A DNA stretch of 64,000 nt from Cryomorphaceae bacterium 1068. Lineage in GTDB: Bacteria; Bacteroidota; Bacteroidia; Flavobacteriales_D; Cryomorphaceae. The stretch is taken from assembly GCA_027214385.1 (NCBI GenBank), contig JAPVXR010000003.1, forward strand, positions 62,001 through 126,000, read 5' to 3'. The notes beneath the pieces were generated by a model. The model ran no database searches and had not been told where the DNA came from. It saw nothing but the letters and a program-made list of their open reading frames with translations. Below are positions 1 to 64,000 of this stretch, in pieces (within the stretch, counting starts at the first letter, position 1; the number at the start of each line of letters is the position of its first letter). Both the position numbers and the translations under genes were made by a program.

Positions 1-1
1 T

Positions 2-727
2 AAGAGGCACATCAAAGGAGCGATATACATTGATTTGAACGAAGATCTCTCTGAAATAAAAGAAGATGCAGCTGATGGTGGCCGACATCCTTTGCCTACA
101 GCAACCGACTTTGGAAATATGCTGGGGAAGGTAGGAATTAGGCAAGGTAGCCATGTGGTGATCTACGACGATAAAGGCGGAGCAAATGCCGCTGCACGTT
201 TATGGTGGATGCTGCGCTCCATCGGACACGAAAAAGCACAAGTGCTCAACGGCGGACTCCAAGCCGCCGAGCATCAAGGCTTGCCGGTCAACGATGCGAA
301 GGACAAGGTCGAATCCACAGAAGCTTATCCCGTAACCGATTGGCAATGGCCTACCTCGACTATTGATGAGGTTGAAAGATCTTCCATCACCCGCCAATCA
401 GTGATCATCGACGTGCGCGAAGCGTATCGCTACAAAGGTGAGTCGGAGCCTATCGATCTAGTAGCCGGACATATTCCCGGAGCGGTCAATATTCCCCTGC
501 AAGAAAATTTGGACGAGAACGGTCTGTTCCTGTCGCCATCATTGCTTCGAAAAAAGTACGGAGCCATTCTGCATGAATACGATGCCACCATCCACTGCGG
601 ATCGGGCGTAACGGCTTGCCACACCATACTGGCCCTGGTTTCCGCAGGATTTAAGATCCCCAAACTTTACGTAGGTAGCTGGAGCGAGTGGAGCCGAAAT
701 GGAAAGCCGATCGGGAAAGAGATTTGA
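2..727 (+). CDS. Thiosulfate/3-mercaptopyruvate sulfurtransferase, 5' end cut by window edge
   Basis: Two-domain rhodanese-type sulfurtransferase that moves sulfane sulfur from 3-mercaptopyruvate or thiosulfate to an acceptor. The open frame runs to the left edge: codons before the first internal TTG (35) read KRHIKGAIYID, a typical rhodanese segment, so the true start lies outside the window. The second rhodanese domain holds the active-site loop CGSGVTA, with the catalytic Cys codon at 596-598; the CGSGxT form is the mercaptopyruvate type. About 241 residues are visible against a usual 280-300. A following M24 peptidase gene starts 72 bases later on the same strand. The exact physiological donor cannot be told from sequence. 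Confidence 0.9.
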   Translation, partial: KRHIKGAIYIDLNEDLSEIKEDAADGGRHPLPTATDFGNMLGKVGIRQGSHVVIYDDKGGANAAARLWWMLRSIGHEKAQVLNGGLQAAEHQGLPVNDAKDKVESTEAYPVTDWQWPTSTIDEVERSSITRQSVIIDVREAYRYKGESEPIDLVAGHIPGAVNIPLQENLDENGLFLSPSLLRKKYGAILHEYDATIHCGSGVTACHTILALVSAGFKIPKLYVGSWSEWSRNGKPIGKEI

Positions 728-799
728 ACGGACTTAGCAGATCGCTCTGAATTTCAAAAGCCACAAACGGCCTTATATTGCAGTCAAAATTGAATTTCC

Positions 800-1477
800 T
801 TGAATACCACCCTCCAAAACCTGATCGAAGCAGAGCGCAAAGCTGAGCTGCTCTTCCAAGCCATTGAAGGCCGCCGGCTCGTTGAGGCGGGAAAAACAGA
901 GAAACAACTCAACGAAGCGGTATTCGCATTGGCCGACGAACTCCTTGGCATCAAGAAGTTCTGGCACAAGCGCATCGTACGGGCCGGTAAGAATACCCTA
1001 TTGCCTTACCACGACAATCCGCCCGACCTCACCATCCAAGACGACGATATCCTCTTCTTCGACTTCGGGCCAATCTTCGAAGAGTGGGAAGCCGATTTGG
1101 GCAAGACCTACGTTATCGGAAAGGACGAGCGAAAGCACAAACTAAAACGAGATGTAGAACTGGCTTGGCACGAAGGTAAAGCCTACTACGATCAATACAA
1201 AGATTCCTTGACGGGAGCCGACTTTTACCAATACACTTCCGAATTGGCCAAGAAGTATGGCTGGGATTATGGCAATATCCACTGTGGACACTTGATTGGT
1301 AAGTTCCCGCATGAGAAGATAGTAGGAGAGGACGAGATCAATTATATCCATCCCAATAACCACAAGAAAATGAGTGCCCTCGACCAAAACGGTCATGAGC
1401 GGTTTTGGATTTACGAGATCCACCTGATCGATCGAGAGTTGGAGATCGGCGGGTTTTTTGAGCAACTGCTTTCTTAA
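800..1477 (+). CDS. M24 family metallopeptidase (Xaa-Pro aminopeptidase-like), TTG start
   Basis: Pita-bread-fold protein of the M24 family (methionyl/Xaa-Pro aminopeptidase, creatinase). The expected ligand order is visible: Asp in FFDFGP, Asp in EADLGKT, His in the GHLIGKFPHE segment, Glu in IYEIHLID and Glu in ELEIGGFFEQ. At 225 residues it is only the catalytic domain, lacking the N-terminal creatinase domain. An in-frame TGA at 791-793 lies just upstream and no in-frame ATG exists before the catalytic core, so the TTG at 800 is the only sensible start. Substrate unknown; a non-peptidase M24 fold enzyme remains possible. Confidence 0.85.
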   Translation: MNTTLQNLIEAERKAELLFQAIEGRRLVEAGKTEKQLNEAVFALADELLGIKKFWHKRIVRAGKNTLLPYHDNPPDLTIQDDDILFFDFGPIFEEWEADLGKTYVIGKDERKHKLKRDVELAWHEGKAYYDQYKDSLTGADFYQYTSELAKKYGWDYGNIHCGHLIGKFPHEKIVGEDEINYIHPNNHKKMSALDQNGHERFWIYEIHLIDRELEIGGFFEQLLS

Positions 1478-1589
1478 TGATTCGGCATTGATCCAAAGAC
1501 CAATAGCCATTGATCGAATATGCAACTCCTAAATTATCCATTAAGATTACTAATCATTTCCCGATCTTTAGGAAAATAAAAACTGAATT

Positions 1590-2567
1590 ATGTCTACTAC
1601 CATAGAAACCAAACACCTCCCTACAGTCATTGCCGACCACTCCCAAGACATGACCGGCAAGGTCATTGTCATAACGGGTACCACCTCAGGCACGGGATAC
1701 ATCTGTGCCCGCGAAGTAGCCAAGAAAGGGGCGAAGGTGGTTCTCCTCAATCGGAAAAGTGAGCGCGCGGAAAAGGCGATCAAAGAACTCCAATCTGAAG
1801 TTCCCGATGGTCAATTCGAATCCATTGAATGCGACTTGCAAAGTTTTTCCAGCGTCGAAGATGCCATTGCATGGATCAAGTCCAAATACGACGTTATTGA
1901 TGCATTGGTCAACAATGCAGGAGTGATGGCTTTGGAAGACAGAGCCACTGCTGATGGGTACGACGTACAGATGCAAACCAACGTGCTTTCGCACTTTTTA
2001 CTCACCAAAGAGCTCTTTCCACTAATTGCGAAAAGCAAAGAAGGGAGAATCGTGAATCACAGCTCGGGAGCGCGACTTGGAGGTCCGCTACAGAGCGAAT
2101 ACTTCGGGAAGAACGGTGGCAACCTCGGTGGTGACGGAACTGAAGAAGAAAACTTTCAGTTTCAAGGTCCGCGGTGGGAGCGCTACCACCAAACTAAATT
2201 GGCCAATGCCGTCTTTACTTACGTCCTTAAGGATAAGTTGGAGCAGGCAGACATAAAGAATGTGATGGCACTTCTTGCTCATCCTGGTTTGGCCCTCACG
2301 CAGCTTCAAGTCACATCAGCCTCTACGGGTGGAATGGACAAAGACGCTGAATTTATGAACCAAGCCCAATCTGCAGAAGATGGTGCAGCGGGCATTATCA
2401 GAGCCGCCATGGACCCCGAGGCCGAGTCGGGAAACTTCTACGGTCCTGCGGCAGGATGGAGCGGATTCCCCGAGGTGTTAACTCCTGAAGAGTTGCTCTA
2501 TAACCCCGAGAATATTCAAACCTTTTGGGAAGGCTGCGAAAAAGCCGTGGGAACCTTTGAGTTTTAG
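1590..2567 (+). CDS. Short-chain dehydrogenase/reductase (SDR), retinol/protochlorophyllide-reductase-like
   Basis: NAD(P)-dependent oxidoreductase of the classical SDR superfamily, 325 residues, cytoplasmic. Visible motifs: cofactor-binding TGTTSGTG (residues 29-36), NNAG (108-111), catalytic Ser in NHSSGA (near 158), and the catalytic YHQTK pair (Tyr199, Lys203). The long insertion between Ser and Tyr (about 40 residues, GG-rich) and the overall length match the retinol dehydrogenase / protochlorophyllide reductase-like branch rather than the 250-residue FabG type. Single gene with its own upstream region; substrate cannot be deduced. Confidence 0.92.
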   Translation: MSTTIETKHLPTVIADHSQDMTGKVIVITGTTSGTGYICAREVAKKGAKVVLLNRKSERAEKAIKELQSEVPDGQFESIECDLQSFSSVEDAIAWIKSKYDVIDALVNNAGVMALEDRATADGYDVQMQTNVLSHFLLTKELFPLIAKSKEGRIVNHSSGARLGGPLQSEYFGKNGGNLGGDGTEEENFQFQGPRWERYHQTKLANAVFTYVLKDKLEQADIKNVMALLAHPGLALTQLQVTSASTGGMDKDAEFMNQAQSAEDGAAGIIRAAMDPEAESGNFYGPAAGWSGFPEVLTPEELLYNPENIQTFWEGCEKAVGTFEF

Positions 2568-2728
2568 ATTCCGCCATGAATAGGACGCTCGATGTCATTT
2601 CACTTTACACGGTTCTCGGCATTTCGAAAATGGCCATGCTTGCTTTTGGGAAATGCTCTTGATCGACAAGGTGATAGCGTACTCTTTGCGTAACCTGTAC
2701 CTTTCACTACTTTTTAAATGTTAAACAA

Positions 2729-3325
2729 ATGACAAGCGAGCTCATTGTCAAAATTGATTCATTTTACGATCAGCCTGTCGAAAAGCAAGATGATACGCTG
2801 CGAGAGGTGCTCGCCTTCGCCAATGCTAATCCTCAGAAGTTCAAAGAGATCATTCACAATGAAGAGTTCAACGAGTTGAATCAACTTCCGATCTATTATG
2901 AAGCACTATCGCATGATCTGGACAATTGGAGCGACTTCTTTTTGGAGGAGCTGAACCGATTGCTGGCAGCAGCGCGTAAATCTGCAAGGCCCAGGACCGT
3001 TTTGAATCATATTCAGGAATTTTCGTTCATAAAAGCTGATCAATTCAAGTACAGCAATGACTTTATTGAAATTTTGAAAAAAGAACTGGACAATCCCCAC
3101 CCGACGTTTCGGTATTGCGCTATAAGCGGCATTGCCGATTTTATGGAAAGGAACGATCATGACTTGATCGATCACTTGAAGAAGCACCTTCATGATCCAA
3201 ATTGGCGTGTGCGGTATTGGACCCGATTGACCGTAGAAGATTTAACGAAAGGGTCGAAACCTCCAAAACTCTTAATCGCAGATCGGCTCAGAGCAGTTTT
3301 TATGAGCCCTTTGGATTTTGAATAG
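2729..3325 (+). CDS. HEAT-repeat-like protein of unknown function
   Basis: A 198-residue soluble protein with no signal peptide. The C-terminal half (about residues 128-175) looks like two HEAT-type helical repeats: FRYCAISGIADFM followed by WRVRYWTRLTVEDL, the latter with the Asp-x-x-x-Arg character typical of HEAT repeats. The N-terminal half is predicted helical and acidic. I do not recognise a specific family. It stands alone between the SDR gene and a helicase gene on the same strand with more than 150 bases on either side. Confidence 0.75.
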   Translation: MTSELIVKIDSFYDQPVEKQDDTLREVLAFANANPQKFKEIIHNEEFNELNQLPIYYEALSHDLDNWSDFFLEELNRLLAAARKSARPRTVLNHIQEFSFIKADQFKYSNDFIEILKKELDNPHPTFRYCAISGIADFMERNDHDLIDHLKKHLHDPNWRVRYWTRLTVEDLTKGSKPPKLLIADRLRAVFMSPLDFE

Positions 3326-3536
3326 GCCTTCATTCTCATTGAAATAATACAACTGCCTCGATCAAAGCTCGAGTTAAGAATGATCTTTGCACCCATGTGT
3401 TATATCACTCTTTGGTTGACATCAGTCAAATCCGAAAACAGTTGGGTACCTTCGCAGGCTGAATTCTTTGTTTGAGAGAATCATGGACCAAACAACCCGA
3501 ATTGATGGGTAGCTCAAACGGGTAGAAGAAAATGTA

Positions 3537-4904
3537 ATGGTAGAGAACGGCATGCAAACCTTCGAAGATTTCAAGATCAAAAAGCAATTGTTTAATGCCA
3601 TTGCTGACTTAGGTTTTGAGAAACCGACGCCCATTCAGTTGGAGTCGTATTCAGCGATTTTGGCAGGGCGCGATTTTGTGGGAATCGCCCAAACGGGAAC
3701 AGGTAAAACCATGGCCTACTTGCTTCCCATCTTGCAAGACTTAAAGTATTCCGAACAGCCCCACCCGCGGATTTTGATATTGGTGCCCACCAGAGAGTTG
3801 GTGATCCAAATCGTAAAGGAAATTGAAAAACTAACGGCCTACCTGAGTGTGCGGACGCTGGGCGTATACGGAGGTACAAATATCAACACGCAGAAAAAAG
3901 CAATAGTAGAGGGCCTCGATATCATAGTGGGTACACCGCGACGACTCTATGACTTGGCGCTCACCAATGTTTTGCGACTCAATTCTGTCAAAAAGCTAGT
4001 GATTGATGAGGCAGACATCATGCTCGACTTTGGCTACAAGACTCAGCTGAGAAACATCTTTGATTACCTGCCATCGAAAAGGCAAAACATACTCTTCTCG
4101 GCCACGATGACCACTTATGTTGATGAATTGATCGATGGTTTTCTTGTCAATCCCGAGAAGAAAACGATCTCTATCAGCGGAACGCCTTTGGACACCATCA
4201 GCCAAGAGGCTTATTCGGTGCCCAATTTTTACACCAAGGTCAACTTGCTGAATCATCTCCTGGCAGACAAGGAGGCTTACGGCAAGGTTTTGATCTTTGT
4301 AGCTACCAGGGTGGCCGCCGACCGACTTTTCGAAACTTTGGAGTTCGGTTCTGAGTTGGCGCTTATTCACTCGGGGAAAGAGCAGAACTACCGCAGCAAA
4401 TCCATTGAGCGATTTGAAGACGGCACAAGCAGAATCCTGATAGCTACTGATGTGATATCAAGAGGAATTGACATCGAGAAGGTGGGCACCGTCATCAGTT
4501 TCGACACACCACACTACCCCGAAAACTACATTCACCGCATCGGCCGTACGGGAAGGGCAGAGCAGGAGGGAAGGTCCATACTCTTACACAGGGAGAAAGA
4601 GACAGACCAGAAGGGAGCCATCGAAAGCTTGATGAATTACTCCATTCCCGTCACCCCATTTCCCATGGAGGTGCAGGTAACCACCCAACTCACTCCCGAA
4701 GAAAAGCCCAAGATCGAGGAGCCCGTTGAGTCGCCACACAAGGATTTATCCATTGCCGTGGGGCCCTCATTTCACGAGAAGTCGGCCAAGAATAGCAAAG
4801 AAAAAGCCACCGAGAAGGCTTACCACCGCAAGTTGAAGGAGAAGTACAAGAAGCCCCAGAAGCGCGGTGACAAGATTCAAAACAGGAAGAAGAAGGGGAG
4901 GTAA
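3537..4904 (+). CDS. DEAD-box ATP-dependent RNA helicase
   Basis: RNA helicase with the full motif set: Q motif (GFEKPTPIQ, from residue 27), Walker A AQTGTGKT (51-58), PTRELV (84-89), TPRR (133-136), DEAD (157-160), SAT (188-190), the second RecA domain motif ATDVISRGID (303-312) and HRIGRTGR (333-340). After the core, residues 375-455 form a low-complexity, Lys/Arg/Glu-rich tail of the kind that binds RNA in RhlE/CshA-type helicases. Start is the ATG at 3537; the ATG at 3552 (Met6) is an alternative. Role in ribosome assembly or RNA decay is inferred from the family. Confidence 0.95.
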   Translation: MVENGMQTFEDFKIKKQLFNAIADLGFEKPTPIQLESYSAILAGRDFVGIAQTGTGKTMAYLLPILQDLKYSEQPHPRILILVPTRELVIQIVKEIEKLTAYLSVRTLGVYGGTNINTQKKAIVEGLDIIVGTPRRLYDLALTNVLRLNSVKKLVIDEADIMLDFGYKTQLRNIFDYLPSKRQNILFSATMTTYVDELIDGFLVNPEKKTISISGTPLDTISQEAYSVPNFYTKVNLLNHLLADKEAYGKVLIFVATRVAADRLFETLEFGSELALIHSGKEQNYRSKSIERFEDGTSRILIATDVISRGIDIEKVGTVISFDTPHYPENYIHRIGRTGRAEQEGRSILLHREKETDQKGAIESLMNYSIPVTPFPMEVQVTTQLTPEEKPKIEEPVESPHKDLSIAVGPSFHEKSAKNSKEKATEKAYHRKLKEKYKKPQKRGDKIQNRKKKGR

Positions 4905-5016
4905 GGACGCTTTGGAGGCTTTACTTTTTGTAGCCGAACAATTAAACATCAAAGTCCGTGTTTTTAACTTATTCGCGTATTCAATCTTTGAGAGAAATGA
5001 AATAAAAGTAAACGCT

Positions 5017-5385
5017 TTGAAGAAAAGACTCCATAGTTTTAAATATGCCTTTGAGGGGTTTAGAACGCTTCTTAAGGAAGAACCGAATTCAAGAATTCAC
5101 CTCGTGGCTGCTGCAATTGCTATTGCTGCGGGTTTCTTTTTTGGCATAACACAATCGGAATGGATCGCATTACTCTTCGCGATAGGCTTTGTGTTTGCCA
5201 TGGAGTTGTTGAATAGCGCCATTGAGAATCTTTCGGATCTGGTTTCTCCGGAGAAAAACAGTTTTATCAAAAAAGCCAAAGACCAAGCCGCTGCAGCAGT
5301 TCTGATCTCGGCGATTGTATCCTTTGGAATTGGTTTGATTATTTTCATTCCAAAAATCATCTTACTGATGGAGGTGATGAGTTAG
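5017..5385 (+). CDS. dgkA: Diacylglycerol kinase (DgkA family), TTG start
   Basis: Small integral membrane kinase that phosphorylates diacylglycerol (or undecaprenol in some bacteria). The signature ELLNSAIENLSDLVSPE (with the metal-binding Glu) and the following AKDQAAAAVL match the family, and three hydrophobic helices are visible. The open frame extends upstream to 4867, inside the helicase gene, but family members begin at the equivalent of KKRLHSFKYAFEG, so I place the start at the TTG at 5017, giving 122 residues, the usual size. The upstream stretch has no ATG that would give a normal N-terminus. The frame overlap with the helicase gene is then only apparent. Confidence 0.88.
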   Translation: MKKRLHSFKYAFEGFRTLLKEEPNSRIHLVAAAIAIAAGFFFGITQSEWIALLFAIGFVFAMELLNSAIENLSDLVSPEKNSFIKKAKDQAAAAVLISAIVSFGIGLIIFIPKIILLMEVMS

Positions 5386-5502
5386 CACTGCCAAAGCCCC
5401 GTCATCATTACCTGATTCGATTCTCGTATAGAAAGTCACATTCCCTATTTTGGGATCGAAAAAAACCACCAATTGGAGGCAGGTACACTATATCTCATAA
5501 GC

Positions 5503-5534
5503 CGGATAACACGCACTCGAGTGCGTATTATCCG
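5503..5534. repeat. 32-bp near-perfect palindrome after dgkA
   Basis: Two 16-base arms, 5503-5518 and 5519-5534, are inverted complements with one mismatch and no loop between them. There is no T-run on either side, so a simple intrinsic terminator is unlikely; it may be a cruciform-forming site or the boundary of decayed DNA that follows. Confidence 0.75.
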
Positions 5535-5569
5535 AGTACTGAAATACTTGGATGACTTTTAGGGTATAG

Positions 5570-6002
5570 TAGACTATTTAGAAGAAATTGACCAGCCTTC
5601 GTTCGGGTTTAACACGAGGGATTGTAGCTCAATACTGATTAAGTCCAAAACTAGAGATTGAACTCGAAGTTCAATTTTCAAGTGGCATAGAAGCATTTTT
5701 GAGGGGGTTAGTTTAAGACTATTTATAGAGCTCGAAATTGGAGAGCCATTGGTTGAGACAAATGAACTTATCAGCATGAGAGCAAATTACATTATCTACA
5801 ACAATAGGAGTGATAGCGTCGAGTTTAATGTTCTCGATTTGGAAGGTAACATTAGGAACCGAACAAGGCGTAGCTTGGCGCCTTATTCATTCTACAGGGT
5901 GAGTACCACCTAGGAGAAAATTATTTCATCGAAGTATTGGTTGATGACTCTTGCTACAAAGTATATCGGCATAGCAAAGAGGAGTACCTTATCGTAAACT
6001 AG
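5570..6002 (+). pseudogene. Decayed protein gene, broken by stop and frameshifts
   Basis: Three consecutive stretches in different frames read like one protein. Near 5572 the frame gives DYLEEIDQPSFGFNTRDCSS and then a stop near 5659. The same frame resumes with FIELEIGEPLVETNELISM and continues through YIIYNNRSDSVEFNVLD to a stop near 5912. A shift then gives GENYFIEVLVDD ending in EEYLIVN and a stop at 6000-6002. The alternating polar/hydrophobic pattern suggests a beta-rich protein. I do not recognise the family. The good hairpin terminator straight after (6031-6060) fits an old plus-strand gene end. Sequencing errors are an alternative to decay. Confidence 0.4.
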
Positions 6003-6030
6003 TCGAGATAACGGAACACTCGAATAAAAT

Positions 6031-6060
6031 AAAGCCGCCGTAGATGATACGGCGGCTTTT
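6031..6060. terminator. Bidirectional intrinsic terminator
   Basis: Perfect 12-bp stem (6031-6042 with 6048-6059), GC-rich core, 5-base loop, A-run on the left and T-run on the right. It lies between the decayed plus-strand gene and the minus-strand gene ending at 6113, so it could serve both directions. Confidence 0.88.
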
Positions 6061-6112
6061 CCCTTATTTCTTAATGCTGCAATCTCTGCCAACGTTTCTT
6101 AAACCCGGCCTT

Positions 6113-7705
6113 TCAAGATCGTCCCAAGAGTTTGGTTTTTTCTGTTATCACGCTGCTTACGGGACGATTTTCAATTTTGCTCTCCAGCCAGGAGATTAAG
6201 TCGAGGTAAAGGAAGGCGCGCTTCTCGTAGGGATGAGTCTCGTAGATCTTAAGTCTGATCAGTAGCTGTTCAAATTCAGTTTTGAGTTGATGGGGTAGGA
6301 CATTACCCAAATCTAGTTGGCGTAAAAAGCGAATGATTTCCTGTTGGACTTCATGCAACTCGTTCATCTTGATCAAGTACTTGTAAGTGCTCTTTAAGTA
6401 ACTATCAAAATTCTCATCCAATCCAGCTTCGTAGCGGGCCAGCAAGTTCAAAATCCTGGCAAAGCACATCAGGTCTTCGCGCATGCTCAAGTCTTTGTTA
6501 GTAATGATCTTTTCCAAGTAAGCAATGCAGAGCGCATGATTGCCCATCCCGAAATAGAGACAGGCGATTTTGTAGTAAAACAGCATAACGTGATGATCGT
6601 CCAATCGGTCGCGGTGCACTTCGATCCCTTCATCGATCCCAGCTACAAGATAGCGCCCATCCGTGAATGACCCATCCAAGAAGTGCAGGTTAAGTTTATT
6701 GATATAGATGTATAGAAAGGATAAAGCAGCATTGTTTTCGTTTATGGGAAATCGTTTGTCTCCAATCGTTTTCTCAAGTGCTTGCAGCGACGCTTTAAAC
6801 TTCGACACATGACGCATCAGGAAGAGCGACTCGAGCAGGTAATGATTGCCTTTAAGGAACCAAACGGGGTTTTGAACGATCATTTTGGTATCGGCGTAAA
6901 AAAGCTCCACCCAGCGGGTAGCATTTTTGTAACTCGCCAAAACATTTTGGGTCAAAAGGCTATGCCACAAATTGGCCTTGTAAAACCAAAGCTTCTCTCT
7001 AAAACCCAATTGGTTCCGCTGGATTTCCGGCATTCGTTCATGGAAGAAGCTAGTCAAGCGCTGCATTTCGGCATCATTCTTTGCATATCCCGATTTTAGC
7101 ATGATGCCATAAAGCTGCAAAGACAGATTGGATAGCCGTCCGGCAATTGTATTCATTTGGCTCAGCTCATTGGCTTCAGTCACCAGTTGGTCTGCACGGC
7201 CGCTTATACTTCTGGTAATGTATTGTGATTCAATTACCTTTTCAAATTCGACGATCTCGAGTGCGATGGATTTCTGTTCGTTTTCTATGGCCAGAAGTTT
7301 TGCTTTTTCCAGCAACTTCAGGCTCTGCTTGTAGAGCCCTTTTTGGTAGAGGATTACGGCAAAGTCGAGCTGCTCACGAAGCTGTATGCGTATGTTTTGA
7401 TGAGATGGAGACAGGCGAAGGCTAACCAATATTTGACGGTACAAGTGGGCCTTCAGATTAGGGAGCTGCTGTTTCTTTACAATTCCTGACTTTAGGATGG
7501 CTTCTTCATCGTATTCAGCGGCTTTTTCAAGGTGACTGAATAAAGCCATAAACTTGGATTCAGAATTTACCCCAAGTCTGTTTACATATAGTTTGAATTG
7601 GCGCTTTTCAGACTTCGTAAGTGCCTTGATCAATATATACAGGGAGTCTTTGTGCCGCTTGATCATCGTATTAAATCCACGTTTAGTTAGCTGCTTATCA
7701 GTCAT
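6113..7705 (-). CDS. TPR-like helical protein, function unknown
   Basis: A 530-residue soluble, largely alpha-helical protein without signal peptide or membrane segments. Repeated helix pairs such as LYQKGLYKQSLKLLEKAKLL (about 115-135) have the spacing of tetratricopeptide-like repeats. The N-terminal segment with KALTKSEKRQFKLYV resembles a family of hypothetical proteins common in Bacteroidota. The ATG at 7705 gives 530 residues; the ATG at 7666 (MIKRHKDS) fits homologous N-termini I remember and may be the true start. It is divergent from leuA with a shared 120-base upstream region. No function can be assigned. Confidence 0.8.
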   Translation of the reverse strand: MTDKQLTKRGFNTMIKRHKDSLYILIKALTKSEKRQFKLYVNRLGVNSESKFMALFSHLEKAAEYDEEAILKSGIVKKQQLPNLKAHLYRQILVSLRLSPSHQNIRIQLREQLDFAVILYQKGLYKQSLKLLEKAKLLAIENEQKSIALEIVEFEKVIESQYITRSISGRADQLVTEANELSQMNTIAGRLSNLSLQLYGIMLKSGYAKNDAEMQRLTSFFHERMPEIQRNQLGFREKLWFYKANLWHSLLTQNVLASYKNATRWVELFYADTKMIVQNPVWFLKGNHYLLESLFLMRHVSKFKASLQALEKTIGDKRFPINENNAALSFLYIYINKLNLHFLDGSFTDGRYLVAGIDEGIEVHRDRLDDHHVMLFYYKIACLYFGMGNHALCIAYLEKIITNKDLSMREDLMCFARILNLLARYEAGLDENFDSYLKSTYKYLIKMNELHEVQQEIIRFLRQLDLGNVLPHQLKTEFEQLLIRLKIYETHPYEKRAFLYLDLISWLESKIENRPVSSVITEKTKLLGRS

Positions 7706-7824
7706 GTGATAAGCATTAATGGTGTTTAAACATTGTAAGATCAGTGGGTGGGCACTGCACTAAAAGTAAGGAAGACTTTAAGTTCGCGCGAAACAAATCT
7801 ATCATTTGGCCTTAAATTATCGAT

Positions 7825-8997
7825 ATGAGTGTAGAGAAAGTTCAAATTTTTGACACTACCCTACGGGATGGAGAGCAGGTACCGGGTTGTAAACTAGATA
7901 CAGCGCAAAAGTTGGTTATAGCTCGAAGGCTTGATGAATTAGGAGTAGATATAATAGAAGCAGGTTTTCCTATTTCCAGTCCCGGAGATTTTAAGTCAGT
8001 TCAGGCCATTGCCAAGACAGTAAAGAACGCCACCGTTTGTGGGCTATCAAGAGCGGTAAAGAGTGATATAGAAGCAGCAGCAAGAGCACTTGAACATGCC
8101 GTAAAGCCACGCATCCACACAGGTATTGGAACGTCAGACTCTCATATCAAGCACAAATTCAATGCAACGCGAGAGGAAGTTGTGGAAAGAGCCATAGAAG
8201 CCGTTGCTTATGCGAAGTCCTTTGTAGATGATGTGGAGTTTTACGCAGAAGATGCAGGTCGTACCGACAATGAATTTCTGGCGTATATCTGTTCTCAAGC
8301 CATTGCAGCAGGAGCTACAGTATTGAATATTCCCGATACTACGGGCTATTGCCTTCCCCATGATTATGGGGCTAAAATCAAATACTTAAAAGAGAATGTG
8401 GTAGGGATTGAGAAAGCAATTATCTCTTGCCATTGCCATAATGATTTAGGTTTGGCTACAGCCAATTCCATTTCAGGGGTGATGAATGGAGCGAGGCAAA
8501 TCGAATGCACCATAAACGGAATAGGGGAGAGAGCCGGAAATACATCTTTAGAAGAGGTAGTCATGGTACTTCGTCAGCATCCCCTTTTGAATTTGGATAC
8601 GGGAGTAAAATCTAAACTGCTCTACGGCACCAGTACCATGGTTTCTGAGATTATGGGCATACCCGTGCAGCCGAATAAGGCCATTGTCGGTGCAAATGCT
8701 TTTGCGCACAGCTCGGGCATTCACCAAGATGGAATGATCAAGAATCGCGAGACTTACGAAATCATTAATCCTACAGATGTTGGGGTTTCCGATTCTGCTA
8801 TCATCCTTACTGCTCGCAGTGGACGTGCTGCACTGGCTTACAGAGCCAAGAAGTTAGGCTACGAATTGACCAAGCTCCAGCTAGATGATGTCTATGAGGA
8901 ATTTCTGGAATTTGCAGACCGTCTGCGTGAGGTAGAAGATGAAAACATTCATCAAATCATGGAAAACTGCCTGAGTCCGGTTAAGAAAATGGCCTGA
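7825..8997 (+). CDS. leuA: 2-isopropylmalate synthase, short form without regulatory domain
   Basis: Condenses acetyl-CoA with 2-oxoisovalerate in the first step of leucine synthesis. The DTTLRDGEQ motif (residues 10-18) holds the metal-binding Asp, and HCHNDLGLA and the [10 protein letters not shown] segment supply the other metal and substrate ligands of the DRE-TIM barrel. At 390 residues it has the catalytic barrel and linker but not the C-terminal leucine-binding LeuA dimer domain of the 500-residue enzymes; short LeuA forms are known in Bacteroidota. No other leucine genes are adjacent. Homocitrate synthase-like activity is the main alternative. Confidence 0.9.
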
Positions 8998-9005
8998 TGT
9001 AATTC

Positions 9006-9031
9006 TGGGCTATTCGCAAGAAGTTAGCCCA
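9006..9031 (+). terminator. Possible hairpin terminator after leuA
   Basis: Seven-bp stem (TGGGCTA with its complement) and a 12-base loop, 8 bases after the leuA stop. No clear T-run follows, so the assignment is weak. Confidence 0.35.
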
Positions 9032-9123
9032 TCTGTCAAAGAATGAAGATACATTGATTTCTTAACCTGCATCAATGGATTGCATTATCTTAGTCTTCAT
9101 CTTTGGCAAAAAAATAAGTCATC

Positions 9124-9657
9124 ATGAAAAAGTTCAAAACCCTTATTCCGGCAGGTTTAATCCTCGTGCTATCAGCTTATACTACTATTGAGTCCACCAA
9201 CTGGGTCATTGCGGACGGACATGCCATAAACTTTTCGGGAACTGATGCTGAAGGTGTATTTGCCTCCATGTCAGGAGATGTTCAATGGGATGAAGCCGAT
9301 TTGACGGCATCGACTTGTGCACTTAAAATCGATGTAAACTCCATCAATACGGGCAATGGAATGAAAAACAAACACGCCAAAAGCGATAAGTGGTTTGATG
9401 CCGAAACATATCCCTACATTGAATTCATATCCGACACCTTCACAAAAACCGCATCAGGTTATGAAGCTACCGGTACCCTGAAAATGCGCGGAATCGAAAA
9501 AGAAGTAACCATTCCATTCACTTTTGAAGACGATACCTTCAAGGCCATGTTTTCGGTCAATCGCCTGGATTATGAAATAGGCAGCATGAAAGGCATGATG
9601 AAGAAGGTGTCCAACGAGATTAAACTCGATGTGTCTATTCCCGTAACTAAAAATTAA
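9124..9657 (+). CDS. YceI family secreted/periplasmic lipid-binding protein
   Basis: YceI-type beta-barrel of the lipocalin-like fold, which in known members binds isoprenoid lipids. Residues 1-18 form a signal peptide (Lys-rich start, hydrophobic LIPAGLILVLSAYT). The mature part shows family features: WVIADGHAINFSG, NKHAKSDKWFDAETYPYIEF and the GTLKMRGIEKEV segment. The length of 177 residues is normal. The next gene, a small membrane protein, follows after 4 bases, so the two are probably cotranscribed. Confidence 0.92.
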   Translation: MKKFKTLIPAGLILVLSAYTTIESTNWVIADGHAINFSGTDAEGVFASMSGDVQWDEADLTASTCALKIDVNSINTGNGMKNKHAKSDKWFDAETYPYIEFISDTFTKTASGYEATGTLKMRGIEKEVTIPFTFEDDTFKAMFSVNRLDYEIGSMKGMMKKVSNEIKLDVSIPVTKN

Positions 9658-9661
9658 GAGC

Positions 9662-10057
9662 ATGAAGGTTCAATTATTCCATGGATTGGCAGCAGGACTC
9701 TTATCAGGAATTGCGGGTGTGGTATACCAGTCCGTTTATGAAAATGCTATGTACCTCGATTTCAGCAAAGTGATCAATGTAGGATCAATTATTGGCGCCT
9801 CTGTTTTTGGGTGTCTTCTCATGGCAATTGGGTATTGGTTATTGGGCAAATTCAAGAAGCCTAATCTCAAGGTTTGGTTGAATGCACTGATCGTGGTTTT
9901 GAGCTTCGCCAGTATTCTAAGTCCATTGGCCATGACGTTACCGCTGGATGTCGAATTTCCCGAGCTATTTCCGGGGCTGGCCATTCCAATGCATTTTTTT
10001 CCTGCTCTGGTGTTTTTTGGTTTAGATCCTGTTTTCAGTAAGCACGCAGAGGTATAG
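9662..10057 (+). CDS. Four-helix membrane protein, unknown, paired with yceI
   Basis: A 131-residue integral membrane protein with four hydrophobic segments (about residues 8-25, 42-62, 73-95 and 104-122). It begins 4 bases after the yceI stop, which argues for translation from the same mRNA. I recognise no family; the pairing suggests a role alongside YceI in the envelope, which is inference only. Confidence 0.75.
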   Translation: MKVQLFHGLAAGLLSGIAGVVYQSVYENAMYLDFSKVINVGSIIGASVFGCLLMAIGYWLLGKFKKPNLKVWLNALIVVLSFASILSPLAMTLPLDVEFPELFPGLAIPMHFFPALVFFGLDPVFSKHAEV

Positions 10058-10085
10058 GACGCCGAGTGCAGCAAGCTAGTCTAAT

Positions 10086-10793
10086 ATGAAATACACCAAG
10101 CTCAATAGAAATTGGAATGCTGATCCAGGCGCTCCTGATCTAAAGGTATCGCCGATTGATGGAGGAATTCAATTATCATTTGTTTTGGATCCCAAGGGCT
10201 TTGAGCATATCGATGAGGGCGAGATGGGCAAAGTCCTACTCGATCGAGTATATGCATACACGTTGGATCCGACTGATCAGAATGTATACGTAGACGGCAA
10301 CTTTAGATTTCAGAACGACCAACTTCCTTGGGGAGAGTTTTATGAGCTTCCGAATATCAATTGGAAGGATTTCCCCGAGGATAAAAAGGTGCTGGATGAC
10401 CAAATTGATAAGAAAGAACTGAGACACTTCATCTTCTTTTTTAGGGACCAAATTTTTGAATGTCTTGCTATGGATTGCAGCTTCAAATATGACAACGGAC
10501 TAATGGAGCTTCTGGAGGAGAAGTATCCGAAGGGATACCTCAATCATTACTTGACCATGTTTGCCTCCCAATTTGAAAAGCCTTCCCGCGAAAACTTTAG
10601 AATGTACACGGATTTGTACATTCAAATGGAAGGCAAGAAGGAGTTTGCTGATTTGAAGGCTGAGCTTCAAATGGTCAAGAAAAACAGTGATTTAGGCCTC
10701 TATCTGAAGTTTGGAAATAGTCTTGAAATTTTTGGCCTTGGCCAAAAGCAAATCGATGAAATGGTCAGGGAGATTGAAAAATTCAAAGGTTGA
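10086..10793 (+). CDS. Hypothetical protein
   Basis: A 235-residue soluble, acidic protein with no signal peptide. The N-terminal part has an alternating pattern (IQLSFVLDPKGF) like a beta-sheet module, and the middle is rich in aromatic residues (HFIFFFRDQIFECLAMDC). Its start is 28 bases downstream of the yceI-associated membrane gene, so it may belong to the same transcript. No family recognised. Confidence 0.7.
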   Translation: MKYTKLNRNWNADPGAPDLKVSPIDGGIQLSFVLDPKGFEHIDEGEMGKVLLDRVYAYTLDPTDQNVYVDGNFRFQNDQLPWGEFYELPNINWKDFPEDKKVLDDQIDKKELRHFIFFFRDQIFECLAMDCSFKYDNGLMELLEEKYPKGYLNHYLTMFASQFEKPSRENFRMYTDLYIQMEGKKEFADLKAELQMVKKNSDLGLYLKFGNSLEIFGLGQKQIDEMVREIEKFKG

Positions 10794-11060
10794 TATAGAT
10801 TCATCAACGGCTTTCTTTTGAGATGCTTTTTATCACTCTCTTGTTGTTAAGGAATGTAAAGGCTTGAAAAAATCTACTGATGCTATTGAGCGAAATGTAG
10901 GAAAGTCTAATTGGTTAACCCAAGAATATTGGTATTTGTAAATTAAGAATCTAAGTTTACCGATTCATAGTGTGGTTCGATGATTGGTTAATTCCGAAAA
11001 CTCTACCCTGAAAATTCAATAATTATTGAAATCAGTTTTTAATCTCATATCAGAATAGAC

Positions 11061-11537
11061 ATGAATGACGCACATCTTCATTTAATCGTAAATCACTTTC
11101 CTATTGTGGGCTTGTTTATTGGAACCCTCGTGCTTATTGCCGGGTTGTTGCTAAAAAAAACAGAAGTAAAACTTACCGCTTTCGGAATCTATATTTTTAG
11201 TGCCATTGCATCTGCGATGGCCAATAAAACCGGTGAAGAAGCTGAAGAGATTCTTGAAGAGATTGCCGGTATTAGTCATTCACTCATACATACTCATGAA
11301 GAGTATGCGGAGACGTTCTTAGTCCTTGCTATGATCTTAGGAGCATTGTCTTTGATTGGATTCATAGCAGAAGTAAAAAAACTCAAGTTCGCCAATTTTC
11401 TCACAGTTCTCATTCTTTTGTTTGCCATTGCAGCGGGTGTCTCAGCGACATATGTAGGAACCAGCGGTGGTGAGATCAGGCATACTGAGATTAGAGACGA
11501 TGCCGCAGTGGTGGAACACGAAAGTGACGACGATTAG
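11061..11537 (+). CDS. Membrane protein resembling DUF2231
   Basis: A 158-residue membrane protein that opens with HLHLIVNHFPIVG, the kind of His-rich N-terminus seen in DUF2231 proteins. Four hydrophobic segments are visible (about 13-32, 38-56, 83-103 and 111-132), with conserved-looking His residues in HSLIHTHEE and GGEIRHTEI near the membrane faces, possibly for metal or heme. The C-terminus is acidic. It stands alone. The function is unknown and heme binding is only a guess. Confidence 0.7.
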   Translation: MNDAHLHLIVNHFPIVGLFIGTLVLIAGLLLKKTEVKLTAFGIYIFSAIASAMANKTGEEAEEILEEIAGISHSLIHTHEEYAETFLVLAMILGALSLIGFIAEVKKLKFANFLTVLILLFAIAAGVSATYVGTSGGEIRHTEIRDDAAVVEHESDDD

Positions 11538-11719
11538 AGGTCTACTTTCCTTGATTTCTTAGCGGAATTCTAGCTTTTGTGTGGTCAACTTGGATTTTAA
11601 CTAGTTTTGTACGCAAATAATCTAGCATTACTAACGATCAAGCCCGGCATGCAAACGATAGGGTAGGTATTCGGATATGGAATTCCATATTCATGATATC
11701 TGCAGGTTTGCTTTATTGA

Positions 11720-12574
11720 ATGAGATTTTTCCTTCTGGTTTTACTATCCGTCTCCTTTTCTCATATTGGGCTCGGTCAAACGGCAGATTTACAGCATAAT
11801 AGCTCTAAAAGGGGTAGCCTATATTTCTATTGGGGTTGGAACCAAGATTGGTTTACCAAATCTGATTTACACTTTAGTGGAACTGACTATGATTTCACTT
11901 TAAAAGATGTAGTCTCCGCCGATCGACAGTCCGACTTTTCAGTTGATGCCTATTTGAATCCCACAGTCATGACCATTCCGCAATACAATTTTCGGATAGG
12001 TTATTACTTTAAGAATGATTGGGATATTTCTTTTGGAATCGACCACATGAAGTATGTGATGAAGAATTATCAAACAGTAAAAATATCGGGAGAAATAAGC
12101 ACTAATCGATCTGATTACGACGGATTATATGATAACGATGACATCGTTTTGGATGAGGATTTCTTGAAGTTTGAGCATACAGACGGGCTAAATTATCTGA
12201 ACATTGAGCTCAGGCATACTGACGTAATTTTTGAGAAGAACAAAGTTCAAATTAACTTGATTGAAGGTATAGGAGGTGGAATTCTCTTGCCAAAGACCAA
12301 CACCACTCTATGGGGAACAGATCGGTATGACGAGTTTCACCTATCGGGTTATGGAATAGGAGCTGTTCTTGGAGTCAACTTCACTTTCTTCAATGGATTC
12401 TTTATTCAGTCTGAGGTGAAAGGAGGGTTTATCGATTTGCCGAAGGTGAGAACGACAACTTCTTCCGCTGATAAAGCCAATCACAACTTCTTTTTCACTC
12501 AGGTAAATGTTGTGTTTGGCGGAATCATACAGACCAAGCGAAGGCCAAAGAGCCCTAAAGCTTCGGTTGAATAG
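11720..12574 (+). CDS. Exported outer-membrane-type beta-barrel protein, unknown
   Basis: 284 residues with an N-terminal signal peptide (FFLLVLLSVSFSHIGLGQ, cleavage expected near residue 19). The mature region is rich in alternating aromatic/polar strands (SLYFYWGWNQDWF, YNFRIGYYF, VNFTFFNGFFIQSEV), which suggests a barrel in the outer membrane. The C-terminus is a basic tail after the last strand. No family can be named. It converges with the DUF2306-like gene, with a hairpin between the two. Confidence 0.72.
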   Translation: MRFFLLVLLSVSFSHIGLGQTADLQHNSSKRGSLYFYWGWNQDWFTKSDLHFSGTDYDFTLKDVVSADRQSDFSVDAYLNPTVMTIPQYNFRIGYYFKNDWDISFGIDHMKYVMKNYQTVKISGEISTNRSDYDGLYDNDDIVLDEDFLKFEHTDGLNYLNIELRHTDVIFEKNKVQINLIEGIGGGILLPKTNTTLWGTDRYDEFHLSGYGIGAVLGVNFTFFNGFFIQSEVKGGFIDLPKVRTTTSSADKANHNFFFTQVNVVFGGIIQTKRRPKSPKASVE

Positions 12575-12601
12575 TGCTGGGAATTGGACCGAAGTTGAAT
12601 T

Positions 12602-12630
12602 AATAAAAAGTATTGTATGAGGACAATACT
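12602..12630 (-). terminator. Intrinsic terminator for the minus-strand gene
   Basis: Eight-bp stem (12609-12616 with 12623-12630) and 6-base loop. Read on the minus strand it is followed by a CTTTTTA run, as expected for termination of the gene ending at 12636. Confidence 0.65.
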
Positions 12631-12635
12631 ATCAC

Positions 12636-13277
12636 TTAAGACTTAGCCACAGTCTTGGTTTTCCTTTTGTAAAATCTCCTGATTCCGAGTATAATAAGGG
12701 GCGTTCCTATAACTGTAGGGCCGAGCCAGATCACTAGTGGATGTAGTGAGTCTAAATTTGGAAAGTTGGTTACTAAAAATGCGGTTATGGCTGCGATCAG
12801 TGCCCCACCCATTCTGCCACCGTGTTTACCTGCGGCCTTATCAGGAGTGGTTTTCAAAACTAAGTCAGTGAAGGATAAAGTAGCGAGAATTCCTCCCAAG
12901 ACATATAGAATAATCGCTCCCAAAGGGTTGATAATCCCAATGTAGATCATATAAGCCGCTGTGAGAATTCCCGCTGCCCCGATAGCTTTTGTCAGTTTTA
13001 GCTTTTTGTCAAATGGCATTCGCCTGATCCATACCCATCCCGAGCTTACTAAGTAGAGCGTGAAGAAGCCGATACCTAGCAGAAATGGATTAGGGTGGAA
13101 AATGGAAAGGGCCACTGCGATTGCTGCAGATGTCGCCATAGATAGTGCAAAGACTTTTCCGAAATTACTGTGCCTTTTACTTCCCTTTTTGAGAAAAGCG
13201 GAAATCAAGCCTGTTGCGAGCGCAAGACCTCCAGTGGCGATATGTGCATAAAGTATGTACTCGTATTTTATTTCCAT
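12636..13277 (-). CDS. Multi-pass membrane protein, DUF2306-like
   Basis: A 213-residue integral membrane protein with about seven hydrophobic helices. The start HIATGGLALATGLISAFLKKGSK, where a His-containing first helix is followed by KRHSNFGKVFALSM, resembles DUF2306 membrane proteins. Its ATG lies inside the last codons of the upstream outer-membrane gene (10-base overlap), so the two are probably translationally coupled. The role is unknown. Confidence 0.72.
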   Translation of the reverse strand: MEIKYEYILYAHIATGGLALATGLISAFLKKGSKRHSNFGKVFALSMATSAAIAVALSIFHPNPFLLGIGFFTLYLVSSGWVWIRRMPFDKKLKLTKAIGAAGILTAAYMIYIGIINPLGAIILYVLGGILATLSFTDLVLKTTPDKAAGKHGGRMGGALIAAITAFLVTNFPNLDSLHPLVIWLGPTVIGTPLIILGIRRFYKRKTKTVAKS

Positions 13278-14449
13278 CTGCTAGGGTAAATTACCATTTG
13301 TATAAAATTAATTTCCAAATTTCTGCCGGTGGCATTGGCAATATCCGCATTCGAATCGGATTGGATCAAATAGCGCAAGTTGGTGCGCAAAATCCAAGCT
13401 TCGGTATCGGTAGGGCGAATGTCCCACCCAAAGGAAATGCCGTAAGAAAGCGCCGAATAGTCGTCTTGGATCTTTGGCAAGTCACCATCGTTGATTTCTG
13501 CCTTTATATAGTCACTTCCCACGCTGAATCCGAGAAAAGGAACAAAACCTTTGTAATCGAAAAGGAATTTGAATCCCTCTAAGCCAAGTCGGTGTTGTCT
13601 GATGATGTAATCTAGACTGTAAGCTTCATCTTGTAGCTTCATAGGCCGCCACGAAGCGCGAACTCCTGCATCCAATTCATGGAAGTAATAGCCCACGGCA
13701 ACATCGGGATATAAGGTCAAAGGTGGTCTGTCGGGCATAAAGTCGTATGCTTCGAGCATGGGCACATCGCTTACCGATACATTTGCCGAAAGGCCGATGG
13801 CTACGTTCCATGTGCTGAGCTTTCCCTCTTCTGCAAAACCATCGTAGCGTTGCTTTACGTCTGCTTTCGATTTCTCGGAAGAAAGATTAGCAGTGGTATC
13901 GAAGTACTTTTTCAATGCAATGGACAATCCGAAATCCGATGCTTCGATCGGTGCACTGCCTTCTCGGGAAATGGCGTAGTTCACTTCATTGTTAAAGACG
14001 TGATGCGTCGAAAGCTCCAGGGTATAAAAAGAACCGAAGACAATATTGAGCCCTACTTCCAATCCAAAACGACTGGTTTCGAAAAGCGGTCCATCGCCGA
14101 TGCGCAATTCAGGAGTGATCCATTGAACTCCAATGAAAGGTCGTGGTCCTTTTCGGCTTAAGCCAAATGGCAAGTAGCGAAAGCCCGTGATTACTCCCTC
14201 GCTGTAGTGCCAATCCTCGCCGCCGATACGAGAGGTGAACAACGGTATGGAAATGTAGAAATCGGCTTTTTGCCAAAAGTGAGTACCTCCCATGAGCAAG
14301 CGCCCTGCCATGTATTCGGGTGAGTTTGACCCACCGAAAGCATCCAATTGAGCCCCTACATATGTCTGGGCAAATTTGTACTTGTCCTTTTGTCCGTATC
14401 CCGAAACGGAAGTCATCAAGATCACTATCGCTGCAAATATCTTTTCCAT
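13268..14449 (-). CDS. Exported outer-membrane beta-barrel protein, unknown
   Basis: A signal peptide (MEKIFAAIVILMTSVSGYG, cut near residue 19) is followed by about 370 residues of alternating strands typical of a beta-barrel, with an FVPFLGFSVGSDY-type segment near the end. I start it at the ATG at 14449 rather than 14482 because the extra 11 residues precede the natural signal peptide. The C-terminal strand ends close to Trp-Lys. It overlaps the following membrane gene by 10 bases. No family recognised. Confidence 0.72.
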   Translation of the reverse strand: MEKIFAAIVILMTSVSGYGQKDKYKFAQTYVGAQLDAFGGSNSPEYMAGRLLMGGTHFWQKADFYISIPLFTSRIGGEDWHYSEGVITGFRYLPFGLSRKGPRPFIGVQWITPELRIGDGPLFETSRFGLEVGLNIVFGSFYTLELSTHHVFNNEVNYAISREGSAPIEASDFGLSIALKKYFDTTANLSSEKSKADVKQRYDGFAEEGKLSTWNVAIGLSANVSVSDVPMLEAYDFMPDRPPLTLYPDVAVGYYFHELDAGVRASWRPMKLQDEAYSLDYIIRQHRLGLEGFKFLFDYKGFVPFLGFSVGSDYIKAEINDGDLPKIQDDYSALSYGISFGWDIRPTDTEAWILRTNLRYLIQSDSNADIANATGRNLEINFIQMVIYPSRWK

Positions 14450-14568
14450 GTCGCAAATGATTTCATACAATGATACGGGCACAAAGCCGCTGATGGCAAA
14501 CCAAAGGGACGAATGGGAAGGGTTTGGTATTGTTGGGAAGGAATGGGACGAACGGGAAGGTTGGTTTC

Positions 14569-15420
14569 TCAGCCGGATGTTTTCTTTAGCTCCGAATCAA
14601 ACGACTTGAGCTTTCCTCGGCTGACCAGTGCCACCACTTCAGAATGGAGAAAAGTCAACGTATATCCCCGAGCATTTCCGTCGACGTGATTGACCAGCGA
14701 CATATTGACAATCCACGATCTGTGCGTCCGAAAGAATCCATGGGGCAATTCTTGCTCAGTAGCGTTCAGCGATTTCCGAATCAACACCGCCTTTCCTTCT
14801 TTCCGATGAATTTCGATGTAGTTGCCCGAACTCTCGATAGCCAATACGTCCTTGGCACTTCCCTGAAACGCCACCTCTCCATCTTCTCCTGAGATACTCA
14901 GTATTGAAGAAGTAAGAGTAATTCCCTGCCTTTCTGCAATGATTCGATTGTCGTCGAATACTGCTTTGACATTTCGGTGGTGGTAGATGTTTTGCCTCAC
15001 CAATGCCTGAATGGCAATAGGAATAATGCCAATGGCAAAAGTAAATCCCACAAAAAGAATGAACGTATCAAAGCTCCAAGGAAAGAAATCCATGTAGCAA
15101 CTCAAAAGGAAGTTGCCAACGGCAATGAGCAACACATTACACATGGAATGGGTAATCTCCCTGCCAACAGTCCACTTTTGATCGTTGTAAAACTGCCCGA
15201 AGAGAAAAGGGAAAATCATTTGAGTGATCAGCAGAAAGCTCAGTGTAACCAATCCGTATAAAGCCGCAACGGCCAATAAACCTTCTTCCAGCTGGTTAAG
15301 ACCAAAAGGTTTGAACACGAAGAGAAAACCAAATACGAAAAAGGCAATGAGAAATGCCGACCTCAGACGCTGAGACTTTTCGACAAGAGGCGGGAAAGGG
15401 CGCTGAAGTACCCTGATCAT
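14569..15420 (-). CDS. Membrane-bound LytTR-type transcriptional regulator
   Basis: 283 residues: four hydrophobic helices in the first 150 residues, then a cytoplasmic LytTR DNA-binding domain from about 180 to 280, with the characteristic IESSGNYIEIHRK strand, the LIRKSLNATEQEL segment and FFRTHRSWIVNM. It has neither a receiver nor a kinase domain, so sensing is probably through the membrane part. Its ATG overlaps the stop of the DUF2237 gene (ATGA), so the two are coupled. Target genes are unknown. Confidence 0.88.
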   Translation of the reverse strand: MIRVLQRPFPPLVEKSQRLRSAFLIAFFVFGFLFVFKPFGLNQLEEGLLAVAALYGLVTLSFLLITQMIFPFLFGQFYNDQKWTVGREITHSMCNVLLIAVGNFLLSCYMDFFPWSFDTFILFVGFTFAIGIIPIAIQALVRQNIYHHRNVKAVFDDNRIIAERQGITLTSSILSISGEDGEVAFQGSAKDVLAIESSGNYIEIHRKEGKAVLIRKSLNATEQELPHGFFRTHRSWIVNMSLVNHVDGNARGYTLTFLHSEVVALVSRGKLKSFDSELKKTSG

Positions 15421-15800
15421 TCCACTGTTTTGTACGCGTGCTCGATCAGCTCATCCATGCTCACATACTCCAAGGTCTTCTCATTGGTAGCTTCCAATAT
15501 CACCTTCGGTGCGGCTCCATGGCGATAGGCTTCTTGCCACCTCAAAGCACAAAGGCACCAGTGGTCTCCAGGCTTTAGGCCTGGAAACTCGAATTCCGGA
15601 ACAGGAGTCGATAGATCATTGCCCATGGCTTTGGTAAAACGCAAGAACTCGAGCGTCATGATACAGCAAACCGTATGAGTTCCTTGATCTTCATTGCCTG
15701 TGCTGCAACAGCCGTTTCTGTAAAACCCTGTCATAGGGTTCGTGCTGCAGGTAATGAGTTTTTCGCCGAAAACGTTAAGGTCTTGTTCCATATTGGACAA
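15417..15800 (-). CDS. DUF2237 family protein
   Basis: 127-residue soluble, Cys-rich protein matching DUF2237: LITCSTNPMTGFYRNGCC, GTHTVCC, GNDLSTPVPEFEFPG, and LKPGDHWCLCALRWQEA. The Cys pairs suggest metal binding or redox, but no biochemical role is known to me. ATG at 15800 or 15791 (Met4) are both possible. It is translationally coupled to the LytTR regulator that follows, which makes a shared regulatory role conceivable. Confidence 0.93.
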   Translation of the reverse strand: MSNMEQDLNVFGEKLITCSTNPMTGFYRNGCCSTGNEDQGTHTVCCIMTLEFLRFTKAMGNDLSTPVPEFEFPGLKPGDHWCLCALRWQEAYRHGAAPKVILEATNEKTLEYVSMDELIEHAYKTVE

Positions 15801-15873
15801 ATCTAGCCAATGGAAATTAATTTAAGAACTGGACAAACGGAAATGAGAAAGTCGCCGGAGCTTTATGCTTTCA

Positions 15874-16191
15874 TCAGTACTTAGCTACCGTCGAGTCTAT
15901 TTCGTCGCTGTACGCGAGTATTCCACCTTCCAAATTGTATAAATTATCAAATCCTTGGTTTTGTTCAAGGTATTGAATGGCATTGGCACTTCTTACGCCA
16001 CTGCGGCACATAATCACTACTTTTTTATCCTTGGCTATCTCTTCCAATTTCTCGGTGATGTATTGCATGGGAATGAGTATTCCACCTAGGTTTGATATTT
16101 CGTACTCGTAGCGTTCACGAACATCTACGAGTTGGAAGTTTTCTTTATTCTCTATCCACTGTTGTAATTCTGCGGGGCTGATTTCTTTCAT
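15874..16191 (-). CDS. Single-domain rhodanese-like sulfurtransferase
   Basis: 105-residue rhodanese domain with the opening LVDVRERYEYE and the active-site loop MCRSGVRSA, whose Cys is the persulfide carrier. The size is that of GlpE/PspE-type stand-alone domains. It lies 74 bases upstream of the DUF2237 gene on the same strand and may share its transcript. Substrate and partner are unknown. Confidence 0.92.
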   Translation of the reverse strand: MKEISPAELQQWIENKENFQLVDVRERYEYEISNLGGILIPMQYITEKLEEIAKDKKVVIMCRSGVRSANAIQYLEQNQGFDNLYNLEGGILAYSDEIDSTVAKY

Positions 16192-16554
16192 GATTCAGAT
16201 AGATTTCATTGTCAATAGACAAACGTAAGCCAAAGGTATAATCTTCATTGGTCAAAAGAGCAATCATGGTTTAATTTTAAGATAGATTTCATATTGAGGT
16301 CAAATAAGATGAAAGATCGTTCAATGCATTGGCGCATTTCTGAAAAATTATTCAAAACCAGGCTGAGTGATTTATGCGTTTAATAAATTACCAAAAGTGA
16401 CACCTCGAGTAGCATCTCTTTCCGAAAAGATAGCGAAATTGCACCATACTATTTAGATGTTGAAACGAAACTGGAATTGCCTCGAATACTACCAAAGTCG
16501 ATCAACTCTGGCCTAGCATTTAAAAATGAACAGAACTTTTGAAACCGAACTTTG
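16192..16554. other. Intergenic region without recognisable gene
   Basis: A 363-base AT-rich stretch between the divergent rhodanese and antiporter genes. It holds two imperfect copies of AGATAGATTTCAT (near 16198 and 16279) but no convincing ORF or structured element; it presumably carries the two divergent promoters. Confidence 0.5.
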
Positions 16555-18585
16555 ATGAGCCTGATCGCTATACTTCTTGCCGGTACTACTGATATTCCCT
16601 TTCTGAAAGAGATCGTCCTCATACTCGGGCTTTCAGTTCTGGTCATCTACATCTTCCGAAAAATTAAGCTGCCGGCTATACTTGGTTTTCTCGCCACGGG
16701 GATTCTATTCGGACCCAATGCCTTAGGACTGGCAAGTCGTGGATCCGAGATCGAAATGCTGAGCGAAATCGGGGTCATCTTACTATTGTTTATTATCGGT
16801 TTGGAGTTCAGTCTCAAGAACTTGATGTCCATCCGAAAGGTGGTTTTTATAGGTGGCTCCATCCAAGTCTTGCTTACCATCGCCATCACGGCGGGCATTA
16901 GTTTCCTACTCGGTTACGAGCTCACCGAAGCGGTCATGCTGGGATTTCTTTTTGCCTTGAGTAGCACGGCTATTGTACTGAAGCTACTTCAAGAGAAGGG
17001 ACTCATGCGCAGCAATCATGGTAGAATCAGCTTAGGGATATTGATTTTCCAAGATATTATCGTCGTTCCGATGATTCTATTGGTTCCCATCATTTCGGGG
17101 CAGGAGAGCAATGTTTGGGGAGCATTAGCTATCCTTTCGGGAAAGGCGCTTTTCCTTGTGGTAGCGATTTATGTTTCTGCGAGGTACTTAGTGCCGAAAC
17201 TCTTACACGAGATTGCAAGGACCAGAAGCCGAGAGTTATTTCTGATCACCATTATTGTCATCTGTTTTGCGGTGGCCTTCGTTACTTCACTCATGGGACT
17301 TTCGCTCGCACTCGGTGCCTTTATGGCGGGTCTATGCATCAGTGAGTCGGAGTACAGCCATCAGGCTACAGGTTTGATTATTCCCTTTCGAGAAATATTT
17401 ACCAGCTTCTTCTTCGTATCAATCGGAATGCTGCTAGACCTCAATTTCCTGGTGATGAACTTGCCACTCGTGCTGCTTTTTACCGTTATGGCAGCCATCG
17501 TAAAGTTTGGCGTGCTCGTGCTGGCTGCTCGGGTTTTGAGGTTTTCACTAAAGACCAGTATCCTTGTAGGGCTTAGCTTATTGCAAATCGGTGAATTTGC
17601 CTTTATTCTTTCCCGCACGGGTATGGAAGCCGGATTGATTTCTGAGCTGACCAATCAGTACTTCCTTTCTGTTTCGATTCTAACGATGGCCGTCACTCCA
17701 TTCCTTATCGACTTCGGCGAACGCATTGCCAATTTCCTGATGCGGACACCGATGAGCAAATTTGTCAATGACACTGATCCAACCGAGACTGAGCAATCGA
17801 CGGAGTTGGTCGCAACACTAAAAGCTCACCTCGTTATCATTGGTTATGGAACCAATGGTCGTAATGCGGCAAGGACGGCCAAGGAGGCCAAGATTCCTTA
17901 CGTCATCATAGATCATGACGCTGACACTGTAACCACTGCAAGGGAAAAAGGGGAGCACATCATATTTGGCGACGGCAGCAATCCCTTTATTTTGGAATAC
18001 GTGCATATTTATCAAGCACGCGTGGCCGTGGTAGCCATCAATGACCACCAACGTGCATTGGAAGTCGTAGCAAATATTCGAGAAATATGCAATACGGTTC
18101 ACATCATTGCACGCAGCCAAAGCATACCCGAAACGGAGGAGCTCTTGCACATTGGAGCCAGTGAGGCCATCAGCCAGGAATTTGAAGCTTCTGTAGAAGT
18201 TTTTGCCAGAATGCTCAATCAATTCTTGATTAAACCTGACGAGATAGATGGCTTTATAGATATGGTACGCGACGAGGCCTACTCAGAAGTTCATTCTAAT
18301 TATCACTATTATAAAAAGGATGCTCTGGAACTCAACGAAATTCAAGCGTTGAATCTAGTCTTGACTGATTCTTGTCCCTTCACGGGAAAGAACCTCTGCG
18401 AAACGCCCATGATGGAAAAGTACAAAGTACGGATGATAGGCTTTTACAGAAACGGTCACTTTGTATCGAAACTCGACGGTGCCACACAGCTCCATGCAGG
18501 AGACGAGATTATTGTCTTTGGATCCGAGAATGACTTAAAAGGATTTAAGGCAGAGTGGGAGGGAAGGCCTGCGGTGGTAGCTTGA
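16555..18585 (+). CDS. CPA2-type monovalent cation/H+ antiporter with RCK domain (KefB-like)
   Basis: 676 residues: twelve or so membrane helices (about 5-390) of the Na+/H+ exchanger fold, then a TrkA-N (RCK) domain with the GYGTNGRNAARTA nucleotide-binding loop (about 425-540), and a TrkA-C domain (about 585-665). This is the architecture of KefB/KefC and related potassium/proton exchangers regulated by nucleotides or glutathione adducts. The start is the ATG at 16555; the TTG three bases upstream is in frame but unneeded. No KefF/KefG partner is adjacent. Confidence 0.93.
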   Translation: MSLIAILLAGTTDIPFLKEIVLILGLSVLVIYIFRKIKLPAILGFLATGILFGPNALGLASRGSEIEMLSEIGVILLLFIIGLEFSLKNLMSIRKVVFIGGSIQVLLTIAITAGISFLLGYELTEAVMLGFLFALSSTAIVLKLLQEKGLMRSNHGRISLGILIFQDIIVVPMILLVPIISGQESNVWGALAILSGKALFLVVAIYVSARYLVPKLLHEIARTRSRELFLITIIVICFAVAFVTSLMGLSLALGAFMAGLCISESEYSHQATGLIIPFREIFTSFFFVSIGMLLDLNFLVMNLPLVLLFTVMAAIVKFGVLVLAARVLRFSLKTSILVGLSLLQIGEFAFILSRTGMEAGLISELTNQYFLSVSILTMAVTPFLIDFGERIANFLMRTPMSKFVNDTDPTETEQSTELVATLKAHLVIIGYGTNGRNAARTAKEAKIPYVIIDHDADTVTTAREKGEHIIFGDGSNPFILEYVHIYQARVAVVAINDHQRALEVVANIREICNTVHIIARSQSIPETEELLHIGASEAISQEFEASVEVFARMLNQFLIKPDEIDGFIDMVRDEAYSEVHSNYHYYKKDALELNEIQALNLVLTDSCPFTGKNLCETPMMEKYKVRMIGFYRNGHFVSKLDGATQLHAGDEIIVFGSENDLKGFKAEWEGRPAVVA

Positions 18586-18619
18586 TTTTAGTTGGTTCGA
18601 TACTTTGTGTCTTAAGCTC

Positions 18620-19492
18620 CTAGTAAGGAATAGGTATATACGTATCGTCTCCATCCACTTCGGGGAATTTTTTAGCGATCCAATCTTCTTTTGCCCGTTT
18701 CAGGCGGTCTTTGCTATGTGATACAAAATTCCACAACAAGAAGTGTTCTTCCGGCAAAGGCTCACCTCCAAAAAGTAAGACCTGAGTATTTTTGTCCAGG
18801 CGAATTTCGCATGCATCATTTGTCTTGCTGATCAGCATCTGTCCCGCTTCAACTTTTTGATCTCCTTCGGTAATCGAACCTTTGACGATAACAAAGGCCA
18901 CTTCCCCCGTGAGTTGTCCTCGTAGATTTAATGTGGTCGCTTTTTCGGCATGGATATCGACCATAAATAAAGGGGAGAAACCTTGGAGTGGAGCTGATTT
19001 TGCAAAGGCAGTCCCCGCAACCAATTTGAAGGTCAGCGTATCTGTTTTCCAGGTGGGAATATCAGTGCTCGGGTAGAAGTCAAATCGCGGACCCATTTCC
19101 TCCATTTCAGTTGGCAAGGCCACCCATATTTGGTATCCGTGCATGATAAATTCATCTTGAGTTCTTTTCGGTTTCGGCGTTCTTTCGGTATGCGTCACTC
19201 CGCTTCCTGCCGTCATAAAACCTACATCACCCGGGCTGATCACTTGTACCGTGCCGATGCTATCTCGATGCTCTATTTCTCCTTCGAAAAGATAAGTCAA
19301 GGTGCTCAACCCAATGTGCGGATGCTGGTCGACATCTACATATTTTCCATTCCCAAGTTTTGCCGGGCCCATATGGTCTATAAATGTAAAAGGCCCGACC
19401 TGACGTTTCTTTCTAAAAGGAAGCAGACGGCCTACCATAAAATTACCGAGGTCAGCTTGTCTTTCATCTACGAGCAGTTTATTGTTTGCCAT
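18620..19492 (-). CDS. Pirin family protein
   Basis: Bicupin protein of the pirin family; members bind iron and some show quercetin 2,3-dioxygenase activity. Metal-binding residues are visible in VDQHPHIGLSTLTYLFEG, EIEHRDS and VTHTERTP. I start at the ATG at 19492 (MANNKLLVDERQADLGNF), which matches family N-termini; the open frame extends to 19555 but the extra residues do not fit. The length of 290 residues is normal. It lies downstream of rsgA on the same strand. Confidence 0.9.
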   Translation of the reverse strand: MANNKLLVDERQADLGNFMVGRLLPFRKKRQVGPFTFIDHMGPAKLGNGKYVDVDQHPHIGLSTLTYLFEGEIEHRDSIGTVQVISPGDVGFMTAGSGVTHTERTPKPKRTQDEFIMHGYQIWVALPTEMEEMGPRFDFYPSTDIPTWKTDTLTFKLVAGTAFAKSAPLQGFSPLFMVDIHAEKATTLNLRGQLTGEVAFVIVKGSITEGDQKVEAGQMLISKTNDACEIRLDKNTQVLLFGGEPLPEEHFLLWNFVSHSKDRLKRAKEDWIAKKFPEVDGDDTYIPIPY

Positions 19493-19573
19493 AAGGTGCT
19501 TTAGTTTTAATTTTTTGGAAGACATCTTAGCCACGATGAGCAGCGTGAAGAGCATGCTTTAAGGCGATTTATA

Positions 19574-20632
19574 CTAGTATTTGTCGCTATTCTTTTTCAT
19601 GTTCTTGATTAATTTTCCCAAGTCTTTTCCTTTCTTTTTTCTTTCACGAGCATTTGACTCAAAATGCCTTCTCTCTTTTTCCATCTTGAGAAAATTCTCG
19701 TAGGTTTCGGTGTTCAGTTCATCATTTTCCAAGGCAGTTAATACTGCGCATTCATCTTCATTTGTGTGCTTACAATCATTGTACTTGCAGTTTTGCGACA
19801 GATTCAATACTTCCTCAAAAGTCATTTCAAGCCCTTCGGAAGAATCGGTCATACCTATTTCCCGCATTCCCGGATTGTCGATTAGTACTCCTTTTTCAAA
19901 AACAATTAACTCTCTATGTGTAGTCACATGCTTTCCTCGGTCTATACTTTCGCTTATTGCACCCGTTTCAGCCACTTTCTCGCCAATGATTGTATTGATT
20001 AACGTCGATTTCCCAACACCCGAAGAACCTAGAAAACAGTAGGTTTTTCCTCGGATTAGCCTCGAATTAATTTTTTCAATCCCGACATTTGACTCGTTGC
20101 TAATTGGGATGATAGGCACATGTTTAATTCTTGCGCGTACTTTACTTAACAAACCTGCCAGCTCTGACTCCTCGATCAAATCTATTTTACTTAAAACGAT
20201 TATAGGATCAATTTTGGAGTCGTAACAAATGGTTAAGTAGCGCTCAAGTCTATTTACGCTGAAATCTCTATTGACGGATTGAACGATTATTCCGACATCA
20301 ATATTGACGGCTATAATCTGGGTTTGACTCAACGTTCCAACTAGCTTTCTTTTTAAGACTGAACTTCTTGGAAGTACTCCATAAATTAATGCTTTGCCCT
20401 CATCATATTCTGAAACCGCCACCCAATCTCCAACTGAAGGCAATTGGTTCTTATCAGTAACCGTGAATCTTAGATTTCCAATCAATTCACAATCCAACTT
20501 GTTCGATTCAGTTTTGACCGTATACCGCTCCTTATGCTCTTTTATTACCCGTCCAATTCCAAAAGATTTCAGGTTTTGTTTCTTTCGGGATTCTTCAAAT
20601 ACACTGTTGTATCCTAGATCTTCGAGGGTCAT
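19574..20632 (-). CDS. rsgA: Ribosome small subunit-dependent GTPase A
   Basis: Circularly permuted GTPase that acts in late 30S subunit maturation. An OB-fold N-terminal domain is followed by G4 (LSKIDL, about 148-152), the P-loop GSSGVGKST (202-210), and G3 in DNPGMRE (252-258), the permuted order typical of RsgA. The C-terminal zinc site is complete: Cys282, Cys287, His289, Cys295. The length of 352 residues is slightly longer than E. coli RsgA with a Lys/Arg-rich tail. Upstream of the pirin gene. Confidence 0.96.
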   Translation of the reverse strand: MTLEDLGYNSVFEESRKKQNLKSFGIGRVIKEHKERYTVKTESNKLDCELIGNLRFTVTDKNQLPSVGDWVAVSEYDEGKALIYGVLPRSSVLKRKLVGTLSQTQIIAVNIDVGIIVQSVNRDFSVNRLERYLTICYDSKIDPIIVLSKIDLIEESELAGLLSKVRARIKHVPIIPISNESNVGIEKINSRLIRGKTYCFLGSSGVGKSTLINTIIGEKVAETGAISESIDRGKHVTTHRELIVFEKGVLIDNPGMREIGMTDSSEGLEMTFEEVLNLSQNCKYNDCKHTNEDECAVLTALENDELNTETYENFLKMEKERRHFESNARERKKKGKDLGKLIKNMKKNSDKY

Positions 20633-20993
20633 TCTTCTATTTTAGTTCTTAGACGAAGTAGCGGGCAATTTTAATGCGATCCAATCTTCCTTCGCATGAA
20701 GACGCAGGATTTAGGAAAATCAAAGTAATGAGCGACACTATTCACTATTTATTTAAGGTTTATTATGAACATATAAGTAAGTAAACGAACCGAACCCAAT
20801 AATCACTTGACACCTTTTTTATCGGGAAGTATCGGTAGAATAGACAATTGTAATTCTGATAAATCTATTGGAAAGGTAGAGAAAGAAAATTGGTTAAGAC
20901 TATCATTAGTCGAATGCTCTCCACATAAAAGGCACAAAACAAGAATTCCAAGGGTCGCCATTTTGCTGTTTTAAGTCGTAGAATATTTGCCAC
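20633..20993. other. Intergenic region without recognisable gene
   Basis: About 360 bases between rsgA (promoter side) and the terminator of the large exported protein gene. AT-rich, no ORF with support; likely holds the rsgA promoter. Confidence 0.5.
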
Positions 20994-21025
20994 AAAAAAA
21001 AACCGCCCCCTTTTCAGGAGGCGGT
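20994..21025 (-). terminator. Intrinsic terminator of the large exported protein gene
   Basis: On the minus strand a hairpin (ACCGCC/GGCGGT plus three more pairs after a mismatch, 4-base loop) is followed by a run of at least eight T, 40 bases past the stop codon at 21066. Confidence 0.88.
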
Positions 21026-21065
21026 CTTCGTTTTAGATCCGATTGGTAATGTCAGATTGGTTATT

Positions 21066-24000
21066 CTATTTGATGATAAATCTCTGGGTAACTCTTTCGG
21101 CTCCTGATGTATAGGATACTGTATAAATTCCCGCAGGGATACCATTTGTTTCCAAACGCAGGGTTTGGTTTGACTCAACAGCTACACGCTGCTGTGTCAA
21201 GGTGCGTCCAGTGATGTCTCTCATCTCTATCAAACCTTCTGTAGCCATGCCATCGGCATTGCTTAGGTTTAGGTTGATGTGCCCCACATTGGATGGATTA
21301 GGGAATACCGTCATGGCCATGCTGCCTTGAGCCGCATTCGCATGAATTCCGTTTCCATTGATTTCGGCAATAGCCGCACCACCCAATGGAATAAAGAACT
21401 CAGTGGCAGAATACTCGCTCACAACCAATGGCTCCTCAGAACAAGCGCAGCGCACTTCCACTTGGTAAGTCTGGCCGATTTGAAGCTGAGACTTTGGTAT
21501 CTTTCTTCGGAATGGTTCAGTGCCGTCTTCATCAGCATATACGAATATGGTCTGTTGAGGGCCGTCAATCAATCCTCCCCGTACTTGACAAACCGTGGAA
21601 CCTGGTACCGGTGTCCACTTGATCACCACAAAGTCTGAACTGGAGTTTTGCAATACGCCTACTTGCTCAGGAGCGGGGAAGAATCCTTCGGCGCAGAATA
21701 CGAATACATCGTCGTCGCGCTCGTTGATGTTCTGGATTCTTTCGTCTTCATCGATTGGCGTTTCAGCGTCCATGTAAGGTGTTTCAGAAAAGAAGGTGTT
21801 CAGGTATTCAGCGAAGGCATCTTGCTCGCTTCCCGCAGGGGCGAAGTCAAATGTTCCCACGTCCAATCCTGCCGTGTCCAGATCTACTCGATTTTCTCCA
21901 AGTTCTTCAAAAGGGTATCCGTCTCCACCTCCTGCGAGGAAATTCAGGGTAACCACCTTAAAGACTCTTTGGGAATCGCCGCTTATTTCTCCATCGATTA
22001 CCACAGAGTCCAAAGGCAAGCCTGCCTCATCTACAATGACCAGGTTTTGGATGCGCGAACCAGGCGCCACGATGGGATCAAAAGAGACCTTCATACCACC
22101 GATTTGTGGAAATTGACCCGGTGTAGCTCCTTCTTCCGTGGCGCTGAAGCCATGCTCCATCACCGCGAGAAGATCAGATGCGCTCAATTCTAAAACAGAA
22201 AGTCTGTTGTTAAATCGAAGGGTGTTCTCCACATCCAGCTGAGATACTTCTCCTTCCAGTTTTCCTGAAATGGCGTTGGCTTGTGGAGGCAAGAACTCAA
22301 ATACACCCGGAGCTACTTCGTCTACCTCGCCAATGGCCGCTCTGATACCACCACCGTTTTTGATTGAGACAACCACTTCTGAGTCATACTCTTTCGCTAC
22401 GAAGAGGTTGGCATCGGCAGAGATATTACCCATATTGGTTTCCTCGGTGCGCACACGCTCACGTCGTCCGTCGAGGTACACATCGGTCAATCCCAAGATG
22501 TTTCCGTCTTTTGAAATCACGACATCGTTTACCGCATTGGTCAATCGACTTACCAATTCTCCTTTTGAGTTTTCAGCGAAAGCCATTGAAGGATCGTCAT
22601 ATACCTGAGCGATCATCTCGTCGTCGGTAGCGTAGATTCCATTTACACCTTCGTTCAATGAAGAAAGAAGTACAACTCCCGCTGCGTCGAATCCTACTAC
22701 CAAGCGACCTACATAGCTGTACTCACCATCGGTGCTTACGATTAGTGCAGGCTCTCCGTCTAGGTTTTGTGAAACAAAAGGATAGTTGTCTTCCGCCTCG
22801 TCGCCGCTGCGCAGTCTGTCTGTTTGGTCAGCCAAGATTCTGTCAGAACCACCCGCCAATACGATGTCTACACCGCTGAGCAATCCTACGAGCTCCTGCT
22901 CGAGAGAGAACTGCTGCAAGTGAGTAGCCAAAATGATTTTGTTTGATCCAGCGGCAATGAGGTCGTCGATTACAGGCTGCAAGATGGCCGCCAAAGCAGG
23001 CATATCATTGCTTCCTCCGTTGATGACGCTCACACCGTTGGTGGTAGTGATCGACTCCAATACTTGTGTCGTGGCACCCACTACTCCGATCAATTCGCCG
23101 TTGCGCTCAATCAGTGTAGAAGGGGCAATCTTTGGTGCTGCACCTGCTGCATCAAGATCTGATGGCAACGATTGGAAAGCGGTGTTTGGCAATAGCTCAT
23201 CGGTAAACAACCCCGATAGGTTATCGTCTCCTGAGAAGTCGAGATTGGCACTGAGGTAGGGGAATTGAGCTCCCAACCAGCGTACATCTCCCAAGCCTGC
23301 TCCGCGGATATCCGTAGCGATAATCTCCTCTACGATTGCGGTTCCATTGTCAAACTCGTGGTTTCCGAGTGTAGACGCATCAAAGCCAATGATGTTGGTA
23401 ATGGTGATATCTGCTCTTCCACCGGCTTCGCGCAAGTTGTTCAAGCCGGGCTCACCAAAGAGGTCTTGGTTTAAATCCTGAAGCACCGCTCTGATGCTTC
23501 CATCTGAAGAAGCATTGAAGAACGGGCCCGGAATATAGTTGTCACCTGAAGAGATGCGAACGGTGTTGGTGTACTTATCTTCGAGCACATCTACGATAGC
23601 GGCAAAGTTGGGCGCACGACCGATGGCGTCAACTCCTCCTTCCAAGTCAGATGCGTGTAGAATTTGCAGTGTGTAATCGGGAGAGGAAACACCGAAGAAA
23701 GAAACGGTTCCGCTTACCTCGTTGGCTACCATGATGATGGTTTCACCGGTTGGACTGTCCGCAGCATCGATTACTTTAATGTCTTCAGGACCTAGATCTC
23801 CTGCGGCAGGATCTTCAGCGTCTACGCTAAAGTCTCGGTTGTTGATGTAGTTCTCAAACTTAGGAGCGGTAGGGTCGGTAATGTCGTAGATCATCACTCC
23901 GCCCACTCTTTCCAATCCGATGAAAGCGTATGGTTTTCCGTTGATTTCAGTTACCGCGATGGCTTCGGGCTCGGGGCCTTTGTCATCACTGCGGCTTTTG

Positions 24001-25778
24001 AAAGAATCGTTGTCATCGTTGTTTGAGTTGAAGAAAGGAGCGAGGTAGTCGGCAGTGATTTGCTCGAAATCATCGGCACTGTCCCACACAAGGTTTCCCG
24101 CTTCATCCCAAATAGAAAAGGAGCGCGCTCCGTAACCGAATATTTCTTCGTACTCTCCGTCATTGTCTGTATCACCAGCAGTAAGCGTGATGTTCAACCG
24201 ACCGAGGTTCTCATCCATTTGAAGTTCGGCGTAATTTGGGAACGCTACTGAATCCAACGTGAGGTCTCTCACGCGGTCTTCTTCGCTGTACCCATCGTAG
24301 TCACGCGCGTCACCTTCATTGGCCGTAAGAATGTAAGTGCTTCCGCCTACCGAGTAAGAAGTCATGGCATCAGGCATGTAGTAGCTCTTTACCGGCCAGT
24401 TTTGAATTTCGATTCCTTCCCCATCATTGCTGGCGTCAATCCCATTGCCGGGAAGGTTGTAATCTTTTGTGCCAAGTGCCCACACATCAGCGATGGTATT
24501 TGTCATTAGGTCAACCACAATGATTCCATTGTTTTCCTGACAAACCGCGTAAGCTGTTTGAGAATCGTCAGAAACCGTGATGTATTCGGGCTCCAAATCT
24601 TGTGCGATGCTTGCGTTGGGGCCGAAGATTCGAACGCCTTCTACATCGGCCATGGTCAATGAGTCAAATCCTACCGTTTCTACCGTAGCTGAGGCTGCAC
24701 CGCCTGATACGTCTATTACAGAGACGCTTCCTTCAGGGTCTACATCGTAAGCATCGTTTGGCTCACCTTCGTTGGCTACCACCACTTTGTTTCCGTCAGG
24801 GGTGAAGGTCAACATATCGGGAAGCGCACCCACGGTTACATCGTTGATGTAGTTTCCGTCAGCATCGTAAAATACGACCGCTCCGGGGTCTTGTTTAACC
24901 ACAGCTTCAACTGCCACTGCTATTACTCCATTTGAAACGGCAACACTATTAGGTGCAGCGCCATAAGCAGATACGTCAATGCTATTGATCAACACAGGTG
25001 AAGCAGGGTTTGAGATATCCAGTACTTCTACCGTATTGTCATTGCTGTTCACAAAGAAAACTCTTTGAGTAGCCGGGTCATGAGCAGCAATTTCTGCTGC
25101 ACTTTCGTCGAAAACTCCTGTAGCATAGGTGCCGAGTAGACTGAGGTTTAACTGATTTTCGAAAGCCGTTGGACCGCTTGATGGAGGGGTAACGCCACCA
25201 GGGGTTATGAAAGTTCCCAGAGGCACGGGAGTAGCAGCGGTAGCGTTGTCCACTTCACCGTCGAGTGCGTCAACTCCACCAAAAGTCCAGTCGCTTAATT
25301 CAAACGTAGTGGAAGGAGTGGAGTCATCGTTGCGACGTGCCCAAGAGTCAGCGTATTCCCAAGCCTCGCCTGAACCATCTACGTCAATGGCTCCGAATAC
25401 GTCAACGGCTGCGCCGTCTTTGAATAATTCTACGGCATCATCACCGTTGATGGCCATAGCGCCGTCGGCGTAATTGGGTGCAAATCCAAAGAAAGCCGTG
25501 AATTGTGGCATTTCTGAAGCGACATAAATGTAATCGCCTGCTGAAGCAGACCCTGATAAAGTGAATTCTTCGCCATCAGAGCCGCCGCCGTTGTTGGCAG
25601 ACCCAACTCCGTAGGCGCTGAGATCAGCAATGTCATTGATCGCGTAAAGTTCCACTCCCTTTGGAGTCCCACCCAAAAGGGGGCCGTCGTAAACGGCAGA
25701 AATAATGAGATCGCTTTGCCCGAAGACTCCGAAAGTCAGCAGGGAAAGACCACCCAATAAAATAGATTTGAGCATCAT
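21066..25778 (-). CDS. 1570-residue exported phosphoesterase-like protein with type IX sorting domain
   Basis: Signal peptide (residues 1-21), lamin-tail-like domain (22-190), a choice-of-anchor I type beta-propeller region (about 205-700), a calcineurin-like phosphoesterase domain (703-1050), a 5'-nucleotidase C-terminal domain (about 1070-1330; NGGGIRA at 1141-1147), a Cys-containing Fn3-like module (1361-1465), and a C-terminal type IX sorting domain (FPNPS near 1492, ending RFIIK). The GDN (745-747) and GNHEFD (805-810) motifs are kept, but the first motif reads SDLEGG (Asp711, His replaced by Glu) and the usual GGHSH reads GGSDR (976-980). Probably a surface nucleotidase or phosphodiesterase for phosphate scavenging; activity is uncertain because of these changes. 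Starts at 25778 or the adjacent ATG at 25775. Confidence 0.88.
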   Translation of the reverse strand: MMLKSILLGGLSLLTFGVFGQSDLIISAVYDGPLLGGTPKGVELYAINDIADLSAYGVGSANNGGGSDGEEFTLSGSASAGDYIYVASEMPQFTAFFGFAPNYADGAMAINGDDAVELFKDGAAVDVFGAIDVDGSGEAWEYADSWARRNDDSTPSTTFELSDWTFGGVDALDGEVDNATAATPVPLGTFITPGGVTPPSSGPTAFENQLNLSLLGTYATGVFDESAAEIAAHDPATQRVFFVNSNDNTVEVLDISNPASPVLINSIDVSAYGAAPNSVAVSNGVIAVAVEAVVKQDPGAVVFYDADGNYINDVTVGALPDMLTFTPDGNKVVVANEGEPNDAYDVDPEGSVSVIDVSGGAASATVETVGFDSLTMADVEGVRIFGPNASIAQDLEPEYITVSDDSQTAYAVCQENNGIIVVDLMTNTIADVWALGTKDYNLPGNGIDASNDGEGIEIQNWPVKSYYMPDAMTSYSVGGSTYILTANEGDARDYDGYSEEDRVRDLTLDSVAFPNYAELQMDENLGRLNITLTAGDTDNDGEYEEIFGYGARSFSIWDEAGNLVWDSADDFEQITADYLAPFFNSNNDDNDSFKSRSDDKGPEPEAIAVTEINGKPYAFIGLERVGGVMIYDITDPTAPKFENYINNRDFSVDAEDPAAGDLGPEDIKVIDAADSPTGETIIMVANEVSGTVSFFGVSSPDYTLQILHASDLEGGVDAIGRAPNFAAIVDVLEDKYTNTVRISSGDNYIPGPFFNASSDGSIRAVLQDLNQDLFGEPGLNNLREAGGRADITITNIIGFDASTLGNHEFDNGTAIVEEIIATDIRGAGLGDVRWLGAQFPYLSANLDFSGDDNLSGLFTDELLPNTAFQSLPSDLDAAGAAPKIAPSTLIERNGELIGVVGATTQVLESITTTNGVSVINGGSNDMPALAAILQPVIDDLIAAGSNKIILATHLQQFSLEQELVGLLSGVDIVLAGGSDRILADQTDRLRSGDEAEDNYPFVSQNLDGEPALIVSTDGEYSYVGRLVVGFDAAGVVLLSSLNEGVNGIYATDDEMIAQVYDDPSMAFAENSKGELVSRLTNAVNDVVISKDGNILGLTDVYLDGRRERVRTEETNMGNISADANLFVAKEYDSEVVVSIKNGGGIRAAIGEVDEVAPGVFEFLPPQANAISGKLEGEVSQLDVENTLRFNNRLSVLELSASDLLAVMEHGFSATEEGATPGQFPQIGGMKVSFDPIVAPGSRIQNLVIVDEAGLPLDSVVIDGEISGDSQRVFKVVTLNFLAGGGDGYPFEELGENRVDLDTAGLDVGTFDFAPAGSEQDAFAEYLNTFFSETPYMDAETPIDEDERIQNINERDDDVFVFCAEGFFPAPEQVGVLQNSSSDFVVIKWTPVPGSTVCQVRGGLIDGPQQTIFVYADEDGTEPFRRKIPKSQLQIGQTYQVEVRCACSEEPLVVSEYSATEFFIPLGGAAIAEINGNGIHANAAQGSMAMTVFPNPSNVGHINLNLSNADGMATEGLIEMRDITGRTLTQQRVAVESNQTLRLETNGIPAGIYTVSYTSGAERVTQRFIIK

Positions 25779-25902
25779 ACCTTAAATTTTTAGATTGGTT
25801 TGTGAGTGGTCAAAATTAGTGCTGACCACTCCGGTATGTCGACTTGGGCTGTTTAAGAAAGCCTTATTAAATCCTTAAGCTTGGAGGCCGCAACTACTGA
25901 CG

Positions 25903-25926
25903 TTTTATGGAAAGTGTTCCATAAAA
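25903..25926. promoter_or_regulatory. 10-bp inverted repeat upstream of the large exported protein gene
   Basis: TTTTATGGAA and its exact complement flank a 4-base spacer. It lies 125 bases upstream of the start at 25778, in a region without genes, so it may be an operator or a hairpin in a leader. No regulator is identified. Confidence 0.4.
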
Positions 25927-26087
25927 TCAGCTTTTTAGAAGTGAAATTTTATCGCCTGGGTTTACCCAGTGTTAAGTGGGTTTATTTCGGGGTAACCTGC
26001 AGTTTACAAATCAATCTATCTCGACATCGATCCTTTAAGATGATCTACTTGATTTGACCTATTTTTGGACTTAGTATAAACTGAAGA

Positions 26088-26972
26088 TTGTTGTCTGTTC
26101 TAGTTGCTGTTGTTTTTGGTAGTTTTTTTGTTTGGCTCTTATTTCGTTCGAAAGAGGTAAAGAGTGGCTTGGACGTTCCCGAAGTATTTCCACTCGAATG
26201 GCGCACCTATTTGCTTACCGAGGTCAACTTTTATGCTGCGCTTAGTAAAACCGATAAGGCCGTTTTCGAAAAAGACGTTTTGAACTTTTTAAAACGCGTA
26301 CGGATTACCGGAGTGCAAACTACGGTAGACGATCAAGATCGTTTGCTCGTAGCGTCTAGTGCAGTAATCCCCGTATTTGCCTTCCCTGAATGGGAGTATA
26401 GTACTTTGCATGAGGTGCTTCTATATCCTGATTTGTTTGATGCCTCCTTCAATCTGGATTCAAAGAAACGCAGTATCAGCGGTATGGTAGGTAGTGGGGG
26501 AGTCATGAATCGGGTAGTAATTTTTTCTAAGCCAGCGCTGCATAATGGATTCGATAATATCACGGATAAGCATAATGTCGGAATACATGAGTTTGTGCAT
26601 CTTTTCGATAAAGAAGATGGTCAAATAGATGGCATTCCTAAAGTATATATGGATAATCAGGCTCTCTTGCCTTGGGTAAAACTGATACACGAAAATATGG
26701 CTGAGATGCTGAGAGGGAATAGTGATATAAATCCCTATGGTGCGACTAATAGCCAGGAATTTCTGGCGGTGACTTCAGAGTATTTTTTTCAGCGTCCTCG
26801 ATTATTAAAGGAGAAACATCCTGAGCTATATGAGGTATTGAGTAAAATTTTCAATACAGATTTGGCAGAGACATTAGATGGTGATATGCCGCTGAGAACA
26901 ATAGGTCGAAATGATAAATGTCCATGCGGAAGCGGAAAGAAATTTAAGGACTGCTGCATGCTGCATTCCTAG
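26088..26972 (+). CDS. MtfA-like zinc peptidase with N-terminal membrane helix and C-terminal SEC-C motif
   Basis: 294 residues. N-terminal hydrophobic helix (3-19), then an M90/MtfA-type peptidase domain with zinc motif HEFVH (167-171), Glu/Asp-rich loop and LHEVLLYPDLF. The last 17 residues (about 276-292) form a SEC-C zinc finger, CPCGSGKKFKDCC, which in SecA and other proteins binds zinc. The start is TTG at 26088: an in-frame TGA lies two codons upstream and no ATG precedes the membrane helix. In E. coli, MtfA titrates the Mlc repressor; here the target is unknown and the SEC-C tail is an uncommon addition. Confidence 0.85.
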   Translation: MLSVLVAVVFGSFFVWLLFRSKEVKSGLDVPEVFPLEWRTYLLTEVNFYAALSKTDKAVFEKDVLNFLKRVRITGVQTTVDDQDRLLVASSAVIPVFAFPEWEYSTLHEVLLYPDLFDASFNLDSKKRSISGMVGSGGVMNRVVIFSKPALHNGFDNITDKHNVGIHEFVHLFDKEDGQIDGIPKVYMDNQALLPWVKLIHENMAEMLRGNSDINPYGATNSQEFLAVTSEYFFQRPRLLKEKHPELYEVLSKIFNTDLAETLDGDMPLRTIGRNDKCPCGSGKKFKDCCMLHS

Positions 26973-27015
26973 ATATACACTTGATTTTGGTAATAGCCTG
27001 ATATGAAATTAGAGC

Positions 27016-28119
27016 CTAGTTGTTCGTTTCAAGGCTGGGAAGATTGATTTCAAACTCGGTGCCTACATTGACTTTAGACCTGACAGAAACGTTTCCTTGA
27101 ATTTTATCGATTGCCTGTCTGACCAGATATAATCCCAAGCCGCTACTTTCTACAGTTGTTGCAGCACCCTCTGAGAAGAATATCTCAAAGATCTTTTTCA
27201 ATTGTTCAGGCGGTATGCCTTTCCCTTCGTCTCCAACAATTATTTTGTAGCCTCCTCCTGTGTTTTCAACACTCACACAGATCTGATAAGGTGTATTTTT
27301 TTCTCTAAAACCGTACTTGACAGCGTTCGTGATAAGATTATTCAGGGCTATTTTCAACCGAACCCGATCTGTGAAAATGACGGTTTCTAGATCAACATTC
27401 ACCTTAAAACTAACATCACTATTGTAATTCATCAATGGCTCGATAATCTCATTTACAAGCTGATTTAAATTAACGTGTTCAAGGATCAGATTGGTCTTTA
27501 GATTCCGATAGTATTGCAGAGTAGTTTGGATGTAATCATCCATTTTTCGAATACTACTGTTCATGAGTTCAAAATACTCTTGAATCTGATCCGGATCTTT
27601 TTCATCACGACTAAGGTCAACCAGTCCCAGCAACGAGAGTAGGGGAGCACGTAAATCGTGAGAAACGCTGTAAACAAAGCGATTCAGTTCAGAATTTACT
27701 CTAAATAACTCTTCATTTTTTCGCTTTAGCTCGACCTTGGTTTTGTATGACTCATAAACAGTGTCAAGCGTTTTCTCCATCATATCACGATCCCAAGGCT
27801 TAACCAGGTACCTGTCAATATGGCCCTTATTTACGGCATCTATTACGGTTTGAGAACTCGTGTAGGCTGTTAAAAGTATTCTTTGTGGATCGGGGTGTGA
27901 TTTGCACACCATTTGAAAAAATTCTACCCCGCTTACTTTAGGCATGCGCTGATCCGCAATGATGATATGCGGTTCTTCTTCTTCAATTAATGCCAATGCT
28001 TTTTCTGCAGAATTGGCCGTTCTGATGGAATGCGTTCTTCTGAAAGTGGCTTTAAAGGCACTCAAGTTGGGTTCCTCATCATCGAGGTAAAGAATGCTTA
28101 TTTTCTCGTTTTCGGACAT
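27016..28119 (-). CDS. Receiver-histidine kinase hybrid
   Basis: 367 residues in an unusual order, receiver first: REC domain 1-125 with phosphoacceptor Asp56 (IIADQRMP) and Lys107 in the VKPWD segment; a coiled linker; HisKA with His154 (SVSHDLRAP); HATPase about 255-362 (NLITNAVKYG, GDEGKGIP, GLGLYLV). Cytoplasmic, no membrane helices. Its ATG overlaps the stop of the upstream kinase gene (TAATG), so it is translationally coupled. Its REC domain closely resembles the stand-alone receiver encoded divergently at 33354. Probably a phosphorelay partner of the 7TMR-DISM kinase. Confidence 0.92.
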   Translation of the reverse strand: MSENEKISILYLDDEEPNLSAFKATFRRTHSIRTANSAEKALALIEEEEPHIIIADQRMPKVSGVEFFQMVCKSHPDPQRILLTAYTSSQTVIDAVNKGHIDRYLVKPWDRDMMEKTLDTVYESYKTKVELKRKNEELFRVNSELNRFVYSVSHDLRAPLLSLLGLVDLSRDEKDPDQIQEYFELMNSSIRKMDDYIQTTLQYYRNLKTNLILEHVNLNQLVNEIIEPLMNYNSDVSFKVNVDLETVIFTDRVRLKIALNNLITNAVKYGFREKNTPYQICVSVENTGGGYKIIVGDEGKGIPPEQLKKIFEIFFSEGAATTVESSGLGLYLVRQAIDKIQGNVSVRSKVNVGTEFEINLPSLETNN

Positions 28120-30287
28120 TATAGTTCAAGTTCGGACTTTATTCTAGCCTTAATGGGAAATTTAAGAATAAATTTTGTGCCTTTTCCAGGTTCAGTTTCT
28201 ACGTTAATCTTGCCATGGTGGGTTTCAATAATCTTGAAGACAATACTCAAACCCAATCCGGTTCCCTGACCCACATCTTTTGTGGTGAAGAATGGTTCGA
28301 ATATGCGGCTCTTCGTACCTTCATCCATTCCCTCACCCGTATCACTGATTTCTATTGTTGCGTATTCATCATCAGCACTTGTTCTGATCGTGAGAACAGA
28401 AGGTCTTTCAGGTGGGTTTTCTTCCATTGCCTGAAGACCGTTATTTACGATATTTAGAAAAACTTGATTGACTTTTCCGCCCATACACTCTACAAGGGGT
28501 AAGTGTTCTGCCAAGTCTATATTTACTTCAACTGTAGCGGGAATTGAGCTTTTTAGGATACTCAAAGTCGATTGAATACCTTCATTAAGATTAGATTCTT
28601 TGACGTTGGATTCGTCAATTCGACTAAAGTTCTTAAGTCCTTTTACGATTTCAGCCGTTCGTTTGGCACCTTCTTCGATTCCCTTGAGAAGTTCATCAAC
28701 CTCCTGCCTGCTGTAAGTCAGATCTATTTCTTGTTTGAATTTTTCAATGGATTGCTTCTTTTCTTGAAAAGAAGTGGAGTCATTAATGGAATCATACATA
28801 TCCAGAACGTCCAAGATATCTTTCACGTCGTAGCGCAATGGCTGAATGTTGGCACTTACAAAATTGATCGGATTATTGATTTCATGGGCTACGCCCGCAG
28901 TAAGCTGACCTAGTGAGGCCATCTTCTCAGCCTGTACTAGTTGTGATTGAGTTTCTTTGAGTTCAGAAATGGCGGTATTCAGTTTGGAGTTTGTATTTTC
29001 CAAGTCTGCCGTTCGCTCGCTTACCTTTTCTTCTAAGACGATGTTCTGCTCTTTCACTATTCTCTCATTCTCGAGAGAAACGCGCAGAGCCTGCTCTTGT
29101 GACTCACTTTTTTCTTTCTTGAGAATATTGATACGGTCAGCAAGAGCGATCGATAGCAATACAGCTTCTACGGCACTTCCAAAAAGCATCATATAATTGG
29201 TTACCGGATTAGAAGGGATAACTCCCGAGTCTTGCAAAGCATAAACGATAATTCCCGCTACCAGAACGCTCCATGCTAAGATGAAGAATTTTGCCGGAGA
29301 ATATCCCTTTCGGTAGACGATTATACCGGCAGCCAAAATGTAAAAGGAAAGAACAGTAATGCCCACCTGAGTGGCCATATGGACAAATGGACTTGCGCCG
29401 AAAAGAGCCGCAATGAATACCAAAGTAAAATACCCATAAATAAACTGTGCGAAACGATTTACCCTCCGTGCATATACTTTGGTTCTCAAAAAGTCTTGAA
29501 GAAAGATAACGGAGGTAATGCTTACAAGGGCAGTAAATAAATAGGGGCTTCTGGAAGCAAGCCAAGCATTATCGGGCCACAAGAATTGCTGCATGTATCC
29601 TTCCAGCACAGCTTGGGTAGACCCGACTGCAATGATGTACAGTACATAAATCAGGTAACTCCTGTCACGTACAGTAAGGAATATAAAGAAGTTGTAGAAT
29701 GCCATCACCAAAATAAGTCCGAAGTATGCACCAAAGAGCAAGTTGGAAATGAGGAGCAGCTTTTCAGAAGCTGCAATAGTTGTTACATAAATTGGCAATA
29801 CGATTTGCTCGGCGGTGGTAACCCTGATCAGAATGGTTAGAACATCACCCTGAGGAATAGTAAGGTCAAGGATAAACGGTGGAGCACTGTATTTTCTGTG
29901 GTCAAAGTTTAAGCTTTCACCAAAGAGCTTTTCACAGATGATCTCTCCCTTTTCATCTAGCACGAAGATTTTTACAGTATCGAGTAGAGGTTGATGGATT
30001 TGAATCCTGTAGTGCTGATTTTCGGCGAGATTTTGAACGGATGTTTTAACCCATAAAGCGCCTGTATTAAAGCCAAGATTTGGCCTTGGCGCTTTCAAAT
30101 CCTCAAAGTCTTGACTTAGAACATCATCAATAGTAGAGGAGAAGATCGTTTCTCTGAGGACGGATAGTTCTCTGCCCAAGACCCTTTTTTCGAAATCAGG
30201 GGTAAGTTTTAGCGTGTCTCCTGCCTGAAGGCCATCAGCACTCAGCAGAAGGGATAAGCCAAAGAGAAAAACACCTATTCTACCCAT
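28119..30287 (-). CDS. 7TMR-DISM sensor histidine kinase
   Basis: 722 residues: signal peptide (1-22), periplasmic 7TMR-DISMED2-type domain (about 30-165; FNTGALWVKTSV), seven membrane helices (about 178-388), a coiled coil (390-455), HisKA with His468 (GVAHEINNPINF), and a HATPase domain (about 590-710; NIVNNGLQAM, SDTGEGMD, GTGLGLSI). The DISMED2 fold is a jelly-roll thought to bind carbohydrate or other small ligands. It overlaps the acyltransferase gene by 13 bases upstream and couples to the REC-kinase gene downstream, so ligand and enzyme are encoded side by side. Confidence 0.93.
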   Translation of the reverse strand: MGRIGVFLFGLSLLLSADGLQAGDTLKLTPDFEKRVLGRELSVLRETIFSSTIDDVLSQDFEDLKAPRPNLGFNTGALWVKTSVQNLAENQHYRIQIHQPLLDTVKIFVLDEKGEIICEKLFGESLNFDHRKYSAPPFILDLTIPQGDVLTILIRVTTAEQIVLPIYVTTIAASEKLLLISNLLFGAYFGLILVMAFYNFFIFLTVRDRSYLIYVLYIIAVGSTQAVLEGYMQQFLWPDNAWLASRSPYLFTALVSITSVIFLQDFLRTKVYARRVNRFAQFIYGYFTLVFIAALFGASPFVHMATQVGITVLSFYILAAGIIVYRKGYSPAKFFILAWSVLVAGIIVYALQDSGVIPSNPVTNYMMLFGSAVEAVLLSIALADRINILKKEKSESQEQALRVSLENERIVKEQNIVLEEKVSERTADLENTNSKLNTAISELKETQSQLVQAEKMASLGQLTAGVAHEINNPINFVSANIQPLRYDVKDILDVLDMYDSINDSTSFQEKKQSIEKFKQEIDLTYSRQEVDELLKGIEEGAKRTAEIVKGLKNFSRIDESNVKESNLNEGIQSTLSILKSSIPATVEVNIDLAEHLPLVECMGGKVNQVFLNIVNNGLQAMEENPPERPSVLTIRTSADDEYATIEISDTGEGMDEGTKSRIFEPFFTTKDVGQGTGLGLSIVFKIIETHHGKINVETEPGKGTKFILKFPIKARIKSELEL

Positions 30288-30991
30288 TCCAATTGTCCTA
30301 CCGATTTGAGTTGAAGATCATGACTGTATAGAATCTTTTTATCATTACCAACATCCTCCATTAGTTCAATTTCAGGATTTGCCCTGAGTTTTAGAATCTT
30401 GTCGTAGTAAATTTGAGAAACGTCCTTCAAGGATTGTGGGTCTGCAGAAAGAACCCTCGCAACATAGTTACTATTGGGATAAATAAACTCTCCCTTATTT
30501 CCTAAACCTGTTTCAACTCTGAAACCCAGTCTCATGGCAATTTTTAACGTGTATTGAGCACAAATGGTGAAAATGGATGTGATGGGTAATTGATTGCAAA
30601 TGGCCATACCTGCTACTGCCAAATTCATGGTTACACCTGTATTTGGTGCCATTGACCTGCTATTCCATAAACCGCACAACTCTGAGGTGCCTCCGCTAAC
30701 GGCGTAATGCCTTACCATTTCATTAATATTTGGGTCAAAGTGATCAACTGCTTCTTGGACGGGTAGATCTGTCCTTCCATCAGCTACCTGTACGCGAATT
30801 CCACCCAGAAGTTCGCCTGACTCCTTATCAATCGCTTCTACCACATAGACATGAGGATTATAGGCCCAATCGTAATTGTTGGTGGTAATATTACCCAAGT
30901 TGAAGCCTTCAAGAACCTTACGATGTCCCATGGCATAGGTCAAACAGCTCTCCTCTTCGTCAATGGCTCGGTAAGCACGCAGATGAATCAT
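30275..30991 (-). CDS. GNAT-fold acyltransferase-like protein (LuxI/FeeM-like layout)
   Basis: A 238-residue soluble protein with a GNAT-like order of elements. Residues Arg24, Phe30, Trp42 and the strand HVYVVEAIDKESGELLGGIR (47-66) ending in Arg66 recall the spacing in LuxI-type autoinducer synthases, and ELCGLWNSRSM (104-114) parallels their conserved Glu-Leu-x-Arg region; FeeM-type N-acyl amino acid synthases share this layout. This is motif-level resemblance only. It overlaps both neighbours (4 bases with the E1/nitroreductase gene, 13 with the kinase), so it belongs to the four-gene operon and may make a signal sensed by the kinase. Confidence 0.55.
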   Translation of the reverse strand: MIHLRAYRAIDEEESCLTYAMGHRKVLEGFNLGNITTNNYDWAYNPHVYVVEAIDKESGELLGGIRVQVADGRTDLPVQEAVDHFDPNINEMVRHYAVSGGTSELCGLWNSRSMAPNTGVTMNLAVAGMAICNQLPITSIFTICAQYTLKIAMRLGFRVETGLGNKGEFIYPNSNYVARVLSADPQSLKDVSQIYYDKILKLRANPEIELMEDVGNDKKILYSHDLQLKSVGQLEWVE

Positions 30992-33273
30992 TTATTCTTT
31001 TTAAAGTGCAGACTCAATTCACGCCTAAGGCTCTTGACCACGTCTTTTTGTTTGTAAAACAATCTGAAAATAAAGATAGGCTCCTCCTCTGTGTAAACTG
31101 GCATAATTTCTTGAAGTTCTTTAGCAATGGTTGTGAACTCGTGAAACTGATCAGAACTGAGGTCGCTACCGTCTTCTAATCGAGGAAGTAAGAGTGAGAG
31201 TGGAGATTGCGGCTGAAAGCCCATATTCAAGGCATTTGCAGCAATCCAAGCCCTTTCCATATCCATACCTGCTTGGAGGTAATCTAACCTCGAACGTTTA
31301 GGCCTGGTAATGATACCCAAAGCTGCCGCAGCTGAAGTGGACTTTCTAGAAAGCTTTTCAAATGCCGAACCACCTTTCCATTCTACAAGCTTATCGATCA
31401 CTTCTCGGTTTCTGGCGAGCTTAAACCCCGTCAGCTCCCCGATTGTCAAATCAACTGTGGCAATATCGATCCCATCTTTGGTTGATTCTACTTCTTCCTT
31501 CGTCCATCGCATCTCTTCGGTAAAATTGCGGTGCCCCGTCGGATGCATTATTCTGAATCGTTCAGTTCGTGCTATTAATGCAGCCAGTCGATCAAACTCC
31601 TCACCAGGTTCGACTATGATTAGGTTTGATCCGTTCTTTTGGCTAGCTGTTTTTAATTTCTTTATGTCGCTTTGGGATAGCGGGATGCTCTGCTCTAAAT
31701 TGCGATTGGTTTCTCTGTTCAATACATTTTCACCCAGCCATTTATCAAGTTCACTTGACGTTTTGCTTTCGGTTAAGCAAAGGTGTGCGACAATGTCTTT
31801 TTCATCTTGATTTGGGAAGAATGAAACTGAATTTTCATAGCCTTGATTTATTCCTTCCAGACATGCATTTTCCAATGATGCACCCAAGGCAATCATCGAA
31901 GCAATCTCATGATGATCGAGGAATGAACTAGTGAGATTTCTGTCAAATTTCAGTTGAAATACCTCATTCTTATTTGTCCATTTCCAAGGCTGCAGATTTC
32001 CTCCTGAAGGCGCGTGACAAGCCGTTTTAACTATTCGTTCTACTACTTGATCATCAAGTGATATTTTCCCTTCGTGCTTCAACTCAGGACCAAAGTCTTC
32101 GTCTGGTTTTGGCAATTTGATTTTGGACTCTTCCTTGGTTCCAGCATGCCTATCTCCGATAATCTCTTCTACATCCATGTAGTACCTTCCCGATTCATGG
32201 TATTTATCCAGAAAGATTCTTCTGACTACATCGGCGGTTATTCCACCACCCAGGGTCACCGCTGAAGCCAATTGCGGCCACGTCGAGATCGTCTCACCGA
32301 TTTCAAGCATCGATGCTTTGGCTCGGGTCGAGATGGTATCAGCACCTACGATGGCAAGCATATAGGGTATCTTGTCTTCATTTGTTTCTAAGGTCTTGAG
32401 TTTCTCCGGACTCAAGTCTTCGACCATACCATGGAGTAGAGGACGGTCAGGTTCAAGGTCGAATCGCTCAACATCCACCATTCCTCGATCGCTAGCCTCC
32501 ATCACTACGGGAATCTTCATCTCCCGAGCTTTCCATCTGGAGATGATTTTCATGTCCAAACCATCGCATTCATCAATCAAGAGGTCCAAGTCTCCTCCTT
32601 GGTGAAAGAACTCCTCGATATTGTTTTCAGTGAGGCCATCCGTAAAACACTTGATATTTAAGAAAGGGTCTATTTCTAGAATCTCTCTGGCTACTGATAT
32701 GACTTTGGAAACTCCAAGGTTGTGCACACCTGTCCTGATACGGTTTAGATTGGTAAGTTCTAAAGAGTCAAAATCTGCTAATCGCAACTCTCCGAAACTC
32801 CGCTCCATGGCCATTGTAACTGCTACGGATTGACCTACAGACAAACCGATAAGTCCTACTTTTTTCTTTGCCAAAACCTTCTCTTCCGCAGGACTTATTT
32901 TATAGTGATTTCTATTTGTTCGTACTTCAATGAATTCCTTTTCGGGGAGCAAGTGCACCAATCGATTTGACCAAGGGAAGTAAGTCCACAATCCATAGCT
33001 GGTAATGTCGGTACCTCCAAGGTGCGTTAAAATGGCGCTTTCAATTTCTGATGGTGTTAATTTTTTCTTCGGGTGTCGAGCCTTAATGAGCTCAGCCAAT
33101 TGACTTTGGATATCATCGGTAACCGCTGGCGACTTGCTATTAATTAAATGGGTCAACTCATCTTGCTCTGATACGAATTCCAATCGATAGAAAATTGGCA
33201 TCCACGTAGTGACGTCGCTATGTTTTGCAGTGGCTAGAGTATCTTTCAGGAGTTTTTCCCGTATCATTATCAA
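30988..33273 (-). CDS. ThiF/E1-like plus nitroreductase fusion protein (Rv1355c/MoeY type)
   Basis: 761 residues: an N-terminal region (1-125), a ThiF/MoeB-type adenylating domain (about 135-360) with Gly-rich nucleotide loop GLSVGQS (143-149), Asp-rich DFDSLELTNLNR and DECDGLDMK (Cys236), then an FMN-type nitroreductase domain (about 405-735) beginning with ACHAPSGGNLQPW. This fusion corresponds to the Rv1355c family (MoeY in mycobacterial annotation), of unproven function. No CxxC zinc pair of MoeB/ThiF is evident. First gene of the operon; ATG at 33267 is an alternative start. Likely activates an acyl group or peptide C-terminus and reduces a product, by inference. Confidence 0.88.
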   Translation of the reverse strand: MIMIREKLLKDTLATAKHSDVTTWMPIFYRLEFVSEQDELTHLINSKSPAVTDDIQSQLAELIKARHPKKKLTPSEIESAILTHLGGTDITSYGLWTYFPWSNRLVHLLPEKEFIEVRTNRNHYKISPAEEKVLAKKKVGLIGLSVGQSVAVTMAMERSFGELRLADFDSLELTNLNRIRTGVHNLGVSKVISVAREILEIDPFLNIKCFTDGLTENNIEEFFHQGGDLDLLIDECDGLDMKIISRWKAREMKIPVVMEASDRGMVDVERFDLEPDRPLLHGMVEDLSPEKLKTLETNEDKIPYMLAIVGADTISTRAKASMLEIGETISTWPQLASAVTLGGGITADVVRRIFLDKYHESGRYYMDVEEIIGDRHAGTKEESKIKLPKPDEDFGPELKHEGKISLDDQVVERIVKTACHAPSGGNLQPWKWTNKNEVFQLKFDRNLTSSFLDHHEIASMIALGASLENACLEGINQGYENSVSFFPNQDEKDIVAHLCLTESKTSSELDKWLGENVLNRETNRNLEQSIPLSQSDIKKLKTASQKNGSNLIIVEPGEEFDRLAALIARTERFRIMHPTGHRNFTEEMRWTKEEVESTKDGIDIATVDLTIGELTGFKLARNREVIDKLVEWKGGSAFEKLSRKSTSAAAALGIITRPKRSRLDYLQAGMDMERAWIAANALNMGFQPQSPLSLLLPRLEDGSDLSSDQFHEFTTIAKELQEIMPVYTEEEPIFIFRLFYKQKDVVKSLRRELSLHFKKNK

Positions 33274-33353
33274 AATTTATTTCCAAAGTCTAAACTAGAA
33301 AGAAATATAGGAAAGCTTCTATTTTTTCGACAAAACCCCTTATTTACGCTATC

Positions 33354-33839
33354 ATGGACGAAAATGAAGAGAAGAATATTATAAAAAAACCCGGTGTGCT
33401 GTATATTGATGACGAAGAGCACAACCTGATATCCTTTAAAGCTTCTTTGAGGCGAGAGTTCAGTGTTTACACGGCAATTAGTCCTGAAGCAGCTCTAGAA
33501 TATCTGGATAAGGAAGACTTGAAAGTTGTGGTTTCTGACCAAAGAATGCCCAAAATAACGGGTGTTGAATTTTTCGCAGAATTGAAGAAAACACACCCTG
33601 AACCCATTCGAATTCTCCTAACTGGATATAGCGATATGCAGGCAGTAGTAGATGCCATTAATCAAGGTGAGGTGTATCGTTACCTTACCAAGCCTTGGGA
33701 TGCTCCAGGCATGGTGTCAACCATCAATCAAGCCATCGAAATTTATGACTTGAGAAAGGAAAATAAAAGATTAGTGGCAGAATTGAAAAGGGTAAACAGC
33801 CAGTTGGAATTCTACTTAAGACAGAAGTTATTGAGTTAA
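33354..33839 (+). CDS. Stand-alone response regulator receiver protein
   Basis: 161 residues: REC domain with YIDDEEHN, phosphoacceptor Asp62 (VSDQRMPK), Thr in LLTGYSD and Lys in LTKPWD, followed by a 35-residue coiled-coil tail and no DNA-binding domain. It is divergent from the signalling operon, with only 80 bases between starts, and its receiver matches the N-terminal receiver of the hybrid at 27016-28119 along its whole length. Probably the soluble output or phosphate sink of the same system. Confidence 0.92.
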   Translation: MDENEEKNIIKKPGVLYIDDEEHNLISFKASLRREFSVYTAISPEAALEYLDKEDLKVVVSDQRMPKITGVEFFAELKKTHPEPIRILLTGYSDMQAVVDAINQGEVYRYLTKPWDAPGMVSTINQAIEIYDLRKENKRLVAELKRVNSQLEFYLRQKLLS

Positions 33840-33846
33840 AAGTCTC

Positions 33847-34497
33847 TTAGAGCTTAACAACGACTCCTCCTGTGAATTCTCCTTGGAGAATAGTCGTAGA
33901 GGCACCAACTCCTACAGAACACCCTGACCCTGTTCCACAAAATAGTCCACCTGAACCCCACTGCATAGGAGCTAACATCGCGCCTCTCAGTCTAAGTCCT
34001 ACTCTGTCGCTTAACCAAATTCTCAGGCCGGCTTGAAGTGTGAATGCAAAACGATAAGAAGCATCTAGTCCAAGCTCTCTATTGTCTGGTGTACCTACCA
34101 TCATCCCGATCCCTGCCCCACCAAAAGGGACAACTTGACCGTAAGGATCACCTAAGTCACTCAACGCTGAAACCATAAAGTATTCAATAGCCACATCACC
34201 CAATGATTCTGCTCCGATCTCTTGATATCCGTAAAAGTCCATGTCGGTGTCTTGCCTGCTCCACTGCAGGTTTACGAAAAATTTATCTCTTATTCGATAA
34301 CTTAAATCAACTCCATAAGCAGCATTGTCATTTATTTTGACGTAGCCTAAGTCGGGTCCGTAAAACACATCAACTTTACCACCGAATCGGTATCCGTAAA
34401 AACCGGAAATTTCAATTCCATTGGAATCATCTCCTCCATATTGAGCGAACGTAGATAAACTAAATAGTGCAAGCAGAAGACTGAGAACTGTTTTCAT
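33847..34497 (-). CDS. Exported outer-membrane beta-barrel protein, unknown
   Basis: 216 residues with a signal peptide (MKTVLSLLLALFSLSTFAQ, cleaved near 19). The mature part alternates Gly/aromatic strands (ISGFYGYRFGG, YGVDLSYRI, YRFAFTLQAGLRI) with a small Cys-containing loop near CGTGSGCSVG. The start at 34497 is chosen because it opens the signal peptide; the frame continues to 34551. Convergent with the receiver gene, 7 bases apart. No family recognised. Confidence 0.78.
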   Translation of the reverse strand: MKTVLSLLLALFSLSTFAQYGGDDSNGIEISGFYGYRFGGKVDVFYGPDLGYVKINDNAAYGVDLSYRIRDKFFVNLQWSRQDTDMDFYGYQEIGAESLGDVAIEYFMVSALSDLGDPYGQVVPFGGAGIGMMVGTPDNRELGLDASYRFAFTLQAGLRIWLSDRVGLRLRGAMLAPMQWGSGGLFCGTGSGCSVGVGASTTILQGEFTGGVVVKL

Positions 34498-34507
34498 GAT
34501 GATCAAT

Positions 34508-34541
34508 TTTGTCGCAAATAAACGAAATAAGTGTAGATTTG
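34508..34541 (+). promoter_or_regulatory. Possible Bacteroidota promoter of the lipoprotein operon
   Basis: TAGATTTG at 34534-34541 fits the phylum's TAnnTTTG -7 box and a TTTG lies at 34508-34511. The spacing of 22 bases is wider than the usual 19-20, so this is tentative. Confidence 0.3.
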
Positions 34542-34561
34542 ACGCTCGCAAAAACTATTTT

Positions 34562-35188
34562 ATGAAGTCAACATTATTTAGATTTCCCCTCGGATTGGCC
34601 ATTATAGCCCTTCTTGGTGGGTGCTACCCAAAGGGGCCCGTTTACTACTCCGATTCAGATTTGGTAGCGACCAACTATGATTCAGGTTATGATTTTACCA
34701 GCGATGTGAATTATGCTATGCCTGACTCTGTAGTGCACATAGTTGATCCTGAAGATCGTGATCCCGTTATCGACAGAACCTACGATCAGACAATCTTGGA
34801 CGCTATTGAGATGAATATGGATGTGCGAGGTTACACAAGAGTGGATGATCCTTTTGACGCTGATCTTATTATTAAGCCCGCAGTTTGGAGTGCTACTTCT
34901 ACGGGAGTGATTTATGACTATGGTTATTATTGGGGTGGTTACTATCCTTGGTTTGGCTATCCCTATTATCCATGGGGCGGTTATGTATACAGCTATACAT
35001 ATGGTACGCTTCTTATGGATATGGTAGATGTTGAGGGTATCGATCCCGAAGAAGAGTTTATACCCATTGTTTGGTCAGGAGCGCTTAATGGAGCCCTGTC
35101 TGACAATAGAAATGACGTCAAAACCAGAATTGAAAGCGGGATTGACAAGTGTTTTAATCAATCTCCTTATTTAAAAGTAGCCGAGTAA
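34562..35188 (+). CDS. DUF4136-type lipoprotein with Tyr/Gly/Pro-rich segment
   Basis: 208 residues. Lipoprotein signal peptide ends in the lipobox LLGGC (Cys about residue 20). The mature part resembles DUF4136: DVRGYTRVDDPFDADLIIK and TRIESGIDKCFNQSPY near the C-terminus. Inside it is a Tyr-, Trp-, Gly- and Pro-rich segment (YYWGGYYPWFGYPYYPWGG, about 119-138). I start at 34562 because it begins the lipoprotein signal. The stop is followed after 2 bases by the next gene. Role unknown. Confidence 0.85.
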   Translation: MKSTLFRFPLGLAIIALLGGCYPKGPVYYSDSDLVATNYDSGYDFTSDVNYAMPDSVVHIVDPEDRDPVIDRTYDQTILDAIEMNMDVRGYTRVDDPFDADLIIKPAVWSATSTGVIYDYGYYWGGYYPWFGYPYYPWGGYVYSYTYGTLLMDMVDVEGIDPEEEFIPIVWSGALNGALSDNRNDVKTRIESGIDKCFNQSPYLKVAE

Positions 35189-35190
35189 TT

Positions 35191-35775
35191 ATGAAAAAGC
35201 TATTATTTATTCTCAGCCTTATTCCATTCTGCTCTTTCGGGCAAGGAGATGGAATGACATCAGTCATGTACAGCGTGGCTATCCCTATGGGAACATCAGC
35301 TGATTATATCGGCGAAACCAGTTTTAGAGGTTTTGCAGTTACGGGTGATTACTTCTTGAATGATGAATGGAGCCTTGGTTTTTCTACAGGTGTTCAAACG
35401 TTTTACGAAGAGCTAGGTTCTCAAAGTTATAATGTGGAGACACTAACCGTAACAGGAGAAGAGTTTCGATACCTTAATATGATTCCTGCAATTATGATGG
35501 GTAAGTATCACTTTGATCGCTATGGAGTAGTTACACCTCATGTTGGTTTTGGAGCTGGTTTTCATTGGGTAGATGAACGCAGAGAGTTTGCGGGATTTCA
35601 ATTTGACGAAACATCATTCCGTTTTGGGATTCAGCCGGAAATAGGTGTGGGGCTTGAAATTTCACCATCCACTGATTTACTGTTCGTATCTACCTATCAC
35701 CAATCCTTTGAAAGCAAGAGTTTACAGGCGCACAGCTTTTTAGCATTTCAACTTGGGCTGAGATGGTTGCCGTAA
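35191..35775 (+). CDS. Outer-membrane beta-barrel protein (OmpX/OmpW-like type)
   Basis: 194 residues with a signal peptide (MKKLLFILSLIPFCSFGQ). Alternating strands and the start of the mature region GDGMTSVMYSVAIPMG followed by YFLNDEWSLGF suggest an eight-stranded small barrel, as in many Bacteroidota outer-membrane proteins with OmpX/OmpW-type fold. It begins 2 bases after the lipoprotein stop and the frame of the next gene overlaps its end, so the three genes form one operon. Function unknown. Confidence 0.82.
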   Translation: MKKLLFILSLIPFCSFGQGDGMTSVMYSVAIPMGTSADYIGETSFRGFAVTGDYFLNDEWSLGFSTGVQTFYEELGSQSYNVETLTVTGEEFRYLNMIPAIMMGKYHFDRYGVVTPHVGFGAGFHWVDERREFAGFQFDETSFRFGIQPEIGVGLEISPSTDLLFVSTYHQSFESKSLQAHSFLAFQLGLRWLP

Positions 35776-35795
35776 TTACAGAAAGAAGATTCAAA

Positions 35796-36479
35796 ATGAA
35801 GTCTACAATATTAAATAGTTTAGCTGTTATTCCCCTGATTGCCATATTAGTAGGGTGTAATTCCACTAAGATCATAGGAACATATAAATCTCCGGAGGCA
35901 AAGGGACCATATGACGATATCTTCGTAGTGGGACTAGTTGGAGATCAATTGACTGACAAGAGTATAGCAGCTGATTTGGTTGATATGCTCCAAAAAAGAA
36001 AAGTCAACGCACAAGCCATAAAGGGAACGATTACCCCTGATATGGATTTGACCGATGCCAAGAAAAAAGAAATTTCTGACGAATTGAAAAGTAAAGGATT
36101 CGATAGTATCCTAACCTTTGCCTTGGTATCTATTGATGAGAAAGAAAACTATGTGCCTGCCACATATTCTACAGCGGGTTATGGGGGATACGGAGGTTAT
36201 TACCCTATGAATTATGGTTACTATGGCAGTTACTGGGGTTATTACGGATACCACTCTCCTCAAGTATACCAAGAAGGGTATTATACCTCCAGCACCGTTT
36301 ATACCTTGGAAGCCGTTCTTCATGATTTAGAAACTGAAGCATTGGTTTGGTCTGCAAGATCGGAAACCATGGATCCTAGTTCTATAAATTCTTTCTCTAT
36401 TGAGTATGCAGAAACCATTGCTTACCAAATGTTGAAAGACGGAATCGTATTGACAAAAAAGGAGAACGAGAAGAAATAG
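35796..36479 (+). CDS. Lipoprotein with Tyr/Gly-rich segment, operon partner
   Basis: 227 residues. Lipobox ILVGC (Cys about residue 21). The mature part has a mixed alpha/beta fold starting TKIIGTYKSPEAKGPYDDIF, and a YGGYGGYYPMNYGYYGS segment (about 130-155), similar in character to the first lipoprotein of the operon. C-terminal part EALVWSARSETMDP suggests the DUF4136-like superfamily, though the match is loose. I start at ATG 35796, which opens the lipoprotein signal, 20 bases after the barrel gene's stop. Confidence 0.78.
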   Translation: MKSTILNSLAVIPLIAILVGCNSTKIIGTYKSPEAKGPYDDIFVVGLVGDQLTDKSIAADLVDMLQKRKVNAQAIKGTITPDMDLTDAKKKEISDELKSKGFDSILTFALVSIDEKENYVPATYSTAGYGGYGGYYPMNYGYYGSYWGYYGYHSPQVYQEGYYTSSTVYTLEAVLHDLETEALVWSARSETMDPSSINSFSIEYAETIAYQMLKDGIVLTKKENEKK

Positions 36480-36495
36480 TTCTCTAAGACTTGTA

Positions 36496-37053
36496 TTATG
36501 AAATTTGAAGAGCGCTTTCTAGCGCTCTTTTTGCTTGGGCAATATGCCTCACCTCGTGGTTGATAACAAATTCCAAGGCATCACAAAGTCTAAATCGAAT
36601 TAATGGGAGGGTGGTCTTACACTTGATGGCTCCGATGTCGCGGTTTCGAGCTTCTGAGATGATCGCCTTTAGTTCTGCCTGTTCGGATTTGAAAACATCA
36701 ATAACGCTCAGTGGAATATCTGCATACAAAGGGTTTTTGGACTTAAATGTCTTCATCGGGTTGTCCACGCCTGACTCTGTGGGAAGCATGGATATGGCGG
36801 ACTTCATTCCAAACCTGCCTCTCTGCATTTCTTGAGATTCGGTTATGGGTGCGCGTTTCATCACCTTGCGAAATTCAGGGATGTAGAATTCGTTGTAGCG
36901 ATGCAAGTGCTCAAGATTTCCAAGCACACTCCATTTTCCCTCTTCGGGAGGTTTGGACAATGCTTTTTCCGTTTCCTTTTCAAATTGGATTAGTGCTGAA
37001 TCAATATCGGCTAAGCGTTGATCGAGTAGATCAAGAAATTCATCTTTTTTCAT
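36496..37053 (-). CDS. DinB family protein
   Basis: 185-residue four-helix-bundle protein of the DinB/YfiT type. Metal-ligand His residues are visible in LGNLEHLHRYN (first), and in INHEVRHIAQAKR (second and third). Members act as putative thiol transferases or metal-dependent hydrolases; this one could be bacillithiol-linked, given the YpdA-like gene downstream, but that is inference. Its last codons also form the terminator of the convergent operon. Confidence 0.88.
   Translation of the reverse strand: MKKDEFLDLLDQRLADIDSALIQFEKETEKALSKPPEEGKWSVLGNLEHLHRYNEFYIPEFRKVMKRAPITESQEMQRGRFGMKSAISMLPTESGVDNPMKTFKSKNPLYADIPLSVIDVFKSEQAELKAIISEARNRDIGAIKCKTTLPLIRFRLCDALEFVINHEVRHIAQAKRALESALQIS
36508..36532 (+). 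terminator. Terminator of the lipoprotein operon, inside dinB coding sequence
   Basis: Nine-bp stem (36508-36516 with 36521-36529), 4-base loop and five T after it. It lies 28 bases past the operon's last stop and inside the opposing DinB gene's final codons (36496 onward). Confidence 0.8.
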
Positions 37054-37097
37054 ATGACAAAGTAAGATGAGTAAAAGGTAAGGAACATTGATTCAAA

Positions 37098-37637
37098 TCA
37101 AGATTTTCGCAGGCGACTCAACGTCTCGGGAGTCATGCGCAGGTAGTCGGCAATGTGCTTAAGCGGAATTTCTTCAAAGAGCATGGGGCTGCGCTCCAAG
37201 ACGCGCTGATAACGCTCGGCAGGAGAGGAGGCTAGCAGATCTATTTCCCGCTCGACGAAGTGAGTGGTCAGGTTTTCTAGAACCGAAATGTACGCGTCCT
37301 TGTATGTTTCGCTCGAAGCGATAAGCTCAAATAGTGCGCTTTTGGCAAAAGCTTTGACCCTGGTTTTCTTCAAAGCCACGATATCGAAGTGCGAAGGCGA
37401 ATTATCGAAGAAGGAAGGTATGGAGTTTAAGAAAGATCCCGTGTAGCCAAAACGGATCGTATGGCTTTCGCTCTCTTTGAAAAGCTTGACGGCTACAGCA
37501 CCTGAAAGTACAAAGTACGTGTGCCGCTCCACTTGTCCCTGACGAATTAAAAAGTCACCTCGACTCAGTTCTATTTCACGAATATCCGAAGGGTAATTCG
37601 TTTCGAAATCTTCAAACAGCGCGGCGATTTCGGTCAT
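37098..37637 (-). CDS. Crp/Fnr family transcriptional regulator
   Basis: 179 residues: cyclic-nucleotide-binding-like beta-roll (about 15-120; RGDFLIRQGQ, LSGAVAVKLF) followed by a short winged helix-turn-helix ending IADYLRMTPETLSRLRK. The short C-terminal HTH is typical of Crp-like regulators in Bacteroidota. Its ATG overlaps the stop of the reductase gene upstream by 4 bases (ATGA), so the two are translated together; the reductase is a likely target or functional partner. No metal-binding Cys set of FNR is visible. Confidence 0.9.
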   Translation of the reverse strand: MTEIAALFEDFETNYPSDIREIELSRGDFLIRQGQVERHTYFVLSGAVAVKLFKESESHTIRFGYTGSFLNSIPSFFDNSPSHFDIVALKKTRVKAFAKSALFELIASSETYKDAYISVLENLTTHFVEREIDLLASSPAERYQRVLERSPMLFEEIPLKHIADYLRMTPETLSRLRKS

Positions 37638-38626
37638 TCTTCGACTAAGACTTTGGCGTACTTCTTTACTATATCATCCGCAATAGCGATGGCATGATCT
37701 CGGCCGTTTTCGATAAAGACCTTTTCGGTGCGCACACCCGCCAGAACGGTTCCGCAGAGGTAGAGTCCTTTTACATCTGTCTCGTAGGTCTTTTCGTTAT
37801 GCTTTACCAGCAATTGCTCGTCAGGATCTAGAGCAGAGTTTCGCAGCAGTTTTTCGTCTGGCAAATAGCCAACTAACAAATAAACGAAATCGGCTTCCAA
37901 TGTTTGCAAACCATCGGGCGTCTCAACATCGATCTCACCTTCTCTGATTTCCCTTGCGGTCGAGTTGGAAATGACTTTAATCTTTCCCTCTTTGATTCGA
38001 TTGGTAATGTCAGGAACGAGCCAATATTTGGCGGTAGGCTTCAAGCTCTCACCGCGCACCACCATGGTCACGTCTACATCGTGACGGTACAACTCGAGTG
38101 CCGCTTCGATACCGCTATTTCCGCCACCTACGATCACTACCTTCTGGAAAGAGTGACGATAAGGCTCGTCGTAATAATGGCTGACGTGAGGCAGGTTTTC
38201 TCCTTTGATATTGAGCAGCCGAGCTATATCGAAGTAGCCCGTCGCTAGAACTACTTTCTGAGCGGTGAAGACTCCTTTGGTCGTATCCACATGGAATTGC
38301 TCACCTTGTTTCTTTATACTCGTAACTTCAGTATTCAGACTGAAATTCAAATGGAAATAAGCCGCCACCTTTCGGTAATACTGCAGAGCTTCGTTGCGAT
38401 TAGCTTTGACATTGCTCGTGGCAAAAGGAATTCCGCCGATCTCGATATTCTCGGCGGTGCTAAAAAACGTCATGCGTAAAGGATACCTGCGGATAGATTC
38501 CGTCACACTTCCTTTTTCGATTATGAGCGATTCAATACCGCGCTTTTTCAACTCGGCACCTGCGGCTATTCCGCATGGGCCACCGCCGACTATGATAACA
38601 GGTATATTTTTTTCGGTGTAATCCAT
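37634..38626 (-). CDS. FAD/NAD(P)-dependent oxidoreductase, YpdA-like (bacillithiol disulfide reductase type)
   Basis: 330-residue flavoprotein with two dinucleotide-binding folds: GGGPCG (about 14-19) near the N-terminus and VIVGGGNSGIEAALEL (about 164-179). It matches YpdA, the putative bacillithiol disulfide reductase: no CxxC active-site pair, STAENIEIGGIPF after the FAD fold and ETDVKGLYLCGTV near the C-terminus. The overlap with a Crp-like regulator suggests control by that regulator. Bacillithiol genes are not in the window, so the substrate is inferred. Confidence 0.88.
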   Translation of the reverse strand: MDYTEKNIPVIIVGGGPCGIAAGAELKKRGIESLIIEKGSVTESIRRYPLRMTFFSTAENIEIGGIPFATSNVKANRNEALQYYRKVAAYFHLNFSLNTEVTSIKKQGEQFHVDTTKGVFTAQKVVLATGYFDIARLLNIKGENLPHVSHYYDEPYRHSFQKVVIVGGGNSGIEAALELYRHDVDVTMVVRGESLKPTAKYWLVPDITNRIKEGKIKVISNSTAREIREGEIDVETPDGLQTLEADFVYLLVGYLPDEKLLRNSALDPDEQLLVKHNEKTYETDVKGLYLCGTVLAGVRTEKVFIENGRDHAIAIADDIVKKYAKVLVEE

Positions 38627-38706
38627 ATTTTCCTAACTCTCTGGCGTGGTCATTTGTTTTACACAATTGACTTGACTCACAAATTTAGGGTTTATCTGGT
38701 TTTCGA

Positions 38707-39045
38707 GCCGGTTACTTTTGCTCCGCTCAGTCACCTGGAATTTCCTATTTTACAACAAGATGGTTTAAGGCCGTTGAGCGGAGCCGAAACGCCGGTTACT
38801 TCGACTCCGCTCAGTCACCTAGAATTTCCTATTTTCACAACAAGATGGTCTAAGGTCGTTGAGCGGAGCCGAAACGCCGGTTACTTCGGCTCCGCTCAAT
38901 CACCTGGAATTTCCTGTGGTCACAACATCATGATCCAAGGACATTGAGCGGAGCCGAAATGCCAGTTACTTCGGCTCCGCTCAGTCACCTAGAATTTCCT
39001 ATTTTCACAACAAGATGGTCTAAGGCCGCTGAGCGGAGCCGAAAC
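38707..39045. repeat. Four tandem ~85-bp repeats with inverted ends
   Basis: Units at 38707-38790, 38791-38875, 38876-38960 and 38961-39045 (84 or 85 bp each). Each begins GCCGGTTACTTCGGCTCCGC or close and ends GAGCGGAGCCGAAAC or close, so each unit carries inverted ends (TTCGGCTCCGCTCA / TGAGCGGAGCCGAA) about 45 bases apart. Two internal variants occur (one with ACAACAAGATGGT, one with ACAACATCATGAT). No protein coding is expected. Confidence 0.93.
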
Positions 39046-39086
39046 GCTGATCAGTTGAATTGAATCGCATCAATTAAAGCTTGGCT

Positions 39087-40880
39087 TTAACGCGCGATCA
39101 TAAATTTCTCGGTTACAACTTCGTTTTCTGTCGTCAAGAGGTAGAGGTAAACTCCGTTTGGCAAAGCTGAACCGTCATATTCAAAGCGGTAATCAGCATT
39201 TGGCTGAGCCAAACCTGCAAAGATGACATCAACCAAGCGACCGCTCATATCGAAGACTTCAAGGGTAGCATAACCTTCTTCCACCACGGTGAAATTTACG
39301 AATGCCTGACCTTCAGAAGGATTCGGGGATGATGAAATCATCGGGGGGACCCCAGGAGTCGTAAAAAACTGAAACGAACTAAAAGGACCGGCTATAATGG
39401 GTTCGACAGAACAGCCGCAGCGAACTCGCCACTTGTATTCGGTATTCGGTTCCAAAAGAAAATCAGGTATAACGGCACTGTCAACATCATCGCCAAAAAG
39501 TGTTGTTCTTTTTATCCCTTCTCCATCTGCAGTCAACAATTGCAATTGGCAAGCAATTTGGCCAGGCACAGGATCCCATTCTACCAAATAAGAATCTCCC
39601 AGAAAGGTTGTGTTTAAGCTCGATTCGTCCACTGCGGGAAAAGGGTCAATACATTCGTCGGTTGTATTTCGGTAAAGTTTAGCTATGTAACCAATGATCA
39701 CATTTGCCCTACCTACTATTAGAACATCCTCATCACCGTCTTCATCTACATCCGAAAAGGCGGCAGCACTTTGACTTACATCAGTGAAAGGGTCATCCGG
39801 AACTAGCGTAAAATTTCCTCCTTCATTGGAATAGAGACTCGTCCGACCTGAAAAGACCGAGGGTCGTCCCGTAATTAATACATCTTCATCACCGTCTCCG
39901 TCAACATCCGCGAAGTCAACAGAGCCCGAAATTCCTGGTGAGAACGGAGTACCAGTTACCAAAGTGAAGTTTCCGCCGTCATTTGTATAAAGACCCACAC
40001 TTCCTTGGCCCATAGAGTTTGAACCCGTAATCAAAACATCCTTATCTCCGTCTCCATCTATATCAGAGAATGCAGCAGAGCTATAGGAAACTGCCTCAAA
40101 GGGAGTGTCCTCTATCAGAGAAAAATTTCCTCCATCATTTGAATAGAGCTCGGCAACGGGGCTGAATGACTGATTTCGCCCCGTAATTAAAAGATCTTCA
40201 TCACCATCTCCATCTATGTCGGCAAAGGCAATGTCGCCATAACGAACACCGACGAAAGGCGTGTCCTCTATCAAATTGAAACTCCCTCCGTCATTTGTAT
40301 AGAGATTGGCCGATACGGTTCCCCCTGTTGTATTCGATCCTGTTATAAACAAGTCTTCATCCCCGTCTCCATCTACATCAGAAAAGGCAATTGAGCCGTC
40401 AATAACACCTGTGAATGGGGTATCTTCAATTAAATTAAAGGTGCCTCCATCATTTGAATAAAGTTTCGCTAAGGTTTGATCAGACGCATTTCCATTTCCT
40501 CCAGTAATCAGCAAGTCTTCATCTCCGTCTCCGTCTATATCTGAAAAGGCAAGAGTGCTGGCGTAAATTAGCTCAAATGGTGTGTTTTCTACAAGGGTGA
40601 ACGTCCCATCATCATTCGTGTAGAGTTTGGGAAACCCAGGTACAGGACCTTGCGGGGTAATTCCGAAATTCCCTGAAATCAAGACATCTTCATCCCCATC
40701 ACCATCTACATCAGAGAAAGCAATAGATGGGCTATCCTTTCCTATTTCATTAAAATCAGCGCCTTCTTCGGGTAAGACTTCTAGGAATGTAATTTGACTT
40801 TGGGCATTAAGCGTAAAGCACAAAATCATAATTCCGCTTAAAATAAAGTGGTATATAGTTTTTGGTAGTACTGGATTCAT
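39087..40880 (-). CDS. Surface FG-GAP/VCBS repeat protein with type IX sorting domain
   Basis: 597 residues with an N-terminal signal peptide (about 1-28). From about 48 to 410 it carries seven or eight repeats of AFSDVDGDGDEDVLITG type, the calcium-binding FG-GAP/VCBS blade of beta-propellers. A Cys-containing Fn3-like module follows (about 415-515; WDPVPGQIACQLQ, WRVRCGCSVEP) and then a C-terminal type IX sorting domain (PNPSEG near 525; ends EKFMIAR). It probably sits on the cell surface. Flanked on both sides by copies of the 85-bp repeat. Ligand unknown. Confidence 0.92.
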   Translation of the reverse strand: MNPVLPKTIYHFILSGIMILCFTLNAQSQITFLEVLPEEGADFNEIGKDSPSIAFSDVDGDGDEDVLISGNFGITPQGPVPGFPKLYTNDDGTFTLVENTPFELIYASTLAFSDIDGDGDEDLLITGGNGNASDQTLAKLYSNDGGTFNLIEDTPFTGVIDGSIAFSDVDGDGDEDLFITGSNTTGGTVSANLYTNDGGSFNLIEDTPFVGVRYGDIAFADIDGDGDEDLLITGRNQSFSPVAELYSNDGGNFSLIEDTPFEAVSYSSAAFSDIDGDGDKDVLITGSNSMGQGSVGLYTNDGGNFTLVTGTPFSPGISGSVDFADVDGDGDEDVLITGRPSVFSGRTSLYSNEGGNFTLVPDDPFTDVSQSAAAFSDVDEDGDEDVLIVGRANVIIGYIAKLYRNTTDECIDPFPAVDESSLNTTFLGDSYLVEWDPVPGQIACQLQLLTADGEGIKRTTLFGDDVDSAVIPDFLLEPNTEYKWRVRCGCSVEPIIAGPFSSFQFFTTPGVPPMISSSPNPSEGQAFVNFTVVEEGYATLEVFDMSGRLVDVIFAGLAQPNADYRFEYDGSALPNGVYLYLLTTENEVVTEKFMIAR

Positions 40881-41081
40881 GGCGGTTGTTTTAATTGGAA
40901 AATGGTTAAAAGCGATCAGTGTAAGTGAATTGAATATGACGGAATATTTGATCGGTTGTTGATCTCTTTCCTCACTCCAATTTATAAAGCTAATTAATTC
41001 TCAAGGGATATCCAATGATCTATGCAAGAGTCGCAAGTCAGCGAGCCAGGCCATTGTGCGAGGCTGAATTGAAGTTGACGA

Positions 41082-41251
41082 GTCGGTTATTTCGGCTCCG
41101 CTCAATCACCTGGAATTTCCTGTGGTCACAACATCATGATCCAAGGACATTGAGCGGAGCCGAAATGCCGGTTACTTCGGCTCCGCTCAGTCACCTAGAA
41201 TTTCCTATTTTCACAACAAGATGGTCTAAGGCCGCTGAGCGGAGCCGAAAC
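41082..41251. repeat. Two tandem ~85-bp repeats, duplicate of 38876-39045
   Basis: Units 41082-41166 and 41167-41251 repeat, with only a few base differences, the last two units of the first cluster (same order of the two internal variants). The FG-GAP gene thus lies between two copies of a 170-bp block in direct orientation. Confidence 0.93.
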
Positions 41252-41607
41252 GCCGTATTTTAACACCATGAAAGGCTGGATGTATATTCTCCAATGCTGC
41301 GATGGAACGTACTACACAGGTAGCACGAATGATATAGACAAAAGAGTTCTTGAACACTCAAAGGGGTTTGGAGCAATCTATACCAAGAAAAGATTGCCTA
41401 TCGAATTGATCTACTTTGAAGAGTACAATCGAGTCGACCTTGCATTTCACAGGGAAAAACAAGTCCAAGGTTGGTCGCGGAAAAAGAAAGAAGCTCTTAT
41501 GGCAGGAGCCCCTGATCTGCTGCATGAGTTGGCGGTTTGTCAGAATTCAAGTTATTTTGGGGATAAGGGTGAATGAATCGGCGTTTCGGCTCCGCTCAAC
41601 GACCTTA
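41227..41607 (+). mobile_element. GIY-YIG gene enclosed by 29-bp inverted repeats (IS-like element)
   Basis: Left arm 41227-41255 (ending GAGCCGAAACGCCG) and right arm 41579-41607 (beginning CGGCGTTTCGGCTC) are inverted complements with 2 mismatches in 29. The GIY-YIG gene fills the space between them: 12 bases from left arm to ATG, 2 bases from stop to right arm. The arms are the ends of the 85-bp repeat family. This layout suggests a minimal transposon-like unit whose ends seeded the dispersed repeats; no known IS family is recognised. Confidence 0.55.
41268..41576 (+). CDS. GIY-YIG nuclease-domain protein
   Basis: 102-residue single-domain GIY-YIG protein of the UPF0213/YhbQ type. Tyr6 (MYILQC) and Tyr16-Thr17-Gly18 (the YIG position) are present, with the catalytic Arg26 in DIDKRVLEH and the metal-binding Glu63 in HREKQVQGW. 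It therefore looks catalytically complete. It is bounded at both ends by inverted repeats (see the element entry), which suggests that it acts on those ends or on recombination between them. Start at ATG 41268. Confidence 0.92.
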   Translation: MKGWMYILQCCDGTYYTGSTNDIDKRVLEHSKGFGAIYTKKRLPIELIYFEEYNRVDLAFHREKQVQGWSRKKKEALMAGAPDLLHELAVCQNSSYFGDKGE

Positions 41608-41800
41608 GATATTCGTAATTGAACAAACAATCTCGTTCTCCATTAGCAAGAGGTTTTAAGGCCATTGAGCGAAGCCGAAATGCCAGTTACTTCGGCTCCG
41701 CTCAATCACCTCAGTACTTCTTGTGATTTGAAAACCGATTGAAGGTCACCGAGCGCGGTCAGTGAGCGGAGCCGAACTGTAGCCGAGGTGCCGAAACGCC
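41579..41800. repeat. Diverged repeat units reaching into folP
   Basis: One unit spans 41579-41680: it starts with an inverted repeat end and finishes GAGCGAAGCCGAAA. A second starts near 41682 (CCAGTTACTTCGGCTCCGCT) and carries an end at 41763-41776 (TGAGCGGAGCCGAA) with a further CCGAAACGCC at 41791-41800. The outer part, 41746-41800, is translated as the C-terminus of folP. Confidence 0.8.
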
Positions 41801-42597
41801 AATTCAACGCACTCCCGCGCCTCCTTCACATCGTGCACCCTCAAAATGCTCGCTCCCTTTTGCAGCGCAACCATGTTCAATGCGGTAGTCCCATTCAGCG
41901 CTTCTTCAGCACTTGTACCCAGCGTTCTCCAGATCATTGATTTTCGTGAAACCCCTACCAATATGGGGCATCCGAGCATCTTGAATTCATCCAATCGGAG
42001 GAGCATTTCAAAATTGTGATCCACCGTTTTGGCAAACCCAAATCCTGGATCGATGATCACATCAGCCACTCCCTTTCTTCGAAGCACATCTAGTTTTTGA
42101 GAAAGCTCAAAAACGACTTCATTGACTACATCGGTATAGTTTGCCAGGGAGTTCATTGTTTTGGGAGTGCCGCGATTGTGCATCAGCACGTAGGGAACAC
42201 CAAGATCAGCGACCGTATCAAACATCTCCTGGTCGACTACTCCGCTGCCTACATCGTTGATGATAGCCACGCCCGCTTCTACTGCCTTTCGGGCAATCTC
42301 GGCTCTAAAGGTGTCAGCCGAAAGGATGGCCTCGGGAAACTTGTCTTTGATGGCTTTAATCCCGCCAATCAGGCGCTCCGTTTCTTGGGCTGCGGAAATA
42401 TCATCTGCACCTGGACGGGTGGAGTAGGCGCCCAAATCCAAAATATCTGCCCCTTGTATCAGCATCTCTTCGGCTTTCGCCAAAATGGATTCACGGCCCG
42501 ACACTCGGCTACCTGCATAGAAGGAATCATCTGTGAGGTTGAGGATTCCCATCGTTAACGGCTTGTTAAAAACTCGTATTTCCCCGTTGATCTTCAT
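41746..42597 (-). CDS. folP: Dihydropteroate synthase with repeat-derived C-terminus
   Basis: Joins 6-hydroxymethyl-dihydropterin diphosphate to 4-aminobenzoate in folate synthesis. TIM-barrel motifs are visible: MGILNLTDDSFY, LDLGAYSTRPGA, IDPGFGFAKT, GVSRKSMI, and HDVKEARECVEL. Start at ATG 42597; the frame extends to 42630 but residues before MKINGE do not fit the family. The last 17 codons (after ECVEL) and the stop are encoded by a copy of the dispersed GC-rich repeat, so the natural 3' end was replaced. Divergent from the DUF1599 gene. Confidence 0.93.
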   Translation of the reverse strand: MKINGEIRVFNKPLTMGILNLTDDSFYAGSRVSGRESILAKAEEMLIQGADILDLGAYSTRPGADDISAAQETERLIGGIKAIKDKFPEAILSADTFRAEIARKAVEAGVAIINDVGSGVVDQEMFDTVADLGVPYVLMHNRGTPKTMNSLANYTDVVNEVVFELSQKLDVLRRKGVADVIIDPGFGFAKTVDHNFEMLLRLDEFKMLGCPILVGVSRKSMIWRTLGTSAEEALNGTTALNMVALQKGASILRVHDVKEARECVELAFRHLGYSSAPLTDRAR

Positions 42598-42662
42598 AGT
42601 TTGGTCTTTCGAAAAACCGGTATCTTTCACGGCTGAAATCTATTTGTAATTAAGAGGTATAA

Positions 42663-43214
42663 ATGTCCGATAAAACTTCCGAACAGTACAACCGAGTAGT
42701 AGACGAATGCAAAGATATTTTCTTTAAGAAAATGAGCGATTACGGAACCGCTTGGCGCATTCTTCGCACCAGTTCTATTACAGACCAGATTTTCATTAAA
42801 GCCAATCGCATTCGTACCATTCAGGACTTGAAGCAATCGCTTGTAGATGAAGGGATACGCCCCGAGTTCATCGGGATCATCAATTATAGCGTGATGGCTT
42901 TGATTCAGTTGGAGCTCATGGAAGACGATGAATTGGATTTGGACGAGAATAAGGCCAAAGCATTGTACAATAAGTACATCAACGAATCATATGAGTTGAT
43001 GAAGAAGAAAAATCACGACTACGGTGAGGCTTGGCGAGATATGCGCGTTTCTTCACTCACTGATCTGATCTTGATGAAATTGCTTCGCATTAAGCAAATC
43101 GAGGATAATCTTGGGAAGACCTTGATCTCTGAAGGCATCGATGCCAATTACTACGACATTGTAAATTATGCAGTATTTGCGATGATTCACCTGAATGAAA
43201 CTGAGAACGATTAA
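42663..43214 (+). CDS. DUF1599 family protein
   Basis: 183 residues made of two similar halves: NRVVDECKDIFFKKMSDYG..AWR in the first and YNKYINESYELMKKKNHDYG..AWR in the second, the duplicated DUF1599 unit related to nucleotide pyrophosphohydrolase-like helical proteins. Short spacing (65 bases) from the divergent folP start suggests a shared promoter region; the folP-DUF1599 pairing is common in Bacteroidota. No verified activity is known to me. Confidence 0.93.
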   Translation: MSDKTSEQYNRVVDECKDIFFKKMSDYGTAWRILRTSSITDQIFIKANRIRTIQDLKQSLVDEGIRPEFIGIINYSVMALIQLELMEDDELDLDENKAKALYNKYINESYELMKKKNHDYGEAWRDMRVSSLTDLILMKLLRIKQIEDNLGKTLISEGIDANYYDIVNYAVFAMIHLNETEND

Positions 43215-43364
43215 TACAATGCCAGGATCTTATTCAAATAACTTTTTGAGAAATGACATTGCGCATCAAATTGATAGGTTTATTTGCGAGACTCAATTAA
43301 GCCGTAGATGTCACGCCTTAGGCACAATGAAATTGATTGGGCTCAATGCCGAATCAATTATCAA

Positions 43365-43490
43365 CGTTTTCCTCGGTGCAGCTCAAGGCAAATTATGCAG
43401 ACGACCCTCGGGAGCGAATAATTTGACTTAGCGAGTCGAAAGGTCGCTTAGCTTTTCAAAAAGCGACCGAAGACACACATTAGGAAAAAA
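43365..43490. repeat. Two-hairpin intergenic repeat, copy 1
   Basis: About 126 bases that recur at 46641-46775. The left hairpin pairs CAAATTAT with ATAATTTG; the right pairs GGTCGCTT (43442-43449) with AAGCGACC (43461-43468). It is bounded by a CGTTTTCC / GGAAAAAA pair. No ORF. Confidence 0.85.
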
Positions 43491-43609
43491 AATGAATTTT
43501 GGTTCTCTTCCACAGGAAAAGAACAGAAGTAAAGAAAATTGAACGTTATATTTTGTCCTTACACACGAAGAATATGTTCGGAAAACGAAGAATAATTTAA
43601 AATAAAAAT

Positions 43610-45142
43610 ATGTCAACTAGCAACCGCGTATTGGGATTGTTTCTTTTGGCCGCAGGCCTTTTCCTCATTGTTTTGGGATTTGCCAATCCCGAAGCTGTAG
43701 ATGAGTTTAATGTGTATTGGATCGCGACCGTATTGGCACTCGTTCCGGGTATCTTGATCATGGCCAAGAAACCCGAAGCGGCAACATTTTTCGCTCGGAT
43801 CGTTGTAGGTTCTGTGTTCATCGTTTCGGGATTGATCAAAGCCAACGACACCGTCGGTTTCGGTATCAAACTCGAAGAGTACTTTGACGAAAATGCACTG
43901 GGAGCATTCTGGGCTATTTTCCACGATTACGCGCTGGCAATAGCCATTTTCGTTTCGGGAATTGAAGTCTTGTTGGGTCTCGCATTGCTCTTTGGCGCGG
44001 CCGCCCGCGTGGTGTCGTTTACCCTTTTGGGAATGACGCTGTTCTTCGGATGGCTCACCTATTTCACCGCCGAGTGCAACGATGCTCAAATGGCCGCCAT
44101 CTCAGCTGGTGAAGCTTTCGATCGTGTTTGCGTGACGGATTGCGGTTGCTTCGGAGATGCATTGAGAGGCTCCGTAGGGAGGTCGCTGACACCGTGGGAA
44201 TCATTCTACAAAGATTTGGGTCTTTTCTTCCTGACGCTCGTTGTGGTGATCAGAAACAGCTTCATCAAAGTCAATACGAAGAAAGAAGATCTGATCATCT
44301 TCCCTTTCTCCATTTTGATTGTCTTGGTCTTTGGCGGCTGGTTATTCGGATGGATGTTCCCAACTTATTTTACAGTGGTGTCTATCCTAATCTTTTATCT
44401 CCTGAAGGCGATGAAGTTGAAATCGTCAAAGTTGGAGTTCTTTCTGGGAATGGGTTTATCAGTCATCACTTACGCCTTTATTTCATACACATACAATCAC
44501 TTGCCCATAAAAGACTACCGTCCCTATGCCGAAGGCAAGAACATCAAAGACCAAATGAAATCGGCGACCGAATTGGGTGTGACACCCACCAAGTACGCCA
44601 ACGTTTACAAGCTGGAGAACTCCGAAACGGGTGAGACCATGGCGATGAACTCCGATGAATATTTGAAACAAGAAATCTGGAAGGATAAGTCCTGGAAGAT
44701 CGTCTACACAAGTCCCAACCCGATAGTGATCGAACGTGGCTACGAGCCGCCTATCGCGACATTCAATGTAATGGATGCTGAAGACTACGACATTGGCGAA
44801 GAGCTGCTCAACGATGAGAACTACAGCTTTATGGTAGTGCTTTACGATGTTGGGAAAGCCAAAACAGAGAACCTTGCGAAGCTCAATGAATTGGCACTAG
44901 CCGCTGAAGGAGCAGGCTACGACTTCTACGCGATGACTTCTTCTCCCTACGAGGAATACGAAGAACTACGTCACGAAAATTCACTGGCTTTTCCATTCCA
45001 TACGGGCGATGAGATCTTTTTGAAAACCATCATTCGCGCCAACCCGGGAATTCTCCTGATGAAAAACGGAGAGATCATCAAGAAGTGGCATGGGAATGAT
45101 ACGCCGAGTTTTGAAGAGGTGGAAGGTGTTTATCTTAAATGA
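43610..45142 (+). CDS. DoxX-like membrane protein with C-terminal thioredoxin-like domain (BT_3928 type)
   Basis: 510 residues. N-terminal DoxX/MauE-like membrane domain (about 6-330, nine or so helices) with a Cys-rich loop CVTDCGCFGDALRG (about 172-186), then a soluble thioredoxin-like domain (about 370-505) without a CxxC pair. This arrangement matches the BT_3928 family seen between DUF1599 and tpiA genes in Bacteroidota. Probably linked to redox or electron transport; true activity unknown. The two-hairpin repeat lies just upstream. Confidence 0.85.
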   Translation: MSTSNRVLGLFLLAAGLFLIVLGFANPEAVDEFNVYWIATVLALVPGILIMAKKPEAATFFARIVVGSVFIVSGLIKANDTVGFGIKLEEYFDENALGAFWAIFHDYALAIAIFVSGIEVLLGLALLFGAAARVVSFTLLGMTLFFGWLTYFTAECNDAQMAAISAGEAFDRVCVTDCGCFGDALRGSVGRSLTPWESFYKDLGLFFLTLVVVIRNSFIKVNTKKEDLIIFPFSILIVLVFGGWLFGWMFPTYFTVVSILIFYLLKAMKLKSSKLEFFLGMGLSVITYAFISYTYNHLPIKDYRPYAEGKNIKDQMKSATELGVTPTKYANVYKLENSETGETMAMNSDEYLKQEIWKDKSWKIVYTSPNPIVIERGYEPPIATFNVMDAEDYDIGEELLNDENYSFMVVLYDVGKAKTENLAKLNELALAAEGAGYDFYAMTSSPYEEYEELRHENSLAFPFHTGDEIFLKTIIRANPGILLMKNGEIIKKWHGNDTPSFEEVEGVYLK

Positions 45143-45196
45143 GGAATATCGGCTTTATCTGAAGCGATTAATTTTGGAAAGATTTGACGTATAATT

Positions 45197-45290
45197 GGTA
45201 GATAGTCGATAGTACATAGTACTCAGTATAAATCTTTGTTTTTTTGCTGATTACAACCGACCATCGACTAATGACCATCGACCATCTACA
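45197..45290. repeat. Short interspersed CATCGAC-type repeats
   Basis: The spacer before the permease gene holds several partial copies of GACCATCGAC and TAGTCGATAGTACA. Related words recur after tpiA (47704-47745). These degenerate repeats have no gene and no clear structure. Confidence 0.5.
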
Positions 45291-46571
45291 ATGACTAACT
45301 ACATCCTCAAAAAAATCGGTTACGGCCTTCTGGTTCTCTGGGGAGTAGTGACGCTAGTGTTCGCTATTTTCAGCATCAATCCAGGCGATCCCGCCGCGAT
45401 GCTGCTCGGACAGCGCGCCGATGAAGAGGCGATAGAGCGGGTGAGGCGAGAACTGGCCCTAGACCTGCCGTGGGGCAAGCAGTACGCGCTATACATGAAT
45501 GACATCAGTCCACTATCGCTGCACAATGAAGTGCCCGAGAGTCGTGTTTACCTCGATGAGTCGAAGTACAATTTTGTGCAGCTTGTCGATTTTGGCGAAA
45601 CGGTCTTGGTGCTCAAGTCACCTTACTTGCGGCGCTCGTACCAGTCCAAAAAGCAAGTGAGCGAGATCATCGCCGAGGCGCTACCCGGTACGGTGGTCTT
45701 GGCCGTAGGTGCCATCTTCTTCGCCTTGTTTTTCGGGATACTGCTGGGAGTCGTCACCGCAGTATACAAAGGCCGTTTTATCGACGGGTTCTCTCTATTC
45801 TCGGCGGTGTTGGGCATGAGTGCGCCTTCGTTTTTCAGTGCCATTATCATCTCGTGGATCGGTGGCTACCTCTGGTCGGTGCAGACTACCTTGCCCGCTA
45901 TTCCGATTGTTTTAGCCTTGATTGGTTTGGGAATTTCCTTGACTCGAAAACCGCGATCGTGGATCAAATCGGTGGAGTGGCTTATCAAAGGCGCACTTTT
46001 GGGTGTGGTCTTGTTGGTGGTCAATTCGCTTACGGTATTGCTCTTCGACTTTAATTTCCTCCTCTTTCGTGATGCTGCCTTAACGTTGCCTGGAACAGGA
46101 TTGGGTATGACGGGTTCCCTCTACGATGTAGACGTCTTTACGGGCGAGTATCTAGCCTTGGGCAATCTCATTTTACCGATGATCACTCTCGGAATTCGTC
46201 CGTTGGCCATTGTGGTGCAGCTTACGCGAAATGCGCTGCTGGAGGAGTTGTCGAAAGACTATACCCGTACCGCTCGTGCCAAGGGGCTTTCGCCCAATGC
46301 AGTGGTATTTAAGCACGCCTTACGAAACGCATTGAATCCCGTGGTGACGGCCGTATCGGGATGGTTTGCCTCCATGTTGGCAGGAGCGGTATTCGTCGAG
46401 TTTGTTTTCAACTGGAAAGGGCTTGGACTGCAAGTATTTCAATCCTTGCAAAATGATGACTTTCCCGTGGTGATGGGAAGTGTTTTGGTGATTGCGGCAA
46501 GTTTTGTGGTGATCAATATTTTTGTGGATATCATTTATGGACTCCTTGATCCCAGGGTGCGAATAGGCTAA
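45291..46571 (+). CDS. DppB/OppB-type ABC transporter permease with large insertions
   Basis: 426 residues. N-terminal segment with PGDPAAMLLG (about 31-40) and the EAA loop SKDYTRTARAKGLSPNAVVFKHA (about 320) are those of dipeptide/oligopeptide transporter permeases. Normal length is 305-340; here there are two insertions, a soluble stretch around residues 70-115 and an extra hydrophobic stretch around 195-250. No ABC ATPase, second permease or binding protein is nearby. The neighbourhood with tpiA is conserved in the phylum, so it may not be a classical importer. Confidence 0.9.
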   Translation: MTNYILKKIGYGLLVLWGVVTLVFAIFSINPGDPAAMLLGQRADEEAIERVRRELALDLPWGKQYALYMNDISPLSLHNEVPESRVYLDESKYNFVQLVDFGETVLVLKSPYLRRSYQSKKQVSEIIAEALPGTVVLAVGAIFFALFFGILLGVVTAVYKGRFIDGFSLFSAVLGMSAPSFFSAIIISWIGGYLWSVQTTLPAIPIVLALIGLGISLTRKPRSWIKSVEWLIKGALLGVVLLVVNSLTVLLFDFNFLLFRDAALTLPGTGLGMTGSLYDVDVFTGEYLALGNLILPMITLGIRPLAIVVQLTRNALLEELSKDYTRTARAKGLSPNAVVFKHALRNALNPVVTAVSGWFASMLAGAVFVEFVFNWKGLGLQVFQSLQNDDFPVVMGSVLVIAASFVVINIFVDIIYGLLDPRVRIG

Positions 46572-46607
46572 ACTTAGTTATGACTGTCACGTCACGGTCA
46601 TAATTAA

Positions 46608-46634
46608 ATACATCAGGCTCGATGCCTGATGTAT
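46608..46634 (+). terminator. Hairpin after the permease gene
   Basis: Perfect 11-bp stem ATACATCAGGC / GCCTGATGTAT with a 5-base loop, 37 bases past the stop. There is no T-run, so efficiency is uncertain. A weaker dyad (ATGACTGTCACGTCACGGTCA) sits just before it. Confidence 0.55.
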
Positions 46635-46640
46635 TATAAG

Positions 46641-46775
46641 CGTTTTCCCACAGTGCAGCTCGAGGCAAATTATGCAGACGACCGATAGGGAGCGAATAAT
46701 TTGACTGAGCGAGTCGGGAGGTCGCTTAAATTTTCAAAAGCGACCGAAGACGCACCTTGGGAAAACAAATGATTT
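46641..46775. repeat. Two-hairpin intergenic repeat, copy 2
   Basis: Same element as at 43365-43490, in the same orientation, with the core GCAAATTATGCAGACGACC and GGTCGCTT...AAGCGACC. Together the two copies bracket the DoxX-like and permease genes. Confidence 0.85.
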
Positions 46776-46945
46776 TTGTTTCTTTTCATCTAAGGGAAAA
46801 GAAAAACCAATTCATTCTATCACTTGATATACGTTTTGCCTCGGGGGGTTGAGACGACAATCGGAGCGTGAACTCGTCACGCTGAACGAATTTAGAAAGC
46901 TATATTTACCCCTGACTTTAAAGAAGTATCAAACAACACATAACC

Positions 46946-47704
46946 ATGAGAAAACCCCTAGTAGCAGGAAATTGGAAAATGAATAAAAATCACGCCGATG
47001 CAAAGGCTCTTTTGCAAGCATTGGTTGATCGATCGAGTGAAATCCCGAGCGGGGTAGATGTGATGGTGGCGCCACCTTCGCTTTACCTTTCGGAAATGGC
47101 GGCTCATGCCAATGATGCCGTTGCGATAGGTTCGCAAGACGTCAGCACTCAGGAAGAGGACGGAGCCTTTACGGGCGAGTTTTCGGCGGTTATGCTCCAA
47201 TCTGCGGGGGTGCGCTACGCCATCGTAGGACACAGCGAGCGCCGCGAATACCACGGCGAAACCGACGAGGAGATCCGCGAAAAGATTGCCGCCTGCGTAG
47301 CGGCGGGAATTCGTCCCGTTTATTGCTGTGGCGAAAAGTTGGAAGAGCGGGAGAGTGGCCAACACGTATCAGTGGTATCGCATCAAGTAAAAACCGCTTT
47401 GGAAGGATTCTCTGCCAGCGAACTCAAAGATCTCGTGGTAGCCTACGAACCCGTTTGGGCCATTGGTACGGGAAAGACAGCCAGTAGCGAACAAGCGCAA
47501 GAGATGCACGCGGAGATCCGCAATGTTCTTGGTGAGCTTTTCAATTCCGATTTTGCCAATAGCATTCGCATCCTTTACGGCGGAAGCGCCAAGCCAGCCA
47601 ATGCTGCCGAGCTATTTGCCCAACCCGATGTGGATGGTGGATTGATCGGAGGAGCGAGTTTGAAGGCGGATGACTTTTTGAAGGTGGTTGAGGCTGCGGG
47701 GTAA
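46946..47704 (+). CDS. tpiA: Triosephosphate isomerase
   Basis: Interconverts glyceraldehyde 3-phosphate and dihydroxyacetone phosphate in glycolysis and gluconeogenesis. Catalytic Lys11 (NWKMN), His96 (GHSERR) and Glu168 (AYEPVWAIGTGKT) are all present, with the phosphate-binding YGGSAKP near the end. The length of 252 residues is typical. The last 54 bases of this gene recur as a diverged copy at 50046-50099. Confidence 0.97.
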   Translation: MRKPLVAGNWKMNKNHADAKALLQALVDRSSEIPSGVDVMVAPPSLYLSEMAAHANDAVAIGSQDVSTQEEDGAFTGEFSAVMLQSAGVRYAIVGHSERREYHGETDEEIREKIAACVAAGIRPVYCCGEKLEERESGQHVSVVSHQVKTALEGFSASELKDLVVAYEPVWAIGTGKTASSEQAQEMHAEIRNVLGELFNSDFANSIRILYGGSAKPANAAELFAQPDVDGGLIGGASLKADDFLKVVEAAG

Positions 47705-47917
47705 TAGTCGATGGTACCTGATCGATAGTAGATTGTAGCGAGTAGTTCTCTAGCGGTGTAATGCTGAGTTTTTTGGAGTAGGCTAACCCTAGCTAACTAA
47801 AAATTGGGTTTCATCAGTGTCCTTCTCTATTGGAAGAGGTTGATTGAGCAGCCACATAGAATAAAATTATCGGGGCTGGTTAAACGTATCCTATTCGCAA
47901 TCCTAAAAACGCGCTTC

Positions 47918-49783
47918 CTAATCTTGCACTACGAGCCTTCCCTGAGCAACAAATTGCTCTTCACGGAAGAGAACAACACAATACACTCCCGACTCTAGCC
48001 CTTCTGCTAAGTCGAAAGAAACGATTCCCTCATCCTGTCCGCTCGAACTCAATTGGATGGTTTGATCCTTGCGATGGAGAATTTTACCCTGTACATCAAG
48101 AATTACAAAAGTGTATAAACCCGATTCGAAATGGATTGAGGGAATGGAAATATTCAATTGCTGTGATGCAGGGTTGTAGGGATTCGGGAATAGCACTAAA
48201 TCGAATCCAGCTCGATTATAAATGTCGTTAAAGTCAGATACCGAGGTAATAACCCCTTGAGGAGTGATGTTTTTTGTGAGGTAAGGATACCCATTGTTGA
48301 TCTGAGGATCAATGGCCCAAATGTCCTCGTCGGCAGTATCGTCAAAAGGGTTTTCCACAAAATCCCAAGGTGTGGAAAGCTCACCCTCCGATAGAAGGGT
48401 ATAGGTTTCTTCGTCCTTCATGGCTTGTGTGTTTTTTCCAGTAAGCTGTACTGGTTCTGTTCCTCCAGAGACTGCCAAACCCTCTTCGATTCCCGAACTT
48501 TCTGTATCCCAAAAGCAATCGCTTATTGTACCGAATTTGTAACCACCGAAGCCACCAGCTTCTTCGGTACCACTGGTGTTTCCCGTACTGTAGCAATTTA
48601 CGATATCTGATAACATATTGTTGATGCCGACGAAGCCGCCCGAATAGTCATCGCTTGATTCTACCGAACCTCGGGCGTAACAGTTTTTAACTAACCCTCC
48701 TTGTTGCATATTACCAATAAAACCGCCGACGTAGTTTCCCAGTCCCACCACGTTGGAGTTCGAAAATGATTCTTGCAGAATAGTAGAAGATGCGACGCTT
48801 CCACTGAAGCCACCAACGGCTGATCCACCTCCTGTAACATCGCCTAGAGCATAACAGTGCTTCACGTTGCTTAAGATAATTTGCCCCGAAAATCCGCCAC
48901 AGCCTGTTCCTATGGATTCAACGGACGTTTGGCTTTGGCAAGAGTCTATCGCTGTTGAGGATGTATTGCCCACAAACCCTCCTACAAGTGATCCTCCAAG
49001 GACTGCTCCTGAGACCTCATTATGCCGCATTATAGCCTCACTACCACTTCCTGTAAAACCACCTACCTTGGCGTATGTAGGCGCACTTATATTTGTTTCT
49101 ACATTGCACTCTAGGAGCTCTGCAGAATCGATTAAACCCGAAAAGCCTCCAACGTGTTCTCTCTCTATACCTATTCCCGTAGCGGTAATGGTAACATTGG
49201 CAGTGCAATTGGTAATTTCGGCGACGTCAAGGCTTCCGCCAATCGCTCCAAACATGCCTCCGATGTTTGAGTCTGTGCCTAATACATCTCCCGATGTAGA
49301 GCAATCTGTGACCGATGAATTGAGAAAAAGGTAACCACAGAGAATTCCCACATAAATGTTTCCCGTTATAGCAGCATTTTCTAGGGTGAGACTTGAAATG
49401 GATCCATTGGCAATGCAGCCAAATAACCCTTGATATTCGCTTGTATCCGGACGGTTTATTGTCAAATTTGAGATGCTGTAGCCATCTCCGTTATACTCTC
49501 CTGAGAAGGCGTACTCATATTGGTTAAATACAAAAGTCCCTATTGGTTTAAAACCAGCACCCTCGTTTAGGCTAGAAGAAGAGGCGGCGTCTATATCCGT
49601 GGTTTGGATGTAAGACTTATCCAAAGCTTCAAAATTTTCGCTCATCCAGATCAGGTGATCAATGTTTTCAATTTGGTAAGGATCTCCGGGGGAACCATCT
49701 CCCTGAGAAGGTTCTAGGCCTTGTGAATAAACGGCGAGCGTAAGCGATGAAAAACTGACGAAAATGAAAAACTTGCGTGGCAT
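47918..49783 (-). CDS. Secreted GLUG-repeat surface protein with type IX-style C-terminus
   Basis: 621 residues with a signal peptide (1-20). From about 90 to 440 it carries at least ten repeats around GGFVG / GGFSG, with alternating Cys (CYALGD, CYSTGN), the GLUG motif typical of adhesin-like beta-helices. A short C-terminal region (about 530-621; LFPNPYNPASQQLNI) is the type IX sorting domain. It is probably exposed at the surface. It lies between tpiA and the tpiA fragment, suggesting insertion next to tpiA. Target unknown. Confidence 0.88.
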   Translation of the reverse strand: MPRKFFIFVSFSSLTLAVYSQGLEPSQGDGSPGDPYQIENIDHLIWMSENFEALDKSYIQTTDIDAASSSSLNEGAGFKPIGTFVFNQYEYAFSGEYNGDGYSISNLTINRPDTSEYQGLFGCIANGSISSLTLENAAITGNIYVGILCGYLFLNSSVTDCSTSGDVLGTDSNIGGMFGAIGGSLDVAEITNCTANVTITATGIGIEREHVGGFSGLIDSAELLECNVETNISAPTYAKVGGFTGSGSEAIMRHNEVSGAVLGGSLVGGFVGNTSSTAIDSCQSQTSVESIGTGCGGFSGQIILSNVKHCYALGDVTGGGSAVGGFSGSVASSTILQESFSNSNVVGLGNYVGGFIGNMQQGGLVKNCYARGSVESSDDYSGGFVGINNMLSDIVNCYSTGNTSGTEEAGGFGGYKFGTISDCFWDTESSGIEEGLAVSGGTEPVQLTGKNTQAMKDEETYTLLSEGELSTPWDFVENPFDDTADEDIWAIDPQINNGYPYLTKNITPQGVITSVSDFNDIYNRAGFDLVLFPNPYNPASQQLNISIPSIHFESGLYTFVILDVQGKILHRKDQTIQLSSSGQDEGIVSFDLAEGLESGVYCVVLFREEQFVAQGRLVVQD

Positions 49784-49929
49784 TTGATAGGTTTTTTATT
49801 GGCTGATAAATAGTTCAAAGTGAACCCTTAAGTTAGTGAAAATTCAAATTGGTTGTAACAGGTTTAAGCCGAAAATTTGAGTGCATTATTGCGAAGAAAA
49901 TTGTCTGTTCGGAACGCTCACTAATTAAA

Positions 49930-49957
49930 TGGCTCTGAAATTCAAAGGGCCTTTTTT
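49930..49957 (+). terminator. Orphan terminator-like hairpin
   Basis: GGCTCT pairs with AGGGCC (one G-T wobble), 9-base loop and six T afterwards. No plus-strand gene precedes it closely; the nearest upstream gene is on the other strand. It may be left over from a lost gene. Confidence 0.5.
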
Positions 49958-50045
49958 ATCATTTCATCGTAGCCTATCTTTTTACATTTCTTTCGGGATG
50001 GGATCAAACTTAGTCTGTATTCCAAATCAATCTTTGCTGTGCTGG

Positions 50046-50099
50046 CGCTAGTTTGAATGCGGATGATTTTTTGAAGGTGGTTGAGGCTGCCAGGTAGTT
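50046..50099 (+). pseudogene. Fragment of tpiA 3' end
   Basis: Reads GASLNADDFLKVVEAAR and stop, against GASLKADDFLKVVEAAG and stop at 47651-47704; 47 of 54 bases are identical. It lies downstream of the intact gene with the GLUG gene between them. It has no start or upstream part, so it is a remnant. Confidence 0.85.
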
Positions 50100-50183
50100 T
50101 CAAAGCGCAGGATTACAAGTTCTTTGGAGCGAAGACAAAGGATCAAGGAAAAAAAGAAAACACCTGAGGTAAAAGAGAATCCC

Positions 50184-50214
50184 TGCTACGCAGGATTACA
50201 AATCCTGCGTAGCA
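50184..50214. repeat. Perfect 14-bp hairpin with CAGGATTACAA core
   Basis: Arms TGCTACGCAGGATT and AATCCTGCGTAGCA, 3-base loop. A related word, CAGGATTACAA, occurs at 50107 and CAGGATTTACAACCCTG at 61251. A possible REP-like element. Confidence 0.8.
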
Positions 50215-50261
50215 AAAGTATTGAATAAGCTATTTCAGCTTATACTTACCTTGGACCCGTG

Positions 50262-50831
50262 ATGAAATTGAATGTTAAGTTGATCATCAGCTCGGTACTT
50301 CTATTGCCCAGTATCCTGACGTGCTTGGATATATTAGTGATGTGGACGTTTGGTACTTATTTTTTAGCGGGATTCGAAATTCGCAATTCCACCGATGAGA
50401 CTATAAGAATAACTCCATATAGCGAGGGGTACGGTGAGAGCAACTATGTACAACTGCCTCTCTATTTTAGTCGATATCCTTTCTTGATATCCTCATGGAG
50501 AATAGCTGATTTTGAAATGGAGCCAAAGGATAGCAAGTGGTTTTTGTATGATGATGACGATGCGTACTTGGAGGGAATTATTATCGAGCGGCAAGACGGT
50601 GAATACTTAGATATGCCTGCAGTTTATGAAGATGGGAGAAACTATATTGAAATAGAAAACATTTCGGAGTTGAATGGTGCCACCCCTGAACTAATCACGC
50701 TGACTCAGGAGGGGATTTTCTGGAGAATAGTGTGGATCAACATTGTTCTTCTGATCGGACTGTTAAACATACCCTATTTCGTTTACCTCGTTCGGAAGAA
50801 GAGAAAACAACGTAGGAGCAAAGCTGATTGA
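50262..50831 (+). CDS. Hypothetical two-helix membrane protein
   Basis: 189 residues: N-terminal hydrophobic helix (about 6-36), an extracytoplasmic domain of about 110 residues rich in acidic and aromatic residues (DDDDAYLEG, YLDMPAVYEDG), a second helix (about 150-174), and a basic tail (RKKRKQRRSK). Start at ATG 50262 (a GTG lies one codon earlier). No family recognised. It stands just upstream of the repeat array and the BlaI operon. Confidence 0.65.
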   Translation: MKLNVKLIISSVLLLPSILTCLDILVMWTFGTYFLAGFEIRNSTDETIRITPYSEGYGESNYVQLPLYFSRYPFLISSWRIADFEMEPKDSKWFLYDDDDAYLEGIIIERQDGEYLDMPAVYEDGRNYIEIENISELNGATPELITLTQEGIFWRIVWINIVLLIGLLNIPYFVYLVRKKRKQRRSKAD

Positions 50832-50885
50832 TAATTCTATCCCTTTCCCGAGCTACTCAGGATTCACCTTTGTTAAGATTACTCA

Positions 50886-51396
50886 TTTACCGCTTAGTGG
50901 CAACTCTGAAGTATCCAAGCTGATTTATAAGAAACACCCCATTCTCAATTCTACTTAACTCGCCTCTAAGTGAACATATTGCAGTTTGAAATAGGTGCGA
51001 CAATTTACATGTCGTTCGTGGCGAAAAAATCTTTATTCAGTCAAAACCATCCTTTCCTTGACTAAAACAGAACTTTTTTTGGTCAAAGCGAACCTTTTTT
51101 TAGTTGAAAAAATTCTTTTTTTACCCAAAGCAGACTTTTTTTTAGTCAAAGCCAGTCCTTCTTTAGTCAAAGAAGAACTTTTTTTAGTCAAAGCGAACCT
51201 GTTTTTAGTCGAAGAAAACCCTTCTTTGCCCAAAACGAACATTCTTTTAATCAAAGCAGAACTTTTTTTACCCAAAACCAACCTCTTTTTGGTCGAAAAG
51301 AATTATTACTCAGTCAAGGCCAAACTTTTTTGAGTCAGTACAAACCTTCTTTTGACTCGAAAAAGATACTTTTCATCCAAAGCATTATTCTCTATT
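50886..51396. repeat. Repeated intergenic element with 17-unit array of 21-bp repeats
   Basis: Head region 50886-51039 shares patches with 56886-56944 and 61250-61405. The array 51040-51396 has 17 units at exactly 21-bp steps (51040, 51061, 51082 and so on), each like GTCAAAGCGAACCTTTTTTTA with variation. Every unit has an A-run near its start and a T-run about 10 bases later, so A/T tracts are phased. Both strands stay open over it because the period is a multiple of three; the resulting frame (50995-51333) is a heptad of LFLVKAN-like units and is not likely a real protein. Confidence 0.9.
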
Positions 51397-51467
51397 TTCT
51401 TGTAAACAAAGCAAGTTTTACGACTGCTTGTACGTATTTGAAGCTCCACAATTCCAAATTAACATAG

Positions 51468-51511
51468 CTCTACATTTGTAGAGTAAAAGTATTATTCTAC
51501 ATTTGTAGAGC
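51468..51511 (+). promoter_or_regulatory. BlaI-type double operator over the promoter
   Basis: Two palindromes, CTCTACATTTGTAGAG at 51468-51483 and TTCTACATTTGTAGAG at 51495-51510, centres 27 bases apart; each has the TACA-TGTA core bound by BlaI/MecI proteins. The second also reads TACATTTG, matching the TAnnTTTG -7 box, and the first supplies TTTG at 51475-51478, near the expected -33. Repressor binding would cover both promoter elements. The start codon of blaI is 21 bases further on. Confidence 0.8.
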
Positions 51512-51531
51512 AGAAACGACATTCTTAGAAA

Positions 51532-51903
51532 ATGAAATTATCAAAAGCAGAAGAACAGGTTATTCACCATTTGTGGAAATTGGACAAGGCCTTTATGAAA
51601 GACCTCATTCAAGAGTACGAGCCACCCAAACCTGCTACGACTACCATTGCTACCCTGCTAAAACGAATGAAGGACAAGGGCTTTATAGATTACGAAGTGC
51701 AAGGCAATTCCAGACAGTATTTTGCGCTGATCAATAAATCAGATTATTTCAAAGGTCAATTCAGCGGAATGCTCCAGAACTTCTTCGGCAATTCTGCGGC
51801 GCAGTTTGCCTCGTTTTTTACCAAGTCAACTGATCTAACCCAAAAAGAGCTGGAAGACCTTCGCGAAATCATAGACCAAGAAATAGCCAAAAAGAAGACA
51901 TGA
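51532..51903 (+). CDS. blaI: BlaI/MecI/CopY family repressor
   Basis: 123-residue winged-helix repressor of the penicillinase repressor family: SKAEEQVIHHLWKLDKAF, PKPATTTIATLLKRMKDKGF (recognition region), YFALINKSDYFK and a helical dimerisation end. Two operators with the family's TACA-TGTA core lie just upstream. Its stop (TGA) overlaps the ATG of the M56 gene, so the repressor and its sensor are coupled as in bla and mec operons. The repressor is probably cleaved or released when the sensor is activated. Confidence 0.93.
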   Translation: MKLSKAEEQVIHHLWKLDKAFMKDLIQEYEPPKPATTTIATLLKRMKDKGFIDYEVQGNSRQYFALINKSDYFKGQFSGMLQNFFGNSAAQFASFFTKSTDLTQKELEDLREIIDQEIAKKKT

Positions 51904-53066
51904 TCCTCTATCTCATAAAATCAACGCTATGTCTTGGTTCGATTCTAGGCATCTATTACTTGCTTTTGGAGCGGGAGAGCATGCATCACTTTAAGCGGTT
52001 CTTTTTGTTGAGTGGTCTGGGGTTTTCATTCTTGATTCCACTCATCACCATCGGGCAATCCGAGTATATGATTGACACATCCGAAAGCGGACAGTACCTA
52101 GTAGAAGTACTCTCCGGCAATGCAGCAGCGTCATCTGCATCACCTAAATTTGATGTGTCATTGCTATTTTCTGTATTGTATTTGCTGATTACCGTTGTGT
52201 TCTTGGTGCGATTCATCGTAGGGATAGTCGCGCTTATTCGCAAAGCAAGGCAAAACAGAAATATCCCCTTCAAAAACGCTACTCTGGTACTAGTGAACGA
52301 GCGCATAGTACCATACTCTTTTTGCCATTATATTTTCATTGCCCATTCCGATTACTTGAGCAAGGAGCTTGAGCCTGAACTGCTCACGCATGAATTGACG
52401 CATGTTCGCCAAGGCCATTCTCTTGACATACTGGCCATAGAGCTTTTGCGCATCGTATTTTGGTTTAATCCATTTCTCCCTTTCATGAAGCGAGCTGTTC
52501 AAGCCAATCATGAGTATTTAGCTGATCGGGAAGTAATTAATTCACATCAAGGCGTTGCACATTATCAGCGCTTACTATTGGATAAAGTAGCAGGCAAAAC
52601 GAAGATTCACCTTACCAGCAATTTCACATACAGGCTCACTAAAAAACGATTGAAAATGATGACAAAATCAACAGAGAAAATGCGTGCACGGTTTTTTATT
52701 TCGGCCACTTTGCCCCTCATGGCAGCGTTGGTTCTACTCTTCGGCAAAACAACATTTGCGCAAGATGACAGCACGGCTAGTGACGCAGAGCTGAGATCAT
52801 CAATCGACAGCTATTTTAAAGATGCCACCTTCGTATGTTCAGACGGTGATGGGCCGAAAGTCTACAAGCCTTATCAGGCTCTTACTGAAGCCGAGAAGGG
52901 CAAAATTCCACCGCTTCCACCTTCGCCACCAAGTCTGGATGGTTCTGCAACTGCAATTAGCCCTTTGCCAAAAGGCACGGTCGTACAGTTGACGGAAGAC
53001 GGACAGGTTAAGATTCTGAAGAACGCTGCCGTTCCGCCACCGCCGCCTCCTCCTGCCAAAAAGTAG
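51900..53066 (+). CDS. M56 family peptidase, BlaR1/MecR1-like sensor without beta-lactam-binding domain
   Basis: 388 residues: four membrane helices near the N-terminus and middle, a zinc-peptidase site HELTH (164-168) with the downstream Glu in NHEYLADREV, and another hydrophobic segment near 268-285. After that come about 100 residues ending in PPPPPPPAKK instead of the 250-residue penicillin-binding domain of BlaR1. The stimulus must therefore be sensed differently. Coupled to blaI by an ATGA overlap. Cleavage of BlaI is expected by family analogy. Confidence 0.88.
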   Translation: MILYLIKSTLCLGSILGIYYLLLERESMHHFKRFFLLSGLGFSFLIPLITIGQSEYMIDTSESGQYLVEVLSGNAAASSASPKFDVSLLFSVLYLLITVVFLVRFIVGIVALIRKARQNRNIPFKNATLVLVNERIVPYSFCHYIFIAHSDYLSKELEPELLTHELTHVRQGHSLDILAIELLRIVFWFNPFLPFMKRAVQANHEYLADREVINSHQGVAHYQRLLLDKVAGKTKIHLTSNFTYRLTKKRLKMMTKSTEKMRARFFISATLPLMAALVLLFGKTTFAQDDSTASDAELRSSIDSYFKDATFVCSDGDGPKVYKPYQALTEAEKGKIPPLPPSPPSLDGSATAISPLPKGTVVQLTEDGQVKILKNAAVPPPPPPPAKK

Positions 53067-53606
53067 CGAGCTCAACCCTTTTTCAATCTGTAGATTATTC
53101 CACCCGCTTATCCTGGATTACCTCCTATGTGGCCGATCCATAAATGCCTGAGATTATAACTGCTGCTTAGGATTTACTTGCTTCGCTGCATGAGAACGCT
53201 GCGCTAATTAGCAACCCTGTGTAATTTACAGGTTTATTTTGCTCATGGAGAAAGCCTTGGGATCTCCAATTGCTAAAAGGGCCATTATTAAACCGACAAA
53301 GGTATTTTCACTCGAGGAAAAAGGTTATTCACACATCACAAGAAAAAGATCACAAGACACAATGAAGCCTTTAATCAATTAAAGAAAGGGTTCAAGTAGG
53401 GCAATGATGGACCTGAAAGAAAAAAAGAAGACGATCATATGAGGCGTTAAGGTCTTCGCGTAAGGAAAGAAGACATTCATTCGCCGCACTAGACGCATCT
53501 AGCAGCAAAAAAAAGTGTTTGGCTTAGGCCTGGTAGAGTAACAATTCGCTTTTGTTCAGGTAAATGCCTTCAGGAAAGCTCAAGAACAGATGGATGCAAG
53601 CTAAAA
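53067..53606. other. Intergenic region without recognisable gene
   Basis: 540 bases between the M56 gene and the convergent exported-protein gene. I found no ORF with support, no clear hairpin and no copy of the other repeat families. Confidence 0.5.
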
Positions 53607-55211
53607 CTAGAGGTCGATAAACCCAAATCGGTACCGCTTGCCGCCATTGTTCATCGTGGCAAGAACCACTAGGTCTCCTTCTAAAGAAAAGAAAAACGGA
53701 GTGGTCAGACTCATTTCAAAAACGGCACCGCGATGCAAGTTCAACAGAGGCAGTCCATACTTTCGGTTAGGGTAAGCCAACTCACCGTTAGGCTCAACGA
53801 CCCGCATAAAAGTGGCGTAGCCCGTCTTTTCATCAAAGGCTTTTTTCTTCACGTACTTGGTGCCATCAGGTTCGGTCCACCCCGCCGGGGGGATACTCGG
53901 TAGAGAAAGCCTCGGGTTGCTCCAAAGTATGAAGAGTCGATCCTCTTTAAAATGATAAACAAATGAGCCGTACTCATCTACTTCGTACTTGTTTCTCAGG
54001 GTTTGGTCTTTCTTAAAGCATTGCCACCAGATGGTCTCACCATCGGATGCATCCAAGTTGAGAACTAAGAGGTCGTCATAGTATCGCTCATACTGATACT
54101 GCAGGGGAGAAGTGCCTTCTATGGTGCTGCTTCTCGTCGTCAATTGCTCCATCAGAATGAGCAGATTGCCATCTTTTCGAGCCAATACATCCTTGATGTA
54201 GAAGTCTTGAAGCTTTTCTTCTTCCGGATCGTCTACTGTTTTTCTGAACAGCAAGTAGCCTGCCAGTAGTTCGGCATCCCATGTGCTGCGAAGTTGTGTC
54301 TTTTGCTCCAGACCCTTGTTCAGTGCAAAGTACCAGTAGCCGTCAAGGTGCTTTTTAAAACTTGACTCCTTCTCAGTGTAGGTCGCAAATAGATAGAACT
54401 CCCCGTTAATGTTCGTTCCCATCTTGTGATCGAGCACGGCTAAGCCCTCGAGTCCTTCAACTTGGTACTCTTGCCATTTCGTATCGACAGAGTACGAGTA
54501 GAGATAGTAATACCAGCCCTTCGCATAGGTCTTTTTGAATAGAAAAGCCCTCCCGTTGTTATCCACTACTACATTATGGTGCAGAGCTTTGGAAGATTCT
54601 ATGGAATACTCGTGATCGTAGGTCCAGTCAATACTGAAATCATCAGTGTCAAAACAAGTCAGCCGCATTTTTTCCATCGTCTTTTTGACGAATGGCTGCT
54701 CGGAAAGGAGTACGAGCTTTTGCTGGTTCTCAGACAAAAAGAAATTGAAAAATCCTCGATTCCCCATTTTTTTAGCAGGAATAATGTCGAGATCCTTCAT
54801 GTGCTTGAGTTCTCCCGAGAGGCTCAATTGACTTACGGACAAGGTGTGTTTGCCTGTGGATTTGTTCCAGTGAGAAATAAAGGCGAAGATTTTTCCATTG
54901 GCTACCAAAATATCTTCGATGTCGTAAGAGTCGCCCATCACACCTCCGTTAAACTCAATGGGTACGGTGCTTTGAAGCTTGAGTTCGGGCGAGTACGATT
55001 CTATCCAATAAAAAGAGGTGAACGTCTCGTTGGTGTACTTTCTGAGGAGTACAAAACCTTGTTGATCGAGTACAAGCAGCTTGTCAATGCGTCTTTCCAA
55101 ATAATCATTGGTAGCGGGTTCGCCCCAATGGTACGCAGGCTCTTGTCCAAAACAAAACTGACCCAAGTGCATCGCAAGGGTCAGTAGGAATAGCCGTTTT
55201 ACAGTCGTCAT
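53607..55211 (-). CDS. Exported protein, unknown
   Basis: 534 residues with a signal peptide (MTTVKRLFLLTLAMHLGQFC, cut after about residue 23). The mature part is rich in aromatic strands and reads like a beta-propeller or other beta-rich fold (WYYYLYSYS, GEFYLFATYTEKE, LFILWSNPRL). I start at ATG 55211, which overlaps the stop of the upstream gene as TAATG; the frame extends to 55223 (MQRV). No family recognised. Coupled with the gene upstream. Confidence 0.75.
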   Translation of the reverse strand: MTTVKRLFLLTLAMHLGQFCFGQEPAYHWGEPATNDYLERRIDKLLVLDQQGFVLLRKYTNETFTSFYWIESYSPELKLQSTVPIEFNGGVMGDSYDIEDILVANGKIFAFISHWNKSTGKHTLSVSQLSLSGELKHMKDLDIIPAKKMGNRGFFNFFLSENQQKLVLLSEQPFVKKTMEKMRLTCFDTDDFSIDWTYDHEYSIESSKALHHNVVVDNNGRAFLFKKTYAKGWYYYLYSYSVDTKWQEYQVEGLEGLAVLDHKMGTNINGEFYLFATYTEKESSFKKHLDGYWYFALNKGLEQKTQLRSTWDAELLAGYLLFRKTVDDPEEEKLQDFYIKDVLARKDGNLLILMEQLTTRSSTIEGTSPLQYQYERYYDDLLVLNLDASDGETIWWQCFKKDQTLRNKYEVDEYGSFVYHFKEDRLFILWSNPRLSLPSIPPAGWTEPDGTKYVKKKAFDEKTGYATFMRVVEPNGELAYPNRKYGLPLLNLHRGAVFEMSLTTPFFFSLEGDLVVLATMNNGGKRYRFGFIDL

Positions 55212-55858
55212 TACTCTTTGCATTGAGCATTGTATTCGTCAATAATCTTTTCGAACGCAAGCATTCCGTATCCTTTTTCACCTTCCTCTATTTTTTTCGC
55301 AAGTTCAGGGTTCGCAGCAACGAATTCTGCCATTTTGCTCTTAAACTTGAGGCCAAATTGATCGATAGACTTAGGTTCATTGGTGCCCGCTATATTGATC
55401 ACCCACACCGGTGGATATTTCCGCTTGTTGAATTCCTCATCAGTTTCATTTTCTCCTTGTTGCATCACCAAATAATTGTCTGCTCTATTGTACCAGACAT
55501 ATTGATTGATGCAGCCTTCCTTGATTAATAGATTCGCACGGACAGGCTTTTTGAGTAATCCTCCGGAGTAGCTGATGCAGTGATACACCTTATCTGCCAC
55601 CTTGTATTCTTTAAGATCGGCAGTCTTATATTTTTCTTTGGTCTTCTTGTTTCCTTTTTCACCATAGAATACTACTTCATTTTGCATGGTGTACCGATTG
55701 TTATAGGTGATGAAGCCTTCTTTCTTGGTTCCGTCTTCTTCAATAACGTATCCCGGGTATTCTTCACCGTATCGGTATACGTCCGTGCTCCAGTCTTGGG
55801 CATTGGCATAAACAGCAAAACAGAAGATAAAGGATAAAATGGCTATTGTTCTTTTCAT
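55211..55858 (-). CDS. Exported protein, unknown, coupled to the next gene
   Basis: 215 residues with signal peptide MKRTIAILSFIFCFAVYANA. The mature region is mixed alpha/beta, Lys- and Tyr-rich, with VIEEDGTKKEGFITYNNRY, and two Cys near HCISYSG and the C-terminus. Start at ATG 55858. Its stop codon TAA shares a base with the start of the next gene (TAATG). Both are secreted and probably act together. Function unknown. Confidence 0.75.
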   Translation of the reverse strand: MKRTIAILSFIFCFAVYANAQDWSTDVYRYGEEYPGYVIEEDGTKKEGFITYNNRYTMQNEVVFYGEKGNKKTKEKYKTADLKEYKVADKVYHCISYSGGLLKKPVRANLLIKEGCINQYVWYNRADNYLVMQQGENETDEEFNKRKYPPVWVINIAGTNEPKSIDQFGLKFKSKMAEFVAANPELAKKIEEGEKGYGMLAFEKIIDEYNAQCKE

Positions 55859-56109
55859 GGTTATCAATTTGCGTCGAAAATACGTTTAATGAATAGACCC
55901 CTGTCAGATTTAACATTTTTAAGAATATCAACATGCACAAGAGTGAAAACAGGGCACTAAATAGGATCATCCGCTACGAGATATTGACACTACTCAGCGG
56001 CTCTGCAGACTTTCCCTCACTGCGCCTGTTGCTGACACCACTCCTCAGGGTTTGCTTATGGTAAGAGCGCTCTCCCGTGGCTTAGTGCCCCTCATCAAAT
56101 GAAATCTTC

Positions 56110-56388
56110 TTATTCACAGTTACTTCCTTCAAAGCTTTGCTCTCTATCCAAATCTTCTAAGGTGCTGCCATTGTAATTCCATATGATGTAGTTGTAGCGG
56201 CAGTCACACTCTTCTTCGGACTTTTTCAGATCTTCGGTGCAAAGGGCATAAAACTTTTTCTTCCCTTTTTTACTCCAATACGCTGAAGGTTTAGGCCGAG
56301 AATATCGGTCATGCTCTGTCAGACTAAAACGATTGGCAGGTTGTACTGAACGCGTACTTTTTTTCCTCTTTGCATCCCGGGGTTCCAA
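56110..56388 (-). CDS. Possible small ORF overlapping the TonB-C gene
   Basis: A 92-codon frame starting inside the TonB-C gene (56388) and ending at 56110. The part beyond the TonB-C stop has Lys/Cys-rich text such as ALCTEDLKKSEEECDCRYN that looks protein-like, while the first third is only the other frame of the TonB-C gene. It could be a small Cys-rich protein or the remains of a C-terminal extension lost by frameshift. Low support. Confidence 0.25.
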   Translation of the reverse strand: MEPRDAKRKKSTRSVQPANRFSLTEHDRYSRPKPSAYWSKKGKKKFYALCTEDLKKSEEECDCRYNYIIWNYNGSTLEDLDREQSFEGSNCE

Positions 56389-56738
56389 TCAGGCATGCGT
56401 TCTATCATAGCTATGGCAATACTATCCAGGTCGGGATGTAAGGATCTGAGAATTTTGGTTTCGGTTGTCCTACCGTCTTCATCTACTACAAAGGTGACGT
56501 AAATGGTTCCTGATACATTGGCTTTTTCGGCTGATTCCGTGTAGCGAATATTGTCACTCAAATACTTACTCATAGCTTCACGGCCACCATTGAAGTAAGG
56601 CATCGACTCGACGATTGTATAAGTGGTTGGTTCATCTTGGCTGTAAACAATTGCCACTCCAAAAAACAAATAGACAAGAGTGATTAAAGCTTTTAAAGGA
56701 ACAGCTGTCTGCCGAGATTTAAGTTCAGGAAGTTTCAT
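56319..56738 (-). CDS. Small secreted protein with TonB C-terminal domain
   Basis: 139 residues. Hydrophobic N-terminal segment (about 16-33; LITLVYLFFGVAIVYS), then a TonB C-terminal domain: VSGTIYVTFVVDEDGRTTET, LRSLHPDLDSIAIAMIERMP, WNPGMQRGKKVRVQYNLPI. There is no proline-rich linker as in TonB itself. I begin at ATG 56738 (MKLPELKSR); the frame goes on to 56855. Such short TonB-C proteins are common in Bacteroidota and their role is unclear; binding to outer-membrane transporters is inferred. Confidence 0.85.
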   Translation of the reverse strand: MKLPELKSRQTAVPLKALITLVYLFFGVAIVYSQDEPTTYTIVESMPYFNGGREAMSKYLSDNIRYTESAEKANVSGTIYVTFVVDEDGRTTETKILRSLHPDLDSIAIAMIERMPDWNPGMQRGKKVRVQYNLPIVLV

Positions 56739-56885
56739 CATATACCTCAATTCAATTGCTGAGCGTTGCAAAGCTATATATTCTTGTTTGTCCTGCCGCG
56801 GAGATGGGCAATGCTGCATCAAGTCGTTTCCGTATTTCTCTGTACTTATTTGCATTTGGTTAAACCGCTCCTGAGTCGCTTAGCG

Positions 56886-57090
56886 GTCACTCTGAGGCTT
56901 CCCGAATCACAAACTATGTGTCTCTTTTCCTTTGATGAATGTGGTGTCAAAAAAAAGTCTTCTTTGACATCAAAAAGATCTTTCTTGAAGTCAAAAAAAC
57001 CTCCCGTAGGACAAAAAATCTTTTTCAGCAGTCAAAATCAACTCATTTGGAGTCAAAGTCAGGCTTTTTTGTAGTGAGTTAAGTCTGTTT
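56886..57090. repeat. Repeated intergenic element, copy with about 6 units
   Basis: Starts with CGCTTAGCGGTCACTCTGA, a patch shared with the element at 50886. GTCAAA-type unit starts fall at 56945, 56969, 56990, 57011, 57031 and 57052, mostly 21 bp apart, with one 24-bp and one 20-bp step. It lies straight upstream of the first serine hydrolase gene. Confidence 0.8.
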
Positions 57091-57137
57091 TTGATAATAA
57101 AAACGATTTCTTTAGCTGGTCTAGTAAACCCTTCATA

Positions 57138-58253
57138 ATGACTACCCGATTCAAATTTACTATATTCTGCTTGCTTTGTACTGCTATTTGGGCAAAAGCC
57201 CAGTCTTTCGAAAATAGCTTAGAGGCCTTTTGTGATTCCGTCCACGAGGCCAATCCCTCTTCGGTGGGAATAATGGTACATGTCGAATCCCCTCAACGGA
57301 ATATTTCATTTAGCACGGCCAGCGGAGTTTCGTCAAAAGATGTCCGCACAGACTTGAATCCTGACCAGCCCGCCTTATTGGCCAGCAATACCAAAACCTT
57401 TGTCTCAGCAGCCATCTTGAGGTTGGTCGAGATGGGGCGCTTATCGGTAGATGATCCTACAGGCCTTTTGCTTTCTGAGAAAACGCGAACGCTTTTTGAG
57501 GGTGGGGGATACGACTTGAATGCCATCAAGGTGAAGCACTTAATGTCTCATACCAGTGGTGTGCGGGATTATGTCGATGAAGAATACATCAACTTTGTAG
57601 ATCAAAACCAAGGCTATAGGTGGACCCGCGACGAGCAATTGGAAAGGAGCATCGCGGCCGGAGAGCCTCTTGGAAATCCTGAATATACCTTTAGCTATGC
57701 TGATGCGAACTATCTTTTGCTTACCGAAATCATCGAAGGAATAACCGAAAAGCCATTTTACACAGCCATGCGTGAGCTTCTGCGCTATGAAGATTTGGGA
57801 TTGAATAATACATGGATGCCTTCGCTTGAAGAAAAACCCAAACAAACCAAGACCTTGGTGTACCAATATAACGAAAGCTTGGGTTGGGATTCTTACGAGG
57901 TAGATGTATCCGCTGATTTATACGGTGGTGGTGGAATAGCATCCACCACAAGCGACTTGGCCAACTTTGCGTACAAGCTTTTCCATTGCGAAATCGTGGA
58001 GGATACGACCACATTCAATTTGATATATACGAAGATCCCCACTCAGGACACCGTTCCAAGCCATTACGGTTTTGGATTGACTCGTTACGATGTTTCAGGA
58101 TATACCGCTTATGGACATGGCGGTTTTTGGGGAACGAAGGTGATCTATATCCCAGAATTGGATACTTCCATTGCTGTATTCGTTCTTGAGCGTGACCGTC
58201 GCAGTTTGACATCGGGAATAATCGATCACATTATTGGATTGTTGGAAGACTAG
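57138..58253 (+). CDS. Beta-lactamase-fold serine hydrolase (class C/DD-peptidase type), copy 1
   Basis: 371 residues, signal peptide (1-21). The penicillin-binding fold motifs are Ser83-x-x-Lys86 (SNTK), YADAN (Tyr187, where many relatives have Tyr-Ser-Asn) and HGGFWG (third motif, HTG type). Family members are D-Ala peptidases, esterases or beta-lactamases. It is paired downstream with a peroxiredoxin gene, a pairing repeated at 61514. It is preceded by the 21-bp repeat element, without a BlaI-type palindrome. Substrate unknown. Confidence 0.9.
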   Translation: MTTRFKFTIFCLLCTAIWAKAQSFENSLEAFCDSVHEANPSSVGIMVHVESPQRNISFSTASGVSSKDVRTDLNPDQPALLASNTKTFVSAAILRLVEMGRLSVDDPTGLLLSEKTRTLFEGGGYDLNAIKVKHLMSHTSGVRDYVDEEYINFVDQNQGYRWTRDEQLERSIAAGEPLGNPEYTFSYADANYLLLTEIIEGITEKPFYTAMRELLRYEDLGLNNTWMPSLEEKPKQTKTLVYQYNESLGWDSYEVDVSADLYGGGGIASTTSDLANFAYKLFHCEIVEDTTTFNLIYTKIPTQDTVPSHYGFGLTRYDVSGYTAYGHGGFWGTKVIYIPELDTSIAVFVLERDRRSLTSGIIDHIIGLLED

Positions 58254-58391
58254 CGTTAAACTGAAAACACAATCTCATATTAAGACAAGAGCATTATCTC
58301 TACAGCGTTTGCTAGTGTAACTGTTATCACAAAGAATAAGCATGGCTCAATCCACCTTTGAGTAGGATGAAAATTCCTTAAAACAAAAGCC

Positions 58392-59135
58392 ATGGAAGAT
58401 ACACGCGAATATGAAGTAGTCAGCATGCCCAGAATTGGCGATGCTGCTCCGAAATTTGAAGCTGTAACCACACAGGGAGATATCACTTTCCCCGATGATT
58501 ACAGTGGTAGTTGGGTAATACTTTTTAGCCACCCTGCTGATTTTACCCCCGTGTGCACCTCAGAGTTTATGACCTTCGCTACGATGGAGGAAAAGTTTAA
58601 TGAAGCCAATTGCAAACTGGTGGGACTTTCTATCGACGGACTCTACAGTCACATTGCATGGTTGAGGACCATCAAAGAGAAAATAGAGTACAAAGGGATG
58701 AAAGACGTGGAAGTGAACTTCCCGTTGATTGAGGACATCAAGATGGATGTAGCCAAGAAATACGGAATGATTCAACCCAATGAAGACTCTACAAAAGCGG
58801 TGAGAGCGGTTTTCTTTATCGATCCCAAGGGAATGATCAGAGCGATCATCTACTATCCTCTCAGTCTGGGAAGAAATTTTGACGAACTGCACAGGGTAGT
58901 TCTTGCCCTGAAGGCAGCAGATGAGTTTGGGGTAGCGACTCCGGCAGATTGGCGACCGGGCGATGATGTGATCGTAAGCCCCGCAGGATCTTGCGGTACT
59001 GCAAAGGATAGAATGGAAGACGGTGAGCTTGACTGCAAAGATTGGTTCTTCTGTACGAAAAAGCTGAGTAAAGAAGACGTGATGAACAAAGTTCTGAACA
59101 AAGAGGCGAAAAGACCCAAAGTGAGTTTGAATTAA
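58392..59135 (+). CDS. 1-Cys peroxiredoxin (Prdx6/AhpC-TSA class), copy 1
   Basis: 247-residue peroxidase that reduces peroxides. Peroxidatic Cys55 in PADFTPVCTSEF, with Arg in the conserved GRNFDE region. The C-terminal domain has three more Cys, in SCGTAKD and DCKDWFFC, unlike classical 1-Cys enzymes, so resolving Cys may exist. It is about 95 percent identical to copy 2 at 62759. Terminated by the palindrome at 59208. Confidence 0.95.
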   Translation: MEDTREYEVVSMPRIGDAAPKFEAVTTQGDITFPDDYSGSWVILFSHPADFTPVCTSEFMTFATMEEKFNEANCKLVGLSIDGLYSHIAWLRTIKEKIEYKGMKDVEVNFPLIEDIKMDVAKKYGMIQPNEDSTKAVRAVFFIDPKGMIRAIIYYPLSLGRNFDELHRVVLALKAADEFGVATPADWRPGDDVIVSPAGSCGTAKDRMEDGELDCKDWFFCTKKLSKEDVMNKVLNKEAKRPKVSLN

Positions 59136-59207
59136 TTCAGCTTACTCCGAATAGATGAAAGTAGTAGATTCGTAGTTAAAGGGTTATTCAGGTTTCGCCT
59201 GAAACAC

Positions 59208-59243
59208 AAAAGCCCCCGTCACAGCTGTGACGGGGGCTTTTTT
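59208..59243 (+). terminator. Intrinsic terminator of peroxiredoxin copy 1
   Basis: Perfect 17-bp self-complementary stem (59208-59224 with 59225-59241) with a GCCCCCGTCACAG core, no loop needed, and T-run on the right. Strong and also symmetric. Confidence 0.93.
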
Positions 59244-59395
59244 CTCTAACAAACCTAAAAATCTGTAGCTGAAGTACGGATCTAAAAAAGATTAAGTACT
59301 GTTATCTATCGGTTGAGGGAAATGCAATTAAAGAAGCATGGACACCTGCGAGAAAAGAAAAATCAACGATCCATCGACTCTCAGTTTGTTTTTGG

Positions 59396-60289
59396 TCAAG
59401 CTTTCTTCTGCCAGTAATAGCCTGAATCATCTATGTTGATCAGCTCTTCTGTGATGCCATGTTTTTCGCGGAAATCGTGAACGGCCTTTTTGCAAGCAGG
59501 AATCACGCCGTAGTCGTCAATGATTACGAATCCTCCCGGAGAGAGCTTGTAGTAAAGATTTACCAGGCCGTCCATGGTCGATTCGTACATATCACCATCC
59601 AATCGCATAATGGCCAGCTTGTCGATGGGTGCATCGGGGAGGGTATCTTTGAACCATCCTTTCAGAAACTTCACCTTATCATCCAGAAGGTCAAACTTTC
59701 TAAAATTCTCTTCCACCTGCTCCTTCGATATGCGCAGTTGCTCCAAGGAGTAGAGGTCATCTCCTGCATCTTCGGGATATTCCTCCACATTCGGTTTCGG
59801 TAAGCCTTCGAAGGAGTCAGCTACCCAGACATTGCGGTCTTGCTCGTATATATCAAATAGTGTTTTGGCAAAAATGCAAGCACCACCTCTCCAAACTCCT
59901 GTTTCTATAAAGTCGCCCTGTACGTCGTTTTTAACCACACTCTCAATGCAGTACTGAATGTTGTTCAGTCGTTTGGTGCCGATCATGGAATATCCATTGA
60001 TCGGCCAGCCTAGCCCGTTTTCGCGGAGTCGCTCACCATCACGAATCACCCCTGTGATCAGCATATTTTTCTTGGCCAAGCCATTGATCACTGCATTGAC
60101 AACAAAGCGCTTGAGAAAATTCGTTTGGCCTGGAGGATAGGGTGTGAGCTGGTATCTGTTCGCATTTCCCTTGTCAATTAGTACGTCTTTGAGCAATGCG
60201 ATGTGCTTTTGCTGCAGACTTGTGAGGTCGGTTTTCTTTTGAGTAGTAGAGTTGCCATTGGGCGAGGGGGCTGTATCGACTGTGTTCAT
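59396..60289 (-). CDS. TylF/MycF family O-methyltransferase
   Basis: 297-residue SAM- and metal-dependent methyltransferase of the macrocin-O-methyltransferase family. ETGVWRGGACIFA (SAM loop, about 142-154), WVADSFEGLPKPN, AIMRLDGDMYEST (Asp for metal) and VIIDDYG are visible. Family members modify sugar hydroxyl groups in natural products and polysaccharides. It stands alone between the two hydrolase-peroxiredoxin cassettes on the opposite strand, without glycosyltransferases nearby. Substrate unknown. Confidence 0.93.
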   Translation of the reverse strand: MNTVDTAPSPNGNSTTQKKTDLTSLQQKHIALLKDVLIDKGNANRYQLTPYPPGQTNFLKRFVVNAVINGLAKKNMLITGVIRDGERLRENGLGWPINGYSMIGTKRLNNIQYCIESVVKNDVQGDFIETGVWRGGACIFAKTLFDIYEQDRNVWVADSFEGLPKPNVEEYPEDAGDDLYSLEQLRISKEQVEENFRKFDLLDDKVKFLKGWFKDTLPDAPIDKLAIMRLDGDMYESTMDGLVNLYYKLSPGGFVIIDDYGVIPACKKAVHDFREKHGITEELINIDDSGYYWQKKA

Positions 60290-60588
60290 GAAGAGGTCGT
60301 TTTTGAGGTATAAACTTAGCCCATTTATTTTCGGTGTAGGAATGATAAATGACTAAATAAACAGAAGTTTTCACGATGAAATTCACAGTGAGTTGACCGT
60401 GTTTCGAAGCACAAGAATATGGAGAGGTAAGATTCCTCAACGCTATTTGCGTCGGGCAGATATTATTCTTGAGTTTTCGGCAAAAGCTTTCCGTACATTT
60501 AGAAACAATACCAAACGATTGAGAGTTATATCACCGCAACGAGCGTCCTGATTTTGATTGTTCAAGATAGTTCGTAAAAATCATAAAA

Positions 60589-61218
60589 ATGAAAACCATC
60601 CAATATCTTTCTTTTTTGTTTCTACTCGTTCCAATTATGGGAATCTCGCAGGATACAACTGCCACTTTTACAAGTATAGAAGAAGCGTTAAAAACCCCAA
60701 ATCAAGTCATTCGACTGGATTTGAGTGATCAGGAAATCGACTTTTCTCTAAAGTCTTTGCGCGAGTTTAAAAACATGGAATTTTTGAGTTTGAGAAACGA
60801 TCACTTGGAGCAACTTCCAATAGAAATCTTGGAATTGGAGCAATTGCGCGTATTGGACTTGAGTGGAAATGACTTCACAGAATTGCCTGAGGAATTCTTT
60901 AAATTGAAGAATCTGGAGGAGCTTTATCTCAACGACGAGAAGCGCTTGAATTTTACCCAATCTATTGACGTATTGAGTAAGCTACCCAACCTGAAGATTC
61001 TTCACCTCGAAAACGATCACATTTCCGAATTTCCAGAGAATATTTTCAAATTGGAAAAGCTAGAGAACCTGTACTTAAATGACAATGACTTGCACGAGAT
61101 ACCCCAGAGTATTCAAAAAATGAATCAGCTCAAATACCTCGACATTCAGAGAAACCCCATTCCACCCTCTATCCAGAATACGTTCAACCAGAACGGGAAT
61201 GTTTTGATTCGGTTTTAG
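60589..61218 (+). CDS. Secreted leucine-rich-repeat protein
   Basis: 209 residues with a signal peptide (about 1-21). The rest is five or six LRR units of the bacterial kind (LRVLDLSGNDFTELPEEF, LENLYLNDNDLHEIPQSI). It may bind proteins on the surface or in the periplasm. No C-terminal sorting domain is seen. Single gene between the cassettes. Confidence 0.9.
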   Translation: MKTIQYLSFLFLLVPIMGISQDTTATFTSIEEALKTPNQVIRLDLSDQEIDFSLKSLREFKNMEFLSLRNDHLEQLPIEILELEQLRVLDLSGNDFTELPEEFFKLKNLEELYLNDEKRLNFTQSIDVLSKLPNLKILHLENDHISEFPENIFKLEKLENLYLNDNDLHEIPQSIQKMNQLKYLDIQRNPIPPSIQNTFNQNGNVLIRF

Positions 61219-61239
61219 GGGAAACCCTGCACTGGGTTT

Positions 61240-61470
61240 ATCCTCGCCTCTCAGGATTTACAACCCTGAGGTTTCCAAATTAAATTACAATAAACACTGA
61301 ATTCTCAAATCTACCTATCTCGCCGCACGAGTGGATTCATTGTAGTCTAAAAATAGACGCGACGCATAACTCGTCTTTACATCGGGATGAAAAATTCTCT
61401 TTTCAGTCAAAACCAATCCTTCTTTAGTCAAAGTCAAGCATTTTTGTATCGAATTAAGTCACCTTTTATC
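61240..61470. repeat. Repeated intergenic element, copy with 2-3 units
   Basis: Contains CAGGATTTACAACCCTGAGG (near 61251), the CTGAATTCTCAAATCTAC patch shared with 50938-50960, and GTCAAA unit starts at 61406 and 61427, exactly 21 bp apart, followed by a diverged third. It lies straight upstream of the second serine hydrolase gene. Confidence 0.8.
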
Positions 61471-61513
61471 ACAAAAAATCGATTTCTTTCGAGCTTTTAT
61501 CAAACACTCGATA

Positions 61514-62626
61514 ATGAACAACCGACTCAAATTATCCTTCTTCTGCTTGCTGTTCCCGTTTGCTTGGGCTACTGCCCAACCTTTCGAAAACAACTTACAG
61601 GCGTTTTGTGATTCCGTCTACAGGGCAAATCCGTCGTCGGTAGGAATCATGGTTCACGTAGAGTCGCCCCAAAGGAATATTTCCTTCAGCATGGCCAGTG
61701 GATTTTCGTCAAAAGACGCCAATAATCCCTTAGAACCGGACCAGCCCGCCTTATTGGCCAGCAATACCAAAACCTTTGTCTCCGCCGCTATCTTGAGGTT
61801 GGTTGAAATGGGGCAACTGTCAGTCGATGATCCCGTGGGCCCTTTATTCTCTGAGAAAACGCGAACGCTTTTTGAGGGTGGGGGATACGACTTGAATGCC
61901 ATCAAGGTGAAGCACCTGCTGTCTCAAACCAGTGGAGTGAGAGATTATGTCAATGATGCCTACATCGACTTTGTAGACCAAAACAAAAGCCACAGGTGGA
62001 CCCGCGATGAGCAATTGAAATGGAGCATTAAGGCAGGAGGGCCTCTTGGCAGCCCTGAATATACCTTTAGCTACGCCGATGCAAACTACCTTTTGCTCAC
62101 CGAAATCATCGAAAGCCTCACCGATAAGCCTTTCTACACTGCTATGCGCGAGCTTTTGCGCTATGAGGAGCTTGGGCTGAACAAGACGTGGATGCCCTCG
62201 CTCGAAGAAAAGCCCGAGCAGACAAAAGAATTGGCACACCAGTACGACGATGACTCCGACTGGGATTCTTACGAAGTAGATGTCTCTGCCGATTTGTACG
62301 GCGGCGGTGGTATAGCTTCTACCACAAGCGACCTGTCTAATTTTGCCTATAAACTTTTCAATTATCAAGTCGTGGGAGACACCGCTACTCTTAATTTGAT
62401 ATTCACCGAAATCCCCACTCAGGATACCGTACCGAGCCATTACGGTTTCGGATTGTCGAATTATGAATTTTCAGGACATAAAGCATACGCCCATACGGGG
62501 TTTTGGGGAACCATGGTTTTCTACTTCCCCGAATTGGATACCTCTATCGCCGTATTTGTTTTGGAGAGCGAACAAAGTAACTTGGGAAGAAGCATAGTGG
62601 ATCATATCATCGGAATGCTCGAGTAG
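61514..62626 (+). CDS. Beta-lactamase-fold serine hydrolase, copy 2
   Basis: 370 residues, paralog of copy 1 over its whole length. SNTK (Ser83, Lys86), YADAN and HTGFWG motifs are present, with the third motif in the canonical HTG form here. Signal peptide about 1-22. Paired with a peroxiredoxin copy downstream. Substrate unknown; likely the same class of activity as copy 1. Confidence 0.9.
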   Translation: MNNRLKLSFFCLLFPFAWATAQPFENNLQAFCDSVYRANPSSVGIMVHVESPQRNISFSMASGFSSKDANNPLEPDQPALLASNTKTFVSAAILRLVEMGQLSVDDPVGPLFSEKTRTLFEGGGYDLNAIKVKHLLSQTSGVRDYVNDAYIDFVDQNKSHRWTRDEQLKWSIKAGGPLGSPEYTFSYADANYLLLTEIIESLTDKPFYTAMRELLRYEELGLNKTWMPSLEEKPEQTKELAHQYDDDSDWDSYEVDVSADLYGGGGIASTTSDLSNFAYKLFNYQVVGDTATLNLIFTEIPTQDTVPSHYGFGLSNYEFSGHKAYAHTGFWGTMVFYFPELDTSIAVFVLESEQSNLGRSIVDHIIGMLE

Positions 62627-62758
62627 TATCCGATCGATTCCATTATCTGTTTCCTTAGGTAAAAATTTGCCATTCGGGAGCATACGTAACCGCTGTCACA
62701 TTTGAATGCCATGACCTTGCCTACCTTTAAACAGGAAAAATCCCTTAACACAAAAGCC

Positions 62759-63502
62759 ATGGATGAAACACAAGAATATGAAGTAGTGAGCATGCCAAGA
62801 ATTGGCGATGCTGCACCGAAATTTGAAGCTGTGACCACCCAAGGAAAAATCAATTTCCCTGCTGATTACAGCGGTAGTTGGGTCATTCTTTTTAGCCACC
62901 CTGCCGATTTTACTCCCGTGTGCACCTCAGAGTTTATGACCTTCGCTACGATGGAGGAGAAATTCAATGAAGCCAACTGCAAACTGGTGGGACTTTCTAT
63001 CGACGGGCTATACAGTCACATAGCTTGGTTGAGGACCATCAAGGAGAAAATAGAATACAAGGGGATGAAAGATGTGGAAGTAAACTTCCCGTTGATTGAA
63101 GACATCAAGATGGATGTAGCCAAGAAATACGGAATGATTCAGCCCAATGAAGATTCTACAAAAGCCGTAAGAGCCGTTTTTTTCATCGATCCCAAAGGAG
63201 TCATCAGAGCGATTATTTACTATCCCCTCAGTTTGGGAAGAAACTTTGACGAATTGTATCGGGTAGTTCTTGCCTTAAAGACAGCCGATGAGTTTGGGGT
63301 AGCCACCCCTGCCGATTGGCGTCCGGGCGACGATGTGATTGTGAGCCCTGCAGGTTCTTGCGGAACGGCAAAAGAAAGAATGGAAGACGGAGAACTCGAC
63401 TGCAAAGACTGGTTCTTCTGCACTAAAAAACTAAGTAAAGAAGATGTAATGAATAAGGTCTTGAAAAAAGAAGTGAAAAGACCTGAGGTGAGTTTGAATT
63501 GA
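62759..63502 (+). CDS. 1-Cys peroxiredoxin, copy 2
   Basis: 247 residues, nearly the same as copy 1, with peroxidatic Cys55 in PADFTPVCTSEF and the same C-terminal Cys cluster. Differences are limited to about a dozen conservative changes. Start chosen at ATG 62759 because it aligns with copy 1; the open frame continues upstream to 62702. Terminated by the hairpin at 63576. Confidence 0.95.
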   Translation: MDETQEYEVVSMPRIGDAAPKFEAVTTQGKINFPADYSGSWVILFSHPADFTPVCTSEFMTFATMEEKFNEANCKLVGLSIDGLYSHIAWLRTIKEKIEYKGMKDVEVNFPLIEDIKMDVAKKYGMIQPNEDSTKAVRAVFFIDPKGVIRAIIYYPLSLGRNFDELYRVVLALKTADEFGVATPADWRPGDDVIVSPAGSCGTAKERMEDGELDCKDWFFCTKKLSKEDVMNKVLKKEVKRPEVSLN

Positions 63503-63575
63503 TGCGAGCTTACCGCAAACGTTTAAAAATTGCAGTTCACTAATTTCAATTGCCGTAAGGCATCACCTGAACTGA

Positions 63576-63609
63576 AAAAGCCCCCGCCAATACAGTGGCG
63601 GGGGCTTTT
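63576..63609 (+). terminator. Intrinsic terminator of peroxiredoxin copy 2
   Basis: 14-bp stem (63576-63589 with 63596-63609), 6-base loop, same AAAAGCCCCCG core as the copy-1 terminator. Confidence 0.92.
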
Positions 63610-63647
63610 GTTCTCACGTACTAACTTAAAGTTTTTGCAGCTTAAGT

Positions 63648-64000
63648 TTAGTTTCTTGACAAAGTCAGGAAGTCATTATCACCTGCGCCGATGTCTTCCA
63701 GATCAATAGTCGTAGCTGATGAAGAAGCAACTACCCAATCTTCGTTCAATTCATTGAGTACTGCAGGGCCTTGGAATCCAATGGTCAATTCAATGATGCC
63801 ATTGTCGATCGTAGAAATCCATTGACCAGTTCTTGATTGTGCATTTCTCTGAGCCGTTACCGATCCGTCAGCGTTAAATGTGAAGCTAACATTGTTGTAA
63901 TCGTTTGTGTCATTCACTCCGTTATCGGTGAAGTTTGATACGCTCCAAGCACCTCCTGTAGTAAGGTTTTCATTGAATGCATCGAGCTCAGGAGAAGGCT
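63648..64000 (-). CDS. Probable secreted lipocalin-like protein, cut at window edge
   Basis: The minus-strand frame is open from the right edge to a stop at 63648 (about 116 codons visible): FNENLTTGGAWSVSNF near the edge, FTFNADGSVTAQ, TGQWISTID and a C-terminus DNDFLTLSRN. The sandwich of short strands with Gly-Asp turns resembles lipocalin-like repeated domains of Bacteroidota secreted proteins. The N-terminus, with any signal peptide, lies outside the window. Identity of the family is uncertain. Confidence 0.65.
   Translation of the reverse strand, partial: PSPELDAFNENLTTGGAWSVSNFTDNGVNDTNDYNNVSFTFNADGSVTAQRNAQSRTGQWISTIDNGIIELTIGFQGPAVLNELNEDWVVASSSATTIDLEDIGAGDNDFLTLSRN

Follow-up and report, generated by a model that had tools for sequence, protein, structure and literature searches.

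Gene organisation of the locus

The window was a stretch of 64,000 nt from Cryomorphaceae bacterium 1068 (GCA_027214385.1, contig JAPVXR010000003.1, positions 62,001–126,000), and all coordinates are positions in this window. Four genes lie on the minus strand. The first encodes a TrzS-like fusion of a ThiF (E1) cyclase with a nitroreductase/flavin-dependent oxidase (30988..33273, 761 aa), which was assigned to the Rv1355c family by NF005901. The second encodes a putative acyltransferase with the predicted fold of N-acyl amino acid and AHL synthases (30275..30991, 238 aa). A 7TMR-DISM sensor histidine kinase with a periplasmic DISMED2 domain (28119..30287, 722 aa; PF07696, PF07695, HisKA and HATPase) and a REC-HisKA-HATPase kinase identified by its Pfam domains as a relay component (27016..28119, 367 aa) complete the series. 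A single-domain receiver of 161 aa (PF00072, 69 bits) is encoded divergently on the plus strand at 33354..33839.

The fusion and the 238-residue protein share an ATGA overlap (30988–30991), the 238-residue protein and the 7TM kinase overlap by 13 bases, and the two kinase genes meet in a TAATG junction at 28119. The initial annotation had regarded the four overlapping genes as a single unit and placed a divergent receiver 80 bases away. All five reading frames and the overlaps were recovered. The upstream gap of 80 bases is counted between the listed starts; an in-frame ATG at 33267 is a possible alternative start of the fusion, and the gap would then be 86 bases. The intergenic region (33274..33353) is the presumed site of the promoters of both transcripts. 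Promoter-like matches in it were not above chance, nor were terminator-like sites within the four-gene unit (7 vs 5.6 ± 2.3). The grouping of the genes is not due to chance, since the same gene set was found again at 80 other loci.

The ThiF/nitroreductase fusion

The assignment of the first gene as an Rv1355c-type fusion held up: residues 17–754 matched NF005901 with 783.1 bits at a curated cut-off of 476, so that family membership is met. The active sites of both domains are conserved. The adenylation residues G143, S145, R178, K190 and D237 were identical in all 66 aligned E1 domains, and D237 aligned to the ThiF aspartate (TrzS D217 by offset). Among 45 fusions, the flavin-site residues A421, P422, N426, Q428 and W430 (A-P-x3-N-x-Q-x-W) were conserved in 97% or more. 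Whether the arginines R572/R574 are equivalent to TrzS R540 is uncertain.

Rv1355c is TrzS, a cyclase/desaturase that converts N-acyl-tryptophan to N-acyl tryptazolones (PMC12856293). Tryptophan is N-acylated by TrzA (Rv1356c), the ThiF domain of TrzS then cyclises the N-acyl-tryptophan with ATP, and the flavin domain desaturates it with oxygen (PMC12856293). One mark of this family is an amino acid N-acyltransferase gene next to it. Here, the 238-residue LuxI/FeeM-fold gene takes this place with a 4-base overlap, its acyltransferase activity being inferred. Like the window unit, TrzAS (Rv1356c-Rv1355c), TyzACB and OxzAB combine an N-acyltransferase with an adjoining ThiF cyclase and flavin-dependent oxidase. 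In TrzS and OxzB, as in the window enzyme, the ThiF and flavin domains are fused and the adenylation residues are conserved. One difference is in the kinases: no histidine kinase has been described for TrzAS, TyzACB or OxzAB, whereas the window unit includes a 7TM kinase relay. The text of the TrzAS paper does not mention histidine kinases, and the neighbours of trzAS are c-di-GMP genes (PMC12856293).

The 238-residue protein is predicted to adopt the fold of LuxI and FeeM

The 238-residue protein was not identified by sequence searches against Pfam, NCBIfam or the PDB. No Pfam match to PF00765 (Autoind_synth) or PF21926 (FeeM) was found up to an E-value of 0.1, and membership of these two families is not met. 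PF00765 had no match in the protein's own genome, though none of the control genomes gave one either.

A GNAT-like protein akin to LuxI and FeeM had been proposed, and structure prediction yielded this fold. The AlphaFold2 model (16 homologues) reached a pLDDT of 91.1 and a pTM of 0.89. In a Foldseek search of the PDB, the AHL synthases BjaI, RpaI, EsaI and MesI and the N-acyl amino acid synthase FeeM ranked first. VIA-align gave Z-scores of 16.0 for FeeM (173 residues, 2.8 Å), 15.2 for LasI and 14.9 for BjaI. Further GNAT proteins followed closely (14.8 and lower); accordingly, the fold is that of a GNAT. It is shared with BjaI, LasI, EsaI and FeeM over most of the chain, so that membership of the LuxI/FeeM superfamily is met, while the protein, in contrast to the LuxI and FeeM families, remains below Pfam detection for both models. 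Judged by covered length, its nearest functional kin are acyl-amino-acid and AHL synthases. The expected activity, inferred only, is that of an acyl-CoA or acyl-ACP N-acyltransferase. Across 80 sequences, W42, G64, W109, Y171 and P172 were invariant, and R66 and E104 were at least 97% conserved.

In Rhodococcus and Nocardia, the putative TrzA genes that adjoin Rv1355c are distantly related to the 238-residue protein.

The comparison of the 238-residue family with putative TrzA beside actinobacterial Rv1355c gave an hhalign E-value of 3.5e-5 (probability 72) and sequence scores of 14–20 bits, compared with at most 2.2 for shuffles. The similarity of the window synthase to putative TrzA is only remote. 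Independently of these loci, a FeeM, a ThiF and a nitroreductase domain are physically joined in Nitratidesulfovibrio. A GNAT and a ThiF domain are joined in Streptomyces (weak GNAT match, E 0.004), and another Streptomyces carries an overlapping ThiF and GNAT gene pair.

The biosynthesis of an N-acyl amino acid product is well supported. By its fold and by analogy with the known pathway, the 238-residue enzyme would N-acylate an amino acid. The ThiF domain would then adenylate the free carboxylate and cyclise the molecule to an oxazolone, which the nitroreductase domain would desaturate; both activities are inferred from the TrzS family and the conserved active sites. The product is probably such an oxazolone, although it is inferred without metabolite data. 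The substrate is inferred as well, and the amino acid and acyl chain used cannot be read from the sequence.

Alternatively, the E1-like and acyltransferase enzymes could modify a macromolecule or peptide, by conjugation or N-terminal acylation, without any free small molecule. The ThiF/E1 and GNAT superfamilies include such activities, and N-terminal acetyltransferases turn up further down the list of structural matches to the model. However, small-molecule chemistry has been demonstrated for the Rv1355c family, to which this ThiF clade belongs, and the acyltransferase fold is nearest to FeeM and LuxI. In the neighbourhoods, we recognised neither a ubiquitin-like gene nor one for a precursor peptide, with short ORFs outside the systematic search. 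We therefore regard macromolecule modification as improbable.

The synthase and the kinase are conserved together

The synthase was searched for in two samples. It was present in 13 of 395 Bacteroidota genomes of the phylum sample (single-sequence search) and in 76 of 395 genomes of the class (profile search). Every genome of the phylum sample with an NF005901 match also carried a homologue of the 238-residue protein. In nearly the same set (390 genomes), kinase scores were 468 bits or more in the 13 synthase genomes and no higher than 279 bits in the others.

A total of 80 Bacteroidota loci (77 from the two samples and 3 from elsewhere) were tallied by six-frame HMM search. In 78 of them, the same kinase lineage adjoins the synthase on the same strand. 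Together with the NF005901 result, this passes the neighbourhood check proposed in the initial annotation. In L113, one of the two exceptions, the contig breaks off 354 bases away from the midpoint of the synthase gene; the other, L133, has a remote synthase relative of 70 bits. A REC homologue was found near the synthase in 70 loci and a REC-kinase homologue of more than 300 aa in 65.

The kinase lineage is linked near-exclusively to the synthase. With the sensor half as query in the class sample, 72 of the 73 best matches were located at synthase loci. Below these 73, the two weakest module kinases are interspersed among paralogues. Scored against the full kinase profile, control paralogues reached at most 587 bits, and complete module kinases 758 bits or more. 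The surroundings of the control paralogues contained no synthase, ThiF or methyltransferase of the kinds found in the module.

The order of the genes within the unit varies, with the synthase before or after the ThiF gene and the receiver at either end. The association of synthase and kinase has thus been kept through rearrangement, and the two form the invariant core of the module. That the genes are mere neighbours without functional link is a general possibility only, and the survey refutes it: the association recurs in 78 of 80 loci, the module spans ~25 family codes and its internal order varies. We consider this explanation practically ruled out.

The mirror-tree comparison of synthase and sensor domain gave partial rho values of 0.27–0.30, against 0.15–0.25 for the receiver control. 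As this extra correlation is weak, we do not argue for ligand matching from it.

The second enzyme is exchangeable

The slot of the second enzyme holds a ThiF-nitroreductase fusion in 44 of the 80 loci, ThiF alone in 22, a class I SAM methyltransferase in 7 and an ICMT/PEMT-type (isoprenylcysteine-type) methyltransferase in 2. One or two of the 22 loci without nitroreductase may be cut by contig ends. The remaining five have no recognised second enzyme; a contig end is nearby in four, and the fifth, L109, is a complete locus and hence a real absence.

Loci without ThiF had first been read as losses. This was rejected, as the slot holds ICMT-type methyltransferases of 213 aa or class I methyltransferases of ~255 aa; several other apparent losses were contig ends.

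The class of the second enzyme changed at least six times on the synthase tree and four times on the kinase tree. The tailoring enzyme is thus swapped for unrelated methyltransferases while the kinase stays. ThiF and the two methyltransferase types belong to unrelated families, and each is able to act on a free carboxylate, either by adenylating it and closing a ring or by forming a methyl ester. This carboxylate is inferred to be the target common to all second enzymes; where a methyltransferase occupies the slot, it would presumably be capped as an ester. Capping, if it takes place, means that a charged N-acyl amino acid is made neutral and more membrane-permeant.

Sensor kinase, receivers and output

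Both kinases were confirmed by their Pfam domains, as a seven-helix 7TMR-DISM kinase and a REC-first kinase. The former scored 75 bits for PF07696, 183 bits for PF07695 and 86 bits for HATPase, which meets membership of the 7TMR-DISM kinases. Its sensor half was modelled with a pLDDT of 82. The model matched the RetS periplasmic domain with a Z-score of 15.5 and a GPCR-like 7TM arrangement, the latter being weak evidence where helical bundles are compared. The kinase shares the DISMED2 periplasmic domain, the 7TM bundle and the kinase part with RetS and LadS but differs from them in having no C-terminal receiver and in being linked to a biosynthetic pair. Foldseek also listed TMEM87A and Wntless, two 7TM proteins whose ligands are lipids or lipidated, which is suggestive only.

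The receivers were expected to have nearly the same REC sequence. This was not the case: the divergent receiver and the REC domain of the REC-kinase are identical at 65 of 130 positions (50%) and are thus related only. Of the complete two-component relay claimed for the locus, the sensor, the REC-kinase and the receiver are present; an output domain is not, as no DNA-binding output was found in the window. In relatives, a REC-GerE transcription factor gene accompanies the kinase genes, convergent at L085 and directly downstream at L105. An autoinducer-binding LuxR was not found in this genome (the control was positive), which rules out a LuxI-LuxR pair at another site in it. The system differs in this from LuxI systems.

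The main alternative to a kinase that reads the operon product is that it senses another cue (envelope stress, an antibiotic, a glycan or the lysis of neighbours, as proposed for RetS-type sensors) and that the relay then turns on synthesis of an N-acyl oxazolone, which is not a signal but an effector, such as a redox or membrane lipid or an antimicrobial. DISMED2 matches RetS, with carbohydrate-binding folds lower in the same Foldseek list, and proteobacterial oxazolone production is induced by sub-inhibitory antibiotics (PMC12856293). This explanation also predicts the same gene neighbourhood, and a dedicated regulator would yield the same synthase-kinase pattern. However, the kinase lineage goes with the synthase and with no single tailoring enzyme, which fits a receptor for the chemistry shared by the products better. 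We consider sensing of another cue less likely than sensing of the product, but more likely than macromolecule modification.

A possible make-and-sense circuit

The initial annotation had read the layout as that of a small-molecule maker with its sensor. The neighbourhood and fold results support the layout, and the sensing of the signal is still an inference. We favour, with moderate confidence, the interpretation of the operon as a signalling system of the autoinducer type, i.e. a self-sensing circuit that makes a small molecule and senses it, ligand sensing being inferred. Quorum sensing calls for a synthase encoded together with a dedicated receptor; co-encoding of synthase and kinase was observed in 78 of 80 loci, and the role of the kinase as receptor is inferred. 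In the proposed circuit, the neutral, lipophilic product would leave the cell or enter the membrane, and the kinase of the operon would bind it with its DISMED2/7TM part. Export, ligand identity and the sensing of the operon product are inferred, and there are no ligand-binding data. Phosphate would then pass from the 7TM kinase to the REC-kinase and the divergent receiver; their domains were detected, and the flow and direction of signalling are inferred. Directly after these, some relatives have a REC-GerE transcription factor.

Several points speak against a make-and-sense circuit. The operon contains no exporter gene. Oxazolones in mycobacteria mostly stay in the cells and are easily hydrolysed (PMC12856293). 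The kinase might report another stimulus that regulates production. Moreover, 22 loci lack the nitroreductase and L109 lacks the second enzyme, the correlation of synthase and sensor distances is little above that of the control gene, and by sequence TrzA is only a distant relation.

In CqsA/CqsS, LqsA/LqsS and RpfF/RpfC, a signal synthase is encoded with a membrane histidine kinase. The window operon resembles these systems (for RpfC, see PMC5391125) in its synthase, its membrane kinase and possibly a lipophilic small molecule, but the synthase families are unrelated and the sensor domains differ. Compared with CqsA/CqsS, the organisation is similar, with a LuxI-fold synthase and inferred oxazolone or methylated products instead.

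The literature searched yielded no description of a histidine kinase together with an oxazolone or FeeM-type synthase; subscription journals and preprints were mostly outside its scope. The parts are each of a known kind. Their combination, its breadth and the exchange of the tailoring enzyme were not found in that literature.

Possible implications for signalling in Bacteroidota

The broader reading is that of a widespread Bacteroidota autoinducer system, in which a LuxI-fold N-acyl amino acid synthase and exchangeable carboxylate-capping enzymes (oxazolone cyclase, class I methyltransferase or ICMT-type methyltransferase) make lineage-specific signals that a dedicated seven-helix DISMED2 kinase reads. 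We regard the case for and against this reading as evenly balanced. The TrzAS authors pointed out the resemblance of oxazolones to acyl-homoserine lactones and called their physiological role a "major unresolved question" (PMC12856293). If the reading is true, oxazolones would gain a signalling role. The conserved dedicated sensor kinase makes the hypothesis of oxazolone signalling directly testable in Bacteroidota species that are not pathogens. The system points towards a LuxI-fold signal synthase among Bacteroidota, where few such circuits have been described, and the exchange of one tailoring enzyme suggests chemical dialects. Many 7TMR-DISM sensors are without a known ligand, and the system would also offer a candidate class of ligands for them.

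Gene neighbourhood of the module

The operon is followed at its 3' end by a convergent gene for an M90 (MtfA-like) peptidase with a SEC-C motif at the C-terminus (window 26088-26972), and the two gene ends are 43 bases apart.

Among the loci fetched from other genomes, L075 (genome G718) carried a tandem duplication of the synthase gene, with both copies in a single module. The complete module of L109 consisted of synthase, kinase, REC-kinase and receiver only, and no second enzyme was recognised there.

In one family, the module is directly preceded by genes for a REC-PglZ protein with PorX-like architecture and for a protein resembling alanine dehydrogenase; the example is L025 (4419-7696), and L026, L027 and L031 have similar genes. 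Immediately 3' of the kinase genes, a gene of ~900 codons was found in L076, L081, L087, L098, L100, L102 and L106 (one family). Of three copies that were tested, two had AsmA/DUF748-like matches and the other had none.

Related genes in actinobacteria

On Streptomyces plasmids (L041:4188-6056 and L152:4923-6721), a GNAT protein was fused to or overlapped with a ThiF of the window's subfamily (45-47% identity to the window ThiF). Where the two are fused, the next gene encodes a ketoacyl-ACP synthase III.

GGDEF or GGDEF-EAL genes adjoin a trzAS-like pair (TrzA N-acyltransferase, TrzS ThiF cyclase/desaturase) in Nocardia farcinica (L148:2066-6838) and Rhodococcus (L040, L149), and the same kind of neighbourhood has already been described in M. 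tuberculosis (PMC12856293). Hence, two phyla link this chemistry with differing signalling genes.

Follow-up and report, generated by a model that had tools for sequence, protein, structure and literature searches.

A small GIY-YIG nuclease gene among hairpin-like repeats, with a C-terminal tail that predicts the repeat variant around it

Results

A GIY-YIG gene within an array of 85-bp repeat units

We analysed a stretch of 64,000 nucleotides from Cryomorphaceae bacterium 1068 (contig JAPVXR010000003.1, positions 62,001 to 126,000), hereafter the window. It encodes at 41268-41576, on the forward strand, a 102-aa protein whose only Pfam hit is GIY-YIG (E=2e-13). Residues Y6, Y16 and E63 are invariant in both alignments that we built, and R26 is invariant in one and at least 90% conserved in the other. 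The gene is bounded by two inverted arms of 31 nt (94% complementary) at 41225-41255 (reverse strand, core motif at 41236) and 41579-41609 (forward strand, core motif at 41585). An earlier note had described these as 29-bp inverted repeats lying 12 and 2 bases from the coding ends. That observation is confirmed: the distances are correct and the arms extend by 2 nt.

The arms are not ends unique to this gene, but the edges of neighbouring 85-bp repeat units, and the gene sits where an 11-base linker between two units would be. The repeats form two clusters, and the 85-bp period holds within each. The left one (38708-39047) has seven core motifs in alternating orientation (38775, 38800, 38860, 38885, 38945, 38970, 39030) plus a degenerate one. 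The other (41084-41780) comprises the units immediately upstream of the gene (41084-41255; 41091, 41151, 41176, 41236) and those downstream (41579-41780; 41585, 41666, 41691, 41763), which run to the 3' end of folP (41746-42630, reverse strand). Between the clusters lies a gene encoding an FG-GAP-like repeat protein (39087-40880, reverse strand). There are thus 15 copies of the core TTCGRCTNCGCTCA in the window, in alternating orientation. An 85-base unit folds as single-stranded DNA far better than shuffled sequences on either strand (z about -5.3).

The earlier note had called the repeats dispersed, which is wrong for this genome. Elsewhere in its 4.3 Mb there are 18 exact matches to the looser pattern TTCGRCNNNGCTCA, of which only about five have complementary arms, giving about 20 convincing copies in total. 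Four copies of TTCGGCTGCGCTCA occur in this genome in the same GTTCGGCTGCGCTCAC context (C1:85727, C19:45456, C26:5539 and C31:201, contig and position), and are perhaps a separate repeated element.

The repeats accompany the gene in relatives

Of eight genomes of the same family (this one included), seven have a homologue, and most of these loci sit among repeats of varied sequence. In 247 genomes of the class, 100 have a match at 1e-10 or better and about 25 carry the close subfamily (about 1e-29 or better). A scan of 84,980 species returned 80 named loci, mostly from Bacteroidota, with a few records labelled Ignavibacteriales, Cloacimonadota, Fibrobacter, Melainabacteria, Desulfoprunum and Gammaproteobacteria (these latter are MAGs and could be misbinned).

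In these loci, the motif TTCG[AG]N3-6CTCA occurs 4.98 times per kb within 300 bp of the gene and 0.113 times per kb more than 2 kb away (7.75 and 0.19 per kb in intergenic DNA alone). At least one copy lies within 300 bp of the gene in 69 of 76 assessable loci (91%), against 26 of 568 control ORFs (4.6%; Fisher p about 1e-62), although orthologues among the loci are not independent. We therefore rejected chance as the source of the inverted repeat. The earlier note had named absence of flanking repeats in most relatives, and abundance of repeats in genomes lacking the gene, as observations that would count against its interpretation; the first is not what we find.

The second holds in part. 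Two genomes, G024 and G045, carry 146 and 255 motifs and encode only UvrC-like or other long GIY-YIG proteins, with no stand-alone GIY-YIG gene. The repeats can thus persist, or perhaps spread, without it. Across the 247 genomes, however, motif density is higher where the close subfamily is present (medians of 4.2, 1.6 and 1.1 per Mb with the close subfamily, with wider relatives, and with neither; p=1e-7 for 4.2 against 1.1, not corrected for phylogeny), whereas a reversed-pattern control gave about 0.3-0.4. One could suppose that the repeats are non-autonomous elements moved by another enzyme, and that the gene lands among them because they are hot spots of insertion or recombination. G024 and G045 fit this view, but it does not explain why 91% of the loci carry the motif or why the enzyme predicts the repeat class on both sides (see below), and we consider it very unlikely.

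A constant core within covarying arms

The core of the repeat is constant, whereas the arms vary from copy to copy and remain complementary. In 180 distinct class-A arm pairs (classes defined below), the first three positions pair in 95, 91 and 89% of cases, against 56, 35 and 43% when partners are shuffled, and G-C, C-G, A-T and T-A pairs are all used. Classes B and C behave alike. Among imperfect class-A pairs in the listed counts, A-C mismatches outnumber G-T ones (23 to 5), which would fit folding of the TGAG...CGAA strand with G-T wobble, but this is suggestive only. A single motif is only a weak hairpin in isolation (z about 0); the strong fold comes from inverted pairs, such as those in Arenibacter and in G045 (where they show covarying dinucleotides), which resemble REPINs.

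Covarying stems would also be expected of RNA structures, such as terminators or mRNA-stabilising hairpins conserved for the expression of neighbouring genes, and copies do lie close to the stop codon of the gene (median 20 bases). Yet both orientations occur on either side of the gene in similar numbers, copies lie inside ORFs, and a search of Rfam gave only sub-threshold chance matches to microRNA and sRNA families. A regulatory association also leaves the match between enzyme and repeat unexplained, and this is the least likely of the alternatives.

The C-terminal tail predicts the core class

Cores fall into class A (TTCGRCTNYGCTCA), class B (TTCGRC[AG][AG]GCTCA) and class C (TTCGRGNNSCTCA). 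Across about 110 related loci, the C-terminal tail of the protein predicts the class that surrounds it: CxNx[ST] (CN) tails are associated with A in 57 of 58 loci, AYRD tails with C in 18 of 19, and NYxQ tails with B in 7 of 7. The window protein, with a CxNxS-type tail (VCQNSSYF) and class A cores, fits the rule. The rule holds on each side of the gene separately (p about 1e-12 to 1e-15). Genome-wide, class C cores are commoner in AYRD-tail genomes (7-17 copies) than in CN-tail genomes (0-5; p=0.002). The exception is G182, a CN-tail genome with 25 copies, which has two adjacent GIY-YIG genes (C1:1140650-1141338), one partial with class C repeats close by and the other with class A.

On a tree of the domain without the tail, core classes are scattered almost as if shuffled (26 changes for A against 27.5 when shuffled), as if tail and repeats were exchanged together. 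This tree is poorly resolved (5 starred branches of 105) and provides a single strictly independent pair, so that phylogenetic independence of the match could not be secured, and the tail classes were defined after looking at the data. Natural tail switches are found within one genus, Chryseobacterium (loci L106, L120, L124, L127, L137 and L138). In four other loci (L026, L147, L148 and L170) the protein reads through into the downstream repeat (GFGSAQPP, WLRLRS), which extends its C-terminus.

Repeats insert and change position

In a congener (G004), the neighbourhood is collinear with the window at about 74% identity. A decayed GIY-YIG gene with one repeat lies there between two conserved genes (locus L054, 14377-14838), about 4 kb from the window's position. 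It occupies the interval corresponding to window 45142-45291 (461 against 157 bases between the aligned blocks), where the window has neither gene nor repeat. Conversely, folP of G004 abuts another gene with no repeats, and the block that includes the FG-GAP-like gene is absent next to it. In the window, the repeat array supplies the last codons of folP (41746-41790) and changes its C-terminus relative to the G004 orthologue.

Repeats also sit in frame inside genes that we read from their translations as type I restriction-modification genes: hsdR of loci L174 (4785-4837) and L165, and hsdM of L165 (the L165 copies are at 2636 and 7215). The relative L107 has a shorter, repeat-free version, and all frames stay open. 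In L165, the GIY-YIG gene lies between these two genes. Most other apparent empty sites were point changes or array differences, and we rely only on the hsdM and hsdR cases and on the G004 comparison. No target-site duplication or precise excision was found. These results show that the repeats insert and move.

The gene itself is not highly mobile: in some genera (Arenibacter, Winogradskyella) it stays at one orthologous place. The dN/dS of the core is 0.05-0.08 in most orthologue pairs, so the protein is maintained by purifying selection. This could reflect a domesticated control system, in which the nuclease acts on its repeats to limit or steer DNA uptake and recombination, the repeats are kept as landmarks and spread passively by recombination or replication slippage, and the gene is flanked by them only because it is an ancestral nucleation point. 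A Neisseria homologue with the same association fits this view. However, the gene is patchy (about 25 of 247 genomes for the close subfamily), it decays in G004, and repeats insert into coding genes, which looks more like an element than a landmark. We regard this alternative as unlikely, although less so than the two discussed above.

Predicted structure and family

The AlphaFold model (pLDDT 89.5) is confident for residues 1-89 and disordered at the tail. The nearest solved structures are the UPF0213 proteins 1zg2 (E=1.7e-21 by profile search and 1.6e-6 by Foldseek) and 1ywl, followed by Slx1-Slx4, which cuts branched DNA. More distant stand-alone GIY-YIG genes in Neisseria, Sinorhizobium, Sphingobium, Planktothrix and Spirosoma are also bounded by palindromic repeats, of other sequences. 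In a Neisseria gonorrhoeae record (labelled as a plasmid but of 2.17 Mb, and looking like a chromosome filed as a plasmid), the homologue lies within a dense array of GTCATTCCC...GGGAAT palindromes.

Discussion

The pairing of enzyme and repeat is well supported. We suggest that the gene encodes a minimal Slx1/UPF0213-type nuclease that recognises, most likely as single-stranded or extruded DNA, the hairpin-forming repeats around it, a reading to which we give a probability of about 0.62. In this view, the conserved domain would cut, the variable tail would read the constant core of the hairpin, and the stem would need only to be paired. Cutting or nicking at these sites during replication, repair or DNA uptake would promote recombination and copying of the repeat, which would build local arrays, occasionally place a repeat (sometimes with the gene) at a new site, and maintain the match between enzyme and repeat. 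Our analysis shows the physical association, the covariation of the arms, the correspondence between tail and core, the insertion of repeats into genes, the change of position between congeners and the purifying selection on the enzyme. We infer, by contrast, that the enzyme cleaves the repeat, that the substrate is single-stranded or cruciform, and that cleavage causes the spread.

The earlier note had proposed that the endonuclease mobilises or spreads these ends much as RAYT enzymes do for REP sequences, and this interpretation is partly supported. The partnership is supported, because flanking repeats are the rule, repeats match the enzyme type and repeats insert into new sites. That the enzyme itself drives the spread is plausible but unproven and only weakly supported, since two repeat-rich genomes lack the gene and in this genome the repeats hardly spread beyond the locus. 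A bolder version remains tentative: a GIY-YIG nuclease would act as the mobiliser of REPIN-like hairpin elements, a second, non-HUH route by which bacteria spread palindromic repeats, with specificity residing in a short tail that is exchanged between otherwise similar enzymes together with the matching repeats.

How short palindromic repeats spread in genomes without RAYTs is an open question. Here enzyme and repeat can be paired by sequence alone, with a simple rule and natural tail switches, so that specificity and mobility are open to direct test. A family of small nucleases with readable target rules could also be useful as a single-strand DNA tool. In the literature searched, no paper was found that links GIY-YIG genes to REP-like repeats or prints these repeat sequences, and both the tail-coded specificity and the in-frame insertion appear new to us.

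The locus can be compared with several known systems. It does not fit GIY-YIG homing endonucleases, which have NUMOD or other DNA-binding domains and an intron or intein context, since the protein has a single domain and lies in an intergenic repeat array. It shares the fold and minimal architecture of UPF0213 and prokaryotic Slx1-like proteins; the survey that places the NMR structures 1ywl and 1zg2 in the Slx1 lineage (Dunin-Horkawicz 2006, PMC1564403) makes no mention of palindromes, and none of its passages on repeats or mobility that we examined links this family to DNA repeats. Rickettsia palindromic elements are also inserted in frame in protein genes, and no nuclease partner is known to us for them. 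As in RAYT/TnpA-REP systems with their REP and REPIN sequences (PMC2817692, PMC3116915, PMC8266576), the gene is flanked by the palindromes to which it is linked, the palindromes occur in inverted pairs, and each enzyme type has its own repeat type. The enzyme, however, is a GIY-YIG nuclease and not an HUH/Y1 transposase, and any transposition remains hypothetical.

The closest resemblance is to Ssn, the site-specific single-stranded GIY-YIG nucleases of Neisseria, which are reported to act on NTS repeats and to affect transformation (Chenal, Veyrier and colleagues, Nature Communications 2025). The Neisseria homologue of the wider family was found with a Bacteroidota relative of another subfamily (42% identity), not with the window protein itself. 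The repeat differs, with a TTCG[AG]N3-6CTCA core and variable covarying arms, and is present in far fewer copies in this genome than the hundreds per genome reported for Neisseria. The tail code, the in-frame insertions and the repeat doublets are described here. What is shared is a stand-alone protein of about 100 aa with a single GIY-YIG domain and its catalytic residues, encoded among copies of its own class of palindromic repeat.
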